A stretch of 64,000 nt of DNA from Devosia beringensis (GTDB taxonomy: Bacteria > Pseudomonadota > Alphaproteobacteria > Rhizobiales > Devosiaceae), in assembly GCF_014926585.1 (NCBI RefSeq), contig NZ_CP045422.1:868001-932000 (forward strand), read 5' to 3'. The notes below the pieces were generated by a model, which was given only the letters and a program-made list of their open reading frames with translations, was not told the DNA's origin and made no database searches. The position numbers were made by a program, and so were the translations under genes. Of the stretch, positions 1-64,000 are shown piece by piece. How positions within the stretch are numbered: the stretch's first letter is position 1; the number at the start of each line of letters is the position of its first letter.

Positions 1-1199
1 TCATCGCGGCGCAGGAATGGCGCAAGATGTCCAAGGGCATCGAGCAGCGGGTCAAGGCGCTCAACGCCTTTCTCTATGACATCTATCACCGGCAAGACAT
101 CATCAAGGCCGGCAGGGTGCCGGAAAAGCTGATCCTGCAGAACGCCGCCTTCTGCCCGGAAATGATGGGGCTGGAGCCGGCGCGCGGCGTCTATGCCCAC
201 ATTATCGGCGTCGATATCGTGCGCACCGGGCCGGACGACTTCTTCGTGCTGGAAGACAATCTGCGCACCCCCTCGGGCGTCAGCTATATGCTGGAGGACC
301 GGGAAGCGATGATGATCCTGGCGCCGGACCTGTTCCAGCGCCAGAAGGTGGCGCCGGTGGAAAACTATCCGGAAAACCTGCGCCGGACGCTCGAAAGCGT
401 GGCGCCGGAGAATTCGGGTTCGTCGCCCAATATCGTGGTGCTGACGCCGGGCATCTACAATTCAGCCTATTTCGAGCACTCGTTCCTGGCCGACCAGATG
501 GGCGCGACGCTGTGCGAAGGGCCGGACCTCTTCGTCGATGGCGGCAAGGTCTATATGCGCACCACGACGGGCCCAGAACGGGTGCATGTGATCTATCGCC
601 GGATCGATGATGATTATCTCGATCCGCTGACCTTCCTGCCCGGCTCGATGCTGGGCGTGCCCGGCCTGTTCGACGCCTATCGCGCCGGCAATGTGACGCT
701 GGTCAATGCGCCCGGGACCGGCATTGCCGATGACAAGGCGGTCTATACCTATGTGCCGGAGATCATCGAATTCTATCTCGGCGAGAAGGCCATTTTGCAG
801 AATGTGCCGACCTATAACTGCACCGATGACGAGCAGCGCAACTGGGTGCTGGCCAATATCGGCGACCTGGTGGTCAAGGAAGTACACGGCTCGGGCGGCT
901 ATGGCATGATGGTGGGGCCGACCTCGACCAAGGCCATGCACAATGAATTCCGCAAGAAGATCGAGGCGCGGCCGGACAATTACATCGTGCAGCCGACGCT
1001 GGCGCTGAGCACCTGCCCCACCTATGTCAAATCGGGCATTGCGCCGCGCCATGTCGACCTGCGGCCCTATGTGCTGGTGGGCGACGAGGTGCGCATTACC
1101 CCAGGCGGGCTGACGCGCGTGGCGCTGGAAAAGGGTTCGCTGGTGGTCAATTCGAGCCAGGGCGGGGGCACCAAGGACACCTGGGTGCTGGAAGATTGA
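1..1199 (+). CDS. Circularly permuted ATP-grasp protein (5' end cut by window)
   Basis: The reading frame is open from the first bases of the window, so the true start lies upstream; about 399 residues are visible against a usual length near 470. The protein belongs to the DUF404/DUF407, circularly permuted ATP-grasp type 2 family. These are predicted amide-bond-forming ligases, but the substrate is unknown. Visible family features are the EWR..S.GIEQRV.ALNAFL.DIY opening, VVKEVHGSGGYGM (glycine-rich nucleotide-binding loop), VDLRPYVL and the C-terminal SSQGGGTKDTWVL. It is followed after 2 nt by an alpha-E gene and then a transglutaminase-like gene, the standard partners of this family. Family assignment is firm; function is inferred from the literature on ATP-grasp amidoligases. 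Confidence 0.9.
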   Translation, partial: IAAQEWRKMSKGIEQRVKALNAFLYDIYHRQDIIKAGRVPEKLILQNAAFCPEMMGLEPARGVYAHIIGVDIVRTGPDDFFVLEDNLRTPSGVSYMLEDREAMMILAPDLFQRQKVAPVENYPENLRRTLESVAPENSGSSPNIVVLTPGIYNSAYFEHSFLADQMGATLCEGPDLFVDGGKVYMRTTTGPERVHVIYRRIDDDYLDPLTFLPGSMLGVPGLFDAYRAGNVTLVNAPGTGIADDKAVYTYVPEIIEFYLGEKAILQNVPTYNCTDDEQRNWVLANIGDLVVKEVHGSGGYGMMVGPTSTKAMHNEFRKKIEARPDNYIVQPTLALSTCPTYVKSGIAPRHVDLRPYVLVGDEVRITPGGLTRVALEKGSLVVNSSQGGGTKDTWVLED

Positions 1200-1201
1200 C
1201 C

Positions 1202-2146
1202 ATGCTGGGACGGACTGCACAAAACCTGTACTGGCTCAGCCGCTATGTCGAGCGGGCCGAAAACATGGCCCGCCTGCTCGAGGTCGGCTATCGCATGAGC
1301 CTGACATCGCGCCGTGAAGGCGGGGTATCGGAACACCTGGTCTCGATGATGCAGGCGGCCGAGGTCGACGAGGAATTCGGCAAGAAGGACCGCGTCGCCG
1401 ATGTCGACACGGTGGCCCATTTCATGATGTTCGACCGGGACAATCCGAGCTCGGTGTATAATTGCCTGAGCTTTGCGCGCAGCAATGCGCGCTCGGTGCG
1501 CACCGCCATCACCACCGACATGTGGGAGGCGATCAATTCGGCTTGGCTCGAATTTTCCCAGATCAAGCCGCGCGATGTGCGCGGGGCCAAGCTGCTGGGC
1601 CTGCTCGAATGGGTCAAGGATATCGGGCATCAGTTCCGCGGCGCGCTGCTGGGCACGATCCTGCGCGATGACGGCTTTGCCTTCCTGCAGGCGGGCAATT
1701 TCATAGAGCGGGCCGACAATACGGCGCGCATTCTCGACATGAAATATTACGTGCTGCTGCCGCGCGCCAAGATGGTGGGCGGGGATCTCGACATCCAGCA
1801 ATGGACGCTGATCCTGCGGGCGGCCTCGGCGCATCGCAGCTATCGGCATGTCTATCACGACCGCTACAAGGCGACCAATATTGCCGACTTCCTGATCCTG
1901 CGGCCGGAAATGCCGCGCTCGCTGATCTTCTGCGCGCGATATCTGGAAGACAATGTGGTGACGCTGAGCAAGCTCTATGGGCAGCAGCAGAGCTGCAATG
2001 AAGCGGCCAGCCAGCTGCGCGCCATGGTGGAAAACACCAATATGGAAGCCATCTTCGCCTTCGGCCTGCATGAATTCCTGACCGAATTCATGGCGCGGGC
2101 CGATCACGTGTCGAACACCCTGTCGGAGAGTTACAACTTTTATTGA
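1202..2146 (+). CDS. Alpha-E domain protein (DUF403)
   Basis: A 314-residue, mostly alpha-helical protein of the alpha-E (DUF403) family, which always accompanies circularly permuted ATP-grasp proteins and is thought to work with them in making or attaching a peptide-like product. The start MLGRTAQNLYWLSRYVERAENMARLLE is the family signature; the second half has the expected DN.ARILDMKYYVLLP and ADHVSNTLSESYNFY segments. The ATG at 1202 lies just after the upstream stop at 1199; an in-frame TTG at 1196 is possible but unlikely. The stop codon overlaps the start of the transglutaminase gene, pointing to translational coupling. Confidence 0.9.
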   Translation: MLGRTAQNLYWLSRYVERAENMARLLEVGYRMSLTSRREGGVSEHLVSMMQAAEVDEEFGKKDRVADVDTVAHFMMFDRDNPSSVYNCLSFARSNARSVRTAITTDMWEAINSAWLEFSQIKPRDVRGAKLLGLLEWVKDIGHQFRGALLGTILRDDGFAFLQAGNFIERADNTARILDMKYYVLLPRAKMVGGDLDIQQWTLILRAASAHRSYRHVYHDRYKATNIADFLILRPEMPRSLIFCARYLEDNVVTLSKLYGQQQSCNEAASQLRAMVENTNMEAIFAFGLHEFLTEFMARADHVSNTLSESYNFY

Positions 2147-2976
2147 TGCGTATCACCATAGACCACCAGATGAGCATTACCCCGCCAGCCGGCACGGCCC
2201 ATGCCGTGCTGCACCTGCTGCTGACGCCCACCAATGGCCCAACGCAGCAGATTGAGGACTGGACGGTCGAGATGGCTGGCATCGAGAGCGCGGCGGTGTT
2301 TGCCGATGCCTATGGCAACACAGTGCATCTGGTGAACCAGAGCCGCCCGGAAGGCACACTGGTGGTGCGCGTCAGCGGGACGGTGGTGACGACGGACCGG
2401 GCCGGCGTGCTGGGACGGCCGGGGGGCGAGCCGGTGCCGGCGCTCTACAAGCGGACGACGCCGCTGACCAAGGCCTCGGTGACGCTTTATGGCAAGTTTC
2501 GCGGCAGCAAGGACAGCCGCATCGACGTGCTGCATGCTCTGATGGCGCGGGTGGGCGAGACGCTGGGCGTGGACAGCGAGGCGAGCCAGAGCCAGATGTC
2601 GGCTGATGGCGGGCGGAGCCAGAGCCAGTCGAGCGGGGCGTCTCCCGCCGAGACCGCACCGCCGACGGCCAGTGCGCTGGTGCATCTGTTCATCGGCGGG
2701 GCACGGGCGCTCGACATTCCGGCGCGCTATGTGACAGGCTATGTGGCCGCCGAGCCGGATGGCGACGATGACCTGGTGGGCTTTCACGCCTGGGCCGAGG
2801 CCTATGATGAGGCGCTGGGCTGGATCGGCTTTGACCCGCTGCTGCAGATCTGCCCCAGCGACCGGCATGTGCGGCTGGCCGTGGGGCTGGACGAGAGCTC
2901 GACCGTGCCGATCCGCGTCGTGCCGGCCGGCGACGGGGTGACGACAATCGCGGTATCGGTCGAGACCGTCGGCTGA
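2146..2976 (+). CDS. Transglutaminase-like protein without catalytic cysteine
   Basis: A 276-residue protein of the bacterial transglutaminase-like family that sits third in ATP-grasp/alpha-E operons; the start ATG overlaps the upstream stop. The N-terminal beta region is present, and the C-terminal part has LFIGGARALDIPARYVTGY, FHAWAEAYDEALGWIGFDP and DRHVRLAVG. The catalytic His (H214) and Asp (D230) positions are kept. The usual GVCQD-H stretch is replaced by PTASALVH, so the nucleophile position is alanine (A175). The preceding segment (about residues 145-172) is low-complexity and Ser/Gln-rich (SQSQ repeats) instead of the normal helix. It is probably a catalytically dead homologue with a structural or binding role; the alignment is by eye. 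Confidence 0.8.
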   Translation: MRITIDHQMSITPPAGTAHAVLHLLLTPTNGPTQQIEDWTVEMAGIESAAVFADAYGNTVHLVNQSRPEGTLVVRVSGTVVTTDRAGVLGRPGGEPVPALYKRTTPLTKASVTLYGKFRGSKDSRIDVLHALMARVGETLGVDSEASQSQMSADGGRSQSQSSGASPAETAPPTASALVHLFIGGARALDIPARYVTGYVAAEPDGDDDLVGFHAWAEAYDEALGWIGFDPLLQICPSDRHVRLAVGLDESSTVPIRVVPAGDGVTTIAVSVETVG

Positions 2977-3000
2977 ACGGGCGCAAACCCCTCAGCGGCA

Positions 3001-3600
3001 TCAGAAGCGGTGGCGGATGCCGATGACCTGGGCGTTGGCGCCGTCGCCCATGCCACCCAGAGTGCCCCAGGCGCCGGAGCGGTGATGCAGCCGGACGAAG
3101 ATTTCGGTATCGGGATTGTCGAGGCTGGCAAAGCTGATTTCGGGGGCGAGGAAGAACAGCACCGAGGGATCGCCCTGGCGCTGCTGGGCGCGTTCGGCCT
3201 CCTTGCCGATCGGGTTGGTAATGGCGCTCAGCCCGAAGGTGAAGGAGGGGGAGACGCGCAGGTTTTCGCCGAGATGGAAACCGTCATAGCGCGCCACCGC
3301 GCCGGCCCAGATCTCGCCACTGACATCGGTGCCACCGCGAAAGGCGACGCCCACCTCCGCACCCAGATGCCAATCGGGCAGCGGCTCGGCAAAGAAGTTC
3401 TGGTAGCCGGCGCCGAGCACGAAATTGTCTTCATAGCTGGCCGAGAGCGGCATGAAGGAGCGGTCGAAATAGGCGTCGGTATAGCGGCCGGCAAAGAGGA
3501 AGATCGCCTCATCGGGGGCCGGCTCCTGGGCGGAGGCCGGGACCGACGGCAGGCTGAAAACGGCCAGCAACGCACAAAAAGCAATGAGACCAGAGCGCAA
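3001..3600 (-). CDS. Outer-membrane beta-barrel protein, PagL/acyloxyacyl hydrolase-like
   Basis: A 199-residue protein with a clear signal peptide (GLIAFCALLAVFSLPSVPASAQ) followed by alternating hydrophobic strands and a terminal aromatic residue (IGIRHRF), typical of an outer-membrane barrel. The C-terminal HHRSGAWGTLGGMGDGANAQVIGIRHRF region resembles lipid A 3-O-deacylase (PagL) proteins, where a His-Ser pair near the C-terminus is catalytic; H and S occur here as HHRS. Enzyme activity is therefore possible but unproven. The start is TTG at 3600; an in-frame TGA lies three codons further upstream, so no earlier start is possible. It is convergent with the transglutaminase gene. Confidence 0.65.
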   Translation of the reverse strand: MRSGLIAFCALLAVFSLPSVPASAQEPAPDEAIFLFAGRYTDAYFDRSFMPLSASYEDNFVLGAGYQNFFAEPLPDWHLGAEVGVAFRGGTDVSGEIWAGAVARYDGFHLGENLRVSPSFTFGLSAITNPIGKEAERAQQRQGDPSVLFFLAPEISFASLDNPDTEIFVRLHHRSGAWGTLGGMGDGANAQVIGIRHRF

Positions 3601-3609
3601 AGCAGATCA

Positions 3610-3628
3610 CCACTATCAATAATAGTGG
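3610..3628. promoter_or_regulatory. 7-bp inverted repeat just upstream of the barrel gene
   Basis: CCACTAT and ATAGTGG are separated by CAATA. The repeat ends 10 bp before the TTG start at 3600, so it could be an operator or a hairpin near the ribosome-binding region. The symmetry is seen directly; function is inferred. Confidence 0.4.
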
Positions 3629-3687
3629 CGGCTCAATGATTTGCGTGGCGCCGGGTTCCGCCGGGGGCGAAAATGTGATCGGCGCGG

Positions 3688-4623
3688 CTAGAGCGTGAGG
3701 ATGTAAAGCCAGGCCGAAATGGTCAGCGCCGAGGCGACTGTGGCGATGAGGATGGTATTGGCGGCGACGCTGGTGCCGCGGTTGTAGTAGGTGGCAAAGA
3801 CATAGACATTGACGCCGGCCGGCATGGCGGCGAGCAGGATGCCATAGCGCGCGATCTCCATGGGGACATGGAGCACCCAGATCATCAGCACATAGGCGAT
3901 GGCGGGATGGACGATGAGCTTGATCAGCGCGGCGATCAAAGCCTGCTGCCAGTTGTCGGAGAGCTTGAACTCGTTGAGCGCGCCGCCAATGCCGAACAGG
4001 GCCGCCGGGACGACAGCCTGGCTCATCATGCGCAGGAAGGCATCGGCCGGCTCGATCAGCTGCAGGCCGGCAAAATAGCCGATCATGCCGGCGGCAATGC
4101 CCCAGATCAGCGGATTGGAGGCGACGCGCTTGCCGGCCGTCAGGAGGGTGCGGCCGAGCGAGGCGCCGTCGCGCCGCATCAGTTCCATGGTGACCATGCC
4201 GGTGGTGAGCAGGATGGCGCCATGGAGGCCAATGATGGAAAGCACCACGGGCAGGGCATCAACGCCATAGGCGCGCTGCATGATGGGCAGGCCGACCAGC
4301 ACGGTATTGGTGAAGGTGCCGGAAAAGCCGACCGAGACGGCGATGCCGGGCGTGTTGCCGAAGAAGCGCAGGGCAATGACGATGCCCAGCACGAAGCAGA
4401 GCACGGCGCCGATATAGAAGGGGCCGATGATGGCGAGGTTGAAGGCGGAGGCGAAGTCGCTGGTGACCAGGGAATGGAAAAGCAGGCAGGGCGTCGCAAA
4501 ATTGTTCACGAAAGCGATCAGGCTCTTGATGCCTTCAGCGGGGAACAGCTTGAAGCGCACGGCGCCAAAGCCAAAGGCCATCAGCGCGAAAATGGGCAGA
4601 ATGACACTGATGATGGAGAGCAT
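3688..4623 (-). CDS. AEC-family (auxin efflux carrier-type) transporter
   Basis: A 311-residue integral membrane protein with about ten hydrophobic segments in the two-half layout of the AEC/membrane transport family. Typical features are LPIFALMAFGFGAVRFKLFP at the N-terminus, FVNNFATPCLLFHSL (conserved N.A.P), and MPAGVNVYVFATYYNRGTSVAANTILIAT near the C-terminus. Bacterial members export or exchange small organic acids such as malate, but the substrate cannot be read from sequence. It is transcribed divergently from glpD across a 173-bp shared promoter region. Confidence 0.85.
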   Translation of the reverse strand: MLSIISVILPIFALMAFGFGAVRFKLFPAEGIKSLIAFVNNFATPCLLFHSLVTSDFASAFNLAIIGPFYIGAVLCFVLGIVIALRFFGNTPGIAVSVGFSGTFTNTVLVGLPIMQRAYGVDALPVVLSIIGLHGAILLTTGMVTMELMRRDGASLGRTLLTAGKRVASNPLIWGIAAGMIGYFAGLQLIEPADAFLRMMSQAVVPAALFGIGGALNEFKLSDNWQQALIAALIKLIVHPAIAYVLMIWVLHVPMEIARYGILLAAMPAGVNVYVFATYYNRGTSVAANTILIATVASALTISAWLYILTL

Positions 4624-4731
4624 GGCCGAAGGGTTCCGGGGCCGGAAGACACCCTGCCCTACGCCGCGCCTGGGGCGGGGTCAATGCCGATCTGGTATGG
4701 TAGATTGGGCTCGCCGATGCCGCCGATAATC

Positions 4732-4747
4732 GAAACAGAATTGTTTC
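4732..4747. promoter_or_regulatory. GAAACA-4-TGTTTC palindrome upstream of glpD
   Basis: A 6-bp inverted repeat with a 4-bp spacer, 50 bp before glpD. It is followed at 4752-4780 by A/T-rich half-sites including AAAACG and AAACGAAAC, like those bound by DeoR-family regulators such as GlpR. The symmetry is seen directly; regulator identity is inferred, and no glpR gene lies in the window. Confidence 0.4.
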
Positions 4748-4796
4748 ATTCCGAAATCAAAACGCGTACAAACGAAACCAACATAGGGTGAAGTCC

Positions 4797-6296
4797 ATGA
4801 GCGTGAGCGGTAGCGTCGACATTTTCGTCATTGGTGGCGGCATCAACGGCACCAGCGTGGCCCGCGACGCGGTGGGCCGCGGTTATTCGGTGGCGCTGGC
4901 GGAGATGAACGACCTGGCCTCGGGCACCTCCTCGGCCGCCACCAAGCTGGTGCATGGCGGGCTGCGCTATCTCGAACATTACGAATTCCGCCTGGTGCAT
5001 GAGGCGCTGGCCGAGCGCGAAGTGCTGTGGGCGGCGGCGCCGCATATCATCTGGCCGCTGCGCTTCGTGCTGCCGCATCACAAAGGGCTGCGCCCGGCGG
5101 TGATCCTGCGCGCCGGGCTGGCCATGTATGACTATATGGGCGGGCGACGGCTGCTGCCGCCGACCAAGACGCTGGACCTGCGCAAGGACGTGACCGGCAA
5201 GCCGCTCAAGCCCGGCTACAAGCTCGGCTTTGAATACTCCGACTGCTGGGTCGACGATGCGCGCTTTGTGGTGCTCAATGCCCGCGACGCGGCCGACAAG
5301 GGCGCGGCGGTGCATGTGCGCACCAAGGTGACGAGCCTGCGCCGCGACGCGGGCGAATGGATTGTCGAACTGGATGGCGAGGCCGGGCGGCAGACAATAC
5401 GGGCAAAGCTGGTGGTCAATGCGGCCGGGCCCTGGGTGGACCAGGTGATCACCGGGGCGATGGGCAAGAATGGCGCGCATAATGTGCGGCTGGTCAAGGG
5501 CAGCCACCTGGTGGTGCACAAGCTCTATGAGCATGACCGCTGCTATATCTTCCAGAATGGCGACGGGCGGATCATCTTCGCCATTCCCTATGAGAATGAC
5601 TATACGCTGATCGGCACCACCGACGAGGACTATGAGGGCGACCCCAAGGACGTCAAGATTTCCGAGGCGGAGACGGATTATCTCCTGAGCGCAGCGAGCG
5701 AATATTTCGCCAAGCCGCTGACGCGGACCGATGTGCACTGGAGCTATTCCGGCGTGCGGCCGCTGTTCGACGATGGCGCCAGCGCCGCACAGGAAGCCAC
5801 GCGCGACTATGTGCTCAAGGTGGATGGCGACGCGGCCACGGGCGCGGCGATCAATGTGTTTGGCGGCAAGCTGACAACGTCGCGGCGGCTGGCCGAGTCG
5901 GTGCTGGAAAAGATCGAGGATGTGCTGGGCAAGAAGGGCGCGCCCTGGACCAAGAAGAGCACCCTGCCCGGCGGCGATTTCGAGCCGCTGGCGTTTGACG
6001 CGGAAGTGCGGCGGCTGGGCAAGGATTATGGCTGGCTGCCCAAGGCGCTGGCGCATCGGCTGACCCGGCTCTATGGCACCAAGGCGCGGGTACTGCTGGG
6101 CGCGCGGCAAGATATCGAGAGCCTGGGTGTGCATTTCGGGGCGGACCTCTATGCGGCCGAGGTGGACTATCTGGTGGACCATGAATGGGCGCGCACGGCA
6201 GAAGACGTGCTGTGGCGGCGCACCAAGCTGGGCCTCAAGGTGGGTGCCGAGGATGCGGCCCGGCTGGAAGATTATCTGGCGCGCAAGGCGCACTAG
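4797..6296 (+). CDS. glpD: Glycerol-3-phosphate dehydrogenase, FAD-dependent
   Basis: A 499-residue FAD enzyme that oxidises sn-glycerol 3-phosphate to dihydroxyacetone phosphate at the inner membrane, passing electrons to quinone. The N-terminal dinucleotide fold is plain (DIFVIGGGINGTSVARDAVGRG), followed by SGTSSAATKLVHGGLRYLEHYEF and, later, LIGTTDEDYEGDP and GGKLTTSRRLAE, all characteristic of GlpD. Length matches the family. The ATG at 4797 is preceded by AGGGTG with good spacing; an in-frame GTG at 4788 is an alternative. glpK follows 147 bp later, so both steps of glycerol dissimilation are encoded together; no glycerol uptake gene is adjacent. Confidence 0.95.
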   Translation: MSVSGSVDIFVIGGGINGTSVARDAVGRGYSVALAEMNDLASGTSSAATKLVHGGLRYLEHYEFRLVHEALAEREVLWAAAPHIIWPLRFVLPHHKGLRPAVILRAGLAMYDYMGGRRLLPPTKTLDLRKDVTGKPLKPGYKLGFEYSDCWVDDARFVVLNARDAADKGAAVHVRTKVTSLRRDAGEWIVELDGEAGRQTIRAKLVVNAAGPWVDQVITGAMGKNGAHNVRLVKGSHLVVHKLYEHDRCYIFQNGDGRIIFAIPYENDYTLIGTTDEDYEGDPKDVKISEAETDYLLSAASEYFAKPLTRTDVHWSYSGVRPLFDDGASAAQEATRDYVLKVDGDAATGAAINVFGGKLTTSRRLAESVLEKIEDVLGKKGAPWTKKSTLPGGDFEPLAFDAEVRRLGKDYGWLPKALAHRLTRLYGTKARVLLGARQDIESLGVHFGADLYAAEVDYLVDHEWARTAEDVLWRRTKLGLKVGAEDAARLEDYLARKAH

Positions 6297-6381
6297 CCAC
6301 GTGCTATTCCCTTGCCGTGATGGGCAGGGTTAGGGTGGGCTGAGGCCGGAACGCCGCGGCGCGGCCTACCCCCACCCTTGA

Positions 6382-6404
6382 TCCCTCCCCACAAGGGGGA
6401 GGGA
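6382..6404. repeat. Short GC-rich palindromic repeat, glpD-glpK gap
   Basis: TCCCTCCCC and GGGGAGGGA form a 9-bp inverted repeat around a 5-nt loop, preceded by CCCCCACCCTTGA. Close relatives occur at 18047-18071 and, split by the insertion sequence, at 14112-14131 plus 15347-15367. It is a dispersed intergenic palindrome, and would form a stable hairpin in the glpK leader. Confidence 0.7.
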
Positions 6405-6443
6405 GACGACAGAACCGAGAATTCGGCAGGCGAGGAGACATTG

Positions 6444-7934
6444 ATGAGCGGTTATATTCTGGCCATCGACCAGGGCACGACATCGAGCCGGGCGATCGTG
6501 TTCGCCGGGGACCGCAGCATTGCCGGGGTGGGGCAGAAGGAATTCACCCAGATCTTCCCTAGGGATGGCTGGGTCGAGCATGATCCGGAAGAAATCTGGG
6601 AAAGCGTGCTCTGGGCGATCAAGACGGCGCTGAAAGAGGCCGGGATCACGGCCAGTGACGTGGCGGCCATCGGCATTACCAACCAGCGCGAAACCACGCT
6701 GATCTGGGACCGCCAGACCGGCAAGCCGATCCACAATGCCATTGTGTGGCAGGACCGGCGCACGGCGGCGCACTGCGCCTGGCTCAAGAGCGAGGGGCAT
6801 GAGGCGCTGGTCACCGAGAAGACCGGCTTGCTGCTCGACCCCTATTTTTCCGGTACCAAGATCGAATGGCTGCTGAAAAATGTCGCGGGCGCGCGGGAGC
6901 GGGCCGAGGCGGGCGAGCTGGCCTTCGGCACGGTGGACAGTTTTCTGATCTGGCGGCTGACCGGGGGCAAAAGCCACGTGACCGACGCCACCAATGCGGG
7001 CCGCACGCTGCTGTTCGATATTGCGGCCAATGACTGGGACGACGAGCTGCTGGCGCTGTTCACAGTGCCCAAGGCGCTGCTGCCCGAGGTGCTCGACTGC
7101 TCCGATGATTTTGGTGTGACCGATGCCGCGCTGCTGGGCGCCGCCATCCCGATCCTGGGCGTGGCGGGGGACCAGCATGCGGCAACGATCGGCCAGGCCT
7201 GTTTCTCCCCGGGCATGTTGAAATCGACCTATGGCACGGGCTGCTTTGCGCTGCTCAATACCGGGCAGGACATGGTGCGCAGCCAGAACCGGCTGCTGAC
7301 CACCATTGCCTATCGGCTGGACGGGCAGACGACCTATGCGCTGGAAGGCTCGATCTTCATTGCCGGCGCGGCGGTGCAGTGGATCCGCGACGGGCTCAAA
7401 CTGGTCAAGCATGCCAGCGAGACGGGGCCCCTGGCGCGCACGGCCGACCCCAGCCAGAATGTCTATATGGTGCCGGCCTTTGTGGGCCTGGGCGCGCCAT
7501 GGTGGGATGCCGATGCGCGCGGGGCGATCTATGGGCTGACGCGCAATTCGGGCCCGGCGGAAATCGCCAAGGCGGCGCTGGAAGCTGTGTGCTACCAGAC
7601 GCGCGACCTGCTCGAGGCCATGCGCAAGGACTGGGGCGAGAGCGGACAGACGGTGCTGCGGGTGGATGGCGGCATGGTCGCCTCGGACTGGACCATGCAG
7701 TTTCTGGCCGATGTGCTGGACGCGCCGGTAGACCGGCCCAAGACGCTCGAAACGACCGCGCTTGGCGCGGCCTGGCTGGCCGGGTCACGGGCCGGGGTGT
7801 GGCCGGGCATGGACGAATTTGCCCAGAGCTGGGCGCTGGACAAGCAGTTTACCCCGAGCATGGACGCCAAGACGCGCGACGCCAAGGTGGCGGGGTGGAA
7901 TGACGCGGTGAGAAGGACGCTGACGACGGGTTAG
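6444..7934 (+). CDS. glpK: Glycerol kinase
   Basis: A 496-residue FGGY-family kinase that phosphorylates glycerol with ATP to give glycerol 3-phosphate, the substrate of GlpD upstream. The start [20 protein letters not shown] carries the phosphate-binding motif. [56 protein letters not shown], and [19 protein letters not shown] are diagnostic, and length matches. The ATG at 6444 is chosen because AGGCGAGGAGA lies 8-16 nt upstream. The gene is co-directional with glpD and probably co-regulated. Confidence 0.96.
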
Positions 7935-8271
7935 CGTTGGGGGGGCGTGGCGGAGATGGGGTGGATAGCAGGCTGACCGCCTTTGGGTCCGCGGGTCAAA
8001 GAGCAGCCGCCCGCTGAACTTTGGTGATATCCGGATTTGGGTTTGCTGTTAGGGACCGTAAAAGCCCCCTGCGGCTTAAGCTCAGAACGATAACTGCCTC
8101 CCATCAAACAATTTTTTGACCCAGTCAAATGGAATGGAGACACGCCTCCAAGGCGATACTTTACGAAACTTTAATACCGGCGAGGTATTAAATACTGAGC
8201 CTCAGTGATCGGCAAATGCGGCGCGCACCAAATCTAGTGATTTCCGCCGATAATCTGACGCGGGAGGTAGA
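7935..8271. other. Intergenic region, glpK to chemoreceptor
   Basis: 337 bp without a convincing gene. It is less GC-rich than its left flank, holds the inverted repeat at 8170-8192, and has a CGGAGATGGGGTGGATAGCA segment (7951-7970) that resembles sequence at 10761-10780 in the next large gap. Confidence 0.5.
8170..8192. promoter_or_regulatory. Perfect 9-bp inverted repeat upstream of the chemoreceptor gene
   Basis: TTTAATACC and GGTATTAAA flank GGCGA. The site lies 80 bp before the start codon at 8272 in A/T-rich sequence, a fair position for a dimeric repressor or activator. No T-run follows, so it is not a typical terminator. Confidence 0.5.
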
Positions 8272-10527
8272 ATGAAACTCACAAAAACAATTTATGGCGC
8301 AGGTGGCATACTGGTCGCGGTCGCAGTAGCTGGGACCATTGCAAACTTCTTTATCGCTGGTGCCGCGCACGAGGGCGCTCGGTTAGCCCAACAGGACGCT
8401 GTGGCTTCGTTAACCGCCAGCCAACAGATTACAGCCGCCATCTACGACATTAAAATCGACATTGTGCAGGTCCAGCAGTGGCTGACCGACGTCTCGGCCA
8501 CGCGTGGGCTGGATGGTCTGAATGACGGCTATGATCAGGCCAAGAAATTTGCAGACCGACTACCCGACGACGTGGCGCGCGCCAAGGCACTCGCTACAGA
8601 TTTGGGCCAGGATGGACTGGTCGTTACACTCGATACCATCAGCACGCAGTTCGCTCCTTATTATGCAGCCGGCCAGAAAATGGCGGATGCTTACGTCGCC
8701 GGTGGGCCCGAGCAGGGCAACACCATGATGGGTCAGTTTGACGAAACTGCAAGCGCCGTTGGTGCATCGGTCGATGCGATGGTCGCAGCTCTAGATATCC
8801 TCAATGAGGAAATTCAAGGCACTTTGCGCGTGGAAGACGACGCCGCTGCGCAGTTGCAGCAGATCAGCACCTGGCTCGACTTTGCCAGCCATCTGGTGGC
8901 CGTGCTGGGCATTGTGGGTTTGCTGGCGTTTGTGGTCGACAAGTTTCGCCGCCTGCGCGATGTGGCCTTTGTCGCGACCGAAATCGCTGGCGGCAATCTC
9001 GATGCCCCCCGTCTTGGCAAGTCCAAATGGGATGAACTGGCCGCCGTGTTCAAGGCGATTGGTGTATTCCGGGACCAGGGCCATGAACTCAACGCCTTTA
9101 AGGAAGATACCGCGCGCCAGCTGCTGGTGGCCGCTGACAGCAATGGGCAAATCGACGCTATCGGTAAGTCACAGGCCGTCGTCGCCTTTGACACCCAAGG
9201 CGTTATCTTGGGCGCGAATAAGAATTTCCTTGATACGGTAGGCTATCGGCTCGACGAGATCGTGGGCAAGCATCATTCGATGTTCCTAGCCGCCGAGGAC
9301 GGTCGCGCCCCGGACTATGCCGCCTTCTGGGAGCGTTTGCGCCAGGGCACATTCGATCAGGGCGAGTATCGCCGGATCAGCAAGACGGGCGAGGTCATTT
9401 GGCTGCAGGCCAGCTATAACCCAATTCTTGATCCCGGCGGCAGGGTGACCAAGATTGTCAAATACGCCTCCGACATCACAAAGCGCAAACAAGTGGTTAC
9501 CCTGCTCACCGCTAGCCTGGAGCGGCTCGCCGAGGGCGATCTGGACGCAAGGATCGAGACGGTGTTCCGCGCAGACTTCGAGCCGGTTCGAGAGGCGCTC
9601 AACAGCACGGTTGACAGACTGACCAGCATCATCGGCCAGCTGCGCAATACATCGGGTTCACTCAAGACTGCCACGAGCGAAATCCTCAGTGGCGCCAATG
9701 ATCTGAGCGACCGCACAACCAAGCAGGCCGCGGCGATCGAGGAGACCTCGGCATCAATGGAGCAGCTGGCCGCCACGGTCAACGCGAACGCTAAGCGAGC
9801 TGAACAGGCCAATGGCCGGACTAAGTCGGTGGCGCAGACGGCCGATGACACCGGCGAGGTGATGAGCCAGGCTACCGGAGCGATGGAAAAGATCACCAGT
9901 TCGTCGGCCAAGATCTCCAACATCATAGGGCTGATCGACGATATTGCTTTCCAGACCAATCTGCTGGCGCTGAACGCCTCGGTGGAAGCGGCCCGGGCGG
10001 GCGATGCAGGCAAGGGCTTTGCGGTGGTGGCCGTGGAAGTGCGGCGCCTGGCCCAATCGGCTGCCAGCGCATCGTCGGACGTTAAAAAGCTGATTGATGA
10101 ATCGGCTGTGGAAGTCAGCTCAGGCAGCAGGTTGGTTGCAGAAGCTTCCACCAAGCTCAGTCTGATGGTGGACGGCGTGCGCGAGAGCGCATCGCTGGTA
10201 CAAGCTATTGCCGAGGCCACCCATGAGCAGTCCAATGCCATTGCCGAAGTCTCCACGGCAATCCGCGAAATGGACGAGATGACTCAGCACAATGCGGCAC
10301 TGGTGGAACAGACCAATGCAGCCATTGAGCAGACCGAGGCCCAGGCAGCCGATCTCGATCGCGTTGTGGACGTCTTCGTATTGCCCGGCCAAACCCGCGG
10401 GTCACGTGGTATGGTAGCCCACCCGATCCCGTCACCGTCTAAGGCCAATACACCTCGCCAGATGACATCCCGGACACTCCAAACGCACGGTAATGCAGCT
10501 GTAAAGCAGGACTGGGCAGAATTCTAG
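8272..10527 (+). CDS. Methyl-accepting chemotaxis protein with PAS domain
   Basis: A 751-residue chemoreceptor. TM1 is about residues 7-29, followed by a periplasmic helical region (about 30-200) and TM2 at about 204-224; then come a HAMP-like segment, a PAS domain (about 300-410), a second HAMP-like stretch ([13 protein letters not shown]) and the methyl-accepting signalling domain. The hairpin tip is intact ([27 protein letters not shown]) and should contact CheA/CheW. The C-terminus ends in QDWAEF, fitting the xWxxF pentapeptide that tethers CheR/CheB in some receptors. No other che genes are nearby. Base composition is less GC-biased than the neighbours, which may reflect a separate origin. 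Confidence 0.93.
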
Positions 10528-10926
10528 AATAGGCGCCGTTGGCAGACATCGAAGCGTCGCGGCTTGACTGCGGCGTTTCTTTTTCAGGCTGTTGCAGAAG
10601 CGGTTCTGATAGCATTTTCAGCAGACGGGTAAGACTTTGGCCGGCATGCAGTCGCAAACCAAACCTCGCAATGAAGTGTGCCTATGACCGCAAAGTGATG
10701 ACACTGGGCGAGCCGCTAATCAACGTCTGCTTAAGGGTATTGGCAACGTTGGGCTTAGCGGCTGAAATGGGGTCGATAGCGACTGTTTAGCCGCTCCTGC
10801 CGGGCGGGTGCAGATGGTAATGGGACTGGGCGCCTCAAGCGCGCAGCTCGCGCCGGCGTCCAGCCTATTGGTGTCCCAAACAGTGTCGGCGGCAGGCGGG
10901 CGCTATCGCACGCCCGCCTATTGGTT
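10528..10926. other. Intergenic region downstream of the chemoreceptor gene
   Basis: 399 bp with only short frames of no recognisable family in either direction. It contains GAAATGGGGTCG at 10764-10775, repeated exactly at 62941-62952 in another gene-poor gap. No terminator with a convincing T-run was found. Confidence 0.5.
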
Positions 10927-11367
10927 CTACTGCACGGAACTGATCGGCGTTGCCGCTGGTGCGGTCGCCGCAACAGAGGTTTCGGGAAGCGAGGTGATAT
11001 CAACCTCGGCCAGCCGGTCCGCGCAAAGGCCTGCGGCGCCATCCACCGGTTCTTCACGATCTCCGAATGTGACCCAGCCTGCCTCCTCAAGTGTCCCGTC
11101 GCGGCTGTAGGTGCTTTCTTCGATCAGCGCTGTCAGGCTGACCCTTGCATCGGGAGAAGCAAGATAGCGTTTCACGCAGATATCGGCCGCCAACTCGGCG
11201 ACGGCTTGTTCCGCTGTCAAATCGGCTCTTTCCTGAGCCGAACCACCAGTGACCCAGCCGCCCCAGCTAAACCCGATCACCATTGTCGCCACGGCACATG
11301 CCGCGCCTGTCCAGAAAAGCGTTGCCTTGCCGGCTTTAAAATCACGAAATTTTTCTGAAACGGACAT
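10927..11367 (-). CDS. Small membrane protein of unknown function
   Basis: A 146-residue protein with one transmembrane helix near the N-terminus (TLFWTGAACAVATMVIGFSWGGWVTG) and a soluble, probably periplasmic, remainder with two cysteines (ICVKRY and LCADR) that might pair. The pattern of a GFSWGGWVTGG helix followed by a helical Ala/Glu-rich domain is common among uncharacterised alphaproteobacterial proteins. The start MSVSEKF at 11367 is chosen because GGAGGCAGCG sits directly before it. It stands alone between two gene-poor gaps. Confidence 0.7.
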   Translation of the reverse strand: MSVSEKFRDFKAGKATLFWTGAACAVATMVIGFSWGGWVTGGSAQERADLTAEQAVAELAADICVKRYLASPDARVSLTALIEESTYSRDGTLEEAGWVTFGDREEPVDGAAGLCADRLAEVDITSLPETSVAATAPAATPISSVQ

Positions 11368-11842
11368 CGCTGCCTCCAATCAAATGTGTTTAAGGCCTTG
11401 GCCCCTTGATGGCGGCATTGTGTCATATCTACGGCTGATGCGCGAATTTCCAATATACTTCTATATTTGAGATTTATAAATCGACCAACTGATAATAAAC
11501 TCTGGAATTTTTACCGATTGAATGCAAAATATATTATGTAAGCGCCTGATTTTTATTTGACTTGAATTATACTTCATTCTCACAAAAACGTGACCGCACT
11601 TTGCAGTTCATAGTTTTTGAGGCGCGATGTCGACAATTGCCCACAAGAATGGCGGGACGGCCAATGGCCTCAACTCCCGCAACCCTGCGCGCAAACGCTC
11701 GAACCTGACAGCTGGCACCGCGCCGGCGATGTCCGCTTTCAGACAGCCGTGCCCTGAGCATGGGGATTGAACAGGCGTTGGAAACCGACGTCCCGCGTCT
11801 CGCTGGACCAGGCTTGTCCGGTGGGCAAGCACCACCCACCCC
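11368..11842. other. AT-rich gene-poor gap
   Basis: 475 bp in which 11440-11600 is visibly A/T-dominated, unlike the rest of the window. A 90-codon minus-strand frame (11567-11839) exists but has no signal peptide, domain or usable ribosome-binding site and is probably not a gene. It may be the edge of acquired DNA. Confidence 0.5.
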
Positions 11843-12349
11843 TCACCCCGCGCGGAGCCAGGGTTGGAAGCTGCCGCCGGCGATCATGGCCCAGTAGAGC
11901 TTGCCGCTGGAGCTGCGGGCGGCGGCGAGGCCGAATTCGATGAACTTTTCGTTGAGCAGGGTCGAGCGGTGGCCGGACGAATTCATCCAGCCCTCGATGG
12001 CGCCGGGCAGGTCCTTGTAGCCCTTGGCAACGTTTTCGCCGACGGCGCCGATATAGCCCGCCGCGGTGACGCGTTCGCGCAGGGTGACGCCCAGATCGTG
12101 GCTGAGCGTATCCTTGCTGGCCATGAGGCGCGCCTGGGAGCGGGCGGCATTTTCGAGCACGGGATTATAGGTCCAGGGACCGGCGCCATTGGCGGCGCGC
12201 ACGGCATTGATGGCGAGCAGGATCTCGGTATCGGTGAGAGTCTCGGGCGTGCTGGCCGATTTGGGCAGGACGGGAATGGTGGCCGAACAGGCGGCCAGGG
12301 CCGCGGCGGCGCTAAGGATGAGGACGGAGCGGCGGGTCAAGTCGAGCAT
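11843..12349 (-). CDS. CAP-domain (SCP/PR-1-like) lipoprotein
   Basis: A 168-residue secreted protein. The N-terminus has twin arginines (LTRRSVLIL), a hydrophobic stretch and a lipobox LAAC, so it should be a lipid-anchored envelope protein. The body is a CAP domain: LLAINAVRAANGAGPWTYNPVLENAARSQARLMAS, LSHDLG, VGENVAKG and WMNSSGHRSTLLNEKFIEFGLA carry the two conserved His/Glu positions. Bacterial CAP proteins have no agreed activity. The start at 12349 is set by the lipoprotein signal; the longer frame upstream is not protein-like. It is divergent from the EamA gene. Confidence 0.88.
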   Translation of the reverse strand: MLDLTRRSVLILSAAAALAACSATIPVLPKSASTPETLTDTEILLAINAVRAANGAGPWTYNPVLENAARSQARLMASKDTLSHDLGVTLRERVTAAGYIGAVGENVAKGYKDLPGAIEGWMNSSGHRSTLLNEKFIEFGLAAARSSSGKLYWAMIAGGSFQPWLRAG

Positions 12350-12453
12350 CAAGCAATTCCTGTGGCACGCGGTTTGTGGCAGAATAATTGTGGCGCTTTG
12401 GAGTCGCGGCACTGCGCAACACCGCGATATTGCGCAGGGGGCGTTGCCAGTCC

Positions 12454-12888
12454 ATGAAGATCGTCTGGGAAAGCTGGCAGTTCTGGGCCCTGATGTCGGC
12501 GGGCTTTGCAGCACTGACCGCGATCTTTGCCAAGATCGGCATCGAAAACATCAATTCCGACTTCGCCACGCTGGTGCGCACCTGCGTGATCCTGCTGGTG
12601 CTGGCTGCAATCGTTGCGGCGACGGGGCAGTTCCAGCCGCTCGACAGCATTTCGAGCAAGACCTACGTCTTCCTGGTGCTGTCGGGCCTGGCGACGGGCG
12701 CCTCCTGGATCGCCTATTTCCGCGCGCTCAAGATCGGCCAGGCGGCGCAGGTCGCGCCGGTGGACAAGCTCAGCGTGGTGCTGGTGGCGATCTTTGGCGT
12801 GATCTTCCTGGGCGAACGGCTGAGCGCTCCCAACTGGCTGGGCGTGGCGCTGATCATGGCCGGGGCGGTGCTGGTGGCCTGGCGCTAG
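12454..12888 (+). CDS. EamA-family transporter, half-size
   Basis: A 144-residue membrane protein holding one EamA repeat rather than the usual pair: about five hydrophobic helices, with KIGIENINSDFATLVRT in the first part and AQVAPVDKLSVVLVAIFGVIFLGERLSAPNWLGVALIMAGAVLVAW at the end, the hallmark of drug/metabolite transporters. Proteins of this size are thought to act as homodimers, like the SMR family. The ATG at 12454 begins MKIVWESWQFW. Its stop shares the CTAG at 12885-12888 with the stop of the convergent kinase gene. Confidence 0.88.
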   Translation: MKIVWESWQFWALMSAGFAALTAIFAKIGIENINSDFATLVRTCVILLVLAAIVAATGQFQPLDSISSKTYVFLVLSGLATGASWIAYFRALKIGQAAQVAPVDKLSVVLVAIFGVIFLGERLSAPNWLGVALIMAGAVLVAWR

Positions 12889-13736
12889 GCCTGATCATAG
12901 GCGCTGAGCAGCAGCGGCAGCATGGTCAGTTGCCAGGTGATCGCTTCGCCATCGGCCAGCGACCAGCAGGCCGACAGGGCGGCATGGGCGCAGGCCCAAC
13001 CCAGGATGCGCTTGCGATCATGGCCGAGCCGTTCGGCGATGATATCGGCCAGGGCCGCAATGCGCCGCGGATCCTTGACCTGATCGGGCGCGCCGACCGG
13101 GTTGATGAAGGCATTGGCCAGTTCATAAGCCGGATCGCCGAGCAGGCCCTTGGGGTCGATGGCCAGCCAGCCGCGATCGGAGGAGAGGATATTGTCATGG
13201 TGCAGATCGCCGTGCAGCGGAATCTGCGCGGTGGGGCGATCGAACAGCTTATGGGCAATGCCGGCGGCCCGGGCATACATGTCGCGGGCGGTATGGGGCC
13301 AGATGCGCACCTCGGTATCGAACAGCGCCTGAAAGCGTTCGCGCAGGGGCAGCAGGAATTCGGGCGCTTCGCCGCGCGGCCGCTGCAGACCGGCAACCAG
13401 GGTACAGAGCGCGATGCTGGCCTGGTCATCATGGCCGGCCCGCACGGCATCGCCCAGGGTGCCGCCATCAAGCCATTCCATGAAAATGGTGTCACCATGG
13501 ATCTCAAAGATCGTGGCGGCGCCCTCCCCGCCATACCATTCCAGCAACTGGGCGCCGCGCCGCTCCTCGACGGCGCCAAGGGGCTTGAGAATCTTGAGCA
13601 CGGCAAAGTTGCGCCCGTTCTGTTCGACCCGGAAGATTGCGCTGCGGCTGCTGTCGGCGATCGGCGTCGACTTGGTCAGCGACCAGCGGATCATGGCGCG
13701 GCTGAGCGCGGTTTCGACAGGCGACTGATTCATCAT
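12885..13736 (-). CDS. Aminoglycoside/hydroxyurea phosphotransferase-like kinase
   Basis: A protein of about 283 residues in the APH(6)/hydroxyurea antibiotic-resistance kinase family, related to streptomycin 6-kinase. The kinase core is visible: FAVLKILKPLG (ATP-binding lysine), IFMEWLDGGTLGDAV (hinge), LHGDLHHDNIL (catalytic loop, HGD) and LAIDPKGLLGDPAYELANAFINP (metal-binding Asp region). Substrate specificity and a resistance role cannot be judged from sequence. The start is ambiguous among Mets at 13745, 13736 and 13733; 13736 is preferred because GGCGG precedes it. Confidence 0.82.
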   Translation of the reverse strand: MMNQSPVETALSRAMIRWSLTKSTPIADSSRSAIFRVEQNGRNFAVLKILKPLGAVEERRGAQLLEWYGGEGAATIFEIHGDTIFMEWLDGGTLGDAVRAGHDDQASIALCTLVAGLQRPRGEAPEFLLPLRERFQALFDTEVRIWPHTARDMYARAAGIAHKLFDRPTAQIPLHGDLHHDNILSSDRGWLAIDPKGLLGDPAYELANAFINPVGAPDQVKDPRRIAALADIIAERLGHDRKRILGWACAHAALSACWSLADGEAITWQLTMLPLLLSAYDQA

Positions 13737-13940
13737 GGCGGCCATTAGATCAGAAGCAGGCGCCCGATTCGACTGGCAGCAGGGCGACCGGCGGAAAGTT
13801 GATGCCTTATGAGCCCCAATTGGTGGCTTTTGACACAAAAGCAAGCATAGCGCGCGAAAGGGCTGGGCCCGAAAGGCTTGTTAAGCAGGCGCGGGCGCAT
13901 GATGGGGGCTTGCAGAGGCATGACCTGGGGAGGGCCTTCC

Positions 13941-14105
13941 ATGACGAACCAAGAGTATAGCGAGCCGGACAGGACGACCAGCAGCGACGCCATCCAGGGC
14001 GGGCCCGGACTGTTGCGACAGCTCGGCAATGGCCTGGGTGGGCTGGCCGTACTGCTGCTGACCGGGCTGATCCTGATGATCGTGGTGGTGTTGAAGTCGC
14101 GATAG
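13941..14105 (+). CDS. 54-residue single-pass membrane protein
   Basis: A small gene with a good ribosome-binding site (GGAGGG about 8 nt before the ATG). The product has a polar N-terminal half (MTNQEYSEPDRTTSSDAIQ) and one C-terminal helix (LGGLAVLLLTGLILMIVVVL) ending in KSR, so it is probably tail-anchored with the N-terminus inside. No family was recognised. It lies directly beside the insertion element. Confidence 0.6.
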   Translation: MTNQEYSEPDRTTSSDAIQGGPGLLRQLGNGLGGLAVLLLTGLILMIVVVLKSR

Positions 14106-14149
14106 GGGCAGCCCCCACCTATCCTCCCCCTGAGCAACCGTGTTTGCGG

Positions 14150-15091
14150 TCAAGCTGTGTTGGTGTGCCAGGGGGTGTTGTTGGCAAGGACGGCATTGGC
14201 TGTCGTGATGAGTTTGCGCATGGCGGCGACGATGGCGAGCTTTCCCGGTTTGCCCTGGGCGCGCAGCCTTTTGTAGAAGTCGCGGATGGGCGGGTTAGCA
14301 CGGATGGCCGACAGGGTGGCCATATAGAGAGCGCAGCGCACCGAGAGGCGTCCGCCGGCGATATGGGCCTGGCCGCGCATCTCACCACTATCGCGGTTGA
14401 AGGGGGCGACTCCGGCCAAGGCGGCCGCCTGCTTGTTGCCGATGCCGCCCAGCTCGGGCATTTCGGCCAGCAGCACGGCGGCCGTAGTCTGGCCGATGCC
14501 GGGGATGGTGGTGAGTAGTTCGGCCCGGCGCCGTAGCGTCGCATCGCTATCGATCTGGCGGGTAATGGCCCGATCCATCTCGCCGATCTGGCTGCTCAAG
14601 AAGCCTATATGAGCATCGATGCTGGCTTGCGCCAGCGCAGCTTCAGGGTGCTCGCGACGCTGCTTTTCCATGGCCAGCATATCCACCATCTGGCGGCGCC
14701 GGCGCACCAGATCGGCCATTTCCACGGCATTTGGATCGTAGAGGGGGTCGGGATCTGGGTGCATCAGGTGAGCGAAGCGCAGGATCGCCGCGGCGTCAAT
14801 CGCATCGGTCTTGGCCAGCAGCCCGTCGGCCCGAGCCAGATCGCGCACCCGGCGCGGGTTAATCGTGCTCAGCGCGATGCCATGCTGGCTGAGCGAGCGG
14901 GCCATCAGCCGCGTATAGCTGCCGGTGGCCTCACAGACCAGATGGGGCCGGGTCAGGCTGGAGATCTTTTGCACCAACCGAGCCATGCCAGCCGGATTAT
15001 TGGACACGCGCAACCTGCTCGAGCCGGTGATGGCCAGATCCAGGTGCTTCTTGGAGACGTCGACACCAACATAGTCTGGGGAAAAAATCAT
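14150..15091 (-). CDS. IS110-family transposase (DEDD recombinase)
   Basis: A 313-residue transposase. The N-terminal RuvC-like DEDD domain shows YVGVDVSKKHLD, VCEATGSYTRLM and LLAKTDAIDAAAILRFA, which carry the acidic metal-binding residues. The C-terminal transposase_20 domain has IPGIGQTTAAVLLAEMPELG, AALAGVAPFNRDSGEMRGQAHIAGGR and LSVRCALYM with the conserved serine used for strand transfer. The start MIFSPDYVGVDVSKKHLD at 15091 fits the family; the frame is open further upstream, but that stretch is the non-coding end. The gene looks intact, so the element may be active. Confidence 0.93.
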   Translation of the reverse strand: MIFSPDYVGVDVSKKHLDLAITGSSRLRVSNNPAGMARLVQKISSLTRPHLVCEATGSYTRLMARSLSQHGIALSTINPRRVRDLARADGLLAKTDAIDAAAILRFAHLMHPDPDPLYDPNAVEMADLVRRRRQMVDMLAMEKQRREHPEAALAQASIDAHIGFLSSQIGEMDRAITRQIDSDATLRRRAELLTTIPGIGQTTAAVLLAEMPELGGIGNKQAAALAGVAPFNRDSGEMRGQAHIAGGRLSVRCALYMATLSAIRANPPIRDFYKRLRAQGKPGKLAIVAAMRKLITTANAVLANNTPWHTNTA

Positions 15092-15346
15092 GATCGCTCT
15101 GCCTTGTATGCGGGCATGTCGCCCAACCAACCGTTCGAGACAGTCAAGATGGGCCGGACGCGTCTGCTCAGGGGCGAGCTTGCTGGCTCTTGGGGGACAC
15201 ACGCTATCCAGCCCGGGAGCCCGGTAAACCCAAAGCTCCCAGGCCGATCATCGCCAATCACGGCCTCCAAGCAAACATACAAGGGGGAGGGACAGATCGA
15301 GTTTGACGAACAACCTCACCCAACCCACTGCGCGGTCCCTCCCCCT
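15092..15346 (-). ncRNA. Putative bridge RNA region in the non-coding end of the IS
   Basis: IS110 elements encode a bridge RNA from the non-coding end before the transposase; this 255-nt segment is in that position and has no protein-like frame of its own. AGGGGGAGGGAC at 15282-15293 is an exact reverse complement of the terminal GTCCCTCCCCCT at 15335-15346. An RNA read on the minus strand would therefore contain a copy of the junction sequence that could guide donor or target pairing. A further stem (GAGCTTTGG...CCGGGCTC) lies downstream. Exact RNA ends cannot be set by eye. Confidence 0.5.
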
Positions 15347-15376
15347 CAGGGGGAGGATAGGTGGGGGTCATAAGAC

Positions 15377-16798
15377 CTACTTGATGCGATAGGCGTCCTT
15401 GGCGGCCTGGTAGCTGAGGTGGCTGGCGATGTCGGCGGCGGTGGAGCGGGTCAGGCGGTTTTCGCCGACCCAGCGGCCGAGGAAGCCACAGACTTCGCGG
15501 CGCCAGACGTCGTGGCGGGCGGGGATGGAGAGCAAAGCCCGCGTGTCATCGTTGAAGCCGGCAAGATTATAGAAGCCGGCGGTTTCCACCACCTGGTCGA
15601 GATAGCGGCGGATACCCTGCGGGCTATCATGGAACCACCAGGGCGGGCCGACCATGAGGCTGGGCCAATAGCCGGCCATGGGGGCCAGTTCGCGGGCATA
15701 GGTGGTTTCGTCGAGCACGAACATGATGAGGCGCAGATTGGGCGCGTTGCCGCAGCGCGACAGCAGAGCGCGCAGACCGTTGACGTAGTCGGTGGTGCCC
15801 GGAATGTCGGCGCCCAGATCGGTGCCACGTTCGGCCAGCAGCAGCGGATCGGTATTGCGGCGCGAGCCGGCATGGATCTGCATGACCATGCCATCCTCGA
15901 CGGCCAGGAGCGCCATTTCGGTCAGCATCTGGGCGCGGAACAGCTCGGCATCTTCGGGCGTGTGCTTGTTGGCCAGCACGCGGTCGAGCAGAGCCTGCTT
16001 TTCCACCAGCGGCAGGTCGGCGGTATTGGCACTGGGCACGCCATGGTCGGTGGCGACGGCGCCATATTGGCGGAAGTAAGCGCGGCGGTTGCGGTGGGCA
16101 TTGATCAGCCCGGCCCAGGAGGACACGTCCTCGCCGGCCAGCTCGCCGAACCTGAGCAGGTTTTCGACGATGGCGGGACGGCTCGGATCGGTGACGTCGT
16201 CGGGGCGATAGGTGGTGCGGACGCGGCCGATATAGCCGTCGGCGGCCATCTTCTGGTGATGCGGCAGCGTATCGAGGGCAAACTCGGTGGTGGCAATGAC
16301 TTCCACCCTGGCGCTGTCGAGCACGGCGCGTGGCAGCAAAGCTGGCGTGGCCAAAGCGGCGTCGATCCGGTCATAGATGGCGTCGGCCGTGGAAGCCGAA
16401 AGCTCTTCCTCAATGCCGAACGTTCCGTGCAGCGCGTGGTCGATCCAGGTCTTGGAGGGGGTGCCGGCAAAGAGATAATAGTTGGCGGCAAAGAGGCGCC
16501 AGGCGTCGCGGCCCTGGGCGACCGGCTTGCCATCCTTGCGGGGCACGCCGAGGTCATCATAGCTCAGGCCGCGGCTGCGCAGCATGCGCAGGACATAGTG
16601 GTCGGGCGTGAGGAACAGGCTGGCCGGATCGGCAAAGCGCTGATTGTTGGCGAACCAGGACGGATCGGTATGGCCATGCGGGCTGATCAGCGGCAGGTCT
16701 CTGACGGCAGCATAAAGCTCGCGCGCGATGGACTGGGCGGGCTCGGATGCGGGCAGCAGGCGGTCTGGGTGCAGATGGGTCATGGCGTTTTCTGCCAT
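15377..16798 (-). CDS. uxaC: Uronate (glucuronate/galacturonate) isomerase
   Basis: A 473-residue amidohydrolase-superfamily enzyme converting D-glucuronate to D-fructuronate, or D-galacturonate to D-tagaturonate, in the cytoplasm, the first step of hexuronate catabolism. Features: LPLISPHGHTDPSWFANNQRF (metal-binding HGH), FLTPDHYVLRMLRSRG, VIATTEFALDTL, MVMQIHAGSRRNTDP, FVLDETTYARELAPMAGYWPSLMVGPPWWFHDSP and FNDDTRALLSIPARHDVWRR. Length is as expected. A second in-frame ATG at 16783 (MTHLHPD) is an alternative start. No other hexuronate enzymes are adjacent. Confidence 0.95.
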   Translation of the reverse strand: MAENAMTHLHPDRLLPASEPAQSIARELYAAVRDLPLISPHGHTDPSWFANNQRFADPASLFLTPDHYVLRMLRSRGLSYDDLGVPRKDGKPVAQGRDAWRLFAANYYLFAGTPSKTWIDHALHGTFGIEEELSASTADAIYDRIDAALATPALLPRAVLDSARVEVIATTEFALDTLPHHQKMAADGYIGRVRTTYRPDDVTDPSRPAIVENLLRFGELAGEDVSSWAGLINAHRNRRAYFRQYGAVATDHGVPSANTADLPLVEKQALLDRVLANKHTPEDAELFRAQMLTEMALLAVEDGMVMQIHAGSRRNTDPLLLAERGTDLGADIPGTTDYVNGLRALLSRCGNAPNLRLIMFVLDETTYARELAPMAGYWPSLMVGPPWWFHDSPQGIRRYLDQVVETAGFYNLAGFNDDTRALLSIPARHDVWRREVCGFLGRWVGENRLTRSTAADIASHLSYQAAKDAYRIK

Positions 16799-16957
16799 GA
16801 TCCGCGGCCGGAATCAATCATCTTCCATACAAGATCAAACTCTGTGCCCTTTTATGTAAATTAACCCCGTTAAGAGGATCGCATTCGTCGCCGACGGAAG
16901 CGGGATTACCCTCTGAGGACGGGGTGAGAAGAGCGCAAAGCGGCGACCCACGAGCAC

Positions 16958-16978
16958 GCCGATCCATGACGGATCGGC
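16958..16978. promoter_or_regulatory. 8-bp hairpin ahead of a small gene
   Basis: GCCGATCC and GGATCGGC are perfect inverted repeats around ATGAC, ending 19 nt before the ATG at 16998. It could be a leader hairpin or an operator. No T-run follows. Confidence 0.4.
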
Positions 16979-16997
16979 CGGCAGAGGGACGATTGCG

Positions 16998-17165
16998 ATG
17001 GCACAACTGGACATTGAGCATGCGCGAGACGGAATGAGCCACACGCGGCTGCAGGCGCGACAGGCGGGTTATGTGCATCACGCACAGATCATGCTGGTGG
17101 CGGCGAGCCTGGCGGCGGCCGGCATCGTGGCGGTTGCCGCGACGATGATGACAACTCTGCTTTAG
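16998..17165 (+). CDS. 55-residue single-pass membrane protein
   Basis: A small frame starting ATG after GAGGGAC at suitable spacing. The product begins MAQLDIEHARDG, with a charged helical N-terminus, followed by one transmembrane helix near the C-terminus (MLVAASLAAAGIVAVAATMM). It ends 49 nt before the response regulator start and runs in the same direction, so it may be the first gene of that operon. No family was recognised; a small accessory of the sensor kinase is a possibility only. Confidence 0.55.
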   Translation: MAQLDIEHARDGMSHTRLQARQAGYVHHAQIMLVAASLAAAGIVAVAATMMTTLL

Positions 17166-17214
17166 ACAGGACGGGCGCAAGTCCTTACTGTGCGGCCGGG
17201 GAGAGCCGGCCGCC

Positions 17215-17886
17215 ATGCGTATTCTGCTTGTTGAAGACAATGAAGACCTGGGCGAGGCGATCGAGAAGCGCCTGCGCAGCGCCGGCCATTCGGTGGAATG
17301 GGTGCGCGACGGCAATGACGTGGTGCCCACGGCCGAGGGCGATGACTTCGATGCGGTGGCGCTCGACCTTATGCTGCCCAATCGCGACGGCATCAGCCTG
17401 ATCGCCGAATTGCGCCGGCGCAAGTTTGCCGCGCCAATCCTGGTCATTACCGCCCGCTCGGAAATCGACGACAAGGTGAGCCTGCTCGACCTGGGCGCGG
17501 ACGACTATCTAGTCAAGCCATTCGACCTGCGCGAGCTCGAGGCGCGCTTAAGGGCGCTGATCCGGCGCACCGGCGGGCAGACCACGAGCACGCTGGCGGT
17601 GGGGAACCTCGAAATGGACCTGGCCGGGCTCAATGCCAGTGTCGACGGGCGTTCGCTGGAGCTGGGGCGGCGGGAATTCAGGCTGCTCGAAATCCTCGTC
17701 ACCCATGCCGGCAAGGTGGTGCCCAAGGAGCGGCTGATGAACCAGCTGTTCAATTTCGACGAGGCGGTGTCGGTCAATGCGCTCGAGCTGCATATCTCGC
17801 GGCTACGCAAGAAGCTCGAGCCGGCCAATATCGAGATCGGCACGGTGCGCGGGGTGGGTTACGTGGTGCGGGCCCCGCATGGGTAG
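17215..17886 (+). CDS. OmpR/TctD-type response regulator
   Basis: A 223-residue two-component regulator. The N-terminal receiver domain (1-115) has the acidic pair (VEDNED), phosphoacceptor D51 in VALDLMLPNRDG, the conserved Thr/Ser (ITARS) and Lys in YLVKPFD. The C-terminal winged-helix DNA-binding domain (about 125-220) ends in VNALELHISRLRKKL...IGTVRGVGYVVR. Resemblance to the TctD/QseB branch is strong. The partner kinase follows at 18096, and a tctCBA transporter lies 3 kb away, which fits a TctDE-like role by inference. Confidence 0.92.
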   Translation: MRILLVEDNEDLGEAIEKRLRSAGHSVEWVRDGNDVVPTAEGDDFDAVALDLMLPNRDGISLIAELRRRKFAAPILVITARSEIDDKVSLLDLGADDYLVKPFDLRELEARLRALIRRTGGQTTSTLAVGNLEMDLAGLNASVDGRSLELGRREFRLLEILVTHAGKVVPKERLMNQLFNFDEAVSVNALELHISRLRKKLEPANIEIGTVRGVGYVVRAPHG

Positions 17887-17920
17887 AGACCGCTTGGAAA
17901 CTCTACTGCGTCGGCCAACT

Positions 17921-17991
17921 GTCGGCGTTTTCTCCGCTTCCGGTGCTCACGTACACATGTACGCTGCGCTCCGGTTCTCGAAAACACCGAC
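17921..17991. repeat. 71-bp imperfect inverted repeat between regulator and kinase genes
   Basis: The left arm starts GTCGGCGTTTTC and the right arm ends GAAAACACCGAC; the centre is GTACA-CA-TGTAC (17951-17962). The arms match at their outer 12, middle CCGG and inner CGTACA segments. It resembles dispersed intergenic repeats common in rhizobial genomes. It could fold into a long hairpin in the bicistronic transcript and set the kinase/regulator ratio (inference). Confidence 0.6.
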
Positions 17992-18046
17992 ATTTGACTC
18001 GCCGCAGCGAATTTCGAAACGGTCTCTCACCACGACCACCGCGCGC

Positions 18047-18071
18047 CACCCTCCCCGCGAGGGGGAGGGTG
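18047..18071. repeat. Short GC-rich palindromic repeat before the kinase gene
   Basis: CACCCTCCCC and GGGGAGGGTG form a 10-bp inverted repeat with a 5-nt loop, 25 bp before the kinase start. It is the same family as the repeats at 6382-6404 and around the insertion sequence. Confidence 0.7.
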
Positions 18072-18095
18072 CCCATCTCAATTGCGGAGGCGGCG

Positions 18096-20564
18096 GTGCC
18101 GGTCGGTAAGTCGTTTTCGATCCGCCGGCGCATCCTGGCGCTGGCTTTGGTGCTGCTGCTGGCGGCGGCGGTGGTGCTGATCGTGTTTATCCGCGACTAT
18201 GCCGAGCGCTCGGCCGACCGGGCCTTTGACCGGCTGCTGGCGGCCTCGGCCCTGACCATTGCCGGGGCGGTGCAGGTGGAGGGCGACACGGTGATCGTGG
18301 AGCTGCCCTTTGCCTCGTTCGGCATGTTTTCCGGGCGCGACCGGGTATTCTATGCGGTGGAGACGCCGGGCGGGACGGCGGTGACCGGCTATGCGGACCT
18401 GTCGGCCGACCTGCCGGAGCTGACTTCGGCGGGGCCGGTCTTTGCCGATACGATGTATCGCGGCGAACTGGTGCGGGTGGCGAGCGTGGGACGGCTGACC
18501 TCGTCGGGCGGGGACGCGGACTGGGTGACCATCCATGTCGCGGAAACCCAGAGCGAGCGCGAGGCGCTGGCGGCGGAAATCCTGGGCAATGCCATCGTGC
18601 CGGTGGTGGCGCTGACGCTGCTGGCCATTGCCCTGGTCTGGTTCGGCATCGGACGGATGTTTGCGCCGCTCTATCAGCTGGAGCAGGAATTGCGCGGGCG
18701 GGCGCCCGATGACCTGTCGCCGGTCACCGTGCCGGTGCCGGTGGAGGTGAGCCAGCTGGTGAGCGGGCTCAATGCCTTCATGAGCCGGCTGGGCAGTGCC
18801 ATGGAGCGGGTGACCGGGCTGGTGGCCGAGGCGGCCCATGAGGTGCGCACGCCGCTGGCCTCGCTGCGGGCGCAGGCCGAGGTGGCAATGGATGAGCAGG
18901 ATCCCGAGGCGTTGCGCCGCAGGATCGGCCGCATCCACCAGGGCGCGGTGCAGGCCAGCCAGCTGGTGAGCCAGCTGCTGATGGAGGCGACCATTACCCA
19001 TCGGCTGGAAAACCAGGAGAGCGATGCCACGGTGCTGGGCGCGGTGGTGGAGGAGGTGCGGCAGCGGCTGGACCCCGACCAGGCGCGGCGGCTGGTGGTG
19101 GCCATGGACACGGTGGCGGCCGAAGCTGCCATCCGCGGCGACCGGGTGGCGCTGCGCGAAATGGTGCGCAATGTGGTGGACAATGCCCTGGTCTATTCGG
19201 ATGGCGTGGTGGAGATCGATGGCACGGTGACCCAGGGCATGATGACACTGGCGGTGCGCGACCGCGGCCCCGGCATTGCCGATGGCGAAAAGACCAGCGT
19301 GCTGGAGCGGTTCAAGCGCGGCACGGCCAGCGGCAGCAGGGCGGGGTCGGGGCTGGGCCTGTCCATCGTCAAGCGCGTGGTGGAAGCCCATCGCGGCGCG
19401 CTGCGGCTGAACGACCGACCGGGCGGCGGGCTGGTGGTGGAAATCGACCTGCCGACCGTCGGGCGCAATCCCAAGGCCGAGCAGATGCGCAAGGCACTGG
19501 GGAGCCTGTCGGCCCTCGTGGTGTGCCTGATGCTGGCGCAGCCGCAGGAGGCCCAGGCCGCCGCCACGACCTATCCGGCACGCGATGGCAGCAGCGACAG
19601 GGTCCTCACCATTGTGGGGGTGACCGACACGCCGCTCTTCGCCCAGTTCATCGCCGGCTTCCAGGGCCTGCATGGCGGGGTGACGGTGGTCTATGAGGAG
19701 ACGGACTCGCTGCCGCTCTATGAGCGCTATCTGGCTGGCACCATGGACCCCAAGCCGGACCTGCTGATCAGTTCGGCCGCCGACCTGATGATCAAGCTGG
19801 CCAATGACGGCCATGCCATGGCCTATGAAACGCCCTGGCTGGGCGCCCTGCCCGACTGGGCGCATTGGCGCAATGAGGTGTTCGGCTTCACCTTCGAGCC
19901 GGCGGTTATCATCTACAATCCCGACCTGATCGCAGCCGAAGAGGCGCCGCGCACGCATTTGCGGCTGGCCGAAATGCTGGAGAGCCAGACCGAGCGCTTC
20001 CGCGGGAAAATCGCCACCTATGACATTGCCCTGAGCGGGGTGGGCTATCTGCTGGCGGCGCAGGACCAGGTGATCTCGTCGAACTTCTGGCGGCTGGCGG
20101 CGGCCTTTGGCCGGGTGGAAGCGCAGTTCAGCGGCTCGAGCCCGGCGATCCTCAATGGCGTGGCCGACGGCTCGCTGGCGCTGGGCTTCAACGTGCTGGG
20201 CTCCTATGCCTTCGGGCGCAAGGCGGCGGGGGCCAATATCGACATCGTGGTGCCCGATGACTATGTGCTGGTGCTGACCCGCGCCATGCTGATCCCGCGC
20301 GATGCGCCGTTTCCCGAACTGGGCAAGGACTTTGTCGATTTCGCGCTGTCGCCGGCGGGGCAGAGCATTGCCGCGGGGCAGACGGCGCTGGGGGCCGTGG
20401 TCAGCGGCACGCGGGGGGAATGGACCAGCGAGAGTATTGCCGGCCAGGGGCGCGGGGTGATCCAGCCGATCGGCCTGGGACCCTCGCTGATGGTCTCGCT
20501 CGACCAGCAGCGGCGGAAGCGCTTCCTCGATACCTGGAACGAGATCGTGTCGCCGGGGCGCTAG
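18096..20564 (+). CDS. Histidine kinase fused to a periplasmic solute-binding domain
   Basis: An 822-residue protein. TM1 is about residues 14-33, then a periplasmic sensor, TM2 at about 163-187, a HAMP-like linker, HisKA with H248 (AEAAHEVRTPLASL), and an HATPase with NVVDNALVYS, DRGPGIADGE and SGLGLSIVKRVVE, ending near residue 455. With no break in frame, a signal-peptide-like segment follows (M464, SLSALVVCLMLAQ...AQAAA), then a complete extracellular solute-binding domain (about 490-822). That domain contains DLLISSAADLMIKL, EPAVIIYNPDLIA and FVDFALSPAGQSIAAGQ, as in iron/AfuA-type binding proteins. In relatives these are usually separate genes. An internal start at 19485 could also release a secreted binding protein. 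GTG at 18096 follows GGAGG at 5-nt spacing. Confidence 0.85.
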   Translation: MPVGKSFSIRRRILALALVLLLAAAVVLIVFIRDYAERSADRAFDRLLAASALTIAGAVQVEGDTVIVELPFASFGMFSGRDRVFYAVETPGGTAVTGYADLSADLPELTSAGPVFADTMYRGELVRVASVGRLTSSGGDADWVTIHVAETQSEREALAAEILGNAIVPVVALTLLAIALVWFGIGRMFAPLYQLEQELRGRAPDDLSPVTVPVPVEVSQLVSGLNAFMSRLGSAMERVTGLVAEAAHEVRTPLASLRAQAEVAMDEQDPEALRRRIGRIHQGAVQASQLVSQLLMEATITHRLENQESDATVLGAVVEEVRQRLDPDQARRLVVAMDTVAAEAAIRGDRVALREMVRNVVDNALVYSDGVVEIDGTVTQGMMTLAVRDRGPGIADGEKTSVLERFKRGTASGSRAGSGLGLSIVKRVVEAHRGALRLNDRPGGGLVVEIDLPTVGRNPKAEQMRKALGSLSALVVCLMLAQPQEAQAAATTYPARDGSSDRVLTIVGVTDTPLFAQFIAGFQGLHGGVTVVYEETDSLPLYERYLAGTMDPKPDLLISSAADLMIKLANDGHAMAYETPWLGALPDWAHWRNEVFGFTFEPAVIIYNPDLIAAEEAPRTHLRLAEMLESQTERFRGKIATYDIALSGVGYLLAAQDQVISSNFWRLAAAFGRVEAQFSGSSPAILNGVADGSLALGFNVLGSYAFGRKAAGANIDIVVPDDYVLVLTRAMLIPRDAPFPELGKDFVDFALSPAGQSIAAGQTALGAVVSGTRGEWTSESIAGQGRGVIQPIGLGPSLMVSLDQQRRKRFLDTWNEIVSPGR

Positions 20565-20899
20565 AACAATTCACCGCGTCTTTGACGCGGTAAAATGTTC
20601 CAAGTCCTTGTTGGTCGCGTTTTCGAACCGCAAAACCAGTATCCACTTTTCCTGAAAACGCTCCAGGCGGCTGCAGGGCGACCCGGGGCTGGGCAGCCAT
20701 GCGTCAAGCGCATGAGTATGGCAGAAAAAGCCCGAATCTGGCGCATGTGAGTACTTTGACTGAGACGCCTGAGGCATATTGCATGCAGCGCATGGCTGCG
20801 GTGTCCTCCGGGCCCTAGTATAACGGCCCGCATGCGCCCACCTGTCTAGTCATGAAAGCGACCCGGCAATTCGGTTGGGTCTTTTGAGGAACCGGACAA
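20565..20899. other. Intergenic region with rhizobial-type repeat
   Basis: 335 bp without a credible gene. Immediately after the kinase stop, ACCGCGTC-TTT-GACGCGGT (20573-20591) forms a perfect 8-bp hairpin, flanked by GAACA and TGTTC. This is followed by CGTTTTCGAACCGCAAAACC...TCCACTTTTCC, a sequence type common in Hyphomicrobiales spacers. The hairpin may end kinase transcription, although no long T-run follows. Confidence 0.55.
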
Positions 20900-21070
20900 A
20901 TGAGCACCCCCCGCAAGTCATTCTTTGCGACCCTTGGCACCTTCGTTGAAGTGTTTGGCAGCGCTGCTGCCGTCTCCAACGCCGTCGAGGCCGGCCGTGC
21001 TCCCAAGGCCCGGCACCTGAAGTCCCTCGGTATCGATGCCGACGCTTTCCGGTCGATCGGCAGGATCTAA
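20900..21070 (+). CDS. 56-residue small protein, DUF1127-like C-terminus
   Basis: A short gene with GAGGA 9 nt before the ATG and a strong terminator after it. The product starts MSTPRKSFFATLGTFVEVFG and ends HLKSLGIDADAFRSIGRI. The L..LGID...F..I pattern recalls small DUF1127 proteins of alphaproteobacteria, but the characteristic arginine-rich N-terminus is lacking. It is basic, soluble and probably helical. Function unknown. Confidence 0.6.
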   Translation: MSTPRKSFFATLGTFVEVFGSAAAVSNAVEAGRAPKARHLKSLGIDADAFRSIGRI

Positions 21071-21135
21071 GTCTCCCTGGCTGCAGGCCGCCTCCCCTCC
21101 GCGGCGACCTGCGCCGAGCCTGCCATCTGACATGA

Positions 21136-21172
21136 GAAAGCCCGGTTGCCAGCAATGGCATCCGGGCTTTTT
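21136..21172. terminator. Rho-independent terminator
   Basis: AAAGCCCGG ... CCGGGCTTT, with a second inner pair GCCA/TGGC, is followed by a T-run on the plus strand and an A-run on the minus side. It lies between the small gene at 20900 and the convergent tctA, so it can serve both directions. Two direct copies of TTCGTATCGG follow (21171-21190). Confidence 0.85.
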
Positions 21173-21202
21173 CGTATCGGTTCGTATCGGCGATGGCAGG
21201 CG

Positions 21203-22750
21203 CTAGTCTTCGTCGCTGGCCAGTTGCCCGAGCACGGCGCCCTGGCCGCGCAGGCGGAACCAGAGCGGGATCAACACCGCAGCAGCCGCCAGCGTGTAGA
21301 GCACGATGGCGATAGGCGAATGCACCAGAATGCCCAGATCGCCCTGGGAAATCGCCAGGGCCCGGCGCAATTGCTGCTCGGCCATGGGACCCAGAATGAG
21401 GCCGATGACCACCGGGGCGATGGGATAGCCGAAGCGGCGCAGCAGATAGCCCAGAATGCCGAAGGCCAGCAGCATCATCAGCTCGAAGGAAAAGCGGATG
21501 CCCAACAGGTTGCCCGACATGGCGCCATTGGCGCCCAGCGTGCCCAGGGTGGCAAAGACCAGGATGCCGCCATAGAGCCAGGGCTTGGGAATGGCGAGCA
21601 GCTTCACCCACAGACCGATCAGCGGCAGGTTGAGCACAACCAGCATGAAATTGGCGACCAGCAGGCTGGCGATCAGCGCCCAGACCAGGCTGGCATTGTT
21701 GGTGAACAGCAGCGGGCCGGGCTGCAGGCCGAACTGCTGGAAGCCGGCCAGCATGATAGCCGCAGTCGCCGAGGTGGGCAGGCCCAGGGTCAGCAGCGGC
21801 ACCAGGGTGCCGGCGGCCGAGGCATTGTTGGCGGCTTCGGGGCCGGCGACGCCTTCAATGGCGCCTTCGCCGAATTCTTCGGGATGCTTGGTCAGCTGCC
21901 GCTCGGCGGCATAGGAAAAGAAGGTGCCGATCTCGGCGCCGCCGGCAGGCATGGCGCCGATGGGAAAGCCGATCAGCGTGCCGCGCAGCCAGGGCGCCCA
22001 GGAGCGCTTCCAATCCTCAATCGTCATCCAGACCGAGCCTTTGACGGCCAGGATCTCGTCCTTGATGCTGCCCGAGGTGCTGGCGATCATCAGGGTTTCA
22101 CCGATGGCGAAAAGAGCCACGGCCAGCGTCGTGACCTCGATGCCGTCGAGCAGATCGGGAATGCCGAAGGCCAGGCGGGCCTGGCCGGTCTGCAGATCGA
22201 TGCCGATTATGCCCAGGCCCAGGCCAATGAACAAAGCGGTGACACCGCGCAAAGCAGAGTCGCCAAAGGCCGCCGAGACGGTGATGAAGGCCAGCACCAT
22301 GAGGGCGAAATAGTCGGCTGGACCGAACATCAGCGCGAACTTGACGACGAAGGGGGCGATGAAGGCGAGCGCCAGGGTGGCGATCAGCCCGGCCACGAAG
22401 GAGCCGATGGCCGAGGTGGCCAAAGCGGGGCCGCCGCGACCCTTGCGGGCCATCTTGTTGCCCTCGAGCGCGGTGACGATGGAGGCGCTTTCGCCGGGGG
22501 TATTGAGCAGGATGGAGGTGGTCGAGCCGCCATACATGCCGCCATAATAGATGCCGGCAAACATGATGAGCGAGCCGGCCGCATCAAGCTTGTAGGTGAC
22601 GGGCAGCAGCAGGGCCACGGTCAGCGCCGGGCCGATGCCGGGCAGGACGCCGACGGCGGTGCCCAGGGTAACGCCGATAAAGGCATAGATCAGGTTCTGC
22701 CACTGCAGCGCAGCCAGCAGGCCCTGTCCGAGCAGGCCGAAGGTATCCAT
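21203..22750 (-). CDS. tctA: Tripartite tricarboxylate transporter, large permease TctA
   Basis: A 515-residue inner-membrane protein with about twelve helices, the large subunit of a binding-protein-dependent secondary transporter for citrate-like acids. Signatures are [97 protein letters not shown] and [29 protein letters not shown]. It is the last gene of a tctC-tctB-tctA operon and sits 15 bp after tctB. Confidence 0.95.
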
Positions 22751-22765
22751 TTCAGCGCGTTCCGA

Positions 22766-23251
22766 TCACGGGAGAAGCCGCTCGAGAGGTCCGGCCGGCA
22801 GCGACAATTGCAGGCCGCGCGCGAAGATGAACCAGACGATGAGCGAAAAGAGGATGCCGATGGGAATGGTCTGCCACAGCGGGCCGCGGCCAAAGCCCTT
22901 GGCGGTGAAGGCAAAGAGCAGACCGGTGGCGATGGCAAAGCCGGCGGTTGAGAGCAGCAGGATCTGGGTGACCAGGCCCGCGACGATCCACAGCATCGGG
23001 GTGAAGCTGCCCTTGTCGCGGGCGGGAAAGCTGCCGCGCAGGGCCGAAACCAGCGTGCCGAGCGACAGCAGGACCAGGCCGCCGGCGATGACATAGGGAA
23101 AGACAGTGGGGCCGATACGCTGCTGCACCGGCGGCACGCGCATCAGGCTCATCTGCCAGATGATGACCCCGGCAATGATCGCCAGGATCGCCGCTATGAC
23201 AAGCGCCGCCCCATCGGGGCGGCGCGAGAGATTGGGTGAGCCGGTGGTCAT
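22766..23251 (-). CDS. tctB: Tripartite tricarboxylate transporter, small permease TctB
   Basis: A 161-residue protein with four predicted helices (LVIAAILAIIAGVIIWQM; VFPYVIAGGLVLLSLGTLVSAL; MLWIVAGLVTQILLL and GFAIATGLLFAFTAKGFG; IPIGILFSLIVWFIFARGLQLSLPAGPLE). The RIGPTVFPYVIAGGL and terminal LPAGPLE segments are typical. It is the small membrane subunit that pairs with TctA. Its start overlaps the tctC stop by 4 bp. Confidence 0.92.
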   Translation of the reverse strand: MTTGSPNLSRRPDGAALVIAAILAIIAGVIIWQMSLMRVPPVQQRIGPTVFPYVIAGGLVLLSLGTLVSALRGSFPARDKGSFTPMLWIVAGLVTQILLLSTAGFAIATGLLFAFTAKGFGRGPLWQTIPIGILFSLIVWFIFARGLQLSLPAGPLERLLP

Positions 23252-24186
23252 TGCACCAGGCCAACGTCTTTCAGGATGGCCGAGGTGGCTTCGATATCCT
23301 TGGCTAGCTGGGCGTCGAACTCGGCGCCAGCCAGGTACATGTCGACCCAGCCCTTGGTCTCCAAGGCGGTGGTCCAGGAGGCAGAGGTCACCATCTTTTC
23401 GATATCGGCGTTGATGGCAGCCTTCTGCTCGTCGGTGATGCCGGGGGCAGCGGCGACCATGCGCCAGTTTTCCACGACCACGTCGACGCCCGAATCCTTG
23501 AGGGTCGGGATGTCACCAAGCGGCTCTGCGCCGGTGACGGCCAAAGCGCGCAGGTCGCCGGCCTCGATCTGGGCAGCGAATTCGCCGGCACCGGAAATAC
23601 CCACGGTCACCTGGCCGCCGAGAACGGCCGCGAGTGCTTCACCACCGCCCGAATAGGCAATGTAGTTGACCAGGGTGGGATCGACGCCGACGGCCTTGGC
23701 GACGAGGCCAGCAGCAATATGATCGACGCCACCGGCCGAACCACCAGCCCAGGACACCGCACCGGGGTCGGCCTTGAGCATGGTCACGAGATCGGCCATC
23801 GTCTGCAGCGGCGAGTTGGCCGGCACGACGATGATGTCGGATTCGCCGGTCAGGCGGGCGATCGGCGTGACATTGGCCAGCGAGACAGGCGACTGGTTGG
23901 TCAGCACGGCGCCGACCATGACATAGCCGCCGACGATGAGAGCATCAGGATTGCCGGCATATTGATTGGCAAACTGGGCCAGGCCAATGGTGCCGCCAGC
24001 GCCGGGCACGTTGGTGACCTGCACATTGCCCGAAATGCCTTCGGTCTGCAGGGCTTCCTGCATGGTGCGGGCGGTCTGGTCCCAGCCGCCGCCGGGAGCA
24101 GCGGGTGCCATGATGGCATAGTCGGCGGCATAGGCCGAAGTCGCGAGTGCGCCAGTGAGCAGCGCAGCCAAGAACAGCTTGTTCAT
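23248..24186 (-). CDS. tctC: Tripartite tricarboxylate transporter substrate-binding protein TctC
   Basis: A 312-residue periplasmic binding protein with a cleavable signal ([22 protein letters not shown]). The family pattern [60 protein letters not shown] and [11 protein letters not shown] is clear. It captures a carboxylate and delivers it to TctAB; the exact ligand is unknown. The ATG at 24186 follows GGGAGG with ideal spacing, and the longer upstream frame is not protein-like. It is the first gene of the operon; the TctDE-like pair at 17215-20564 is a plausible regulator. Confidence 0.95.
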
Positions 24187-24283
24187 AAGTCCTCCCAAAG
24201 AATCCGGAACGTCGTTGCGTTCGTGGGGAGGAACATAGACCGCGCTGCCTGTCACCGTCCTGTCGCGGACAGACCTGACAGGA

Positions 24284-26143
24284 TCAGGCGGAGCGCTTGC
24301 TCGGCTGCCCGGGCTTGTCGGCCAAATCGAGATCGTCGCGCTGCTGGGCGAACATGGACAGCAGGTGGGTGGTGTCTTCGGTGGAACAGGGCCGGGAGAA
24401 CAGGAAGCCCTGCCCCAGCTTGCAGCCAAGTTCGGACAGTGCATTGGCCTGGACGGCGGTTTCGACGCCCTCGGCAACCACGGTCATGTTGAGCTTGCGT
24501 GCGATCTCGATGATGCAGCCGACAATGGCGTCGCTGGCGGCGTCGGTGCAGATGCGGTCGACGAAGGACTTGTCGATCTTGATGACATCGACCGGAAAGC
24601 TCAGCAAATGCGTCAGCGAGGCAAAGCCGGTGCCGAAATCGTCGAGCGCCACCAGCACACCGCGGGCGCGCAGGGCCCGCACGGTGACCGGCACCTGATC
24701 GCTGCCGCCCATGAAGACGGCCTCATTGACCTCGAGCGCGATGTGATGGAGCGGCACATTCACCCGGTCGAAAGCCTCGACGACGCGGCGTTCCAGATCG
24801 CCGCGCAGGAAATCGCCGGAGGTGACGTTGATGCCGACATGCTGGACATCGATGCCCAGGTCGAGCCAGTAGCGGATATCGCCGGCGACCTGGCGCAGCA
24901 CCTGGCCGGTCAGTTGCCAGGCAATGCGCGGATCGGCAAAGGCGGCGTGAAACTCGCCGGCGCTGGCAATGCGGCCATCGGGCATGCGCATGCGGGCGAG
25001 CGCCTCAAGGCCGATGATCTCGGCGGTGTCGAGCCGCACCACGGGCTGGTAGTGCACGAGGATCCGCCCCTGGCTGAGGGCGAGGTCGACATCGCGCACC
25101 ATGCGGGCGCGTTCGAGCATGGAGGTGCGCAGATCGGGCGTGAAGCGGACATAGCCGCCGCGGCGGGTTTCCTTGGCGTGATAGAGGGCGAAATCGGCAT
25201 TCTGGCGCAGCGCGTCGCCATCGGTGCCGTCGGGTCCATAAAGCGCGCCGCCCAGCGTTACATGCGGATCGATTGTCTGGCCGTCGGCTTCGATGAGGCC
25301 GCGCACGGCGCTGATGATCTGATGGGCGGCGTCGGCCAGGCAGGTGGGCGTGCCGCAGCCGGGCACAAGGACGGCAAATTCGTCGCCGCCCAGGCGGCAG
25401 GCCACCAGATCGGGATGGGCGCCGGCAATGCGCTGGGCAATGGTGCGGATCATCAGATCGCCGAAGACGTGGCCGACCGTGTCATTGACCACCTTGAGGT
25501 GATCGATGTCGATGAGCAGCAGGCCGAAGGGCACGCCGGCCGCTGCCGCATGGGCCAGCATGTGGACGAAGTTGCCGCGATTGGCCAGGCCCGTCAGGGC
25601 ATCGAAATAGGCCAGGCGATGATTGCGCTGACGCCCCTGCTCGTGGTCGATCGCCAGGGTGCACAGGTGCAGGCAGGTCTGGACGATATCGCGTTCCATG
25701 ACCGAAGGACCGCGACTGGTACGGTAATAGAAGGCGAAGGTGGCGACCACCAGGCCATCCCTGTCGCGGATGGGGCTCGACCAGCAGGCGCGCAGGCCCA
25801 AAGGCTGCGCCAGGGCCCGGTAGTCATCCCAGAGGGGATCGGTGCCGATATCGGTGACCAGCACCGGCTCATTGCGCCAGGCCGCCGTGCCGCAGGAGCC
25901 GGCCTTGGGCCCGATGGAGGCCCCATCCACGGCAGCGGAAAAGGTGGAAGGCAGGCTGGGCGCGGCGAGCGGATGGATCAGGCCCTGCGCATCGACCGCC
26001 AGCAGGGTGCAATGGGTGTCCGGCGCCAGGGCCTCGGCCCGGCGGCACAGCAGATCGGCAATGGCGGCAAGCGGCTCGCCGCGGGCTACCGCTTCGAGAA
26101 CTTCGGTCTGCAGATGCAGCAGCAATGCACTATCGGTGACCAT
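24284..26143 (-). CDS. GAF-GGDEF-EAL cyclic-di-GMP enzyme
   Basis: A protein of about 619 residues with an N-terminal GAF-type sensor (IGPKAGSCGTAAWRNEPVLVTDIGTDPLWDDY...CWSSPI), a GGDEF diguanylate cyclase domain with the intact active site RLGGDEFAVLVPG and substrate region FDALTGLANR, and an EAL phosphodiesterase domain with GLEALARM, LDDFGTGFASL, IKIDKSFVDR, VAEGVET and GQGFLFSRP. Both activities look possible, since catalytic residues are present. There is no membrane segment, so it is a cytoplasmic sensor. The ATG at 26143 is preferred; a GTG at 26191 would add 16 residues. Confidence 0.92.
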   Translation of the reverse strand: MVTDSALLLHLQTEVLEAVARGEPLAAIADLLCRRAEALAPDTHCTLLAVDAQGLIHPLAAPSLPSTFSAAVDGASIGPKAGSCGTAAWRNEPVLVTDIGTDPLWDDYRALAQPLGLRACWSSPIRDRDGLVVATFAFYYRTSRGPSVMERDIVQTCLHLCTLAIDHEQGRQRNHRLAYFDALTGLANRGNFVHMLAHAAAAGVPFGLLLIDIDHLKVVNDTVGHVFGDLMIRTIAQRIAGAHPDLVACRLGGDEFAVLVPGCGTPTCLADAAHQIISAVRGLIEADGQTIDPHVTLGGALYGPDGTDGDALRQNADFALYHAKETRRGGYVRFTPDLRTSMLERARMVRDVDLALSQGRILVHYQPVVRLDTAEIIGLEALARMRMPDGRIASAGEFHAAFADPRIAWQLTGQVLRQVAGDIRYWLDLGIDVQHVGINVTSGDFLRGDLERRVVEAFDRVNVPLHHIALEVNEAVFMGGSDQVPVTVRALRARGVLVALDDFGTGFASLTHLLSFPVDVIKIDKSFVDRICTDAASDAIVGCIIEIARKLNMTVVAEGVETAVQANALSELGCKLGQGFLFSRPCSTEDTTHLLSMFAQQRDDLDLADKPGQPSKRSA

Positions 26144-26298
26144 GGGGTTCCACTCGCCGGTCGCAACGCATTCCAGACGCTGTTCCACCACGCCTCATGA
26201 AGCGCCCAGTGTGCGCCATAAGGTTGAGACAGTCGTTAAAGGCAGTGGTTAGGTGAGCGTTACCGAAACGGCGCAGATGCTGAAGGACGCCGCAATAC

Positions 26299-27045
26299 TC
26301 AATAGGTGGTGCGCCCGCCCGACAGGTCAAAGACGCTGGCGGTGGTGAAGCTGTTGTCGCGGCTGACCAGCCAGGCGACCATGGCGGCAGCCTCGTCGAC
26401 CTCGAGGAAGCGGCCGCGCGGAATGCGCACCAGCATGTAGTCGATGAATTCAGGCGTGAGGGTATCGAGGATGCGCGTCTTGGCCGTCGCCGGGGTGATG
26501 GCATTGACGGCGATGTCGAAGCGGGCGAGCTCCTTGCCCAGCGACTTGGTGAGGCCGATGACACCGGCCTTGGCGGCCGAATAGGCCGAGAGGTTGGGAT
26601 TGCCCTCCTTGCCGGCGACCGAGGAGATGTTGACGATGCGGCCATAATTGCGCGCCTTCATCGCGGTGATGACGGCCTTGTTGACGTAGAAGGTGCCGTT
26701 GAGATTGACCTCCACGACGCGGCGCCATTCCTCGGGATCGTAATCCTCAAGGCTTGAATTGGAGCCGGCAATGCCGGCCGAATTGACCAGGATGGAAACC
26801 GGGCCGATATCGCGTTCGACGGCGGCATGGGCGCCGATCAGGCCGGGATAATCGGTGATGTCGACAATCATGGAGGAGGCCGCGGCGCCGAGCGCCACGG
26901 TGGCCTGTGACAGCACATCGGCATTGGAGTCCCAGAGGCTGACCTGGGCGCCACTCTCGATCAGGCGTCTGGCGATGGCAAAGCCGAGGCCCTGGGCGCC
27001 ACCGGTGACCACGGCAACCTGGCCGGCAAGATCGATCTGGTTCAC
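26299..27045 (-). CDS. Short-chain dehydrogenase/reductase, FabG-like
   Basis: A 248-residue classical SDR. The cofactor loop is TGGAQGLGFAIA, followed by NSAGIAG, catalytic Ser in NISSVAG and the YSAAK pair (Tyr and Lys), then ITPATAKTRIL after the active site. It resembles 3-oxoacyl-ACP reductase and sugar-alcohol dehydrogenases, but no partner gene narrows the substrate. An acidic residue after the second strand (SLWDSN) favours NAD over NADP. It stands alone, 150 bp from the glycosyltransferase gene. Confidence 0.88.
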   Translation of the reverse strand: MNQIDLAGQVAVVTGGAQGLGFAIARRLIESGAQVSLWDSNADVLSQATVALGAAASSMIVDITDYPGLIGAHAAVERDIGPVSILVNSAGIAGSNSSLEDYDPEEWRRVVEVNLNGTFYVNKAVITAMKARNYGRIVNISSVAGKEGNPNLSAYSAAKAGVIGLTKSLGKELARFDIAVNAITPATAKTRILDTLTPEFIDYMLVRIPRGRFLEVDEAAAMVAWLVSRDNSFTTASVFDLSGGRTTY

Positions 27046-27195
27046 AGCGCTGCACTTCCCTGGACGGATTGACCCCGTGCAGGATCAGCCAGCGGGCGAC
27101 TCCCTGCACGGGCCCATTGTGAAGCCGCGACCGGCACCGACACAAGGCCCGATCGCGGCGACGTCGAGGGGATGGCCGCGGGTGGCGGCGTCAGC

Positions 27196-28341
27196 CTATT
27201 TCCAGGTGAAGATGCGGGTGACGGCGTAGTTGAAGACCGAGCTCATCAGCGCACCGGCCAGACCGGCAATGAGCGGCGCCGGGCGGGCTTCGTAGATCAT
27301 CGAGGCGATGGATATATTGGCGACGCCGCCCATGGAGCAGACGACGTAAAAGCCCAGCAGGCCGGTCCACAGCTTGAGGCCGTGCAGCTTGCGATCGGCA
27401 TAGGTCAGGGAGTTGTTGAGGAAGAAGTTCCAGGTCATGGCGGTGATGGTGGCCAGGATCTGGGCGACGATGAAGGTTTCGGGCACGACGCTGGTGAAGA
27501 GCCAGAGCACCGACAGATGCACCGCCACGCCGCTGAAGCCGACCAGGGCAAACAGCAGGAAGCTGGTGGGCAAGAGGCCGCCGGTGAGCTTGGACAGGAA
27601 AAGGCCGAGGAACTGCAGCACCACCAGCGGGCTCATCTTGCTTTCGCCGGCCTGGCGCTGGCGGAACACATAGGGCACCTGGGCGATGGCCGGCGGGGTG
27701 CCCTTGCGGGCGGCGGTGACTACCAGATCGAGCAGGATCTTGAAGCCCTCGTCGGAGAGCTGGGGGGCGACATCAACGAAGAGATCGCGGCGCACCATGA
27801 AGAAGCCGCTCATCGGGTCGGCCAGTTCCTGGCCGGCCACCAGGGTGGACAGGCGGGTGGCCAGATTGCTGCCCCACTGGCGGATGGGCGAGAGGCCCTC
27901 CCCCGAGGAGCCTTCGCCGCTATAGCGCGAGCCGACTGCGATATCGGCGCCGGCGCGCACCTTGGCCAGCATGGCCGGCAGAATGGATTCGTCGTGCTGC
28001 AGATCGCCATCCATCACCGCCACGAAGGGGGCATTGGTGGAGAGAATGCCTTCGGCGCAGGCCGAAGACAGGCCGCGCCGGCCCAGGCGCTTGATGCAGC
28101 GGACATTGTCATGCTGGCGGGCCAGGTCCCAGGCGGCATCGGCCGTGCCATCGGGACTATTGTCATCGACAAAGACCAGTTCCCAATCGATGCCTTCCAG
28201 CGCCACGGCGATCCGCTCGACAACGGCGGCCACATTGGCGCGCTCGTTGAAAGTGGGCACGATGACGGCCAGTTCGGGGCTGCGGCCACGGCGGGTGGCA
28301 AGCTGGTCGGGAGACGTCTTGATCAGGCTGTCCATGGTCAT
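27196..28341 (-). CDS. GT2 glycosyltransferase fused to GtrA-like membrane domain
   Basis: A 381-residue protein. Residues 20-250 form a dolichol-phosphate-mannose-synthase-like GT2 domain with VIVPTFNERANV, FVDDNSPDGTAD, VMDGDLQHDESILP and ADPMSGFFMVRR. Residues 255-381 form a GtrA domain with four helices (LLFALVGFSGVAVHLSVLWLF, TWNFFLNNSLTYADR, FNYAVTRIFTW). Such proteins make or flip polyprenyl-phosphate sugars for cell-surface glycosylation. Its start overlaps the stop of opgC by 4 bp, placing it at the end of the glucan operon and suggesting a role in glucan decoration or a related envelope polymer (inference). Confidence 0.9.
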   Translation of the reverse strand: MTMDSLIKTSPDQLATRRGRSPELAVIVPTFNERANVAAVVERIAVALEGIDWELVFVDDNSPDGTADAAWDLARQHDNVRCIKRLGRRGLSSACAEGILSTNAPFVAVMDGDLQHDESILPAMLAKVRAGADIAVGSRYSGEGSSGEGLSPIRQWGSNLATRLSTLVAGQELADPMSGFFMVRRDLFVDVAPQLSDEGFKILLDLVVTAARKGTPPAIAQVPYVFRQRQAGESKMSPLVVLQFLGLFLSKLTGGLLPTSFLLFALVGFSGVAVHLSVLWLFTSVVPETFIVAQILATITAMTWNFFLNNSLTYADRKLHGLKLWTGLLGFYVVCSMGGVANISIASMIYEARPAPLIAGLAGALMSSVFNYAVTRIFTWK

Positions 28342-29585
28342 TTCCTAAGGGCGACATCCGCGCCGGTCCGGGCGGAGATTTTGAGTTGTGCAGTGCGATC
28401 GAGCATCCAGGCCAGGGCCAGCAAAGCCAGCAGCCCTCCGCCCAGGATCAACCCGTCAAACAGAGGATCGGGCTGGCGCGGCGTCTTGACCACCTGCAGG
28501 AACATGCTGATCACCGTGCCGGTGGCGAAGACCGCCAGGCCCTGGCGACCGAGCAGCCGGAAGGGCGCGGCAAAGACCGAACTGGCAACGGCGCGCATGA
28601 CCGGCAGGTGGCCGAAGACATAGAACAGCGCCAAAGCATGCAGCAGGCGCGGCAGGGCCAGGAAGGTCTTGTCGAACCAGGTGATGTAGAAAGGCGCGCC
28701 GATGCTGGAGAACCAGGTCAGGCCGGCGCGACCGAGACCGCCCAGCGGCGGCACCTTGACCCAGAGCAGCACCAGAACGAGGAAGGCGGCAGCCAGGCCG
28801 AACAGCACGCGGTGATAGGGGATGAAGCGCTTGCCGACCTTCATGGCGGCGCCCGAGAGCAGGCCGATCACGAAGAGCAACTGCCAGGAGAAGGGGTTGA
28901 AGAACCAGCCGCCCGAATTGGGGAAGCTGGGAATATTGAAGCGGAACTGGCCGGCCACGACCCAGAGGGTAATCGACAGACCCAGCAGCAGAAAGGGCCG
29001 GCGCAGGCCGATCATGAGCAGCAGCGGCGTCGCCAGCAGCAGCACGGTGTAGAGCGGCAGGATATTGAGATAGCCCAGCTGATGCCCGAGCAGGGGAATG
29101 CCGATCAGAGTGGCCAGGGGCTGGCCATAGATGGCGCGGACATTGTTCTTCTGCATCACCTCGGGCAGGTTGAACCACAGGGCCGCGGCGGCAAAGATGG
29201 CCAGGCACAGCATGGTGATGGTGATGTGCACGAAATAGAGCTGGCGCGCCCGGGCCCAGACCTTGGCCACGGCCAGCCAGAGGGGGCCGGTGCGGAAGCC
29301 ATTGGAATAGGCCAGGCCCGCGGCCATGCCGGACATGAAGACGAAGGCTTCGGCGGCGTCGGAAAAGCCGAAATTGCGGCTGGTAAACGTCTCATAGACG
29401 GTGCCGGGGACGTGGTTGATGAAGATCATCACCAAAGCAATGCCGCGGAACATGTCGAGCCGGAGGTCACGGCCGGCCGGAACGGCAATGCGGTCATTGG
29501 CGACGGGGCGCGGCCGCACGTCGCGCATGGCGCCCGTGCCCAGCAGGCTGGCCGACCGGTCGGTGCGCGGACTAGGCAGGGACAT
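28338..29585 (-). CDS. opgC: OpgC-type acyltransferase for periplasmic glucans
   Basis: A 415-residue inner-membrane protein with about ten helices. The N-terminal RDLRLDMFRGIALVMIFINHVPGT and GFSDAAEAFVFMSGMAAGLAYSNGF stretches are the OpgC signature. In related bacteria OpgC succinylates osmoregulated periplasmic glucans. The start is uncertain: 29585 overlaps opgH by 14 bp, and an internal Met (MRDVRPRP, 29528) is possible. Its place directly after opgG-opgH supports the call. Confidence 0.85.
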   Translation of the reverse strand: MSLPSPRTDRSASLLGTGAMRDVRPRPVANDRIAVPAGRDLRLDMFRGIALVMIFINHVPGTVYETFTSRNFGFSDAAEAFVFMSGMAAGLAYSNGFRTGPLWLAVAKVWARARQLYFVHITITMLCLAIFAAAALWFNLPEVMQKNNVRAIYGQPLATLIGIPLLGHQLGYLNILPLYTVLLLATPLLLMIGLRRPFLLLGLSITLWVVAGQFRFNIPSFPNSGGWFFNPFSWQLLFVIGLLSGAAMKVGKRFIPYHRVLFGLAAAFLVLVLLWVKVPPLGGLGRAGLTWFSSIGAPFYITWFDKTFLALPRLLHALALFYVFGHLPVMRAVASSVFAAPFRLLGRQGLAVFATGTVISMFLQVVKTPRQPDPLFDGLILGGGLLALLALAWMLDRTAQLKISARTGADVALRK

Positions 29586-31338
29586 GGCCGGACACGCTCG
29601 TGGCGGCGAGAACGGCCTGATGTTCCAGGGTCATGTCGCCGGAGGCCCAATGGGCAAGAGTGGCGCGATGCGCGACCAGAACGGGCGACGGCGCCAGTTC
29701 GATCTCGGTGCGGAACAGGATCGGCAGGGCACGGCGCGTGGGATGGGAGGTGGCCGAAATCAGCAGGGGCGCCACCAGAGCGGGCAGCGTGGCCGGCGCG
29801 AGCCAGATAACGGCGGCGGGTGCGAGCGCCATGGTGCCGCCCAAGGCCAGGGCGGCCAGCACGACAATCCACCAGCTGGCCCGCAGCGCATCGACCAGGG
29901 AGACATAGTTCTGCCCGCGACGCGTTGCCGGCCAGCCGCCATCGAGCCCCAGCAGGACCTGGGCAACGGCGCGGCTCTGCAGCAGCAGCATGGTGGGGGC
30001 GAGAAGGGTCGAGAGCACGATTTCGCCCAGCACCGATACCAGCGCGACCAAGGTGCCGCCAAAACGGCGATTGTGGCCATCGAACATGCCGCGCAGCAGG
30101 ATCAGCACCTTGGGCAGGACGAGCGTGACGGCGACGGCAACGCCGAGCATCCAGACCGGGACCGGGGCCGGGCCGAAGCCGGCAAAGAGCCTGGGCCAGT
30201 CGGGAACGACGGCGGCCACGATGCTGGTGGCCAGCAGGACCAGCCAGAGCGGAGAGGCCAGATAGGCCATCATGCCACGAATGAAGGTGAAGCGGCTCCA
30301 CCATTTGAGGCCCGGCGCCGCCAGCAGGCGGCCATGCTGCAGGTTGCCCTGGCACCAACGGCGATCGCGCTTGGCATATTCGATGATGTTCTCGGGGCCC
30401 TCTTCATAGGAGCCCGGCATGCCGGGATCGACCTGCACCTTCCAGCCGGCGCGCGACAGCAGGGCTGCCTCGACATAGTCATGGCTGAGGATGTGGCCGC
30501 CAAAGGGCGGGGTGCCGGAGAGTTCGGGCAGGCCGCAACTGGCGGCGAAGGCGCGGACGCGCACCATGGCATTGTGCCCCCAATAGGGGCCTTCGTCGCC
30601 CTGCATGAGCGCGGCGCCGCGAGCAAAGGTGGGCGAGAGGTAAGCGGCGGCAAACTGGATGGAGCGGCCAAACAGGGTGCGGGCATTGATGATATGGGGC
30701 ACGGTCTGCAACAGGCCCAACTGGGGATCGCGTTCCATGCGGCGCGCCATGGCTACGATGGTCGAGCCTTCCATCAGGCTGTCGGCATCCAGGATCAGCG
30801 CATATTCATAGGCCGCGCCGGAGTGGGTGATGAAATCCTCGACATTGCCGGCCTTGCGCCCGACATTGCGCTCGCGCCGACGGTAAAAGATGCGGCCGGC
30901 GCTCTGGGGTTCCTGCAGCAGCCGCTCAAACCACACGGCCTCCTGCGCCACGCTTTCCATGGCCTGGGAGTCCGAGAGGATGGCAAAATGGAAGCGGTCG
31001 GCGACGCCTTCGGCGATCAGGCTGCGGTTCATGGCCGCGATGCGCGCGAAGGTGACCATGGCATCTTCGTTATAGATGGGCACCAGGATGACCGTGGCGC
31101 CCGTCGCGGCAGGGCCGGTTTCGGGCTCACGCCGGCGGGTGGCGAACACGCCCATTACGGCAGCCGCACTGCCCCATACGAGCCAGAAGCCGCTGAAAGC
31201 GACGAGCAGGGTGCGGATGATGTCGAGCAGGCTGATGCTGCCCTCGCCGGAAAAGCGCAGGAACAGGTAGCTGCCACCAAGGCTAAGCGCCAAGGTGATC
31301 AGCAAAGCCGACCATCGGAACAAGACTGACCTACGCAT
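29572..31338 (-). CDS. opgH: Glucans biosynthesis glucosyltransferase OpgH (MdoH)
   Basis: A 588-residue inner-membrane GT2 enzyme that polymerises beta-glucan from UDP-glucose and passes it to the periplasm. Two N-terminal helices precede the catalytic domain: LVPIYNEDAMVTFARI, LDADSLMEG (D,D), GHNAMVRVRAFA, HDYVEAALLSRAGWKV and RDRRWCQGNLQH (the Q/RxxRW-type motif); several helices follow. The frame continues upstream without shift through one TGA (31357-31359) into a 45-codon segment resembling an OpgH N-terminus. The ATG at 31338 is taken as the start; TTG at 31356 would add six residues. The catalytic part is intact. Confidence 0.9.
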   Translation of the reverse strand: MRRSVLFRWSALLITLALSLGGSYLFLRFSGEGSISLLDIIRTLLVAFSGFWLVWGSAAAVMGVFATRRREPETGPAATGATVILVPIYNEDAMVTFARIAAMNRSLIAEGVADRFHFAILSDSQAMESVAQEAVWFERLLQEPQSAGRIFYRRRERNVGRKAGNVEDFITHSGAAYEYALILDADSLMEGSTIVAMARRMERDPQLGLLQTVPHIINARTLFGRSIQFAAAYLSPTFARGAALMQGDEGPYWGHNAMVRVRAFAASCGLPELSGTPPFGGHILSHDYVEAALLSRAGWKVQVDPGMPGSYEEGPENIIEYAKRDRRWCQGNLQHGRLLAAPGLKWWSRFTFIRGMMAYLASPLWLVLLATSIVAAVVPDWPRLFAGFGPAPVPVWMLGVAVAVTLVLPKVLILLRGMFDGHNRRFGGTLVALVSVLGEIVLSTLLAPTMLLLQSRAVAQVLLGLDGGWPATRRGQNYVSLVDALRASWWIVVLAALALGGTMALAPAAVIWLAPATLPALVAPLLISATSHPTRRALPILFRTEIELAPSPVLVAHRATLAHWASGDMTLEHQAVLAATSVSGHVPA

Positions 31339-31356
31339 CACTGGATCTGGTCTCAA

Positions 31357-31494
31357 TCACCGGCCGGTGAAAGCCATGAAGGTGTCACGCAGGGTGCGGA
31401 TCAGCGAGCGCCGGTACTGCAACTGCTGCTTGGGCATGTCGAGAGGCGCGTCCGGAAGGGCGTTGGCGAACGTGAATTCTGCGGAATACTTCAT
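31357..31494 (-). CDS. 45-codon segment ahead of opgH, in the same frame
   Basis: A small frame starting with an ATG that overlaps the opgG stop (ATGA). It encodes MKYSAEFTFANALPDAPLDM and continues PKQQLQYRRSLIRTLRDTFMAFTGR, then TGA. The codon after that TGA (TTG, 31356) opens the opgH frame, so one stop codon separates the two. The ALPDAPLDMPKQQL segment looks like the N-terminal tail of alphaproteobacterial OpgH proteins. It is either a cut-off N-terminus caused by a nonsense change (for example CGA to TGA) or a genuine coupled leader peptide. Confidence 0.6.
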   Translation of the reverse strand: MKYSAEFTFANALPDAPLDMPKQQLQYRRSLIRTLRDTFMAFTGR

Positions 31495-33086
31495 GCGGCA
31501 GGCCTCCACTGGTAAAGCCAGGTTTCCGTGAGCGTCTTACCCAAACCGACCAGATAGGCCTTCAGTTCCAGTGCCGCGCCGTCATTGACCTCGACATCCA
31601 TCACCAGACGCCAGGCGCCATTGGCCTCAACCCGGAACAGGACCGTGTCGCGCACCACGCCGCCGCTGACGGTGGTGAGCACATCGATCGGGGTATCTTC
31701 GTCAAAGCCGGCAATCTCGCCGCCCTTGAAATCAATAACGAATTTGCGCAGATCGTGTTCGTTCAACACGCCGGACACGCCGCCGGCACCGGCGCGTGTC
31801 TCCATGACGTAGGCCGTTTCCGCATTCTCGTCCGGATTGAGATCACCCCAGATCAGGCGATAGGCGAATTCGCGGCTCTGGCCGGCCAGAACGGGCTCGG
31901 CCGGGACCCAGAAGGCGCCGATATTGTCGTCGGCCTCGATCTTGGCGGGCATCTCGATGAGCCGGACCATGCCCTGCCCCCAGTTGCCCAGCGGCTCGAC
32001 GCGCAGGGAGGGCCGGCGTTCGTAATGGGCGCCGGCATCCTGATAGGTCTCGAAGTCGCGGCCGCGCTGATAGAGGCCGAAGGCGCGCGGGTTGTTTTCC
32101 CAGAGATAGGAATTGCCCAGGGTCTCGCCATTGTTGAGGGCGCGCCACATGACTTCGCCGCTTTCGCGCTCGATCAGCAGGCCGTTGCTGTCATGCACCT
32201 GGGGGCGATAGTCATCAAAGCCGCCGCGATTGGCTTCGGCGTAAAGGAACATCGAGGTCAGCGGGGCGACGCCGAGCTCCTGCACATCGCTACGGAAATA
32301 GAGCCGCGCGGTGACGTCCATCGTGGTTTCCTGCGCGGCATCGCTGGCCGGGGTGATGACGAAGCGATAGGCGCCCGTCACGCTCTGGCTGTCGAGCGCG
32401 GCATAGATGGTGAGCGGCCCGGCGGCGGTGGGCTTTTCGACATAGAATTCGGTGAAGATCGGGAATTCCTCGGGCAGGCTGACCCAGGAATTGATCACCA
32501 GGCCGCGGGCGCTGAGGCCATAAATGTTGTCGCGGCCGAGCGAGCGGAAATAGCTGGCACCCAGAAAGGTTACCAATTCGTCAAAGGCCTCGGGGCGATT
32601 GAGCGGATAATTGATGCGCAGGCCCGCCACGCCGGGGAAAGGATTGGCAAGGGCGCCCGCTTCCACCGCATTGTCATGATACTGAAAATCGCGTGGGTTA
32701 AAGTCGACCGGCCGGGCCGTGCCCGCCTCGATCTCGAACACCTTGACGGGATCGTTGAACAGCCAGCCGAGATGGAAGGCCTGCAGCCGATAGCCCAGAT
32801 CGTCGGCGGCCCATTTGCTGGCCTCGGGGCGATACTGGATGCGGCGATAGGCGTCATAGTCGAGATCGTGCAGCGGATCGGGAATGACCACGCTCACCGG
32901 CGCATAGGCCGTGCCGGCCATGGCCTGCATCCGCGCGCTGAAGCTGTCGAAATCAAAGGTAAAGGTGGCCGCTTCCTGGGCCATAACCGGCTGTGTCATG
33001 GCCGTGGTCGACAAGAGCAGCAGCGATGCGCCGATGCCCTTGAGGACAGTGCGGCGGTTATGGGGGGAATTTAGGAGACGCTTCAC
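31491..33086 (-). CDS. opgG: Periplasmic glucan biosynthesis protein OpgG/OpgD
   Basis: A 531-residue periplasmic protein required for osmoregulated glucan branching or export. The N-terminus has a twin-arginine signal (NRRTVLKGIGASLLLLSTTAMTQPVMAQ), which is typical of the OpgD branch; OpgG itself usually has a Sec signal, so either name may apply. The mature part begins FDFDSFSARMQAMAGTAYAP and includes RIQYRPEASKW, FHLGWLF, FLGASYFRSLGRDNIYGLSARGL, EEFPIFTEFYVEKP and WWRALNN-like ESGEVMWRALNNGE. It is the first gene of the operon, with divergent promoters toward the 33270 gene. Confidence 0.92.
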   Translation of the reverse strand: MKRLLNSPHNRRTVLKGIGASLLLLSTTAMTQPVMAQEAATFTFDFDSFSARMQAMAGTAYAPVSVVIPDPLHDLDYDAYRRIQYRPEASKWAADDLGYRLQAFHLGWLFNDPVKVFEIEAGTARPVDFNPRDFQYHDNAVEAGALANPFPGVAGLRINYPLNRPEAFDELVTFLGASYFRSLGRDNIYGLSARGLVINSWVSLPEEFPIFTEFYVEKPTAAGPLTIYAALDSQSVTGAYRFVITPASDAAQETTMDVTARLYFRSDVQELGVAPLTSMFLYAEANRGGFDDYRPQVHDSNGLLIERESGEVMWRALNNGETLGNSYLWENNPRAFGLYQRGRDFETYQDAGAHYERRPSLRVEPLGNWGQGMVRLIEMPAKIEADDNIGAFWVPAEPVLAGQSREFAYRLIWGDLNPDENAETAYVMETRAGAGGVSGVLNEHDLRKFVIDFKGGEIAGFDEDTPIDVLTTVSGGVVRDTVLFRVEANGAWRLVMDVEVNDGAALELKAYLVGLGKTLTETWLYQWRPAA

Positions 33087-33269
33087 CTGGTACCTGCAAG
33101 TCTATAGCCACCATAACGCGGCAGCGTTGCTTCGGTAGGGCTTCCAACGGCTCTGTAGTGAAAAAGTTGATGCATGCGTCCTATGCGTCCAGTGCATGGT
33201 TTGACCCGCAACGGCGGGACGGCGGGCGTGTTACTGCACCAGCCCGATGAGACGGCCCCGAGAAAGCTA

Positions 33270-34433
33270 ATGATGACGTCGCTTGAACCCGCACAGCGGC
33301 AGCAAAAACCGGGCCATCATCTGGTACTCCTGCTGATCCCATTGGGCTTCGCCCTATTGGGATTGTTGATCCGGTACCTGGCCTATGTGCAGACTGTTGA
33401 TGGCGCATCTATGGCCGGATTTGTCAGCGGCATGTGCCGGTGGGATTGCGGCTGGTATGTGCGGATCGCCGAACAGGGCTATGATCCATTTCCGGTGCCC
33501 AGCATGGTCAATGCCGGCAACTGGGCGTTCTTTCCGCTGTTTCCGATGCTGGTGGGTGCCCTGCGCATACTGACCGGCCTGCCCACCATGGTGGTGGCGA
33601 CGGCTACCTCACTGGTGCTTACTATTGCCGCCGTGCGCGTCGCCTGGCCGCTGCTGGGCAAGGACATGCGGGCCTATATGCTGTTCAGCGCCTTCCTGCT
33701 GGCGGGACCGTTTTCGATCTATTTCACCACCTTCTACAGCGAAGCGGCGTTCATGCTGCTGACCGCCTGCGTGTTTGCGGCGCTGCTGCGGGGCAATTAC
33801 CTGCTGGCCGGCATCTTCGCCGCCCTGGTGTCGGGCTCGCGCATCGTGGGCGTATTCGTCGTGCTGGCCATCGTGCTGCAGGCCTGGCTGGACCATCGCG
33901 AGCGCGGCGGCAAGCTGATCGACTTCGTACCGGCGGTGTTGCAGCGGCCAGACGTGCTGGTGGCCATCTTCATCGCGCCGCTGGGGCTGTTTGCCTATAT
34001 GGCCTATCTGCACTGGCAGATCGGCGACGCGCTGGCCTTCAGCCATGTGCAGCGCGCGTGGGGCCGCGCCACCGGCAATCCGCTGGGCTATCTGTGGAAC
34101 GGGCTGACCAGCTTCCGCGGGGACAGCTGGATGCCCAGCGTCGCCCAACAATTGAGCGTCGCCTGGCTGGTCGGCATGGCCATGGTGGTCGTGATGGCGG
34201 TGCGTCGCCAGTTTGCCGCCGCGCTGTTCTGCCTGATCTGCCTGGGCCTGCCGCTGTTTGCCGGACTCGCCTCGATGCTGCGCTTCGTGGTCGGGCTGGC
34301 GCCGGTGAGCGTGACGGCAATGAGCCTGCTCGCCCGCCGGCCATGGCTGGCCTATGTGGGCCTGGCCGTCATCGTGGTCGGCGGCTATTTCGGCGCGGTC
34401 GGCTGGCTTACCGGAGTGCTGACCCTTGTCTGA
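33270..34433 (+). CDS. GT-C type mannosyltransferase-like membrane protein (PIG-V family)
   Basis: A 387-residue protein with roughly ten helices. After the first helix comes CRWDCGWYVRIAEQGYDPFP, the catalytic-loop motif of PIG-V-like lipid-linked sugar transferases, then NWAFFPLFPML and FTTFYSEAAFMLLTACVFAALLRG. Such enzymes use polyprenyl-phosphate sugars as donors on the periplasmic side. The GT2-GtrA protein 5 kb away could supply such a donor (inference). Start ATG at 33270 or 33273. The stop overlaps the next gene by 8 bp. Confidence 0.82.
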   Translation: MMTSLEPAQRQQKPGHHLVLLLIPLGFALLGLLIRYLAYVQTVDGASMAGFVSGMCRWDCGWYVRIAEQGYDPFPVPSMVNAGNWAFFPLFPMLVGALRILTGLPTMVVATATSLVLTIAAVRVAWPLLGKDMRAYMLFSAFLLAGPFSIYFTTFYSEAAFMLLTACVFAALLRGNYLLAGIFAALVSGSRIVGVFVVLAIVLQAWLDHRERGGKLIDFVPAVLQRPDVLVAIFIAPLGLFAYMAYLHWQIGDALAFSHVQRAWGRATGNPLGYLWNGLTSFRGDSWMPSVAQQLSVAWLVGMAMVVVMAVRRQFAAALFCLICLGLPLFAGLASMLRFVVGLAPVSVTAMSLLARRPWLAYVGLAVIVVGGYFGAVGWLTGVLTLV

Positions 34434-35058
34434 GACCACCCTGACCAACAAGCCGCTCCGCCTGGCCGCCTATGGTGTGGTCGCGCTGGCCATTGCCTTC
34501 GAGCTGATCGTCGTCTGGTGGATGCTGCATCCGCAGGTGCCGGCGGACTATCGCGCCTATTACATCGACAAGAGCACCACCTGCCTCAACCAGCCGGTAT
34601 CGGGGGACTATGTGCTGGGCAGCACGGTGTCGTTCCTGAGCGAGGGCAATGAGCAGGCCAAGCCGCTGCGGGTGTGCGGCTGGACCGGGCCGGCCGGCGA
34701 CGGCACGCATGCGGTGGGGCAGACCTCGCGGCTGCGCTTTGCCCTGGCGCCGGACACGACCGGGCCGCTGACGCTGGCACTGGACATGGTGGCGGTCGCG
34801 CGCGAGGGCTATCCGTCGCAGCGGGTGGCGATCAGCGTCAATGGGACCACGCTGGACACGGTGACGGTGCTGGCCGGGGTGCAGCTGGCCGTCGAGATCA
34901 ACATCCCCGGCGATGTCGTTGCCGCGCATGAAGGAAGCCTCGAGCTGATGCTGGATTATCCCGACGCCATCGCCATGTCGCCCAGCGACAGCAATACGCG
35001 GATGCGCTCGATCAAGCTGCTGTCGGCGCGGCTGGCCAGTGCGACAACGCAGCCCTAG
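34426..35058 (+). CDS. Membrane-anchored periplasmic protein, unknown function
   Basis: A 210-residue protein starting from TTG at 34426, overlapping the upstream gene. One N-terminal helix (LAAYGVVALAIAFELIVVWWML) anchors a domain rich in beta-strands with two cysteines (TTCLNQ and RVCGWTG). The LRFALAPDTTGPLTLALDMVAVAREGYPSQRVAISVNGTTLDTVTV stretch looks like a carbohydrate-binding-like beta-sandwich. Overlap with the glycosyltransferase implies they work together. No family was recognised. Confidence 0.7.
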   Translation: MSETTLTNKPLRLAAYGVVALAIAFELIVVWWMLHPQVPADYRAYYIDKSTTCLNQPVSGDYVLGSTVSFLSEGNEQAKPLRVCGWTGPAGDGTHAVGQTSRLRFALAPDTTGPLTLALDMVAVAREGYPSQRVAISVNGTTLDTVTVLAGVQLAVEINIPGDVVAAHEGSLELMLDYPDAIAMSPSDSNTRMRSIKLLSARLASATTQP

Positions 35059-35073
35059 CCGACCGGTTGCGGC

Positions 35074-36933
35074 CTACGAGCGGGGCTGGCTGCTGAGCAG
35101 GAGCGTGGTGTCGGCGGGCAGGATCCAGAACTGGTCGGTGTCGAAGGGCCGGCGGCCTGCGCCATCATAGTCCGGATGCTCGCTGGACCAGGCCAGGCGC
35201 CATTTGCGGCCGGCGGGCGGGGCGAAGAGCGGCTCGGCAATGACGCCGAGCGGCAGGTCGCGGCCGAGATTGAGCAGCAGCAGGCGTTCATCGGCCGGAT
35301 CATCGGCGAAAAAGCGCAGCAGCAGGGCGGCGTCGCCAATGACCGCGCCATCGATGCGGCCCCGGCCCGCGGACGAGAACACGGTTTCAGACTGCCGCAG
35401 CGCCAGCAGATCGCGATGCAGAGCCAGCAGGGGGGCGTGGCTTTTGGCCTGGCCCCAGTCGAGCTTGCTGGTGGCGAAGGTCGCTTCCGCGTGAGGCTGC
35501 GGCAGGCGTTCCTGCATCACCGGGTCAGCGACGCTGGGGAAATGGGTCAGGCCGTCGCGGCGCCCCTTGGCAACGGACGCGGCCTCGTCGCCATCCAGCC
35601 CGAGAAAATAGAGAAAGGGATTGTCGGCGCCAAATTCCTGGCCCTGGAACAGGCAGGGCGTTTGCGGCCCCAGCAGCAGCAGGGCCGTCACGGCGCGGAT
35701 GCGCGCGGGGCTGGCCAGGGTGGCGAGGCGGAAGCCACGGGCGGAATTGGCAATCTGGTCGTGGTTTTCGAGGAAATGGACGATGCGCTCGGGGCCGGTA
35801 TCGAGATTGAAGGTGCCATAGGGCTGGTCGCGCATGTCGGAGCGCTGGCCCTGGTAAAGGAAGCCGTATTTCAGTGCCGATACCAGTTCCTGCGGCGTGC
35901 CGGCATAGTCGCGATAGTAGAAGTCATTGTGGCCGGTCATGGCGACCCGGGCGGCATGCTGGAAATCGTCGCTGGCGAGGGCATCGAGGCCATAGCCGCC
36001 TTCGGCGATGGGCGTGATCAAGCGACGATCCTGCGGCTGGTTTTCGGCCAGTAGATAGACCGAGCGGCCGGCCGCTGCCCCCGCCGCCCGGGCGGCGCGG
36101 GCGATGGCGGCGATGATGTGCTCGTCGGTATCGTCATGCAGGGCCTGCGTGGCGTCGAGCCGCAGGCCGTCGAGATGGAACTGCTCGATCCAGTAGGCGG
36201 CGTTTCCGGTGATGAAGTCCCGCACGGCCCCGGCATGGGGGCCATCGAAATTGAAGCCCGGGCCCCATTCATTGGCGTAGCGGCTGGTGAAATAGTGCTC
36301 GCTAAAGGCGCGATAGTGATCGCCCAGGCCGACATGGTTATAGACCACATCGTGCAGCACGCCGATGCCGCGGCCATGGGCGGCATCGATGAAGGCACGC
36401 ATGTCGTCGGGCGACCCATAGGGCGCAAAGGGGGCATAGGGCAGGATGGTGTCATAGCCCCAGCCAAAGCGTCCCTTGAAGCTGCCCACTGGCATAAGCT
36501 GGATGGCGGTGACGCCCAGGCTGCGCAGATGATCGAGCCGGTCGATCGCCGAACGCCAGGTGCCGGGGACGGTGAAAGTGCCGATATGGAGCTGGTAGAT
36601 CACCTGGTCGAAACGGCTGAGCCCGCGCCAGGCCTGATCGGTCCAGGCAAAGGCATTGGCGGTGACCACGGACCAGTCCTCGCCATCAGCGGACTGGCGG
36701 CGGGACGCCAGATCGGGCAGGCGCGGTCCGCCCTCGATATGAAAGCCGTAGCGGGTGCCGTCGCCAAGATCCGCAAGCGAGGTCGTAAAATAGCCGTCGC
36801 CCAGCGGCTGCATCGGCAGGAGGCCCCTGCCCTCGATGTCCAGGTCGACGCGTTGCCTGCCCTGCGCCCAGACGGTGAAATGGGTCTGGCCGTTTTCGAT
36901 CAAGGCGCCGAGGGATCTGGGAGGCATGGTCAT
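35074..36933 (-). CDS. treZ: Malto-oligosyltrehalose trehalohydrolase
   Basis: A 619-residue GH13 enzyme that releases trehalose from malto-oligosyltrehalose. An N-terminal beta domain (to about residue 90) precedes the barrel: VIYQLHIGTFTVPGTW, AIQLMPVGSFKGRFGWGYD, DVVYNHVG, LDGLRLDATQALHD (nucleophile Asp), YLLAEN (acid/base Glu) and FLENHDQIAN (third Asp). FQGQEFGADNPFLYFLG and the C-terminal beta domain follow. These motifs and the length separate it from GlgB and TreX. The partner TreY is not in the window. Start: ATG at 36933 or 36927; no strong ribosome-binding site. Confidence 0.92.
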   Translation of the reverse strand: MTMPPRSLGALIENGQTHFTVWAQGRQRVDLDIEGRGLLPMQPLGDGYFTTSLADLGDGTRYGFHIEGGPRLPDLASRRQSADGEDWSVVTANAFAWTDQAWRGLSRFDQVIYQLHIGTFTVPGTWRSAIDRLDHLRSLGVTAIQLMPVGSFKGRFGWGYDTILPYAPFAPYGSPDDMRAFIDAAHGRGIGVLHDVVYNHVGLGDHYRAFSEHYFTSRYANEWGPGFNFDGPHAGAVRDFITGNAAYWIEQFHLDGLRLDATQALHDDTDEHIIAAIARAARAAGAAAGRSVYLLAENQPQDRRLITPIAEGGYGLDALASDDFQHAARVAMTGHNDFYYRDYAGTPQELVSALKYGFLYQGQRSDMRDQPYGTFNLDTGPERIVHFLENHDQIANSARGFRLATLASPARIRAVTALLLLGPQTPCLFQGQEFGADNPFLYFLGLDGDEAASVAKGRRDGLTHFPSVADPVMQERLPQPHAEATFATSKLDWGQAKSHAPLLALHRDLLALRQSETVFSSAGRGRIDGAVIGDAALLLRFFADDPADERLLLLNLGRDLPLGVIAEPLFAPPAGRKWRLAWSSEHPDYDGAGRRPFDTDQFWILPADTTLLLSSQPRS

Positions 36934-37035
36934 CGCTATGGCTAGCAAGGGTGGAGGCGGAACGGCCCGTAGGCGGGTTCGTTCCGTCCCCCGCTGCAGC
37001 AGCGGTCGGATGGAGCCTTTGAAGACGCGCGGCGG

Positions 37036-38019
37036 TCAGGGCAAGGGCCGTGGCTCCATGGCGCGCAAGGCCCGGCGGGTCGCGCGATAGCGGTTGAACT
37101 GCTGATCGGCCAGCACGCCGGCCAGGATCACCGCGCCCATGACGGCAAAGTTCAGCGATGACGGAATGCCCAGCAGATTGACCAGATTCTGCAGCTCCTG
37201 CAGCAGGACGACGCCCAGGATCACGCCGATGATCGAGCCCTCCCCGCCGCGCAGGGAGAAGCCGCCCAGTACCGCGGCGGCAATGGCATAGAGCTCGTAG
37301 AAATTGCCATGCGATGAGGGCTGCACCGAGCGTGTGAACATGGCGAAGTAGATCGCGGCGATGGCGGTCAGTACCGCGCAGATGACATAGGCCAGGGTGA
37401 TGACGAGACCGGTACGGATGCCCGAATAGCGGGCCGCCTCCTCGTTCTTGCCCACGGCATAAAGGTGGCGGCCGAATACGGAGCGATGCAGCAGCACCCA
37501 GCAGAGCGCGCCGATCAGCAGCATGGCAATGAAGGAATGCGGGATGCCGAAGGAGCGGCCAATGGTCAGCCATTCGAGCTCGGGAAAGCTGGCGCCGAAG
37601 GGAAAGCCGGCGGTGGCCTCGCCGGTATAGCCGCGGGCGACGCCGCGATAGATGAGCAGGCCGCACAGGGTCACGACAAATGGCTGCATCCGCAGCCGTG
37701 TGATCAGCAGGCCATGGGCCAACCCCATGAGCGTGCCGATGCCGATGGTGATCAACGCAGCCGCCGGCCAGGGCACGCCGAAGCGGCCCACCATGTCGAC
37801 GAAGAGCACCCCGAGCAACGCGATCATCGAGCCGACAGACAGGTCGATACCGCCGGTCATGATGACAAAGCCCTGGCCGATGGCGAAGAGGCCGAACAGG
37901 CCAATCAGGTTGGCGGTATTGCCCAGGTTAATGGGCGACAGGAAGAGCGGGTTGCGCAGATAGACAATGGCCCCGACGATGACGATCAGGACGGCCAGTC
38001 CCATGTCCTTTTTTTGCAT
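37036..38019 (-). CDS. CUT2 sugar ABC transporter permease (first system)
   Basis: A 327-residue membrane protein of the RbsC/BPD_transp_2 family with eight to ten helices. Conserved segments are GLFAIGQGFVIMTGGIDLSVGSMIALLGVL, RLRMQPFVVTLCGLLIYRGVARG, GRHLYAVGKNEEAARYSGI (cytoplasmic EAA-like loop) and YAIAAAVLGGFSLRGGEGSIIGVILGVVLL. It forms the membrane pore for the ATPase gene that ends 2 bp upstream and the binding protein at 39640. The substrate is a monosaccharide or related compound, not readable from sequence. Confidence 0.92.
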   Translation of the reverse strand: MQKKDMGLAVLIVIVGAIVYLRNPLFLSPINLGNTANLIGLFGLFAIGQGFVIMTGGIDLSVGSMIALLGVLFVDMVGRFGVPWPAAALITIGIGTLMGLAHGLLITRLRMQPFVVTLCGLLIYRGVARGYTGEATAGFPFGASFPELEWLTIGRSFGIPHSFIAMLLIGALCWVLLHRSVFGRHLYAVGKNEEAARYSGIRTGLVITLAYVICAVLTAIAAIYFAMFTRSVQPSSHGNFYELYAIAAAVLGGFSLRGGEGSIIGVILGVVLLQELQNLVNLLGIPSSLNFAVMGAVILAGVLADQQFNRYRATRRALRAMEPRPLP

Positions 38020-38021
38020 TG

Positions 38022-39539
<1,518 letters not shown>

Positions 39540-39639
39540 GTCGCGTGCCTAAAAGGACGGCGCCAGCGGCACTGTCGGAGCATAGGGGTAGCCGCACCGG
39601 GCCGGCCAGGGCTCGGTGCGGCGGGGTTGGCGGGGAGGA

Positions 39640-40587
39640 CTAGCCGCCAATGCGCGCCTTGAGTTCGGCTTCGAAGGCATCGACATTGGCGGCATCGATC
39701 ACCTTGGTGGGGACAATGATCAGGCCGTCTTCCGGCACGCCGGACATGTCGCCTTCGAGATATTTGGCCATCAGGAGCATGCCCTGATAGCCCCACTGAT
39801 AGGGGTCCTGGACGACGGTGCCGGCAAAGCTGCCTTCGCGGACGGCGCCCAGGGTGATGGGATCCTCGTCAAAGGCGATGACGGTGATCTGGCCGAGCTT
39901 GCCGGCCGCCTGCAGGGCTTCGTAGATCTTGGGCGGATTGTAGGAATAGAACCCGACCATGCAGGTAATGTCGGGATTGGCGGCGAGCACGTCATCGACA
40001 TTGGAGCGGGCGCGGGCAAAGTCGACATCGTCGCCGCGCACGTCGACCAGTTCGATGCCCGAGCCCTCAATGGCCGAGCGGAAGCCGGCAATGCGCTCGA
40101 TCGCATTATCGGCCCCCAGGAAGCCGACAAAGCCCATGCACTTGCCGCCATCGGGCAGCGCCTTGACGGCAATCTCGCCGGCCTGCTCGCCGGCCAGGGT
40201 ATTGGACGAGCCCAGATAGGCGATGCGATCGCTGTCGGGGGCATCGCTGTCGGTGGTGAACAGCGGCACCTGGCCGGCAATGCGGTTGAAGGCATCGATG
40301 GAGTTTTTGGGATCGGCCGAGGAGATCATGATGGCATCGGTGCCGGCCGCCACCAGGTCATCCATCAGGGAATTCTGCAAAGCGGCGGTGCCCTGGGCGG
40401 GATAGCGGAACTGCAGTTCATAATTGGGCAGCTCGGCCTGCGCCTTGTTGACGCCGGCTTCGGCCAGCTTCCAGAAGTCGGAGGCGGCGTTGACGACGAA
40501 GGCCAGCTGCTGCTTGTCCTGGGCAAAGGCGGGGCCGGCAAGCATGGTGGCCAGGGCCGCCATGGAGATGGTGTGTTTCCAGTTCAT
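39640..40587 (-). CDS. CUT2 sugar-binding protein (first system)
   Basis: A 315-residue periplasmic binding protein of the RbsB type. Signal peptide MNWKHTISMAALATMLAGPAFAQD. The mature part starts AFVVNAASDFWKLAEAGVNKAQAEL and has LVAAGTDAIMISSADP, LFTTDSDAPDSDRIAYLGSSN and TCMVGFYSYNPPKIYEAL. The DNAIERIAGFRSAIEGSGIELVDVRGDD segment is typical. Ligand unknown. A strong GGGAGGACTAA ribosome-binding site precedes the ATG. It is separated from the epimerase gene by 166 bp, so may have its own promoter. Confidence 0.92.
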   Translation of the reverse strand: MNWKHTISMAALATMLAGPAFAQDKQQLAFVVNAASDFWKLAEAGVNKAQAELPNYELQFRYPAQGTAALQNSLMDDLVAAGTDAIMISSADPKNSIDAFNRIAGQVPLFTTDSDAPDSDRIAYLGSSNTLAGEQAGEIAVKALPDGGKCMGFVGFLGADNAIERIAGFRSAIEGSGIELVDVRGDDVDFARARSNVDDVLAANPDITCMVGFYSYNPPKIYEALQAAGKLGQITVIAFDEDPITLGAVREGSFAGTVVQDPYQWGYQGMLLMAKYLEGDMSGVPEDGLIIVPTKVIDAANVDAFEAELKARIGG

Positions 40588-40753
40588 TTAGTCCTCCCTG
40601 TCGCCAGCGGGTTGAGCCTGCTGCGCGACGTCTGCGTGATGTCCTGCGGCGTCAGTGCCGAAGAACGGTTCATACCCATCGCGGTCCAAACGGAAGCGGG
40701 GGCGGTGGGTGGTCCGCCTTGCCGCCTGCGAGCGGTATCGGTGCGCGCCTGGC

Positions 40754-41728
40754 CTAACCGGGGTACCAGACGATGCGCGGATCATCGGGGGCGCGGACAT
40801 AGCTCCAGGCGCGCTCGATGAGCTGTTCGAGATCGATGAGGGGCCGCCAGCCCAAGAGCTGGCCGGCCTTGGCATTGTCGAGCCAGTTGCTGAAATAGGG
40901 GGTCGGCACCGCGACCGAATCCAGGCCACGCGCGCGCTGCAAGATCGCGGCGACCTGGCCGTAATCGATCGGTTCTGTCATGGCGATATTGAACAGTTCG
41001 CCCGTGGCGGCAGGATTGTCCAGCGCGGCCAGGATGGCGCGAACAAGGTCGCTGACATGAATGAAATTGCGCTTGAGCGGCCGGCCCTGCGCATCGTGCA
41101 GCAGGGGGACCGTCCCGGTCCGGGCCAGGCGCTTGATCTCGGCGGCGCTAAAGAAGTCGCTCCAGAGCGGCCCGCCGAACTGGTCGGCAAAGCTCAGGAC
41201 ATGGCGGAAATCGTCCTTTTCCATGATCCAGGGCGCGCGCAGGCAGCAGGTGTTGATGCCGTATTGAAAGCGGTACTGCTCGAGCATGACCTCCTCGATC
41301 ACCTTGATCAGCGCATAGCAGCCCGGATAGGCCCGGCGCGGCGCCTGTTCGGTGATGGGCGCGTCGTAGTGGTGGAAGATATGCCCGACAGAGCAGTCGC
41401 CGCCGATCAGGATGAACTGGCTGGCCGTGGGCGAGGCGCGGAAGGCCTCAAGCAGGTTGAACATGCCCTTGACGCCGACATCGATGGCCAGATCCGGGCT
41501 TTCCTTGACCGCCGCCATATGCAGCACATGGGTGACGTCCTGCAGGGCGGCGTGCACGGCGGCGGCATCAGCGAGCGAGCCGCGGACCACCTCGACCGCG
41601 GGGTGATCGATGATGCGGTTGTTGCACAGGGCGCGCAGGCTCCAGCCGGCAAAGCGCGGCTCGCCCAGGAATGCAGGCAGGAAATTGAGGCCGACCTTGC
41701 CGGTCATGCCGGTTACGAGAAGTTTCAC
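40754..41728 (-). CDS. NAD-dependent epimerase/dehydratase (extended SDR)
   Basis: A 324-residue extended SDR. It opens VKLLVTGMTGKVGLNFLPAFL (TGxxGxxG cofactor loop), with VTHVLHMAAVKESPDLAIDVGVKGMFNLLEAF, Ser in FILIGGDCSVG, and the catalytic Tyr-Lys pair in YALIKVIEEVM. RNFIHVSDLVRAILAALDNPAATGELFNIA is the classic late motif. It probably acts on the sugar, or a nucleotide derivative, imported by the adjacent transporters. The GTG start at 41728 is chosen because GAGGAAACATCA precedes it. It lies between two binding-protein genes on the same strand. Confidence 0.87.
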   Translation of the reverse strand: MKLLVTGMTGKVGLNFLPAFLGEPRFAGWSLRALCNNRIIDHPAVEVVRGSLADAAAVHAALQDVTHVLHMAAVKESPDLAIDVGVKGMFNLLEAFRASPTASQFILIGGDCSVGHIFHHYDAPITEQAPRRAYPGCYALIKVIEEVMLEQYRFQYGINTCCLRAPWIMEKDDFRHVLSFADQFGGPLWSDFFSAAEIKRLARTGTVPLLHDAQGRPLKRNFIHVSDLVRAILAALDNPAATGELFNIAMTEPIDYGQVAAILQRARGLDSVAVPTPYFSNWLDNAKAGQLLGWRPLIDLEQLIERAWSYVRAPDDPRIVWYPG

Positions 41729-41817
41729 TGATGTTTCCTCGGAACTGTCCGGCGTCCGGCCGCTTCCGGCCGGCATGGCGCCGGATGCGCCATGCCGCGA
41801 CGTGGAGGACAGGAGAA

Positions 41818-42807
41818 CTACTGCGCGCAGAAGCCGGGCTCTTCGTGGGTGCAGACGTCCAGCCCGGTATAGAGCGGGTCTTCCACGGCCTCGCCGTTGA
41901 TCAGCTGGATCATGACGTCGGGCGCCCTTTGCCCCATTTCGAACGGCCGCTGGCCGATCTGGGCGTGGCTGCGCCCCTCGTTGAAGGCCTGCACCTGGGG
42001 CGGCAGCGTATCGCCGGCGACAATGATCAGATCATTGCTCTTGAGCCGGTCCATGACCTGGTCGGTGACCTGGGAATAGGCCTGGGGCGCGAACTGGGCC
42101 CAGCCGCCGATCAGGATGAAGGCATCAAGATCGGGGTTGGCGGTGAAGACGTCAGCCATCTGCTGGTTGGCGAGATCGGCCTGGTCATTGGTAAAGACCG
42201 GGCAGCCTTCCACCTCGCTCCAGCCGCCCTCGCCGGCCAGGCGCTCGATGCCCTTGGCGCCGGCGATGGTATCGCGGAAGCCGGCGGCACGGGCATTGAT
42301 ATTGTCGGCCGCCACATTGCCGAGCTGCAGGCAGACCGTGCCGCCCTCGGCCTTGAGGCGCTGGGCCTGCTCAGCCATTTTCACGCCCATGAGATAGTTG
42401 TCGGTGCCGAGATAGGTGGCGCGGAGATTGCGGTCGGCTTCGAGGAAGTCCGCGTCGACCGTCATCACCGGCACATCGGGCGCGATCTCGCGGATGCGGT
42501 TGGCCATGGCCGGGGCATTGGAGGGCGAGATGGCGATTGCGGCCACGCCCTTGGTCAGAAGGTCATCGACGATCTGCACCTCGCCGGCCTCGTCGGTGCT
42601 GGAGGCCGGGCCCGTATAAAGGCACTCATATTCGGAATCCGGATTGTTGGCTGCCCAGTCCTGGCAGCCCAGATTGATCTGCTCGAAGAAGGGATTGTCC
42701 AATCCCTTGACCACGATGGCCAGCGTCTTCTTGTCCTGGGCCTGGGCCCCAGCGGCTGAAAGCGCCACCATGGCGGCGGCCGCAGCCATATACCTTGCGT
42801 ACCTCAA
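41818..42807 (-). CDS. CUT2 sugar-binding protein (second system)
   Basis: A 329-residue periplasmic binding protein. From a TTG start at 42807 (GGAGG seven bases before it) it has signal RYARYMAAAAAMVALSAAGAQAQD. The mature protein begins TLAIVVKGLDNPFFEQINLGCQDWAANNP and includes TKGVAAIAISPSNAPAMANRIR, VMTVDADFLEADRNLRATYLGTDNYLMG and FILIGGWAQFAPQAY, with four cysteines (GCQDW, YECLY, DVCTH, GFCAQ) that may form disulphides. It has no co-directional ATPase beside it; the divergent ATPase and permease at 43113-44872 are the likely partners. Confidence 0.9.
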   Translation of the reverse strand: MRYARYMAAAAAMVALSAAGAQAQDKKTLAIVVKGLDNPFFEQINLGCQDWAANNPDSEYECLYTGPASSTDEAGEVQIVDDLLTKGVAAIAISPSNAPAMANRIREIAPDVPVMTVDADFLEADRNLRATYLGTDNYLMGVKMAEQAQRLKAEGGTVCLQLGNVAADNINARAAGFRDTIAGAKGIERLAGEGGWSEVEGCPVFTNDQADLANQQMADVFTANPDLDAFILIGGWAQFAPQAYSQVTDQVMDRLKSNDLIIVAGDTLPPQVQAFNEGRSHAQIGQRPFEMGQRAPDVMIQLINGEAVEDPLYTGLDVCTHEEPGFCAQ

Positions 42808-43112
42808 TTCACGTCCTCCCATGTTGCGGATCCGCCGTCCGGCGTCTTTTTGACGTCCGATCGCCGTTCCTGCTGCTGCCGGCAGTTCCGGCAGCATCCC
42901 TCCAGTCCCGGACTTGCGTCCTGGTCGCTACAGCATCATTCCGATAGCGCCACTGATATTATGTGATAATATCATCATTGAACGGGCGTGGACGTCAAGC
43001 TTGAATCGTGCGGCCGAGGCGGGCAAATACAGAGCATGCCGCCCCGGCCTTTGGCGCAGAAGCGCCAGCAGGCGGCCATGACACCGGGGGAGCGCAATCG
43101 AGGGGGAGGCGC
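42808..43112. promoter_or_regulatory. Divergent promoter region with palindromic operator
   Basis: 305 bp between the second binding-protein gene and its ATPase, with no gene. At 42954-42974 TGATATTA-TGTGA-TAATATCA is a perfect 8-bp inverted repeat, about equally far from both start codons. The sequence ATATCATCA (42969-42977) recurs at 50952-50960 upstream of the third transporter. The LacI regulator at 44895 is the likely ligand-responsive repressor (inference). Confidence 0.6.
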
Positions 43113-43853
43113 ATGAGCGCATTGCGACTGGATAATATCAGCAAGAATTTCGGCGCGATTCGCGCGCTGACCGATGTGTCGCTGAGCATAGAGCCCGGCG
43201 AGGTGCTGGGCCTGATGGGCGACAATGGCGCGGGCAAGTCCACGCTGGTCAAGGTCATTGCCGGCAATTTCGCGCCGTCCGCGGGCGAGATGTCTATCGA
43301 CGACAACAGGGTCCGGTTTCACCGGCCCATTGACGCCCAGCGCGCGGGCATCGAGGTGGTCTACCAGGACCTGGCGATCTGCAACAACCTGTCAGCGGCG
43401 TCCAATGTGTTCCTCGGGCGCGAGCTGATGCGGCAGGTCGGTCCGTTCCGCATTCTCGACTATGCCGGCATGCGCAACCGCGCCGCCGAGCTGTTTGCCC
43501 GCCTCAAATCGGAAACGCGACCGCGCGACCTGGTCAAGCGCATGTCCGGCGGGCAGCGCCAGGCCGTGGCCATTGCCCGGACCCTGCTGAGCGATGCCCG
43601 CATCGTGCTGATGGACGAGCCCACGGCGGCCATATCAGTGCGGCAGGTGGCCGAAGTGCTCAACCTCATCCGCCAGCTGCGCGATCACGGCATTGCCGTC
43701 ATCCTGATCAGCCACCGCATGCCCGATGTGTTCGATGTGGCGGACCGCATCGCGGTGCTGCGGCGGGGGGTGCTGGTGGCCGACAAGAGGGCGGCCGAGT
43801 CATCCCCCGAAGAGGTCACCGGCCTCATCACCGGCGCCATTGAATTCGCGTGA
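43113..43853 (+). CDS. CUT2-type sugar ABC transporter ATPase, single domain (second system)
   Basis: A 246-residue ATPase with one nucleotide-binding domain: GLMGDNGAGKSTLVKVIAG (Walker A), MSGGQRQAVAIAR (signature), IVLMDEPTAAIS (Walker B) and ISHRMPDVFDVADRI (switch His). Most CUT2 ATPases carry two fused domains, so this half-size form, presumably acting as a dimer, is distinctive and known mainly from FrcA-like fructose systems. The ATG follows GGGGGAGGCGC. Its stop overlaps a possible GTG start of the permease gene. Confidence 0.93.
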   Translation: MSALRLDNISKNFGAIRALTDVSLSIEPGEVLGLMGDNGAGKSTLVKVIAGNFAPSAGEMSIDDNRVRFHRPIDAQRAGIEVVYQDLAICNNLSAASNVFLGRELMRQVGPFRILDYAGMRNRAAELFARLKSETRPRDLVKRMSGGQRQAVAIARTLLSDARIVLMDEPTAAISVRQVAEVLNLIRQLRDHGIAVILISHRMPDVFDVADRIAVLRRGVLVADKRAAESSPEEVTGLITGAIEFA

Positions 43854-43870
43854 CACGACAGGACCGTACC

Positions 43871-44872
43871 ATGCCCAGCCCTTCCCTCTCCGAGGTTATC
43901 GACCACTCCGAATATCGCGGCGTGCTCGGCCGGCTGACCAGCCACCAGACCTTTTGGGTCTTCATGGCGGCGCTGCTGGCCTGTTTGGCGCTGACGCTGC
44001 TCACCGACACCTTCGCCACCGAGCGGAACCTGTTCAACGTGTCACGCAATTTCGCCTTTGTCGGCATCATCGCCATCGGCATGACGGCGGTGATCGCCTC
44101 GGGCGGCATCGACCTGTCGGTCGGATCGACCGTCGTGCTGTCGGCCATGGTGGTGGCGGTGCTGATGTCGGGCGGCATGCCGATCTGGATCGGCATTCCC
44201 GCCGCGCTGCTGGCTGCCGTGCTTGTGGGGGCGGCCAATGGCGTGCTCATCGCCTATGCCGGCATGCCGCCCTTCGTGGTGACACTGGGGAGCCTCTCGG
44301 TAATCCGTTCGCTGGCCATGGTGCTGTCGGACAACAAGATGATCTATGAATTCGGCCCCGATAGTGCCGTGCTGCTCGGGCTGGGCGGCGGCTCGACGCT
44401 GGGCCTGCCCAATCCGCTGATCGTGCTGGCCGTGCTGGCCGGGGTGACGGGGTTTCTGTTCAAGTGGACGCGCTGGGGACAACACCTGTTTGCCCTGGGC
44501 GGCAATGAGCAGGCCGCCAAGCTGACCGGCATCGCGGTGCGGCCGCTCAAGGTCTCGGTCTATATGTTCTCGGCCTTCACGGCCGGCATTACCGGCGTGC
44601 TGGAAGTGGGCTGGCTGGGTGGCGTCACCACCAATCTGGGGCAGGCGATGGAGCTCTCGGTGATTGCTGCGGCCGTGATCGGCGGCGCCAATCTGGCGGG
44701 GGGCGTCGGCACCGCCTTTGGCGCCATTGTCGGCGCGCTGCTGATCGAGGTGATCCGCAACAGCCTGATCCTGCTGGGCATCAGCACCTTCTGGCAGGGT
44801 GCTTTTGTCGGCTCGTTCATCATCATCGCGGTGGCCTTTGACCGCTTCCGCAGCGCCCGCTCGTCCGACTAG
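43871..44872 (+). CDS. CUT2 sugar ABC transporter permease (second system)
   Basis: A 333-residue permease of the RbsC/FrcC type: IIAIGMTAVIASGGIDLSVGSTVVLSAM, YAGMPPFVVTLGSLSVIRSLAMVLS, GQHLFALGGNEQAAKLTGI and LSVIAAAVIGGANLAGGVGTAFGAIVGALLIEV. The polar N-terminal 30 residues (EVIDHSEYRGVLGRLTSHQTFW) are typical of the FrcC subgroup. The ATG at 43871 follows AGGACC; GTG at 43850, overlapping the upstream stop, is an alternative. It is convergent with the LacI gene. Confidence 0.92.
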   Translation: MPSPSLSEVIDHSEYRGVLGRLTSHQTFWVFMAALLACLALTLLTDTFATERNLFNVSRNFAFVGIIAIGMTAVIASGGIDLSVGSTVVLSAMVVAVLMSGGMPIWIGIPAALLAAVLVGAANGVLIAYAGMPPFVVTLGSLSVIRSLAMVLSDNKMIYEFGPDSAVLLGLGGGSTLGLPNPLIVLAVLAGVTGFLFKWTRWGQHLFALGGNEQAAKLTGIAVRPLKVSVYMFSAFTAGITGVLEVGWLGGVTTNLGQAMELSVIAAAVIGGANLAGGVGTAFGAIVGALLIEVIRNSLILLGISTFWQGAFVGSFIIIAVAFDRFRSARSSD

Positions 44873-44894
44873 AGCAACGACCGCGCCGCCTGGC

Positions 44895-45968
44895 TTATGG
44901 GGCCCGGCGGCGTGGCGCGGCGCTGAGCACGGCAGCCGGGCCGGTCGACTGGCGCTCGACCAGCACGCATTCCACCTTGATGCGGCTGGCCGCGGAATGG
45001 AGGCCCCCGACATCGTCGAGCAGCAGTTCCACTGCCGTCCGGCCCATTTCGTAGAGCGGCAGCACCAGGGTGCTGAGCGGGGGATGCATGTATTGGGCGA
45101 TTTCGCGATCGTCAAAGCCGATCACCGCCACATCGTCGGGGACCCGCAGCCCAAGCTCGCGCAGGGCGTCGTAGCAGCCCAGCGCCATCATGTCGTTGGC
45201 GCAGAAGATGCCATCAGGCGGGTTGTCCAGCGCCATCAGTTCTTTGGTCATGTCATAGCCGGCAGAGGGCTCCCAGTTGCCGGGGCGAACCAGAGCCGGA
45301 TCGAACGGCACGTCATTGCTGGCCAGAGCCTGCTTGTAGCCCTTGAGCCGGTCGCGCGCCGCGTCGACGCCCTGCTCGCCATTGATCAGGGCGACGCGCC
45401 GGCAGCCGCGGTTGAGCAGATGTTCGGTCGCGGCGCGGCCGCCCAGCACATCGCCGGGCAGCACGGAATGGGCGCTGTGGTCCTCGTCGTAACAGTTGAG
45501 CAGCACCAGCCGGTGCCGGGCCAGCGCCGGCGGGACCTGCACCACGCGCGTCAGGATGGTGCCATAGATCAGGCCCAGGACCGGGACATTGCCCAGGCCG
45601 GCCAGCAGGCTGGTTTCGACATCGGCATCGGCATGGCTGACGCCCATGAGCATGTTGATGCCCGCTTCCAGTGCCCGGTCGCGCGCGCCCTCGAAGGCCA
45701 GCGACATCCAGGGATCGGTAATGGTCTCGTCGGCAATGAAAATGATGGTGGATTGCAGGCCTGGTGCGGCCCGCTGTTCGCGGCGTACGAACTTGTAGCC
45801 CAGGGTCTGGGCGGCCTCGAGCACGCGCTTGCGGGTGGCGTCGGCGAGGCGACCGCTCTTGCCACCGCTCAGCACCAGCGACACGGTCGCCTGTGACACG
45901 CCAGCCGCGGCCGCGACATCCATCATCGTGGGTCGCCCGGTCGGCGAGCGTCGCTTTGAAGTCGTCAC
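44895..45968 (-). CDS. LacI-family transcriptional regulator
   Basis: A 357-residue repressor. The N-terminal helix-turn-helix is PTMMDVAAAAGVSQATVSLVLSGGKSGRLADATRKRVLEAAQTLGY, followed by a periplasmic-binding-protein-like effector domain with IIFIADETITDPW, LVLLNCYDEDHSAHSVLPGD, RRVALINGEQGVDAARDRLKGYKQAL, DGIFCANDMMALGCYDALRELG and IGFDDREIAQYMHPPLSTL. It sits between two transporter operons and probably represses one or both in the absence of its sugar. GTG start at 45968. Confidence 0.93.
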   Translation of the reverse strand: MTTSKRRSPTGRPTMMDVAAAAGVSQATVSLVLSGGKSGRLADATRKRVLEAAQTLGYKFVRREQRAAPGLQSTIIFIADETITDPWMSLAFEGARDRALEAGINMLMGVSHADADVETSLLAGLGNVPVLGLIYGTILTRVVQVPPALARHRLVLLNCYDEDHSAHSVLPGDVLGGRAATEHLLNRGCRRVALINGEQGVDAARDRLKGYKQALASNDVPFDPALVRPGNWEPSAGYDMTKELMALDNPPDGIFCANDMMALGCYDALRELGLRVPDDVAVIGFDDREIAQYMHPPLSTLVLPLYEMGRTAVELLLDDVGGLHSAASRIKVECVLVERQSTGPAAVLSAAPRRRAP

Positions 45969-46135
45969 AGGCAGTCGTCCTCGTCCAGTTCACCCAATGC
46001 GGCCCGTGCGCGCCTGGTTCCGCGGCCCAGGCCGCCGGCCTGCAGCGTGGTCAAGCTGCCCAAGTTCCTAAGGGTGTGCAGGGCCGAGGTCAACGTCATG
46101 AGCGCGTTCCCGGGGGCGGTCGAACCGCCCATGCG

Positions 46136-47122
46136 TCAGCGGCCGGATTTCTCGCGGCCATAGAGCAGCAGCATGGTGATGATGACGCCGCCATAAATGA
46201 TCTGGCGGCCGAATTCGGCGATCTGCATGACCGAGAGGATCGACTGCAGCAGGGTGATGAGAATCACCCCGGCCGTGGTGCCGAGATAGCTGCCGCGACC
46301 GCCCAGGATGGAGGTGCCGCCCAGCACCACCGCGGCGATGGCCGGCAGCAGATAGGCATCGCCCATGGACTGGGCCGCCTTGCCGGCATAGCCGGCCAGC
46401 AGGACGCCGCCAAAGGCGGCCAGCCCGCCACAGACGGCAAAGGCGACCATGACCACACGCTGGGTCGGCACGCCGGAGAGATAGGCCGCCGCCTCCTTGT
46501 TGCCGATGCCATAGACGGCCCGGCCAAAGGTGGTGCGGCCGAGCAGGAAGACGGCCACCGCGCCGGTCAGGGCCCAGACGATGACCGCGTTGGGAATGCC
46601 CAGGATCGTGCCGGCCGCCAGATAGCGCATGGCCGGGGAGGCGCTGTCGACCGGGGCGAAGCCGCCGGTATAGGCCACCATCAGCCCCTGGGCGACGGCA
46701 TTGACGGCCAGCGTCATGATCATGGAGGGAATACGCAGATAGGCGGTGCCGAAGCCGTTGACCAGCCCGACCAGCACGCCACAGAGCACGCCGAAGGGAA
46801 TGGCAAAGACCTCGCCCATGGGGCCATAGGCGGTGGCGGCCGAGGCCATCATGGCGCCCAGCGTCACCGTCCAGGGGACCGACAGATCGATCTGGCCGAG
46901 CAGGATGACCAGCATCATGCCGGTGGCGATGACGCCGAGAAAGGCGCCGACCTTGAGCTGCTGCAGCAGGTATTCGGGCGACAGGAAATTGGGCGAATAG
47001 AGGCTGCCGATCAGCAGCAGCAGCAGGATGCAGCCAAAGGCCGTCGCCACCGGCAGGTCGATGCGGCTGGTCCAGGAGTTGGGTAGCGCGGGGGGCGTGT
47101 CGAGCTTGTCGGTGGTCATCAT
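46136..47122 (-). CDS. CUT2 sugar ABC transporter permease (third system, second permease)
   Basis: A 328-residue permease with IATGMMLVILLGQIDLSVPWTVTLGAMM, GTAYLRIPSMIMTLAVNAVAQGLMVAYTGG, GRAVYGIGNKEAAAYLSGV and LLPAIAAVVLGGTSILGGRGSYLGTTAGVILITLL. GQIDLSVPWT replaces the usual GGIDLSVG. It is the last gene of an operon with two different permeases, as in YtfT/YjfF-type systems, so a heterodimeric pore is likely. Confidence 0.92.
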   Translation of the reverse strand: MMTTDKLDTPPALPNSWTSRIDLPVATAFGCILLLLLIGSLYSPNFLSPEYLLQQLKVGAFLGVIATGMMLVILLGQIDLSVPWTVTLGAMMASAATAYGPMGEVFAIPFGVLCGVLVGLVNGFGTAYLRIPSMIMTLAVNAVAQGLMVAYTGGFAPVDSASPAMRYLAAGTILGIPNAVIVWALTGAVAVFLLGRTTFGRAVYGIGNKEAAAYLSGVPTQRVVMVAFAVCGGLAAFGGVLLAGYAGKAAQSMGDAYLLPAIAAVVLGGTSILGGRGSYLGTTAGVILITLLQSILSVMQIAEFGRQIIYGGVIITMLLLYGREKSGR

Positions 47123-47127
47123 GCGCC

Positions 47128-48114
47128 TCAGGTGAACAGATCAAGCCGGTTGCGCACCTGGAACAGGCGGGCGGCCCCCAGCGATACGGCCAGCAGCAGC
47201 ACCACGCCCTGGAACAGGGGCTGCCACAGCGGATCGAAATCGAAGACGAAGAGCAGATCGCCGATGGCGCGGAAGGCCAGCGCGCCGAAAATGGCGCCGA
47301 TGGCACTACCGCGGCCGCCGAACAGCGAGACCCCGCCTAGCACCACCGCGGCAATGGAGCTCAGCGTATAGGTATTGCCATTGGCCAGGGACGCCTCGCC
47401 GGAATAGGTGAAAAAGGTCATGAACAGCCCGCCCATGGCGGCGAAGAGGCCGCTGAGCACATAGGCGGTGAACTTCGCGCGCTGCACCGGCAGGCCGGAC
47501 ATATAGGCCGCCGGTTCGGACGAGCCCACCGCATAGACGGCACGGCCAATGACGGAGCGGCGGAACGGCACCCAGACCAGCAGCACCAGTACGATGAGGA
47601 AGAGCAGGCTGGCCGGAAAGACGCCAAAGACCTTGCCGGTCAGCGCATCGGCGAGATCGGCGGAAAAGTCCGGGGCACTGCCCGGATAGGGCCGGATCCA
47701 CAAAGCGATGCCAAAGAAGACCGCGCCGGTAGCAATGGTGATGACGATGGGCTGCAGCCGCCCATAGATGACCAGCAGGCCATTGAGCGCGCCGCAGGCG
47801 AGACCGGTGAGCAGCACGCCGCCCACGCCAAAAGCCACGGTCAGCGGCGTGCCCACCAGCAGATAGGAGGCCAGGCAATTGGCGAGGATGAAGATCATGC
47901 CGACCGAGAGATCAATGCCGGCGGTGAGCACGACAAAGGTCTGCGCCATGGCGACCAAAGCCAGCAGCACGCCCTTGTTGGCGGCGGTCTGCACCACATT
48001 GGGGGTGAAGCCGGCGGGATGGTTGGCGGCATAGAGGGCGAACATGGCGATGAAGATGGCCAGAGCCAGCAGCATGCCGCGCTGCTCGGCGAGGCGGTAG
48101 GCCAGGGTGTTCAT
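47128..48114 (-). CDS. CUT2 sugar ABC transporter permease (third system, first permease)
   Basis: A 328-residue permease: LVALVAMAQTFVVLTAGIDLSVGMIFILANCLASYLL, YGRLQPIVITIATGAVFFGIALWIRPYPG, GRAVYAVGSSEPAAYMSGLPVQRAKF and YTLSSIAAVVLGGVSLFGGRGSAIGAIFGALAFRAI. It ends 5 bp before the second permease and its start overlaps the ATPase stop by 4 bp, so the three genes are translated as a unit. Confidence 0.92.
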   Translation of the reverse strand: MNTLAYRLAEQRGMLLALAIFIAMFALYAANHPAGFTPNVVQTAANKGVLLALVAMAQTFVVLTAGIDLSVGMIFILANCLASYLLVGTPLTVAFGVGGVLLTGLACGALNGLLVIYGRLQPIVITIATGAVFFGIALWIRPYPGSAPDFSADLADALTGKVFGVFPASLLFLIVLVLLVWVPFRRSVIGRAVYAVGSSEPAAYMSGLPVQRAKFTAYVLSGLFAAMGGLFMTFFTYSGEASLANGNTYTLSSIAAVVLGGVSLFGGRGSAIGAIFGALAFRAIGDLLFVFDFDPLWQPLFQGVVLLLAVSLGAARLFQVRNRLDLFT

Positions 48115-49640
48115 GCCACCTGCTCCCGCTGGTCGATATTGAGCGCCGAGGCGATCAGCGCATGCTCGGTGATCTCGCTGCCGACCAGTTCGCGCCTGAC
48201 CGCCCCGTCATAGAGCACCAGGACGCGGTCGCAGCAGCCGATCAGCTCGTCATAGTCGGTGGAGTAAAGGATGATCGCGGCGCCCGCGGCGGCGAGCTGG
48301 CGCAGCAGCGCATAGATTTCCTGCTTGGTGCCGACATCGATGCCGCGGGTGGGGTCGTTGAGCAGGATGATGCGCGGGTCGGTCATCAGCCATTTGGCAA
48401 TCACCACCTTCTGCTGATTGCCGCCTGACAGCGACCCGACCGGCAGAGCCGGGCTCGCGGTCTTGATGGCGAGCAGCCGGATCATGCGCTCGACGGCGGC
48501 GCTTTCGGCGCGCCGATCGACGATGCCGGAATGCGAGACCTGGCCCATGGCGGCAAAGGAAAGATTGTCGCGCACGCTCATGGGCAGCATCAGGCCCTCG
48601 GTCTTGCGATCCTCGGGGATCAGCGCCATGCCGATGGCATCGGCCTTGGCGGCGCGCGGGCTGTTGATGCGGCGCGGCTGGCCGTCGATCAGGATATCGC
48701 CGGTGACGCCGCGCAGCACGCCGAACAAAGCCAGCAGCAGTTCACGCTGGCCCTGGCCATCGAGCCCGCCCAGGCCCACGACCTCGCCGGCCCTGGCGGT
48801 CAGCGAGACGCCGTTGAGCCGCTGCATCCAGGTCAGGTTGCGCGCCTCGAGCACCGGCGTCGTGGCGCGGTCGACCTGGCCATGCTTGGGCGGGAAGACC
48901 GAGCTGTATTCGCGGCCGATCATCAGCTCGACCACCTCGTCATCGGTCTTGCTGCCTGCCGGATAGGTGGCGATCTTGCGGCCATTGCGGAACACCGTGC
49001 AGTCATCGGCCAGCTCGGCAATCTCGTGCATGCGGTGGGAAATGTAGAGCAGCGCGATGCCCTCGTCGCGCAGGCGCTTGAGCACGCCGAACACCGTTTC
49101 GACATCGGCGGCGGTCAGGGCGGAGGTGGCCTCATCAAGGATTAGCAGACGCGGCTTGCGGGCCAGGGCCTTGGCGATCTCGACCACCTGGCGGCGCGAC
49201 AAAGGCAGGTTCTTGACCAGTTCCATGGGGTGGATGTCGCCGCCCCCGGCCCGCTCCAAGGCCGCCATGGCGATGGAATGCTGGGCCTTGCGGTCGATCA
49301 TGCCCAGCCGAGTGGGCGGATTGGAAATGACGATATTGTCGGCCACCGAGAGGTCGGGGATCAGCGAGAGCTCCTGGAAGATGCAGACAATGCCGGCGGC
49401 ATTGGCGGCGGCGGGATCGGCAAAGCGCACCTCCCTGCCCTCAAGCAGCATGCGCCCCGCATCGGGCGCCACCACCCCCGCCATGATCTTGATCAGGGTG
49501 GACTTGCCGGCGCCGTTCTCGCCCAGGATGGCATGCACCTTGCCGGCGCGGACCACGAGGTCGGCCTGGTCGAGGGCATGCACGCCCCCATAGCGCTTGG
49601 AAATGGCTTCCATGCGGAAAAGCGGCACTGCGTCATCCAT
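48111..49640 (-). CDS. CUT2 sugar ABC transporter ATPase (third system)
   Basis: A 509-residue two-domain ATPase. First domain: GENGAGKSTLIKIMAG, LPLSRRQVVEIAKAL, LLILDEATSAL. Second domain: GLGGLDGQGQRELLLALFG (degenerate Walker A), LSGGNQQKVVIAKWL and IILLNDPTRGIDVG, where the Walker B Glu position is NDP, as often seen in this half. Only the first site is expected to hydrolyse ATP. It follows the binding-protein gene by 63 bp. Confidence 0.93.
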   Translation of the reverse strand: MDDAVPLFRMEAISKRYGGVHALDQADLVVRAGKVHAILGENGAGKSTLIKIMAGVVAPDAGRMLLEGREVRFADPAAANAAGIVCIFQELSLIPDLSVADNIVISNPPTRLGMIDRKAQHSIAMAALERAGGGDIHPMELVKNLPLSRRQVVEIAKALARKPRLLILDEATSALTAADVETVFGVLKRLRDEGIALLYISHRMHEIAELADDCTVFRNGRKIATYPAGSKTDDEVVELMIGREYSSVFPPKHGQVDRATTPVLEARNLTWMQRLNGVSLTARAGEVVGLGGLDGQGQRELLLALFGVLRGVTGDILIDGQPRRINSPRAAKADAIGMALIPEDRKTEGLMLPMSVRDNLSFAAMGQVSHSGIVDRRAESAAVERMIRLLAIKTASPALPVGSLSGGNQQKVVIAKWLMTDPRIILLNDPTRGIDVGTKQEIYALLRQLAAAGAAIILYSTDYDELIGCCDRVLVLYDGAVRRELVGSEITEHALIASALNIDQREQVA

Positions 49641-49703
49641 ATAGATACCCCTGCCCGATCGGCCGCGGGAGACGCTCCCGCGGCCTGTTGTCCAGCCCAG
49701 CGG

Positions 49704-50843
49704 CTATTGGTTGGCTTCCGACTGGCCCATGATTTCCTGGGCGGTGAAGTTGATGCCGCAGGTGGGGAAGTCATTGCCGACGAAGAAGTTGTCGGACTGA
49801 TCGGCATAGAAATTGACGCCGTCCTTGAAGTCGGGATCTTCGACAATGGCCAAAGGCAGCTTGACCGATTGCGGCACGACCTTGCCCTGCAGGGCATCGA
49901 TGGCCGTCTTGATGGCGACCGCCACCTGGGCCGGGCCTGTGCCGGCAGAGGAGCATTTGAGTCCCTCGCCGGCGTGGGCGGCGCAGAATTTGCGGAAGCC
50001 GTTTTCGGTTTCGCCGCCAAAGGGCACGAAGGCGTGGCCGGCATCGATCATGGCCTGCACCACGCCGGTATCGCCGCCCTGGGCGGTGATGCCGTCAAAG
50101 GCGCCCTGCACCGCGATGGCGTCGGCGGTGGCCTTCTGCGCCGTGCCGTCATCCCACTTGCCGACCACCTCGAAGACGTCGAAGGGCTTGCCGCTGGCGG
50201 TCAGCGTCTCGTGAATGCCGTTATGGCGGTCGGTATCGACCGAGGTGCCGGCGACGCCGCGCACTTCGAGGATCTTGCCGCCCTCGGGCAGGTGATTGAC
50301 CAGCCAGGTGCCCCAGAGGGCGCCGAGGCCGAACTGGTCAACATTGACGTTGATGGCGTCGGTGGTGTCGAGGATGTTGTCAAAGGCCACCAGCACCACG
50401 CCTGCCTCCTTGGCGCGCTTGATCACCGGCGCGAAGGCCTGCGGGTTCTGCGCATTGACGACGATGGCGTCATAGCCGCTGTCGATGAAGTTGTTGATGG
50501 CCGAGATCTGCGCGGCCACGTCCTCGCCGGTCGAGACCACCTTGAACTCGGACAGCAGCGCGGCGATGTCGGGCTGAGCCGCATAGGCCTTGGCGGTCTG
50601 GATCATCTGAATGCGCCAGGTATTGGCGATATAGCCATTGGCCAGCGCGATGCGATAGGGCCCCTCCTTGGCCGGGAACTGGAAGAACTGGGTGTCCTCC
50701 GCCCAGGGCACATGGCAAGTGGGATCGGTAGCGGGGCCGGCGACCACGGCGGGCTCGGCCATGGCGACAGAGCCAAGGGCCGCAGACAGCACCAGCGCAG
50801 ACGCGGTGCCGCAGGCAAGTTTGAGCAATACTGACAATTTCAT
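49704..50843 (-). CDS. CUT2 sugar-binding protein (third system)
   Basis: A 379-residue periplasmic binding protein, longer than the other two in the cluster. Signal peptide KLACGTASALVLSAALGSVAMAE. An N-terminal extension (PATDPTCHVPWAEDTQFFQFPAKEG) precedes the RbsB-like core: RIALANGYIANTWRIQMIQTAKAYAAQ, FIDSGYDAIVVNAQNPQAFAPVI, VLVAFDNILDTTDAINVNVDQFGLG, DGITAQGGDTGVVQAMIDAG and the late FPTCGINFTAQEIMG. A strong GGGAGGGAACCG precedes the ATG. It is first in the operon. Confidence 0.92.
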   Translation of the reverse strand: MKLSVLLKLACGTASALVLSAALGSVAMAEPAVVAGPATDPTCHVPWAEDTQFFQFPAKEGPYRIALANGYIANTWRIQMIQTAKAYAAQPDIAALLSEFKVVSTGEDVAAQISAINNFIDSGYDAIVVNAQNPQAFAPVIKRAKEAGVVLVAFDNILDTTDAINVNVDQFGLGALWGTWLVNHLPEGGKILEVRGVAGTSVDTDRHNGIHETLTASGKPFDVFEVVGKWDDGTAQKATADAIAVQGAFDGITAQGGDTGVVQAMIDAGHAFVPFGGETENGFRKFCAAHAGEGLKCSSAGTGPAQVAVAIKTAIDALQGKVVPQSVKLPLAIVEDPDFKDGVNFYADQSDNFFVGNDFPTCGINFTAQEIMGQSEANQ

Positions 50844-51184
50844 CGGTTCCCTCCCAAGACATTCAGAGCAAGCCGTTCTCGCCGCAGCAGCGATTTGTCA
50901 CGCTGTCTGCGTCGCTCCCTGAACGCCCCTCATCCATACGGCGAAGTGATGATATCATCAAGAAGGGAGTGTTAATATTATCAACAGCATTGTGGTGTGC
51001 GGCGGAGCATTGTCGGGCGGGGCCGCGTTCCGGATGGCGGAGGTTGGCCGGCTGAACCGGCCATGCGGGTCGAAAGAGCCGGTGATACTGAGGAAGGGGT
51101 AGCGCGTGCCAGCGCGCTGCTGTGGCGAGGCAAGGCAGCAGGCGATGCGCCTGCTTTGGAGAACCACGTAAATTCGAAAGGAAA
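50844..51184. promoter_or_regulatory. Promoter region of the third transporter, with AT-rich palindromes
   Basis: 341 bp without a gene. TGATGATATCATCA at 50947-50960 is a perfect 14-bp palindrome, and GTTAATATTATCAAC (50971-50985) is an imperfect one just behind it. They lie 104-142 bp upstream of the binding-protein start. They share ATATCATCA with the operator at 42954-42977, so the same LacI protein may bind both. Confidence 0.55.
51137..51155. terminator. Possible hairpin terminator downstream of tRNA-Phe
   Basis: AGCAGGCG-ATG-CGCCTGCT forms an 8-bp hairpin, 30 nt beyond the tRNA 3' end on the minus strand. A short T-run follows only on the plus strand, so the call is weak. Confidence 0.3.
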
Positions 51185-51260
51185 TGGTGCCCGGGACCGG
51201 AATCGAACCAGTGACACGCGGATTTTCAATCCGCTGCTCTACCAACTGAGCTACCCGGGC
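51185..51260 (-). tRNA. tRNA-Phe (GAA)
   Basis: Read on the minus strand, the acceptor stem is GCCCGGG/CCCGGGC with encoded ACCA, D arm GCTC...GAGC, anticodon stem GCGGA/TCCGC with loop TTGAAAA (anticodon GAA), and T arm ACTGG-TTCGATT-CCGGT. The 76-nt cloverleaf is complete. Confidence 0.97.
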
Positions 51261-51523
51261 AATGGGGCGGAAGGTCCGCCCGGCTCAAAGCCATGGGCCT
51301 TATAGGGGAAGGGTTTTTGCCGTGCAAGCGGGAAAAGGGCTTGTGGAGAACCTGATTGCGCGTCGGCGGCGGAGCGGCGGGATGACAGGGGTTTGTTTGC
51401 CGCGAAGGCGGTCTCGATCAGGAGAGATCGGGTTCAAAAAATCGATGCAAGCAGCGGGGTGGCAGGGGGGCCTTACACCTCGCCGCTCCGGGTGCTCAAG
51501 CGCGTAGGGGCGCCAGAAAAGGC

Positions 51524-51733
51524 TCAGATATTGTTGTCTTCGTCGTCGCTGTAATCGGCGCCGCCGGTGTCGGGGAGCGGTTCGTCATCGCGGGCGGGGA
51601 TGACATAGCTGCCGGTGAGCCAGCGGTTGAGGTCGACATCGGCGCAGCGCTTGGAGCAGAAGGGCCTGAAGGCCTCCACAGCGGGCTTGCTGCAAATGGG
51701 GCACTTGCGGCGGGGCGCGACAGGTTCGGCCAT
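51524..51733 (-). CDS. yacG: DNA gyrase inhibitor YacG (zinc-binding)
   Basis: A 69-residue protein with the four-cysteine zinc knuckle CPIC...FCSKRC, followed by [22 protein letters not shown] and an acidic tail. YacG proteins bind zinc and inhibit gyrase in E. coli. The ATG at 51733 overlaps the maf stop, and the position after infA and maf is the conserved rhizobial order. Confidence 0.93.
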
Positions 51734-52371
51734 CAGACGCCCGACAGGGTGGACTGGTTGAGCCAGTTGAAATGCACCGGATAGCCCTCGCCAGCCAGCA
51801 GCTGGGCGGTTTCCATCAAAGGCAAGCCGACCACGGCGGAATAGGAGCCGGAAAGCTTGACGACGAAGGCGCCGGCAATGCCCTGAATGGCATAGCCGCC
51901 CGCCTTGCCGCGCCATTCGGCGCTGGCCAGATAGGCTTCCATTTCGCGGGTGGAGAGGCGCTTGAAGCGGATGCGGGTTTCGACCACGCGCTGCCGCCGG
52001 GCGCCCGAGGGGGTGAGGACGGTCAGGCCGGTATAGACGCGATGGGCCCGGCCCGAGAGCAAAGACAGGCACTCGCTGGCCTCGGCCATGGTTTCGGCCT
52101 TGGGCAGGATGCGACGGCCGACGGCGACGACGGTGTCGGCGCCGAGCACCAGGGCATCAGCGCCAAAGCCGGAAGAGCGGGCCTTGTGCTGGGCGGTGAG
52201 GGCCTTGAGGTCAGCGAGGCGCTGGGCCAGCTTGCGCGGCAGTTCCCCGCGTTCGGGGGTTTCGTCGACATCGGCGGGCACCAGGTGCTCGGGTTCGATG
52301 CCGATCTGATTGAGCAGCGCCAGCCGCCGCGGCGAAGCGGAAGCCAGGATCAGATCGGGGCGACTGGCCAT
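51733..52371 (-). CDS. maf: Maf-family nucleotide pyrophosphatase
   Basis: A 212-residue Maf protein, a house-cleaning nucleoside triphosphate pyrophosphatase also linked to septum inhibition. [19 protein letters not shown] (substrate loop), [43 protein letters not shown] and [13 protein letters not shown] are all present, and the later [28 protein letters not shown] matches the family end. Confidence 0.95.
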
Positions 52372-52484
52372 GGTGGGATCGAGCTCCGTTGATCTGCTGC
52401 GGCCCGTGCCTGAGCGGCGGGCGTTGGTCGCTCAGGACGACCCAAAAGGATCGCCCTGCCGCCTGCCGGGCGGAACGCGCCAAA

Positions 52485-52703
52485 CTACTTGAAGCGGTAG
52501 GTGATGCGGCCCTTGGTCAGGTCATAGGGCGTCATTTCGCACAACACCTTGTCACCGGCCAGGACACGGATGCGATTCTTGCGCATGCGGCCGGCCGTGT
52601 GGGCGATGATCTCATGTTCGTTTTCCAACTTGACCCGAAAGGTCGCGTTGGGAAGCAATTCCACAACCACGCCCGGAAATTCGAGCACTTCTTCCTTTGC
52701 CAT
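52485..52703 (-). CDS. infA: Translation initiation factor IF-1
   Basis: A 72-residue S1/OB-fold protein that occupies the ribosomal A site during initiation. [52 protein letters not shown] and [17 protein letters not shown] are essentially invariant among alphaproteobacteria. It has a 76-bp leader after the fused phosphatase gene, so may have its own promoter. Confidence 0.98.
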
Positions 52704-52779
52704 ACTGTCTCCAGATAAGACCCCGCGCAGCTCGGATTGGCGCGCCAGGGGTCGAAAAGTGCGCGGAACCTACTTCAAT

Positions 52780-53781
52780 TCATTGGCTTTGTGAACCACC
52801 GGAAACCAGAGGCTCCAGACGCTGCCGAACGCGCTGTGAAAGCGTGTCCCGCAAGGCGCGATAGGCGGCCAGAACCACCTCGCGATTGCCCTCGACCAGA
52901 GAGGGGTCGGCGACCTCCCACCGTTCGACGGCGCCGGCCTCAAGGCCCTTGCGGGCAACGGCCTCGGCGGCATCGTCGGAGAGGCAGATGACGAGGTCGA
53001 AATGGTTGGCAACCAGCTCGTCCAGGATATGGGGGGTGTGCACGCTCATATCAATGCCCACCTCCTCCATCACCTGGTGGACGAACTGATCGACCTTGCC
53101 GCCGGTGACCCCGACCGAGCGGGCAATCAGCCGACCGGGAAAGGCCTTGCGGGCCAGGGCCGCGGCGATGGGCGAGCGCACGGCATTCATCGAGCAGACG
53201 AACAGCACGGTGGGCAGCTTTGAGGTGCTTTCGTCGATGCGGCTGGCATAGGGCTGGACGGCGCAGATCAGCGTGAACAGGCGCCTGGCGGTGTTGAGAT
53301 CGATGATCAGCTTGTTGTCGAGGCGGGTGCGCAGCAGTTCGGCAGCGTCGTTATGCAGGCCGCGCCGGGCCATGTCGACGGTCTCGATCTGGAAGGGCTG
53401 GGCGGCGCGGATGGCCTCGTAATAGGCGTCGCGGATGCGGAAATAGTCGCGGATCAACCGGCGAAACGGGGTCAGCGAGAGGTAGTGCGCGGCGATGGGC
53501 TTGAAGGTATCGGGATTGCGCACGTCAAGCACGATGGAATTGCCGACGATGGACATGTGCAGGGCGAAGGGGCCGGTGGCGGTGACGCGGGCCGGGCGGA
53601 AACTGTTGTCCTCGAGCAGGTCATAAATGGCGATGCGCCATTCGTGGACCTCGTCGGGATTGATCGAGGTAATGGTATTGGGATCGAGCGTGACGGTGAC
53701 CAGGCGATCGGTTTTGGCCGGATCGGCCTTGGCAGGACCGGTTTTGGCAGGACTGGGGCCGGGCTGCGTCCCTGTGCTCAA
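52780..53781 (-). CDS. UPF0262 domain fused to low-molecular-weight protein phosphatase
   Basis: A 333-residue fusion. After a Pro/Ala/Lys-rich tail (residues 1-25), residues 26-170 are a UPF0262 domain (LDPNTITSINPDEVHEWRIAIYDLLEDNSF, RRLIRDYFRIRDAYYEAIR, GLHNDAAELLRTRL). Residues 190-325 are a low-molecular-weight phosphatase/ArsC-like domain with the CX5R loop CSMNAVRSP (C196, R202) and the general-acid Asp in VADPSLVEG. In rhizobia these are usually two neighbouring genes in this place (hisD - UPF0262 - phosphatase - infA). The start overlaps the hisD stop by 4 bp. The phosphatase could act on protein tyrosines or arsenate. Confidence 0.88.
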   Translation of the reverse strand: MSTGTQPGPSPAKTGPAKADPAKTDRLVTVTLDPNTITSINPDEVHEWRIAIYDLLEDNSFRPARVTATGPFALHMSIVGNSIVLDVRNPDTFKPIAAHYLSLTPFRRLIRDYFRIRDAYYEAIRAAQPFQIETVDMARRGLHNDAAELLRTRLDNKLIIDLNTARRLFTLICAVQPYASRIDESTSKLPTVLFVCSMNAVRSPIAAALARKAFPGRLIARSVGVTGGKVDQFVHQVMEEVGIDMSVHTPHILDELVANHFDLVICLSDDAAEAVARKGLEAGAVERWEVADPSLVEGNREVVLAAYRALRDTLSQRVRQRLEPLVSGGSQSQ

Positions 53782-55073
53782 CGGTTCAACCTTATGGAAA
53801 TGGAGCGGCCGTGGCCATGTAGTGATTCGACCTCGGCAAGAATCACCGCCGCCTCCGACAGCGCGGACAGCGATGACGGATCGCAGCCCAGGATGGAGGT
53901 GCGCTTCATGAAATCGAGCACGCCGAGGCCCGAGGCGAAGCGGGCCGAGCGGGCGGTGGGCAGAACATGGTTGGAGCCGCCGACATAGTCGCCGATGGCT
54001 TCGGGCGTATGGTGACCCAAAAAGATGGCGCCGGCATGCCGGATGGAGGCCGAAAAACCCTGCGGGTCGTTGATGGCCAGCTCGACATGTTCCGACGCGA
54101 TGCGGTTGGCCAGGGTGGCGGCCTCGTCGAGCGAGCTCACGGTGATGATGGCGCCGAACTCGTCCCAGCCCTGGCGGGCAATCTCTTCCTTGGGCAGCAA
54201 AGCCAGCTGGCGATCGACCTCGGCGGCGACGGCGTCGGCCAGGCCCTTTTCGGTGGTCACCAGGATGGACTGGGCCCCTGCCCCGTGTTCGGCCTGGGCG
54301 ATGAGATCGGCTGCGACCCAGGCGGGGTTGGCCGACCCATCGGCAATGACAAGCACTTCGGAGGGGCCGGCGATCATGTCGATGCCGACCTGGCCGAAGA
54401 CCTGGCGCTTGGCGGTGGCGACATAGGCATTGCCGGGGCCGACGACCTTGTCGACCTTGGCAATGGCCGCCGTGCCATAGGCCAGGGCGGCCACGGCCTG
54501 GGCGCCGCCAATGCGGTAGATCTCGGTGACGCCGGCAATCTGGGCGGCCAGGAGGATGGCCGGGTTGATCTGGCCATTGGGGGTGGGCACGACCATGGCG
54601 ATGCGCCCGACGCCAGCGACCCTGGCGGGCACGGCATTCATCAGCACCGATGAGGGATAGGAGGCCAGGCCCCCCGGCACATAGATGCCGACGGCATCGA
54701 CCGGGGTCCAGCGGGTGCCCAGGGTGACGCCCAAATGGTCGGTATAGATGTGATCTTCCGGCTTCTGCTTGGCGTGGTGCGACCAGATGCGGTCATGGGC
54801 GGTCTGCAGCGCGCCACGGATCCTGTCGGAGACCCCGGCGGCAGCGGCCGCAATCTCATCTGCCGAGACGACCAGGGTATCGAGCGCCACATTGGCCGAA
54901 TCGAACCTGTTGGTCAGCTCGACCACGGCGACGTCGCCGCGCGCCCGCACATCGGCGATGATGGCGGCAACGGCATCATTGACGTCCCGGCTGGATTCGC
55001 GCTTGCCTTCAAGCAGCTGCACAAAGCGCTGCTCGAAATCACTGTCGGCGCTGTCGAGACGAATGGGCATCAA
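53778..55073 (-). CDS. hisD: Histidinol dehydrogenase
   Basis: A 431-residue zinc enzyme that oxidises L-histidinol twice, with NAD, to histidine, the last steps of histidine synthesis. Conserved blocks are VGIYVPGGLASYPSSVLMNAVPARVAGV, IGGAQAVAALAYGT, VDKVVGPGNAYVATAKRQVFG, DMIAGPSEVLVIAD, AEHGAGAQSILVTT, SEHVELAINDP and GGSNHVLPTARSARFASGLGVLDFMKRTS. Length fits. It lies 6 bp after the DUF2948 gene; no other his genes are nearby. Confidence 0.97.
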   Translation of the reverse strand: MMPIRLDSADSDFEQRFVQLLEGKRESSRDVNDAVAAIIADVRARGDVAVVELTNRFDSANVALDTLVVSADEIAAAAAGVSDRIRGALQTAHDRIWSHHAKQKPEDHIYTDHLGVTLGTRWTPVDAVGIYVPGGLASYPSSVLMNAVPARVAGVGRIAMVVPTPNGQINPAILLAAQIAGVTEIYRIGGAQAVAALAYGTAAIAKVDKVVGPGNAYVATAKRQVFGQVGIDMIAGPSEVLVIADGSANPAWVAADLIAQAEHGAGAQSILVTTEKGLADAVAAEVDRQLALLPKEEIARQGWDEFGAIITVSSLDEAATLANRIASEHVELAINDPQGFSASIRHAGAIFLGHHTPEAIGDYVGGSNHVLPTARSARFASGLGVLDFMKRTSILGCDPSSLSALSEAAVILAEVESLHGHGRSISIRLNR

Positions 55074-55079
55074 AAGTCC

Positions 55080-55517
55080 TTAGTCGAGAGAGTGGGCAGG
55101 CTTGGCTGCGGCGGCCCAGGCGGCGCCGAGATCGCTGAGGCGGGCTTCGAGGCACTCGACGCCCAGGCGCACGGTACCGCCGCCGGCAAAGCTGAGTTCG
55201 ATGATGCCGGCCGGCCCGTCGATCGGCTTGAAGGTGATGGCCAGCAGTTCCAGGACGCCTTCAGGCGCGGCCGGATCATAGCCGCTGGTGACCACGGACT
55301 GCACCGCGTCAAAATGCAGCGCGGCGCGCTTGCGCACGCCCTTGTCGCGGCGGCCCTGGCCCGAGGTCCAGTCAAAACGGTTCATCAGCAGGGCAAAGCG
55401 GCGATCGCCGCGGGCATAGCCCATGTCGGCAACGCGCACGACGGCGTCCTGCACATTGGCGGAAAGGACTTCGAGATCTTCGGTGTCGAGCGCAAGCAGC
55501 TTCAGGTCGGTCATCAA
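55080..55517 (-). CDS. DUF2948 family protein
   Basis: A 145-residue protein of unknown function, conserved between murA and hisD in rhizobial relatives. It begins LKLLALDTEDLEVLSANVQDAVVRVADMGYARGDRRFALLMNRFDWT, the family signature, and ends with GGGTVRLGVECLEARLSDLGAAWAA. It is soluble with mixed alpha/beta character. Its tight spacing with hisD suggests co-expression. Confidence 0.9.
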   Translation of the reverse strand: MMTDLKLLALDTEDLEVLSANVQDAVVRVADMGYARGDRRFALLMNRFDWTSGQGRRDKGVRKRAALHFDAVQSVVTSGYDPAAPEGVLELLAITFKPIDGPAGIIELSFAGGGTVRLGVECLEARLSDLGAAWAAAAKPAHSLD

Positions 55518-55664
55518 GGGTCGGCCTTTGGTTGGATCGACCCTATCTGGTCACCCCGCCACCGATCTACAAGTTTGACGGCGCCGGGGCAATGCGGCAG
55601 GCGTAAAAGGCGCTGGGGAAACGGCGCGGGCGGGCCGGGCGCCGTGGCGCCCGGCCCTGCCGGA

Positions 55665-56957
55665 TCAGCCGGCGACGCGCTCGATCTGTGCGCCGCAGCG
55701 GCTGAGCTTGTCTTCGAGCCCTTCAAAGCCGCGATCGAGATGATAGATGCGGTTGACCACGGTTTCGCCCTTGGCGGCGAGGCCGGCAATGACCAGCGAC
55801 ACCGAAGCGCGCAGATCGGTGGCCATGACCTGGGCCCCCTTGAGCTGGGTCTTGCCGCGAATGGTGGCCACCTGGCCGTCCACGGCGATATCGGCGCCGA
55901 AGCGGACCAGCTCGGCGACATGCATGTAGCGGTTTTCGAAAATGGTCTCGCGGATATGGCTGGTGCCCGCGCTCATGGTCATCAGCGCCATGAACTGGGC
56001 CTGCAGATCGGTGGGGAAGCCGGGAAAGGGATCGGTTTCGACATCGACGGGCAGGATGGGGCCATCATGGCGCTGTACGCGCAGGCCCTCGGGCTCGACG
56101 GTCAGCTGGGCGCCGGTGCGGGCCAGGATATCGAGGGCCGCCTGCAGGTGCTCGGGCCGGGCGCCGCGCAGCAGCACATTGCCGCCGGTCATGGCCGTGG
56201 CAATGGCGAAGGTGCCGGTTTCGATGCGGTCGGGAATGACATCCACCGTGGCGCCATGCAGGCGCCCGACGCCATCGATGGTGAGGGTGCGGGTGCCGAT
56301 GCCGGTGATCCTGGCGCCCATGGCGACGAGGCACTCGGCGACATTGGTGATCTCCGGTTCCATGGCGGCATTTTCGATGACGGTGGTGCCACGGGCCAGG
56401 GTAGCGGCCATAAGGATGGTATGGGTGGCGCCGACCGAGACCTTGGGAAAGGTGATGGTGGTGCCGACAAGGCCGCCCTGGGGGGCCTTGGCCACGACAT
56501 AGCCCTCGTCGATATCGATCTCGGCGCCGAGCGCCTTGAGGCCGAAAAGGAAGAGGTCGACCGGACGGGTGCCGATAGCGCAGCCGCCGGGCAGCGAGAC
56601 GCGGGCCTCGTGGCAGCGGGCCAGCAGCGGCCCGATGACCCAGAAGCTGGCGCGCATCTTGGAGACCAGGTCATAGGGGGCGGTGGTATCGACGATGTCG
56701 GCGGCATGAAAGGTCATACGCTGGCCGACCATGTCGTCCTCGCCGCGGCGGCGGCCATGCACGGCAATGTCGACGCCGTGGTTTTCGAGAATGCGCTCGA
56801 GCTGCTTGACGTCGGCCAGACGGGGCACGTTCTGCAGGATCAGCGGCTCGTCGGTCAGAAGCGAGGCAATCATCAGCGGCAAGGCGGCGTTCTTGGCGCC
56901 GGAAATGGCGATCTCGCCATTGAGTTCATTGCCACCGATCAAACGGATGCGATCCAT
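55665..56957 (-). CDS. murA: UDP-N-acetylglucosamine 1-carboxyvinyltransferase
   Basis: A 430-residue enzyme that transfers enolpyruvate from PEP to UDP-GlcNAc, the first committed step of peptidoglycan synthesis. The N-terminal [15 protein letters not shown] holds the catalytic Lys, and [18 protein letters not shown] holds the active-site Cys, which is also the fosfomycin target and is intact. [33 protein letters not shown], and [13 protein letters not shown] with [22 protein letters not shown] complete the family set. Confidence 0.98.
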
Positions 56958-57105
56958 AGTCTTGTCGTCCTATATGGCGGGCTGGTGCCCTAGCTACCTG
57001 GGAATGGAGGTAGGCCAAGTCCTAGATGCCACGTAAGCCAGACTCGCCGAACTCGATATTTTGGCGTGCATAGCACGCCGGGCAGGATAGTCGTCCGAAA
57101 ATGGT

Positions 57106-57270
57106 TTACGGTTTCTTCACCGGCACCGTTTCGTCTGCCGGCTGGGGATCGGGCGCCTGGCGTTCGGAATCGGAACGCGCCTTGACCTGACCCTTGCGGC
57201 GCTTGAGGTTCTCGCGGAGCTTTGCGGCCAATCTTTGCTCACGGGCGTCGGCTTCTTGCGTTTTGCTCAT
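57106..57270 (-). CDS. 54-residue conserved small basic protein
   Basis: A small gene upstream of murA on the same strand. The product (MSKTQEADAREQRLAAKLRE, then NLKRRKGQVKARSDSERQ, then an acidic/Pro tail) is a short charged helix followed by a disordered tail. Similar small proteins with L...LR.NLKRRK..A.AR are common in alphaproteobacteria near murA. Function unknown. Confidence 0.7.
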   Translation of the reverse strand: MSKTQEADAREQRLAAKLRENLKRRKGQVKARSDSERQAPDPQPADETVPVKKP

Positions 57271-57409
57271 CGGCGAAGGGATTTCGAACTGGGGCGCGGG
57301 ATTCGGGTTTGGTGGAAGGCGGTGATAGGCGTTTTTTTGCCTTGCGTCGAGCCGGACCCTATGGCAGTAGAGCCTCCGTCACGCCGAGCATACCAGCCGC
57401 GTCACAATT

Positions 57410-57484
57410 GCTGCCGTAGCTCAGTGGTAGAGCACCCCCTTGGTAAGGGGGAGGCCGACAGTTCAATCCTGTCCGGCAGCACCA
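57410..57484 (+). tRNA. tRNA-Thr (GGT)
   Basis: Acceptor stem GCTGCCG/CGGCAGC with encoded ACCA, D arm AGCTC...GAGC, anticodon stem CCCCT/AGGGG with loop TTGGTAA (anticodon GGT), and T arm GACAG-TTCAATC-CTGTC. The 75-nt cloverleaf is complete. Confidence 0.96.
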
Positions 57485-57624
57485 GTCTTTCCCATTGAAT
57501 ACCCAGAACTATCTGGAATTGCTGACACTTTCGCTGCCGACATGGTACGCAGCGTAGGTAAACAGATGGTTTTAACAATGCCCCGCCCAACGAAGCATCC
57601 GATCACGGGGGTTTACCTGCTTCG

Positions 57625-58155
57625 TCAGCGGGTATTTGCCACTTCGCCTTTGAACGAGCGCGGCGTGACCATTGACCAGCGCACTGCCTGCTCGCTGGAC
57701 TGGTCGCGCATTTTGTCCGGATTGAATGAACCACCCCAGGCGATCTGGCGCAGAATGCCGACGCCCTTCAGCAACGGCGCGAGCAACGCGTCCAGTCGGG
57801 GTGGGCAGCCCTGACTGGAGATCGGCGTGGCTGTCCCGACCCAGGCACCGTCGAGCGGAACCATCTCCTCTTCGGGAAACAGCCGCAGTGGGCATTCGTC
57901 ATTGCCTCCGGCCACAATATTGATTTCCCGGAGCGGCAGGCGTGACCACATCATCTGGCCGTTGTACTCGACGAGCTTGACCTCACCGGTTCCCGTCGGC
58001 GGGTCAATGCCCAGAACGACTATGGCCTCATCGACCGTTACCGACGACAAGGCGCACACACATCCCTTTTCGCCACAAGTGGCGACAACAAGTTTTTCCG
58101 AAGCCAGGACAGGCATGGCGAGGCAACAAAAAATCAAGGCAAGCAGGGCGCGCAT
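57625..58155 (-). CDS. Secreted protein of unknown function
   Basis: A 176-residue protein with a signal peptide (MRALLALIFCCLAMPVLAS) and four cysteines in the first 120 residues (TCGEKGCVCAL, ECPLRL, GCPPRL) that may form disulphides in the periplasm. The rest is not from a family I recognise. It begins 3 bp after the large VWA gene stops and runs in the same direction, so is probably the third gene of that operon. Confidence 0.7.
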   Translation of the reverse strand: MRALLALIFCCLAMPVLASEKLVVATCGEKGCVCALSSVTVDEAIVVLGIDPPTGTGEVKLVEYNGQMMWSRLPLREINIVAGGNDECPLRLFPEEEMVPLDGAWVGTATPISSQGCPPRLDALLAPLLKGVGILRQIAWGGSFNPDKMRDQSSEQAVRWSMVTPRSFKGEVANTR

Positions 58156-58158
58156 GGT

Positions 58159-60570
58159 CTAATCCGCCATGGTCTGTGGCACGAGCAGCGTCCTGATATC
58201 GGATGCCGCCAGCCCGCCGAGGTCGATCGCGGTCCCGTTGAAGCGTTTCAATGTTTCCGCCGATGCGAAGACAGGCTTTTGAGCGTCCGCACCCGCCGAC
58301 TTGCCGACGCCCAGCAACGCACCCATCATGTCGAGTGCCTGCTGCTTGCCCGGATCTTCGCCCGCCATCTTCTTCATCATCTCGCCGACCATCTCCTCGG
58401 CGGAGCCTGCCCGCAGCGGGCTATCGGTGTTTGGCACGAGTTCCGCCTTGCCCTCGGGCTTGCTGAAGGCAAGCGTTGCCCGAATGATTTCGAACGCCGA
58501 GAGTGTTTCGGTGCTTTGGCTCTCGAAACGGCAGAGCTTTCCCATCGAGGCGTCGACACACGGGCCGTTCGAAGCGACCCACTGATGGGGATTGAGGACG
58601 ATTGTGGGAATCTCGTCACCATTCGCCGGACCGAAGAACGTTACCGAGGGGAGCTCCGATTGTACCCCGCCCGCTGTCTCGTAGAACAGCGGGAAGTCGG
58701 TGTACCAGCCTGCCGGCAGCAGGAAGGACAGGCCCGTTTCGACATCCTGATGGGCGCAGGGAACGGCCTGTTCGCAGAAATAGCCGGTGTCCTCGCCCAT
58801 GCCCTCGCTTTCAAAGGGTTCGTTTTGCTTGTCGTAACTGCCGTCCCCCTTGGGGCCAATGATGAAGCTGTTCTTGGCGCCGGGGTATACGGTCACCGTG
58901 GCGGCAAAGACCATGCCTTGCGCAATGCCCTCCACGTCATAGACCCCTTGCTCAAACCGCACCGACACACGGCCGGTGCTGCTCTCGTTCATGGCCCAGG
59001 CCTCCGGTGCTATGGGCTGACCCGGTTGCGGCACCGCCGACCACTCGACGGCCGTACCGGCAAACTCTGGCGGCACATCGAAGGTGACGTCGTACATGGG
59101 GATCCCTTCATCCAGGGAGACCTCATTGACGACAGTGATCGGCCGCACCACCAGCTCGCGCTCATCGGCAAAGCGATAGGCCAGCTCGTATGCACCCGGT
59201 TCGGACGGCGTCGGCAGGGTCACCGGGTTGTTGTCACGCACATAGGCATTGCTGATATAGCTGTCGTCGCCGGGGACGCGCAGCAAGATATAGTCGCCAC
59301 CGGCACCGGGACCTGACCACCCCACCTGCACATCACTGTCAGCTTCGGTCTGGTCGGGCGCTGAAAGGCTGGCTGGAAGAGGCGCCACCGCAGTGCCTTT
59401 GGGCACGACGCTGATCGAACGTGTCCCGATAGTCTCGCTGTCATTGAGCATATAGGCCAGCTCATAGGTGCCCGGTTCATCGGGCATGGTGAGCGTGACC
59501 GGGTTATTGCCCGAGACATAGTCATAGGAAATATAGCTGTCAGAGCCGGGAAGGCGGATGCGCACATTGTCATATGTGGCATCAGGCCCGACCCATTTCA
59601 CCGGCACCAATTGGCCGACGATGGCCTGCTCGGGCGCAGACAGCGAGACCGGGGCCTCGGTGACCGAAATGGGCCTACGGGCGACAATGGTTTGGTCCTG
59701 GCTGACATAGCGCAACTCATAGGCGCCGGGCGTTCCGGGCATCTGGATCGTCGCCGGATTTCCCGATTTGGCATAGACATAGGCTGTGTGGTCACTATCG
59801 CCGGCGGCACCGACTTCGATCGTATCGAGGTCCGCCGTTTCTGAAACTGACCAGCCGACTTCAACCTCAGTGCCGATCGGCGCTTCGTCGGGTGCCGACA
59901 GTCCAGCGGTTGGCAAGGCGGTTGTCTCTGGTTCGAGCTGCGTCGACGCGTTCACCGTGGCATTGAGTGCGTCGGTGAGGTCGTTGGCGCTGGACGCCCG
60001 GATATAGCGCCCGCCTGTGTTCTCGGCCAGGCAGGCTACGGCGGCGCCTTCTTCCTTGGTCAGGCCAAAGCCAACGACATGGGTCGTGAATTTCAGGCCA
60101 AGCTGCTCCAGTTCGTTACCGAGCGCACAGGGGTCAGCCTCACAGGTTTCCAGCCCATCGGTTACCAGAACCACGGTCGCCTCTTCTTCGGTATAGCGCA
60201 GCGCTTCTGCGGCCTGCCGAACGGCCTGAGTCAGCGGCGTCTTGCCGAGAAACCGCATTGATTGCACGGCCTTGAGAACGGCAGCCGAACTGTTCTTTTC
60301 GGGCGGGACGATCAGCTCGATGTCATCGCAATTGCCCTTCTGGCGGTGTCCATAGGCCAATAGGCCCAGTTCACGATCCTCCGACAGGCCACTCAGCACA
60401 TCAGCGACAGTGTCGCGAGCAATCTCGAGCTTGGCGCGGCCATCGATCTGGCCCCACATGGAACCCGAACCGTCCATGACGATAATCATGCGTCCTTCGG
60501 CCAGAGCGGCGCCGGACAAGGACAATAGTGCGAACAGACCCAGAGCCAGTGTTCTCAATAAGCGGTTCAT
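58159..60570 (-). CDS. Secreted von Willebrand A protein with three tandem repeats
   Basis: An 803-residue exported protein (signal LLRTLALGLFALLSLSGAALAE). The VWA domain (about 25-215) has an intact metal-ion site: IVMDGSGSMWG (DxSxS), GKTPLTQAV (Thr) and VLVTDGLETC (Asp). Three similar repeats of about 80-90 residues follow (near 224-305, 309-390 and 400-480), each starting LSAP(D/E)(E/Q) and ending GAYELAY/RY..., with beta-sandwich character. The last 300 residues include FCEQAVPCAHQDVETGLSFLLPAGW and a Met/Gly-rich stretch. It probably binds a ligand or partner at the cell surface. ATG 60570 overlaps the stop of the upstream membrane gene. Confidence 0.85.
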   Translation of the reverse strand: MNRLLRTLALGLFALLSLSGAALAEGRMIIVMDGSGSMWGQIDGRAKLEIARDTVADVLSGLSEDRELGLLAYGHRQKGNCDDIELIVPPEKNSSAAVLKAVQSMRFLGKTPLTQAVRQAAEALRYTEEEATVVLVTDGLETCEADPCALGNELEQLGLKFTTHVVGFGLTKEEGAAVACLAENTGGRYIRASSANDLTDALNATVNASTQLEPETTALPTAGLSAPDEAPIGTEVEVGWSVSETADLDTIEVGAAGDSDHTAYVYAKSGNPATIQMPGTPGAYELRYVSQDQTIVARRPISVTEAPVSLSAPEQAIVGQLVPVKWVGPDATYDNVRIRLPGSDSYISYDYVSGNNPVTLTMPDEPGTYELAYMLNDSETIGTRSISVVPKGTAVAPLPASLSAPDQTEADSDVQVGWSGPGAGGDYILLRVPGDDSYISNAYVRDNNPVTLPTPSEPGAYELAYRFADERELVVRPITVVNEVSLDEGIPMYDVTFDVPPEFAGTAVEWSAVPQPGQPIAPEAWAMNESSTGRVSVRFEQGVYDVEGIAQGMVFAATVTVYPGAKNSFIIGPKGDGSYDKQNEPFESEGMGEDTGYFCEQAVPCAHQDVETGLSFLLPAGWYTDFPLFYETAGGVQSELPSVTFFGPANGDEIPTIVLNPHQWVASNGPCVDASMGKLCRFESQSTETLSAFEIIRATLAFSKPEGKAELVPNTDSPLRAGSAEEMVGEMMKKMAGEDPGKQQALDMMGALLGVGKSAGADAQKPVFASAETLKRFNGTAIDLGGLAASDIRTLLVPQTMAD

Positions 60571-61562
60571 GCCTGGGCTCCCGTACCGGTCATGCCTGAT
60601 GCAGGCGCCGTCTTGATCCCCGCCCACCTGGCCGCGCGGCTCCCCAATTCCTGGAATTTCTTTGAAGCGCCACTGATGCGGTGTTCCCATTCCGGGCTCG
60701 GTTGCTGGCCATCAGTGACCTTAAAAAAGGCCTGCAGCAGGCAGGCAATGGCGAAAGGCTCGATCAATGCCGCCTTGATCGCCCAGGCAAACAGCAGCGC
60801 AAACACCACGCCACCTGCCGACCACGCGCCGGGGATCAAATAGACCAATGCAATGGCTGGCGCGAGCATGAGCAAAAACACCAGCAGCGACAGCCCATAG
60901 ACGAACAGGGTGAGCCAGGCTGCATTGATCAGCATGGGCTTGGCATTCTGACCATAGAGCACCAGCGCCTCCTGGGCGCTGGCAAACGGATTATCCGAGC
61001 GGGTTCGGATGGCGTGGGCGAGGATAACTTCATCGATCAGCCCGACCGCCAACTTGAGATAGGCGCGCAATATGGCCATCAGGCGATCAAGGCCAGGAAT
61101 GGGCAGGATGGTGAACAGCCCCTCCAGCAGACCGGTGACCGCATTGATCACGCCCTTGACCAATTGGTCGATGCCGAACAGCACCGAGGTCTGGCCAAAG
61201 CGTTGGGTGACCACCGATTTTGCATAGGCGATCTGTCCCATGCCCTCGGGCAGCGACCGCCCATCGAGCAATTCCACCATCACTGCGATATGCCCGGCCT
61301 TGACGGTGTACAAAATGTATTCGCGCAGGAAATACAGCACGCCCGCCGTCAGGGCGAAGCCAAGCCCGCCGCCCCAGATCACCGAGCCTGCCTGAAAGTC
61401 AGCATCGCCAAGGCCACCCACCCCATAGCCGATGCCCGCGCCGGTCCCGGTGGCGATCACATAGGCCGCAGCGATGGCAAAATAGACGGCTGCCCGAAAC
61501 AGGACGAACGGCGCCGTCCTGATCATCAGGCCCATGCCCCGCGTCACGCTGAAATCCCACAT
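60567..61562 (-). CDS. Multi-pass membrane protein coupled to the VWA gene
   Basis: A 331-residue protein with about six hydrophobic segments: APFVLFRAAVYFAIAAAYVIA, VIWGGGLGFALTAGVLYFL, GLLEGLFTILPIPG, LINAAWLTLFVYGLSLLVFLLMLAPAIALVYL and VVFALLFAWAIKAALIEPFAIACLL. A long loop between the second and third (HIAVMVELLDGRSLPEGMGQIAYAKSVVTQRFGQTSVLFGIDQLVKG) looks amphipathic. No named family. It overlaps the VWA gene start by 4 bp; the two proteins are likely partners in one envelope complex. Confidence 0.75.
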   Translation of the reverse strand: MWDFSVTRGMGLMIRTAPFVLFRAAVYFAIAAAYVIATGTGAGIGYGVGGLGDADFQAGSVIWGGGLGFALTAGVLYFLREYILYTVKAGHIAVMVELLDGRSLPEGMGQIAYAKSVVTQRFGQTSVLFGIDQLVKGVINAVTGLLEGLFTILPIPGLDRLMAILRAYLKLAVGLIDEVILAHAIRTRSDNPFASAQEALVLYGQNAKPMLINAAWLTLFVYGLSLLVFLLMLAPAIALVYLIPGAWSAGGVVFALLFAWAIKAALIEPFAIACLLQAFFKVTDGQQPSPEWEHRISGASKKFQELGSRAARWAGIKTAPASGMTGTGAQA

Positions 61563-61687
61563 ATTCTAACCCCATCAATCTACAAGCCCGGCACCCCGTC
61601 CATGCTGGACGCGTGTGCCGGACAAACTATGGGTGTTTGCCGATCACTTCTTGGGCTGGACGGCACTGAGGTCAGGGGTGGGCGGCA

Positions 61688-62656
61688 CTATTGCCCGTCG
61701 GCACCGAGACTGCCCGCCCGCGTTGCCGATGGCGTCATGCCATATTGCTGGCGGTAGCAGGCATTGAACCAGGACAGATCGCCAAACCCTGTCGCCATGG
61801 CAATGTCGCTGATCGATCGGTGGTGCTGGCGCGGGTCAGACAGCATATCGTGCGCCAGGCTCAGGCGACGCCGTTTAACATAGTCGCGGAACGTCGTCTG
61901 CTCGCCGGCAAACAGGGCGCGGGCATAGCGCGCGCTGATCCCCTGGCGCGCAGATATCCGGTCCAGTGACAGATCGGGCGCGGTCAATTGCGCTTCGATA
62001 TCGCTCTTGAGCCGATGCAGCCAAGCGGCACGCACCCCCCGCTCGGGCCCGGTTTCCTCGATTAATTGCCCATCGGCCAAAGCCATCCGGGCCAGATCAT
62101 GCAAATGGCCGGTACACGTGCGGGCCGCTTCCGCACTGAGTTCGGCCTGACACCCATGCAGCGTCTTTGCGTACCCCAGAAGCAGCTGCCAATACGGCGA
62201 ATTTCTTTGCGTCGTCCGCAGCGCCGCGTCCAAACCGGCGCCCACGCCGATCAAGGCGCTGCGCGGGATCGAGACATAGAACACATGGGTGCTCGGATCA
62301 TTGAAATGGGCAATCCCCGGCACCTCATTGGGGTCGATATAGACCGAGCCCATGCCGCATTCCTGATCCGTGCCGCCACGCTGACTGATCTGAAACCCCG
62401 CCACCATCGGGGCGTGGATCAGAATATTGTCTGGTTCTTCCGCCGCGAGCGCCCGGCTGCGCTCCGTGGTGCATTGTGCATGCACAGTCGAGGCAATGAC
62501 GGCATTGGGCAGCACGGCTATCGCGGTGGTGGAGGTAAAATTCTGTGGGTCGTCGGGCAAAATCAGCAGTCGGCAAATCGACGCAGCAGCATCTTGGAAC
62601 GCCGGCACCCGGTGCTGCGGTTCAAAATCCATAGCGGACACAGAATATAGCGGCAC
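61688..62656 (-). CDS. AraC-family transcriptional regulator
   Basis: A 322-residue regulator. The N-terminal 200 residues are an AraC-binding-like sensor region; the C-terminal domain has two helix-turn-helix motifs: DLSLDRISARQGISARYARALFAGEQTTFRDYVKRRRLSLAHDML and SISDIAMATGFGDLSWFNACYRQQYGMTPSATR. The GTG start at 62656 is preferred because TAGGAGG lies just before it; ATG at 62632 is possible. It is adjacent to the VWA operon but separated by 125 bp, so its target is unknown. Confidence 0.9.
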   Translation of the reverse strand: MPLYSVSAMDFEPQHRVPAFQDAAASICRLLILPDDPQNFTSTTAIAVLPNAVIASTVHAQCTTERSRALAAEEPDNILIHAPMVAGFQISQRGGTDQECGMGSVYIDPNEVPGIAHFNDPSTHVFYVSIPRSALIGVGAGLDAALRTTQRNSPYWQLLLGYAKTLHGCQAELSAEAARTCTGHLHDLARMALADGQLIEETGPERGVRAAWLHRLKSDIEAQLTAPDLSLDRISARQGISARYARALFAGEQTTFRDYVKRRRLSLAHDMLSDPRQHHRSISDIAMATGFGDLSWFNACYRQQYGMTPSATRAGSLGADGQ

Positions 62657-63158
62657 CGCGCCTCCTAGCACTTAGGTATTCCACAGTTTTACGCGACGGC
62701 GCGAATTTCGCAAGGCGAGCGCATTCTAAGGCGCCTGAAGCGCAGCGGTCGCGATGGATTGGTGTTTGAATGGGCGCAAGATTTGTTGCCTATTGACCGT
62801 AGGTCTCGTTGTTTGGCGGCGGCTGCTTGGGCAAAAGGAGCGCTGCAATACACCCGCGATATAAGTCGGCGCAACGCCGATGCCGCGGTGAACCGGCGAA
62901 CGGCAGCTTTCAGCAAAACCCTCCAAAGGTCTGAACGTCGGAAATGGGGTCGGAACCAGCCAACTGTGCCGGAACCGCGCCAATATTCACAAACGGTCAC
63001 CCAGCCACAACCGGATTGACTAAGAAACCCGCTAATGCATAAATGACACCGATGTCATGACATCGGTGTCATTAGCGCCGGGGAGACATCGTGGCGGATC
63101 TGAACACACAAACGCGGGAGGCGCGGCGTGTGGAAAGGTCCGGCCCAGGGAGGATTTC
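62657..63158. other. Intergenic region, AraC gene to LacI gene
   Basis: 502 bp with two short overlapping frames on opposite strands (62689-63019) that lack any family signal, signal peptide or good start and are probably not genes. It contains GAAATGGGGTCG at 62941-62952, shared with 10764-10775, and the large palindrome at 63042-63073. Confidence 0.5.
63042..63073. promoter_or_regulatory. Perfect 32-bp palindromic operator
   Basis: AATGACACCGATGTCA is followed at once by its exact reverse complement. Each half is itself an operator-like repeat: ATGACA-CCGA-TGTCAT and ATGACA-TCGG-TGTCAT. This fits two overlapping LacI-family sites centred 101 bp upstream of the LacI-type gene at 63159, so autoregulation is likely (inference). 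Confidence 0.75.
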
Positions 63159-64000
63159 GTGGCTACAATTTACGACGTCGCAAGAGCTGCCGGGGTGTCG
63201 CCCAAGACGGTCAGCCGCGTCATGAACGGGGATGCCCCCGTCAATGAAAAAACGCGCATCGCCGTCGAAGCGGCCATGGTGTCGCTCAACTATGCGCCGT
63301 CAAGCGCCGCTCGCACCATGCGGTCGCAGCGCTCCGGCCTGATTGGCATGATCACCGGCGCCATCAGTTCCACCCTGGAGTTCGAAGATGCCGGCCTGCC
63401 GGAAATTTACCTCGTGCAAGGCGCCCAGCGCGTTTTCGCGCAGAGCAATCGCACGCTGCTGATTGCCGATAGCGGCGGCCGCGCCGATCGCATTCCCGCG
63501 CTCTTTCAGACTTTCCGCGAGCACCGCGTCGAGGGCGTGCTCTATGTGGCCGAATACCATCAGGAAGTCAGCCTGCCTGAAACCCTGCGCGATGGCCGTA
63601 TCGTCCTAGCCAATTGTTTCGATACCGAGGGCACGCCCTGCGTCCTGCCTGATGACGAAGGCGCCCAGTTCGCGCTGGTCGATGGTTTGATCCGCCGTGG
63701 CCACACGCGCATCGCCTACCTCACGCTGCCCCCAACCTATGCTGCCTGCCCCCTGCGCGTTGCCGGCTATCGCCGCGCCCATGCCGCAAACGGCATCGAT
63801 AGCGATGACCGGCTGATCCAGGTTGGGGCCCTAGCCAGCGCCACCCACGAATTCGACCTGCTGTGGGATGCGCTCGATCGCGTTCTGCGCGCTGAACCCA
63901 CGGTTATCTGCTGCGCCAACGACAAGATGGCGATGCGCGTCTATGGCCTGCTGCGCGAACGGGGCATGGCCATTCCGCGCGAAATATCCGTCGCCGGCTA
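63159..64000 (+). CDS. LacI-family transcriptional regulator (3' end cut by window)
   Basis: Open frame running off the window with no stop, 280 residues visible. GTG at 63159 follows GGGAGG. The N-terminus is a classic helix-turn-helix: ATIYDVARAAGVSPKTVSRV, MNGDAPVNEKTRIAVEAAM and SLNYAPSSAARTMRSQRSG, followed by the effector domain (LIGMITGAISSTLEFEDAGLPEIYLVQGAQRVF, VEGVLYVAEYHQ, RRGHTRIAYL, TVICCANDKMAMRVYGLLRERG). It is likely to bind the palindrome just upstream. Its target transporter or catabolic genes lie outside the window. Confidence 0.92.
   Translation, partial: MATIYDVARAAGVSPKTVSRVMNGDAPVNEKTRIAVEAAMVSLNYAPSSAARTMRSQRSGLIGMITGAISSTLEFEDAGLPEIYLVQGAQRVFAQSNRTLLIADSGGRADRIPALFQTFREHRVEGVLYVAEYHQEVSLPETLRDGRIVLANCFDTEGTPCVLPDDEGAQFALVDGLIRRGHTRIAYLTLPPTYAACPLRVAGYRRAHAANGIDSDDRLIQVGALASATHEFDLLWDALDRVLRAEPTVICCANDKMAMRVYGLLRERGMAIPREISVAG

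Follow-up and report, generated by a model that had tools for sequence, protein, structure and literature searches.

The closest described relatives of the locus reported here are the citrate-responsive systems TctDE-TctCBA of Salmonella and BctDE-BctCBA of Bordetella pertussis, where, as in our case, a TctE-like kinase and an OmpR-type regulator are encoded beside tctCBA. In Bordetella, the solute-binding protein (SBP) BctC acts on the kinase BctE and on transport (PMC5812351), and such participation of an SBP in signalling to the kinase is also what we propose for Devosia. The signalling SBP of the Bct/Tct systems is, however, the transporter's own BctC, encoded by a separate gene, whereas in Devosia the kinase gene runs on into a second SBP of a different, MctA-like family. 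An additional SBP that is not the importer's and is dedicated to the kinase is present in the three-component system CuaD-CuaS-CuaR of Ruminiclostridium cellulolyticum through its dedicated sensor SBP CuaD (PMC10384115), but there the genes are separate, the host is Gram-positive and the ligand is a sugar. The Devosia module is filed here as a variant of this three-component kind that would work like TctDE/BctDE, with a regulator that falls below the TctD cut-off. SBP folds encoded in the kinase gene itself are known from BvgS-type kinases, whose Venus-flytrap sensor domains lie N-terminal to the kinase and stay attached to it; this arrangement is not found in Devosia, where the SBP is C-terminal and comes after the HATPase domain and a predicted signal peptide. 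On the other hand, the synthesis of a membrane protein and an exported protein in a single chain, divided by signal peptidase at an internal signal sequence, is known from the cytochrome b-c1 polyprotein FbcH of Bradyrhizobium japonicum, which belongs to the respiratory chain and not to signalling, and has no homology to the Devosia fusion. A search of the open-access literature returned no report of a C-terminal SBP-kinase fusion, of its cleavage or of an internally processed signalling polyprotein, which does not prove that none exists.

The window analysed here, a stretch of 64,000 nucleotides of the Devosia beringensis genome, contains at 18096-20564 one stop-free frame of 822 residues with four Pfam assignments (2CSK_N, HisKA, HATPase_c and the SBP group), all of them exceeding the curated cut-offs (Table 1). 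These data confirmed the uninterrupted kinase-SBP frame advanced in a preliminary description of the sequence, together with its two-TM sensor kinase and full HATPase. The kinase half has the features of the TctDE/BctDE type (2CSK_N sensor domain, HisKA and HATPase), and H248, the phospho-acceptor, does not vary among 35 fused relatives. The third hydrophobic, signal-peptide-like segment of that description is found at residues 464-488, between HATPase_c and the SBP, and is followed by the matches to SBP_bac_11/1/8/6 (residues about 512-767, 1e-9 to 1e-12). The GTG start at 18096 has a GGAGG at 18086-18090 with a spacer of 5 nt; the open frame extends upstream to a GTG at 17943, but identity with the relatives starts only at residue 4-5.

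Table 1. Features of the fused gene and its neighbourhood in the window, with the basis of each assignment.
Feature	Position	Strand	Basis
OmpR-family response regulator (Response_reg + Trans_reg_C), TctD-like	17215..17886	+	Pfam; adjoins kinase in loci compared
Repetitive, palindrome-rich insert between regulator and kinase	17887..18095	.	Carries GGAGG 18086-18090
Fused gene: sensor kinase, internal signal peptide and SBP, 822 aa	18096..20564	+	Open frame, Pfam, relatives
TM1, about residues 11-33	18126..18194	+	Hydropathy
2CSK_N periplasmic sensor domain, residues 21-162 (Pfam limits)	18156..18581	+	Pfam, 3.7e-33
TM2, about residues 166-186	18591..18653	+	Hydropathy
HisKA, residues 242-301, with phospho-acceptor H248 (18837-18839)	18819..18998	+	Pfam, 8e-11; H248 invariant
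HATPase_c, residues 348-454	19137..19457	+	Pfam, 1e-20
Possible internal start codon, ATG (TTG in most close relatives)	19485..19487	+	Codon counts in subclade
Internal signal peptide, residues 464-488 (MRKALGSLSALVVCLMLAQPQEAQA); predicted signal peptidase I cut A488/A489	19485..19559	+	Conserved A-x-A; register of L099/L100
Mature SBP, residues 489-822, MctA / 3c9h fold	19560..20561	+	AlphaFold, structure and sequence match
TctA, large membrane subunit, tripartite tricarboxylate transporter	21203..22750	-	Pfam PF01970, 3e-148
TctB, small membrane subunit	22766..23251	-	PF07331
TctC, transporter's own binding protein	23248..24186	-	PF03401
Direct repeat (C/T)GACAG-N5-TGACAG before tctC, candidate response-regulator site	24249..24265	-	Single window match

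The preliminary description went on to suggest that the kinase carries its SBP on the same chain. This stands for the gene, as the fusion is real in many genomes, but the SBP itself is probably released at a conserved signal peptidase I site in the joint. In an uncleaved tether, segment 3 would be a third TM helix keeping the SBP covalently on the kinase. Such a structure is consistent with the single frame, with the Arg/Lys residues ahead of segment 3 on the cytoplasmic side, which make its orientation plausible, and with a helix given by AlphaFold at 459-481, although only about 8 residues separate this helix from the SBP fold in the model. Segment 3 (AATTYPA follows it) also has the n-, h- and c-regions of a signal peptide, with small residues at -3 and -1. 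The -3/-1 rule is established knowledge for signal peptidase sites, and we used it to judge cleavage with internal controls, TM1 being a segment of the same orientation that must remain uncut. Of 61 fused proteins, 60 have an [AVST]xA site after segment 3 and only 9 have one after TM1, its absence there in the other 52 arguing against the tether. The same can be said of hydropathy (mean best 19-residue values of 1.85 for segment 3, 3.10 for TM1 and 2.53 for TM2), since segment 3 is less hydrophobic than either of them and appears signal-peptide-like rather than anchor-like.

The conservation pattern of the joint offers a sharper view. While segment 3 as a whole is strongly variable in sequence among the 61 fused proteins, the signal peptidase positions stand out: in the 53 sequences of the main clade, aligned by anchoring at the conserved YPA motif, position -1 is Ala in 51, position -3 is A/T/V/S in 49 and position -6 is Pro in 34. 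The entropy of the -1 Ala (0.27 bit) is by far the lowest of the 30 positions before YPA, followed by that of -3 (1.40 bit). One protein (L075) has Pro at -3. A site of this type is also kept in more distant fused lineages (L081, L101-L107, L143 and L144). Moreover, L099 and L100, two close relatives that function with two genes, encode free orthologous SBPs (66-68% identical) whose N-terminal signal peptides end in the same register before the same motif. With the -1/-3 site conserved and its register shared by the free orthologues, the likely product of the gene would be a polyprotein cut by signal peptidase I, and the simplest reading of the joint is a still working, cleavable signal peptide. 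The uncleaved tether is in our opinion unlikely. The full-length AlphaFold model, which has no SBP-kinase contact, is weak (pTM 0.45), too much so to judge a contact between the SBP and 2CSK_N.

A free SBP could also come from an internal start at 19485, the other option considered in the preliminary description. Taken to its full extent, ribosomes would start at codon 464 as well, yielding a pre-SBP that has a signal peptide of the ordinary kind at its N-terminus, and making the fusion product secondary. In the 22 genomes of the window's subclade, codon 464 is ATG in 7, TTG in 14 and CTG in 1, and therefore start-competent (ATG/TTG) in 21, against a TTG share of 12.8% among the Leu codons of these genes and of 19/130 at 15 other columns where Met and Leu alternate; column 464 ranks first by TTG share among 88 Leu-rich columns. 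Parsimony on the kinase tree needs 8 changes at this codon, CTG being confined to one genome, so the bias towards start-competent codons is not one inherited event. On the other hand, neither a conserved Shine-Dalgarno sequence at codon 464 nor synonymous-site constraint around it (obs/exp 1.15) was found in the subclade, and L076 and L077 have no ATG, GTG or TTG anywhere in the junction. As a general rule of the family the internal start is ruled out, because the other fused lineages keep no start-competent codon at this position. What is left of the suggestion is a possible supplementary source of SBP in the window's subclade, where the codons kept run against codon preference; that internal initiation would make the fusion product secondary seems to us quite improbable.

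The mature SBP was modelled by AlphaFold with a pLDDT of 94.9. Its best structural matches are MctA (7f6f; Z 44.7, rmsd 1.7 A over 319 residues) and 3c9h from Agrobacterium (Z 44.3; sequence match with E 8e-66), and other SBPs such as AfuA and iron binders rank lower (Z about 30). MctA (7f6e and relatives) and 3c9h have in common with the Devosia SBP the fold, 30-36% identity and most of the citrate-contact residues of MctA, but they are free SBPs annotated as parts of ABC transporters, whereas that of Devosia is fused and predicted to bind a citrate-type ligand. The MctA structures were determined with Mg-citrate or citrate. Six residues have been mutated in the MctA entries, with a PDB numbering that we deduced from the mutant sequences: D28, S79, S164 and Y221 are identical here (D511, S560, S647 and Y704), T199 corresponds to S681 and S26 to V509; a minority of the aligned SBPs have lost MctA-equivalent citrate residues. 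Altogether, the fold and most of these residues would fit a tricarboxylate, most likely citrate or metal-citrate, as the ligand, while V509 in place of S26 counts against it.

The genes around the fusion place it in the context of transport. The regulator is TctD-like and not TctD proper, since its best NCBIfam model, TctD, gives 197 bits for an equivalog cut-off of 337. The tctA, tctB and tctC genes are convergent with the fused gene, and in most loci compared the regulator, kinase and SBP genes adjoin tctCBA in convergent, divergent or co-directional order. In several Devosia genomes the regulator-kinase junction is an insertion hotspot that breaks translational coupling. The insert of the window, with seven other partial copies in the genome, provides the GGAGG of the kinase, different repetitive, palindrome-rich inserts occupy the same spot in L041, L044, L047, L066 and L069, and in L043, lacking an insert, the end of the regulator overlaps the start of the kinase. 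An IS110-family transposase is also found in the window, beside uxaC (14150-15202, minus strand).

Upstream of tctC, the direct repeat listed in Table 1 is the only match in the window, with 0.02 expected. The window and 21 loci of the genus have GACAGGAC-N2-GACAG-like direct repeats with an 11-bp period in this position, and f50 and many split lineages likewise have TGACAG-N5-TGACAG ahead of tctC, even when TctC is only about 30-60% identical. The strict pattern with TGACAG in both halves had no match in the genome of the window, where the first half is CGACAG and the repeat is found with one mismatch. Loci from outside the class (L146-L148) were matched too. Such a layout fits an activator site of the OmpR family, which makes the repeat a candidate site for the TctD-like regulator, a connection drawn from synteny and conservation.

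As the fold of the SBP is of the ABC type, it might instead serve an import system, the fusion to the kinase merely coupling expression. No ABC permease or ATPase was found, however, among the neighbouring window genes scanned, and the adjacent transporter TctCBA has its own TctC, which leaves the second SBP free for sensing. A second fused lineage (L101, L102, L106 and L107) argues in the same direction, with no tct genes nearby and with an adjoining ABC importer of the PhnD type, likewise equipped with an SBP of its own. Whichever transporter is present, the SBP is adjacent to kinase and regulator in nearly all lineages, and a purely import role appears very unlikely. With its gene tied to those of kinase and regulator and apart from the SBP of the importer, the sensor SBP stands as in a three-component arrangement. 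Given the importer found in place of tct, the fused protein of the second lineage probably senses another ligand, and the sensor SBP seems to follow the type of transporter. The permease of that importer (phosphonate family) has two transport domains.

The same architecture, sought in other genomes, was found in 53 of 75 genomes of the genus (its own included) as a complete stop-free fused frame, with relatives 69-86% identical; G056 and G066 gave partial matches, and G012 and G052 have frameshifts within the gene. That of G012 (L128) lies in the kinase half, in a one-contig genome, and is either a pseudogene or a sequencing error. Full-length fused relatives are also present outside the genus, within the family (G128 at 70%; G110, G111, G112, G119 and G122 at 33-35%), in other families of the order (G253, G281, G327, G252 and G179 at 57%; G380 at 34%) and elsewhere in the class (G664 at 39%, G743 at 35%); in named records they are mostly Devosia, with one Pelagibacterium. 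Homologues are thus not consistently split near residue 460, and split relatives exist beside fused ones: kinase then SBP on the same strand (e.g., L108-L112), SBP divergent from kinase and regulator (L124, L125), SBP ahead of the kinase (L099, L100 and L071 of Bartonella tamiae), or kinase, one stop and SBP in one frame (L082, L083). The SBPs of these last two have a lipobox (LAGC/LAAC) and are probably lipoproteins. Whether built from the kinase half or from the SBP half, the tree requires six fused/split changes and shows three distinct fused groups (Devosia/f45/f50; L081 with L103-L105; L101/L102/L106/L107), several long branches making the exact order of events uncertain. The kinase-SBP fusion is therefore real and recurrent, the trees placing it in three or more separate lineages. 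The position of L099 and L100, inside the fused Devosia group or immediately outside it, changes with the half analysed, so a fission with change of gene order is possible for them; the opposite order in L099 (5836-8495), L100 and L071 came perhaps from tandem duplication followed by loss. An error of sequencing or assembly, or a recent accidental fusion devoid of function, as could be imagined from the frameshifts of G012 and G052 and from the one-base change that would fuse the genes of L082 and L083, is ruled out by the intact frame in 53 genomes, down to 69% identity, and by its presence in other families and orders with both halves conserved, its probability being practically nil.

Putting together what the sequences hold (the fusion, its recurrence, the cleavage signature, the synteny with tctCBA, the repeat, the MctA fold and most of the citrate residues), we infer cleavage, ligand, SBP-kinase contact and regulation of tctCBA, and regard as probable a polyprotein matured by signal peptidase into a three-component tricarboxylate sensor acting on tctCBA. 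The N-terminal half would be a TctE/BctE-like two-TM histidine kinase. Past the ATPase domain, the chain would run into a signal peptide, by which a citrate-type SBP would be exported through the Sec channel. Signal peptidase I would then cut after A488. On the kinase, the signal peptide would be left as a membrane stub at the C-terminus or be trimmed away, and the SBP, produced in a 1:1 ratio to the kinase, would be free in the periplasm; in the window's subclade, the internal start at codon 464 may add more SBP. Loaded with a tricarboxylate, most likely citrate or metal-citrate, the SBP would dock on the 2CSK_N domain of the kinase, which would phosphorylate the TctD-like regulator, and the latter would bind the TGACAG-N5-TGACAG repeat to switch on tctCBA. 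The broader proposition of a recurrently evolved signalling polyprotein, in which a histidine kinase ends in the signal peptide of the sensor SBP that serves it, the two being parted by signal peptidase I, and in which a conserved internal start is a second source of SBP in one subclade, stands for us in even balance.

That kinase and SBP have been fused recurrently is strong natural evidence of their acting together, and a large group of TctE-like kinases, encoded next to tricarboxylate or phosphonate-type transporters, thereby gains a named partner SBP. Thanks to the conserved repeat upstream of tctC, the circuit can be tested directly. If true, the cleavage of a kinase-SBP polyprotein would fix the stoichiometry of a sensor in an unusual manner; it would also caution that what domain-architecture databases list as a transmembrane linker may be a signal peptide.
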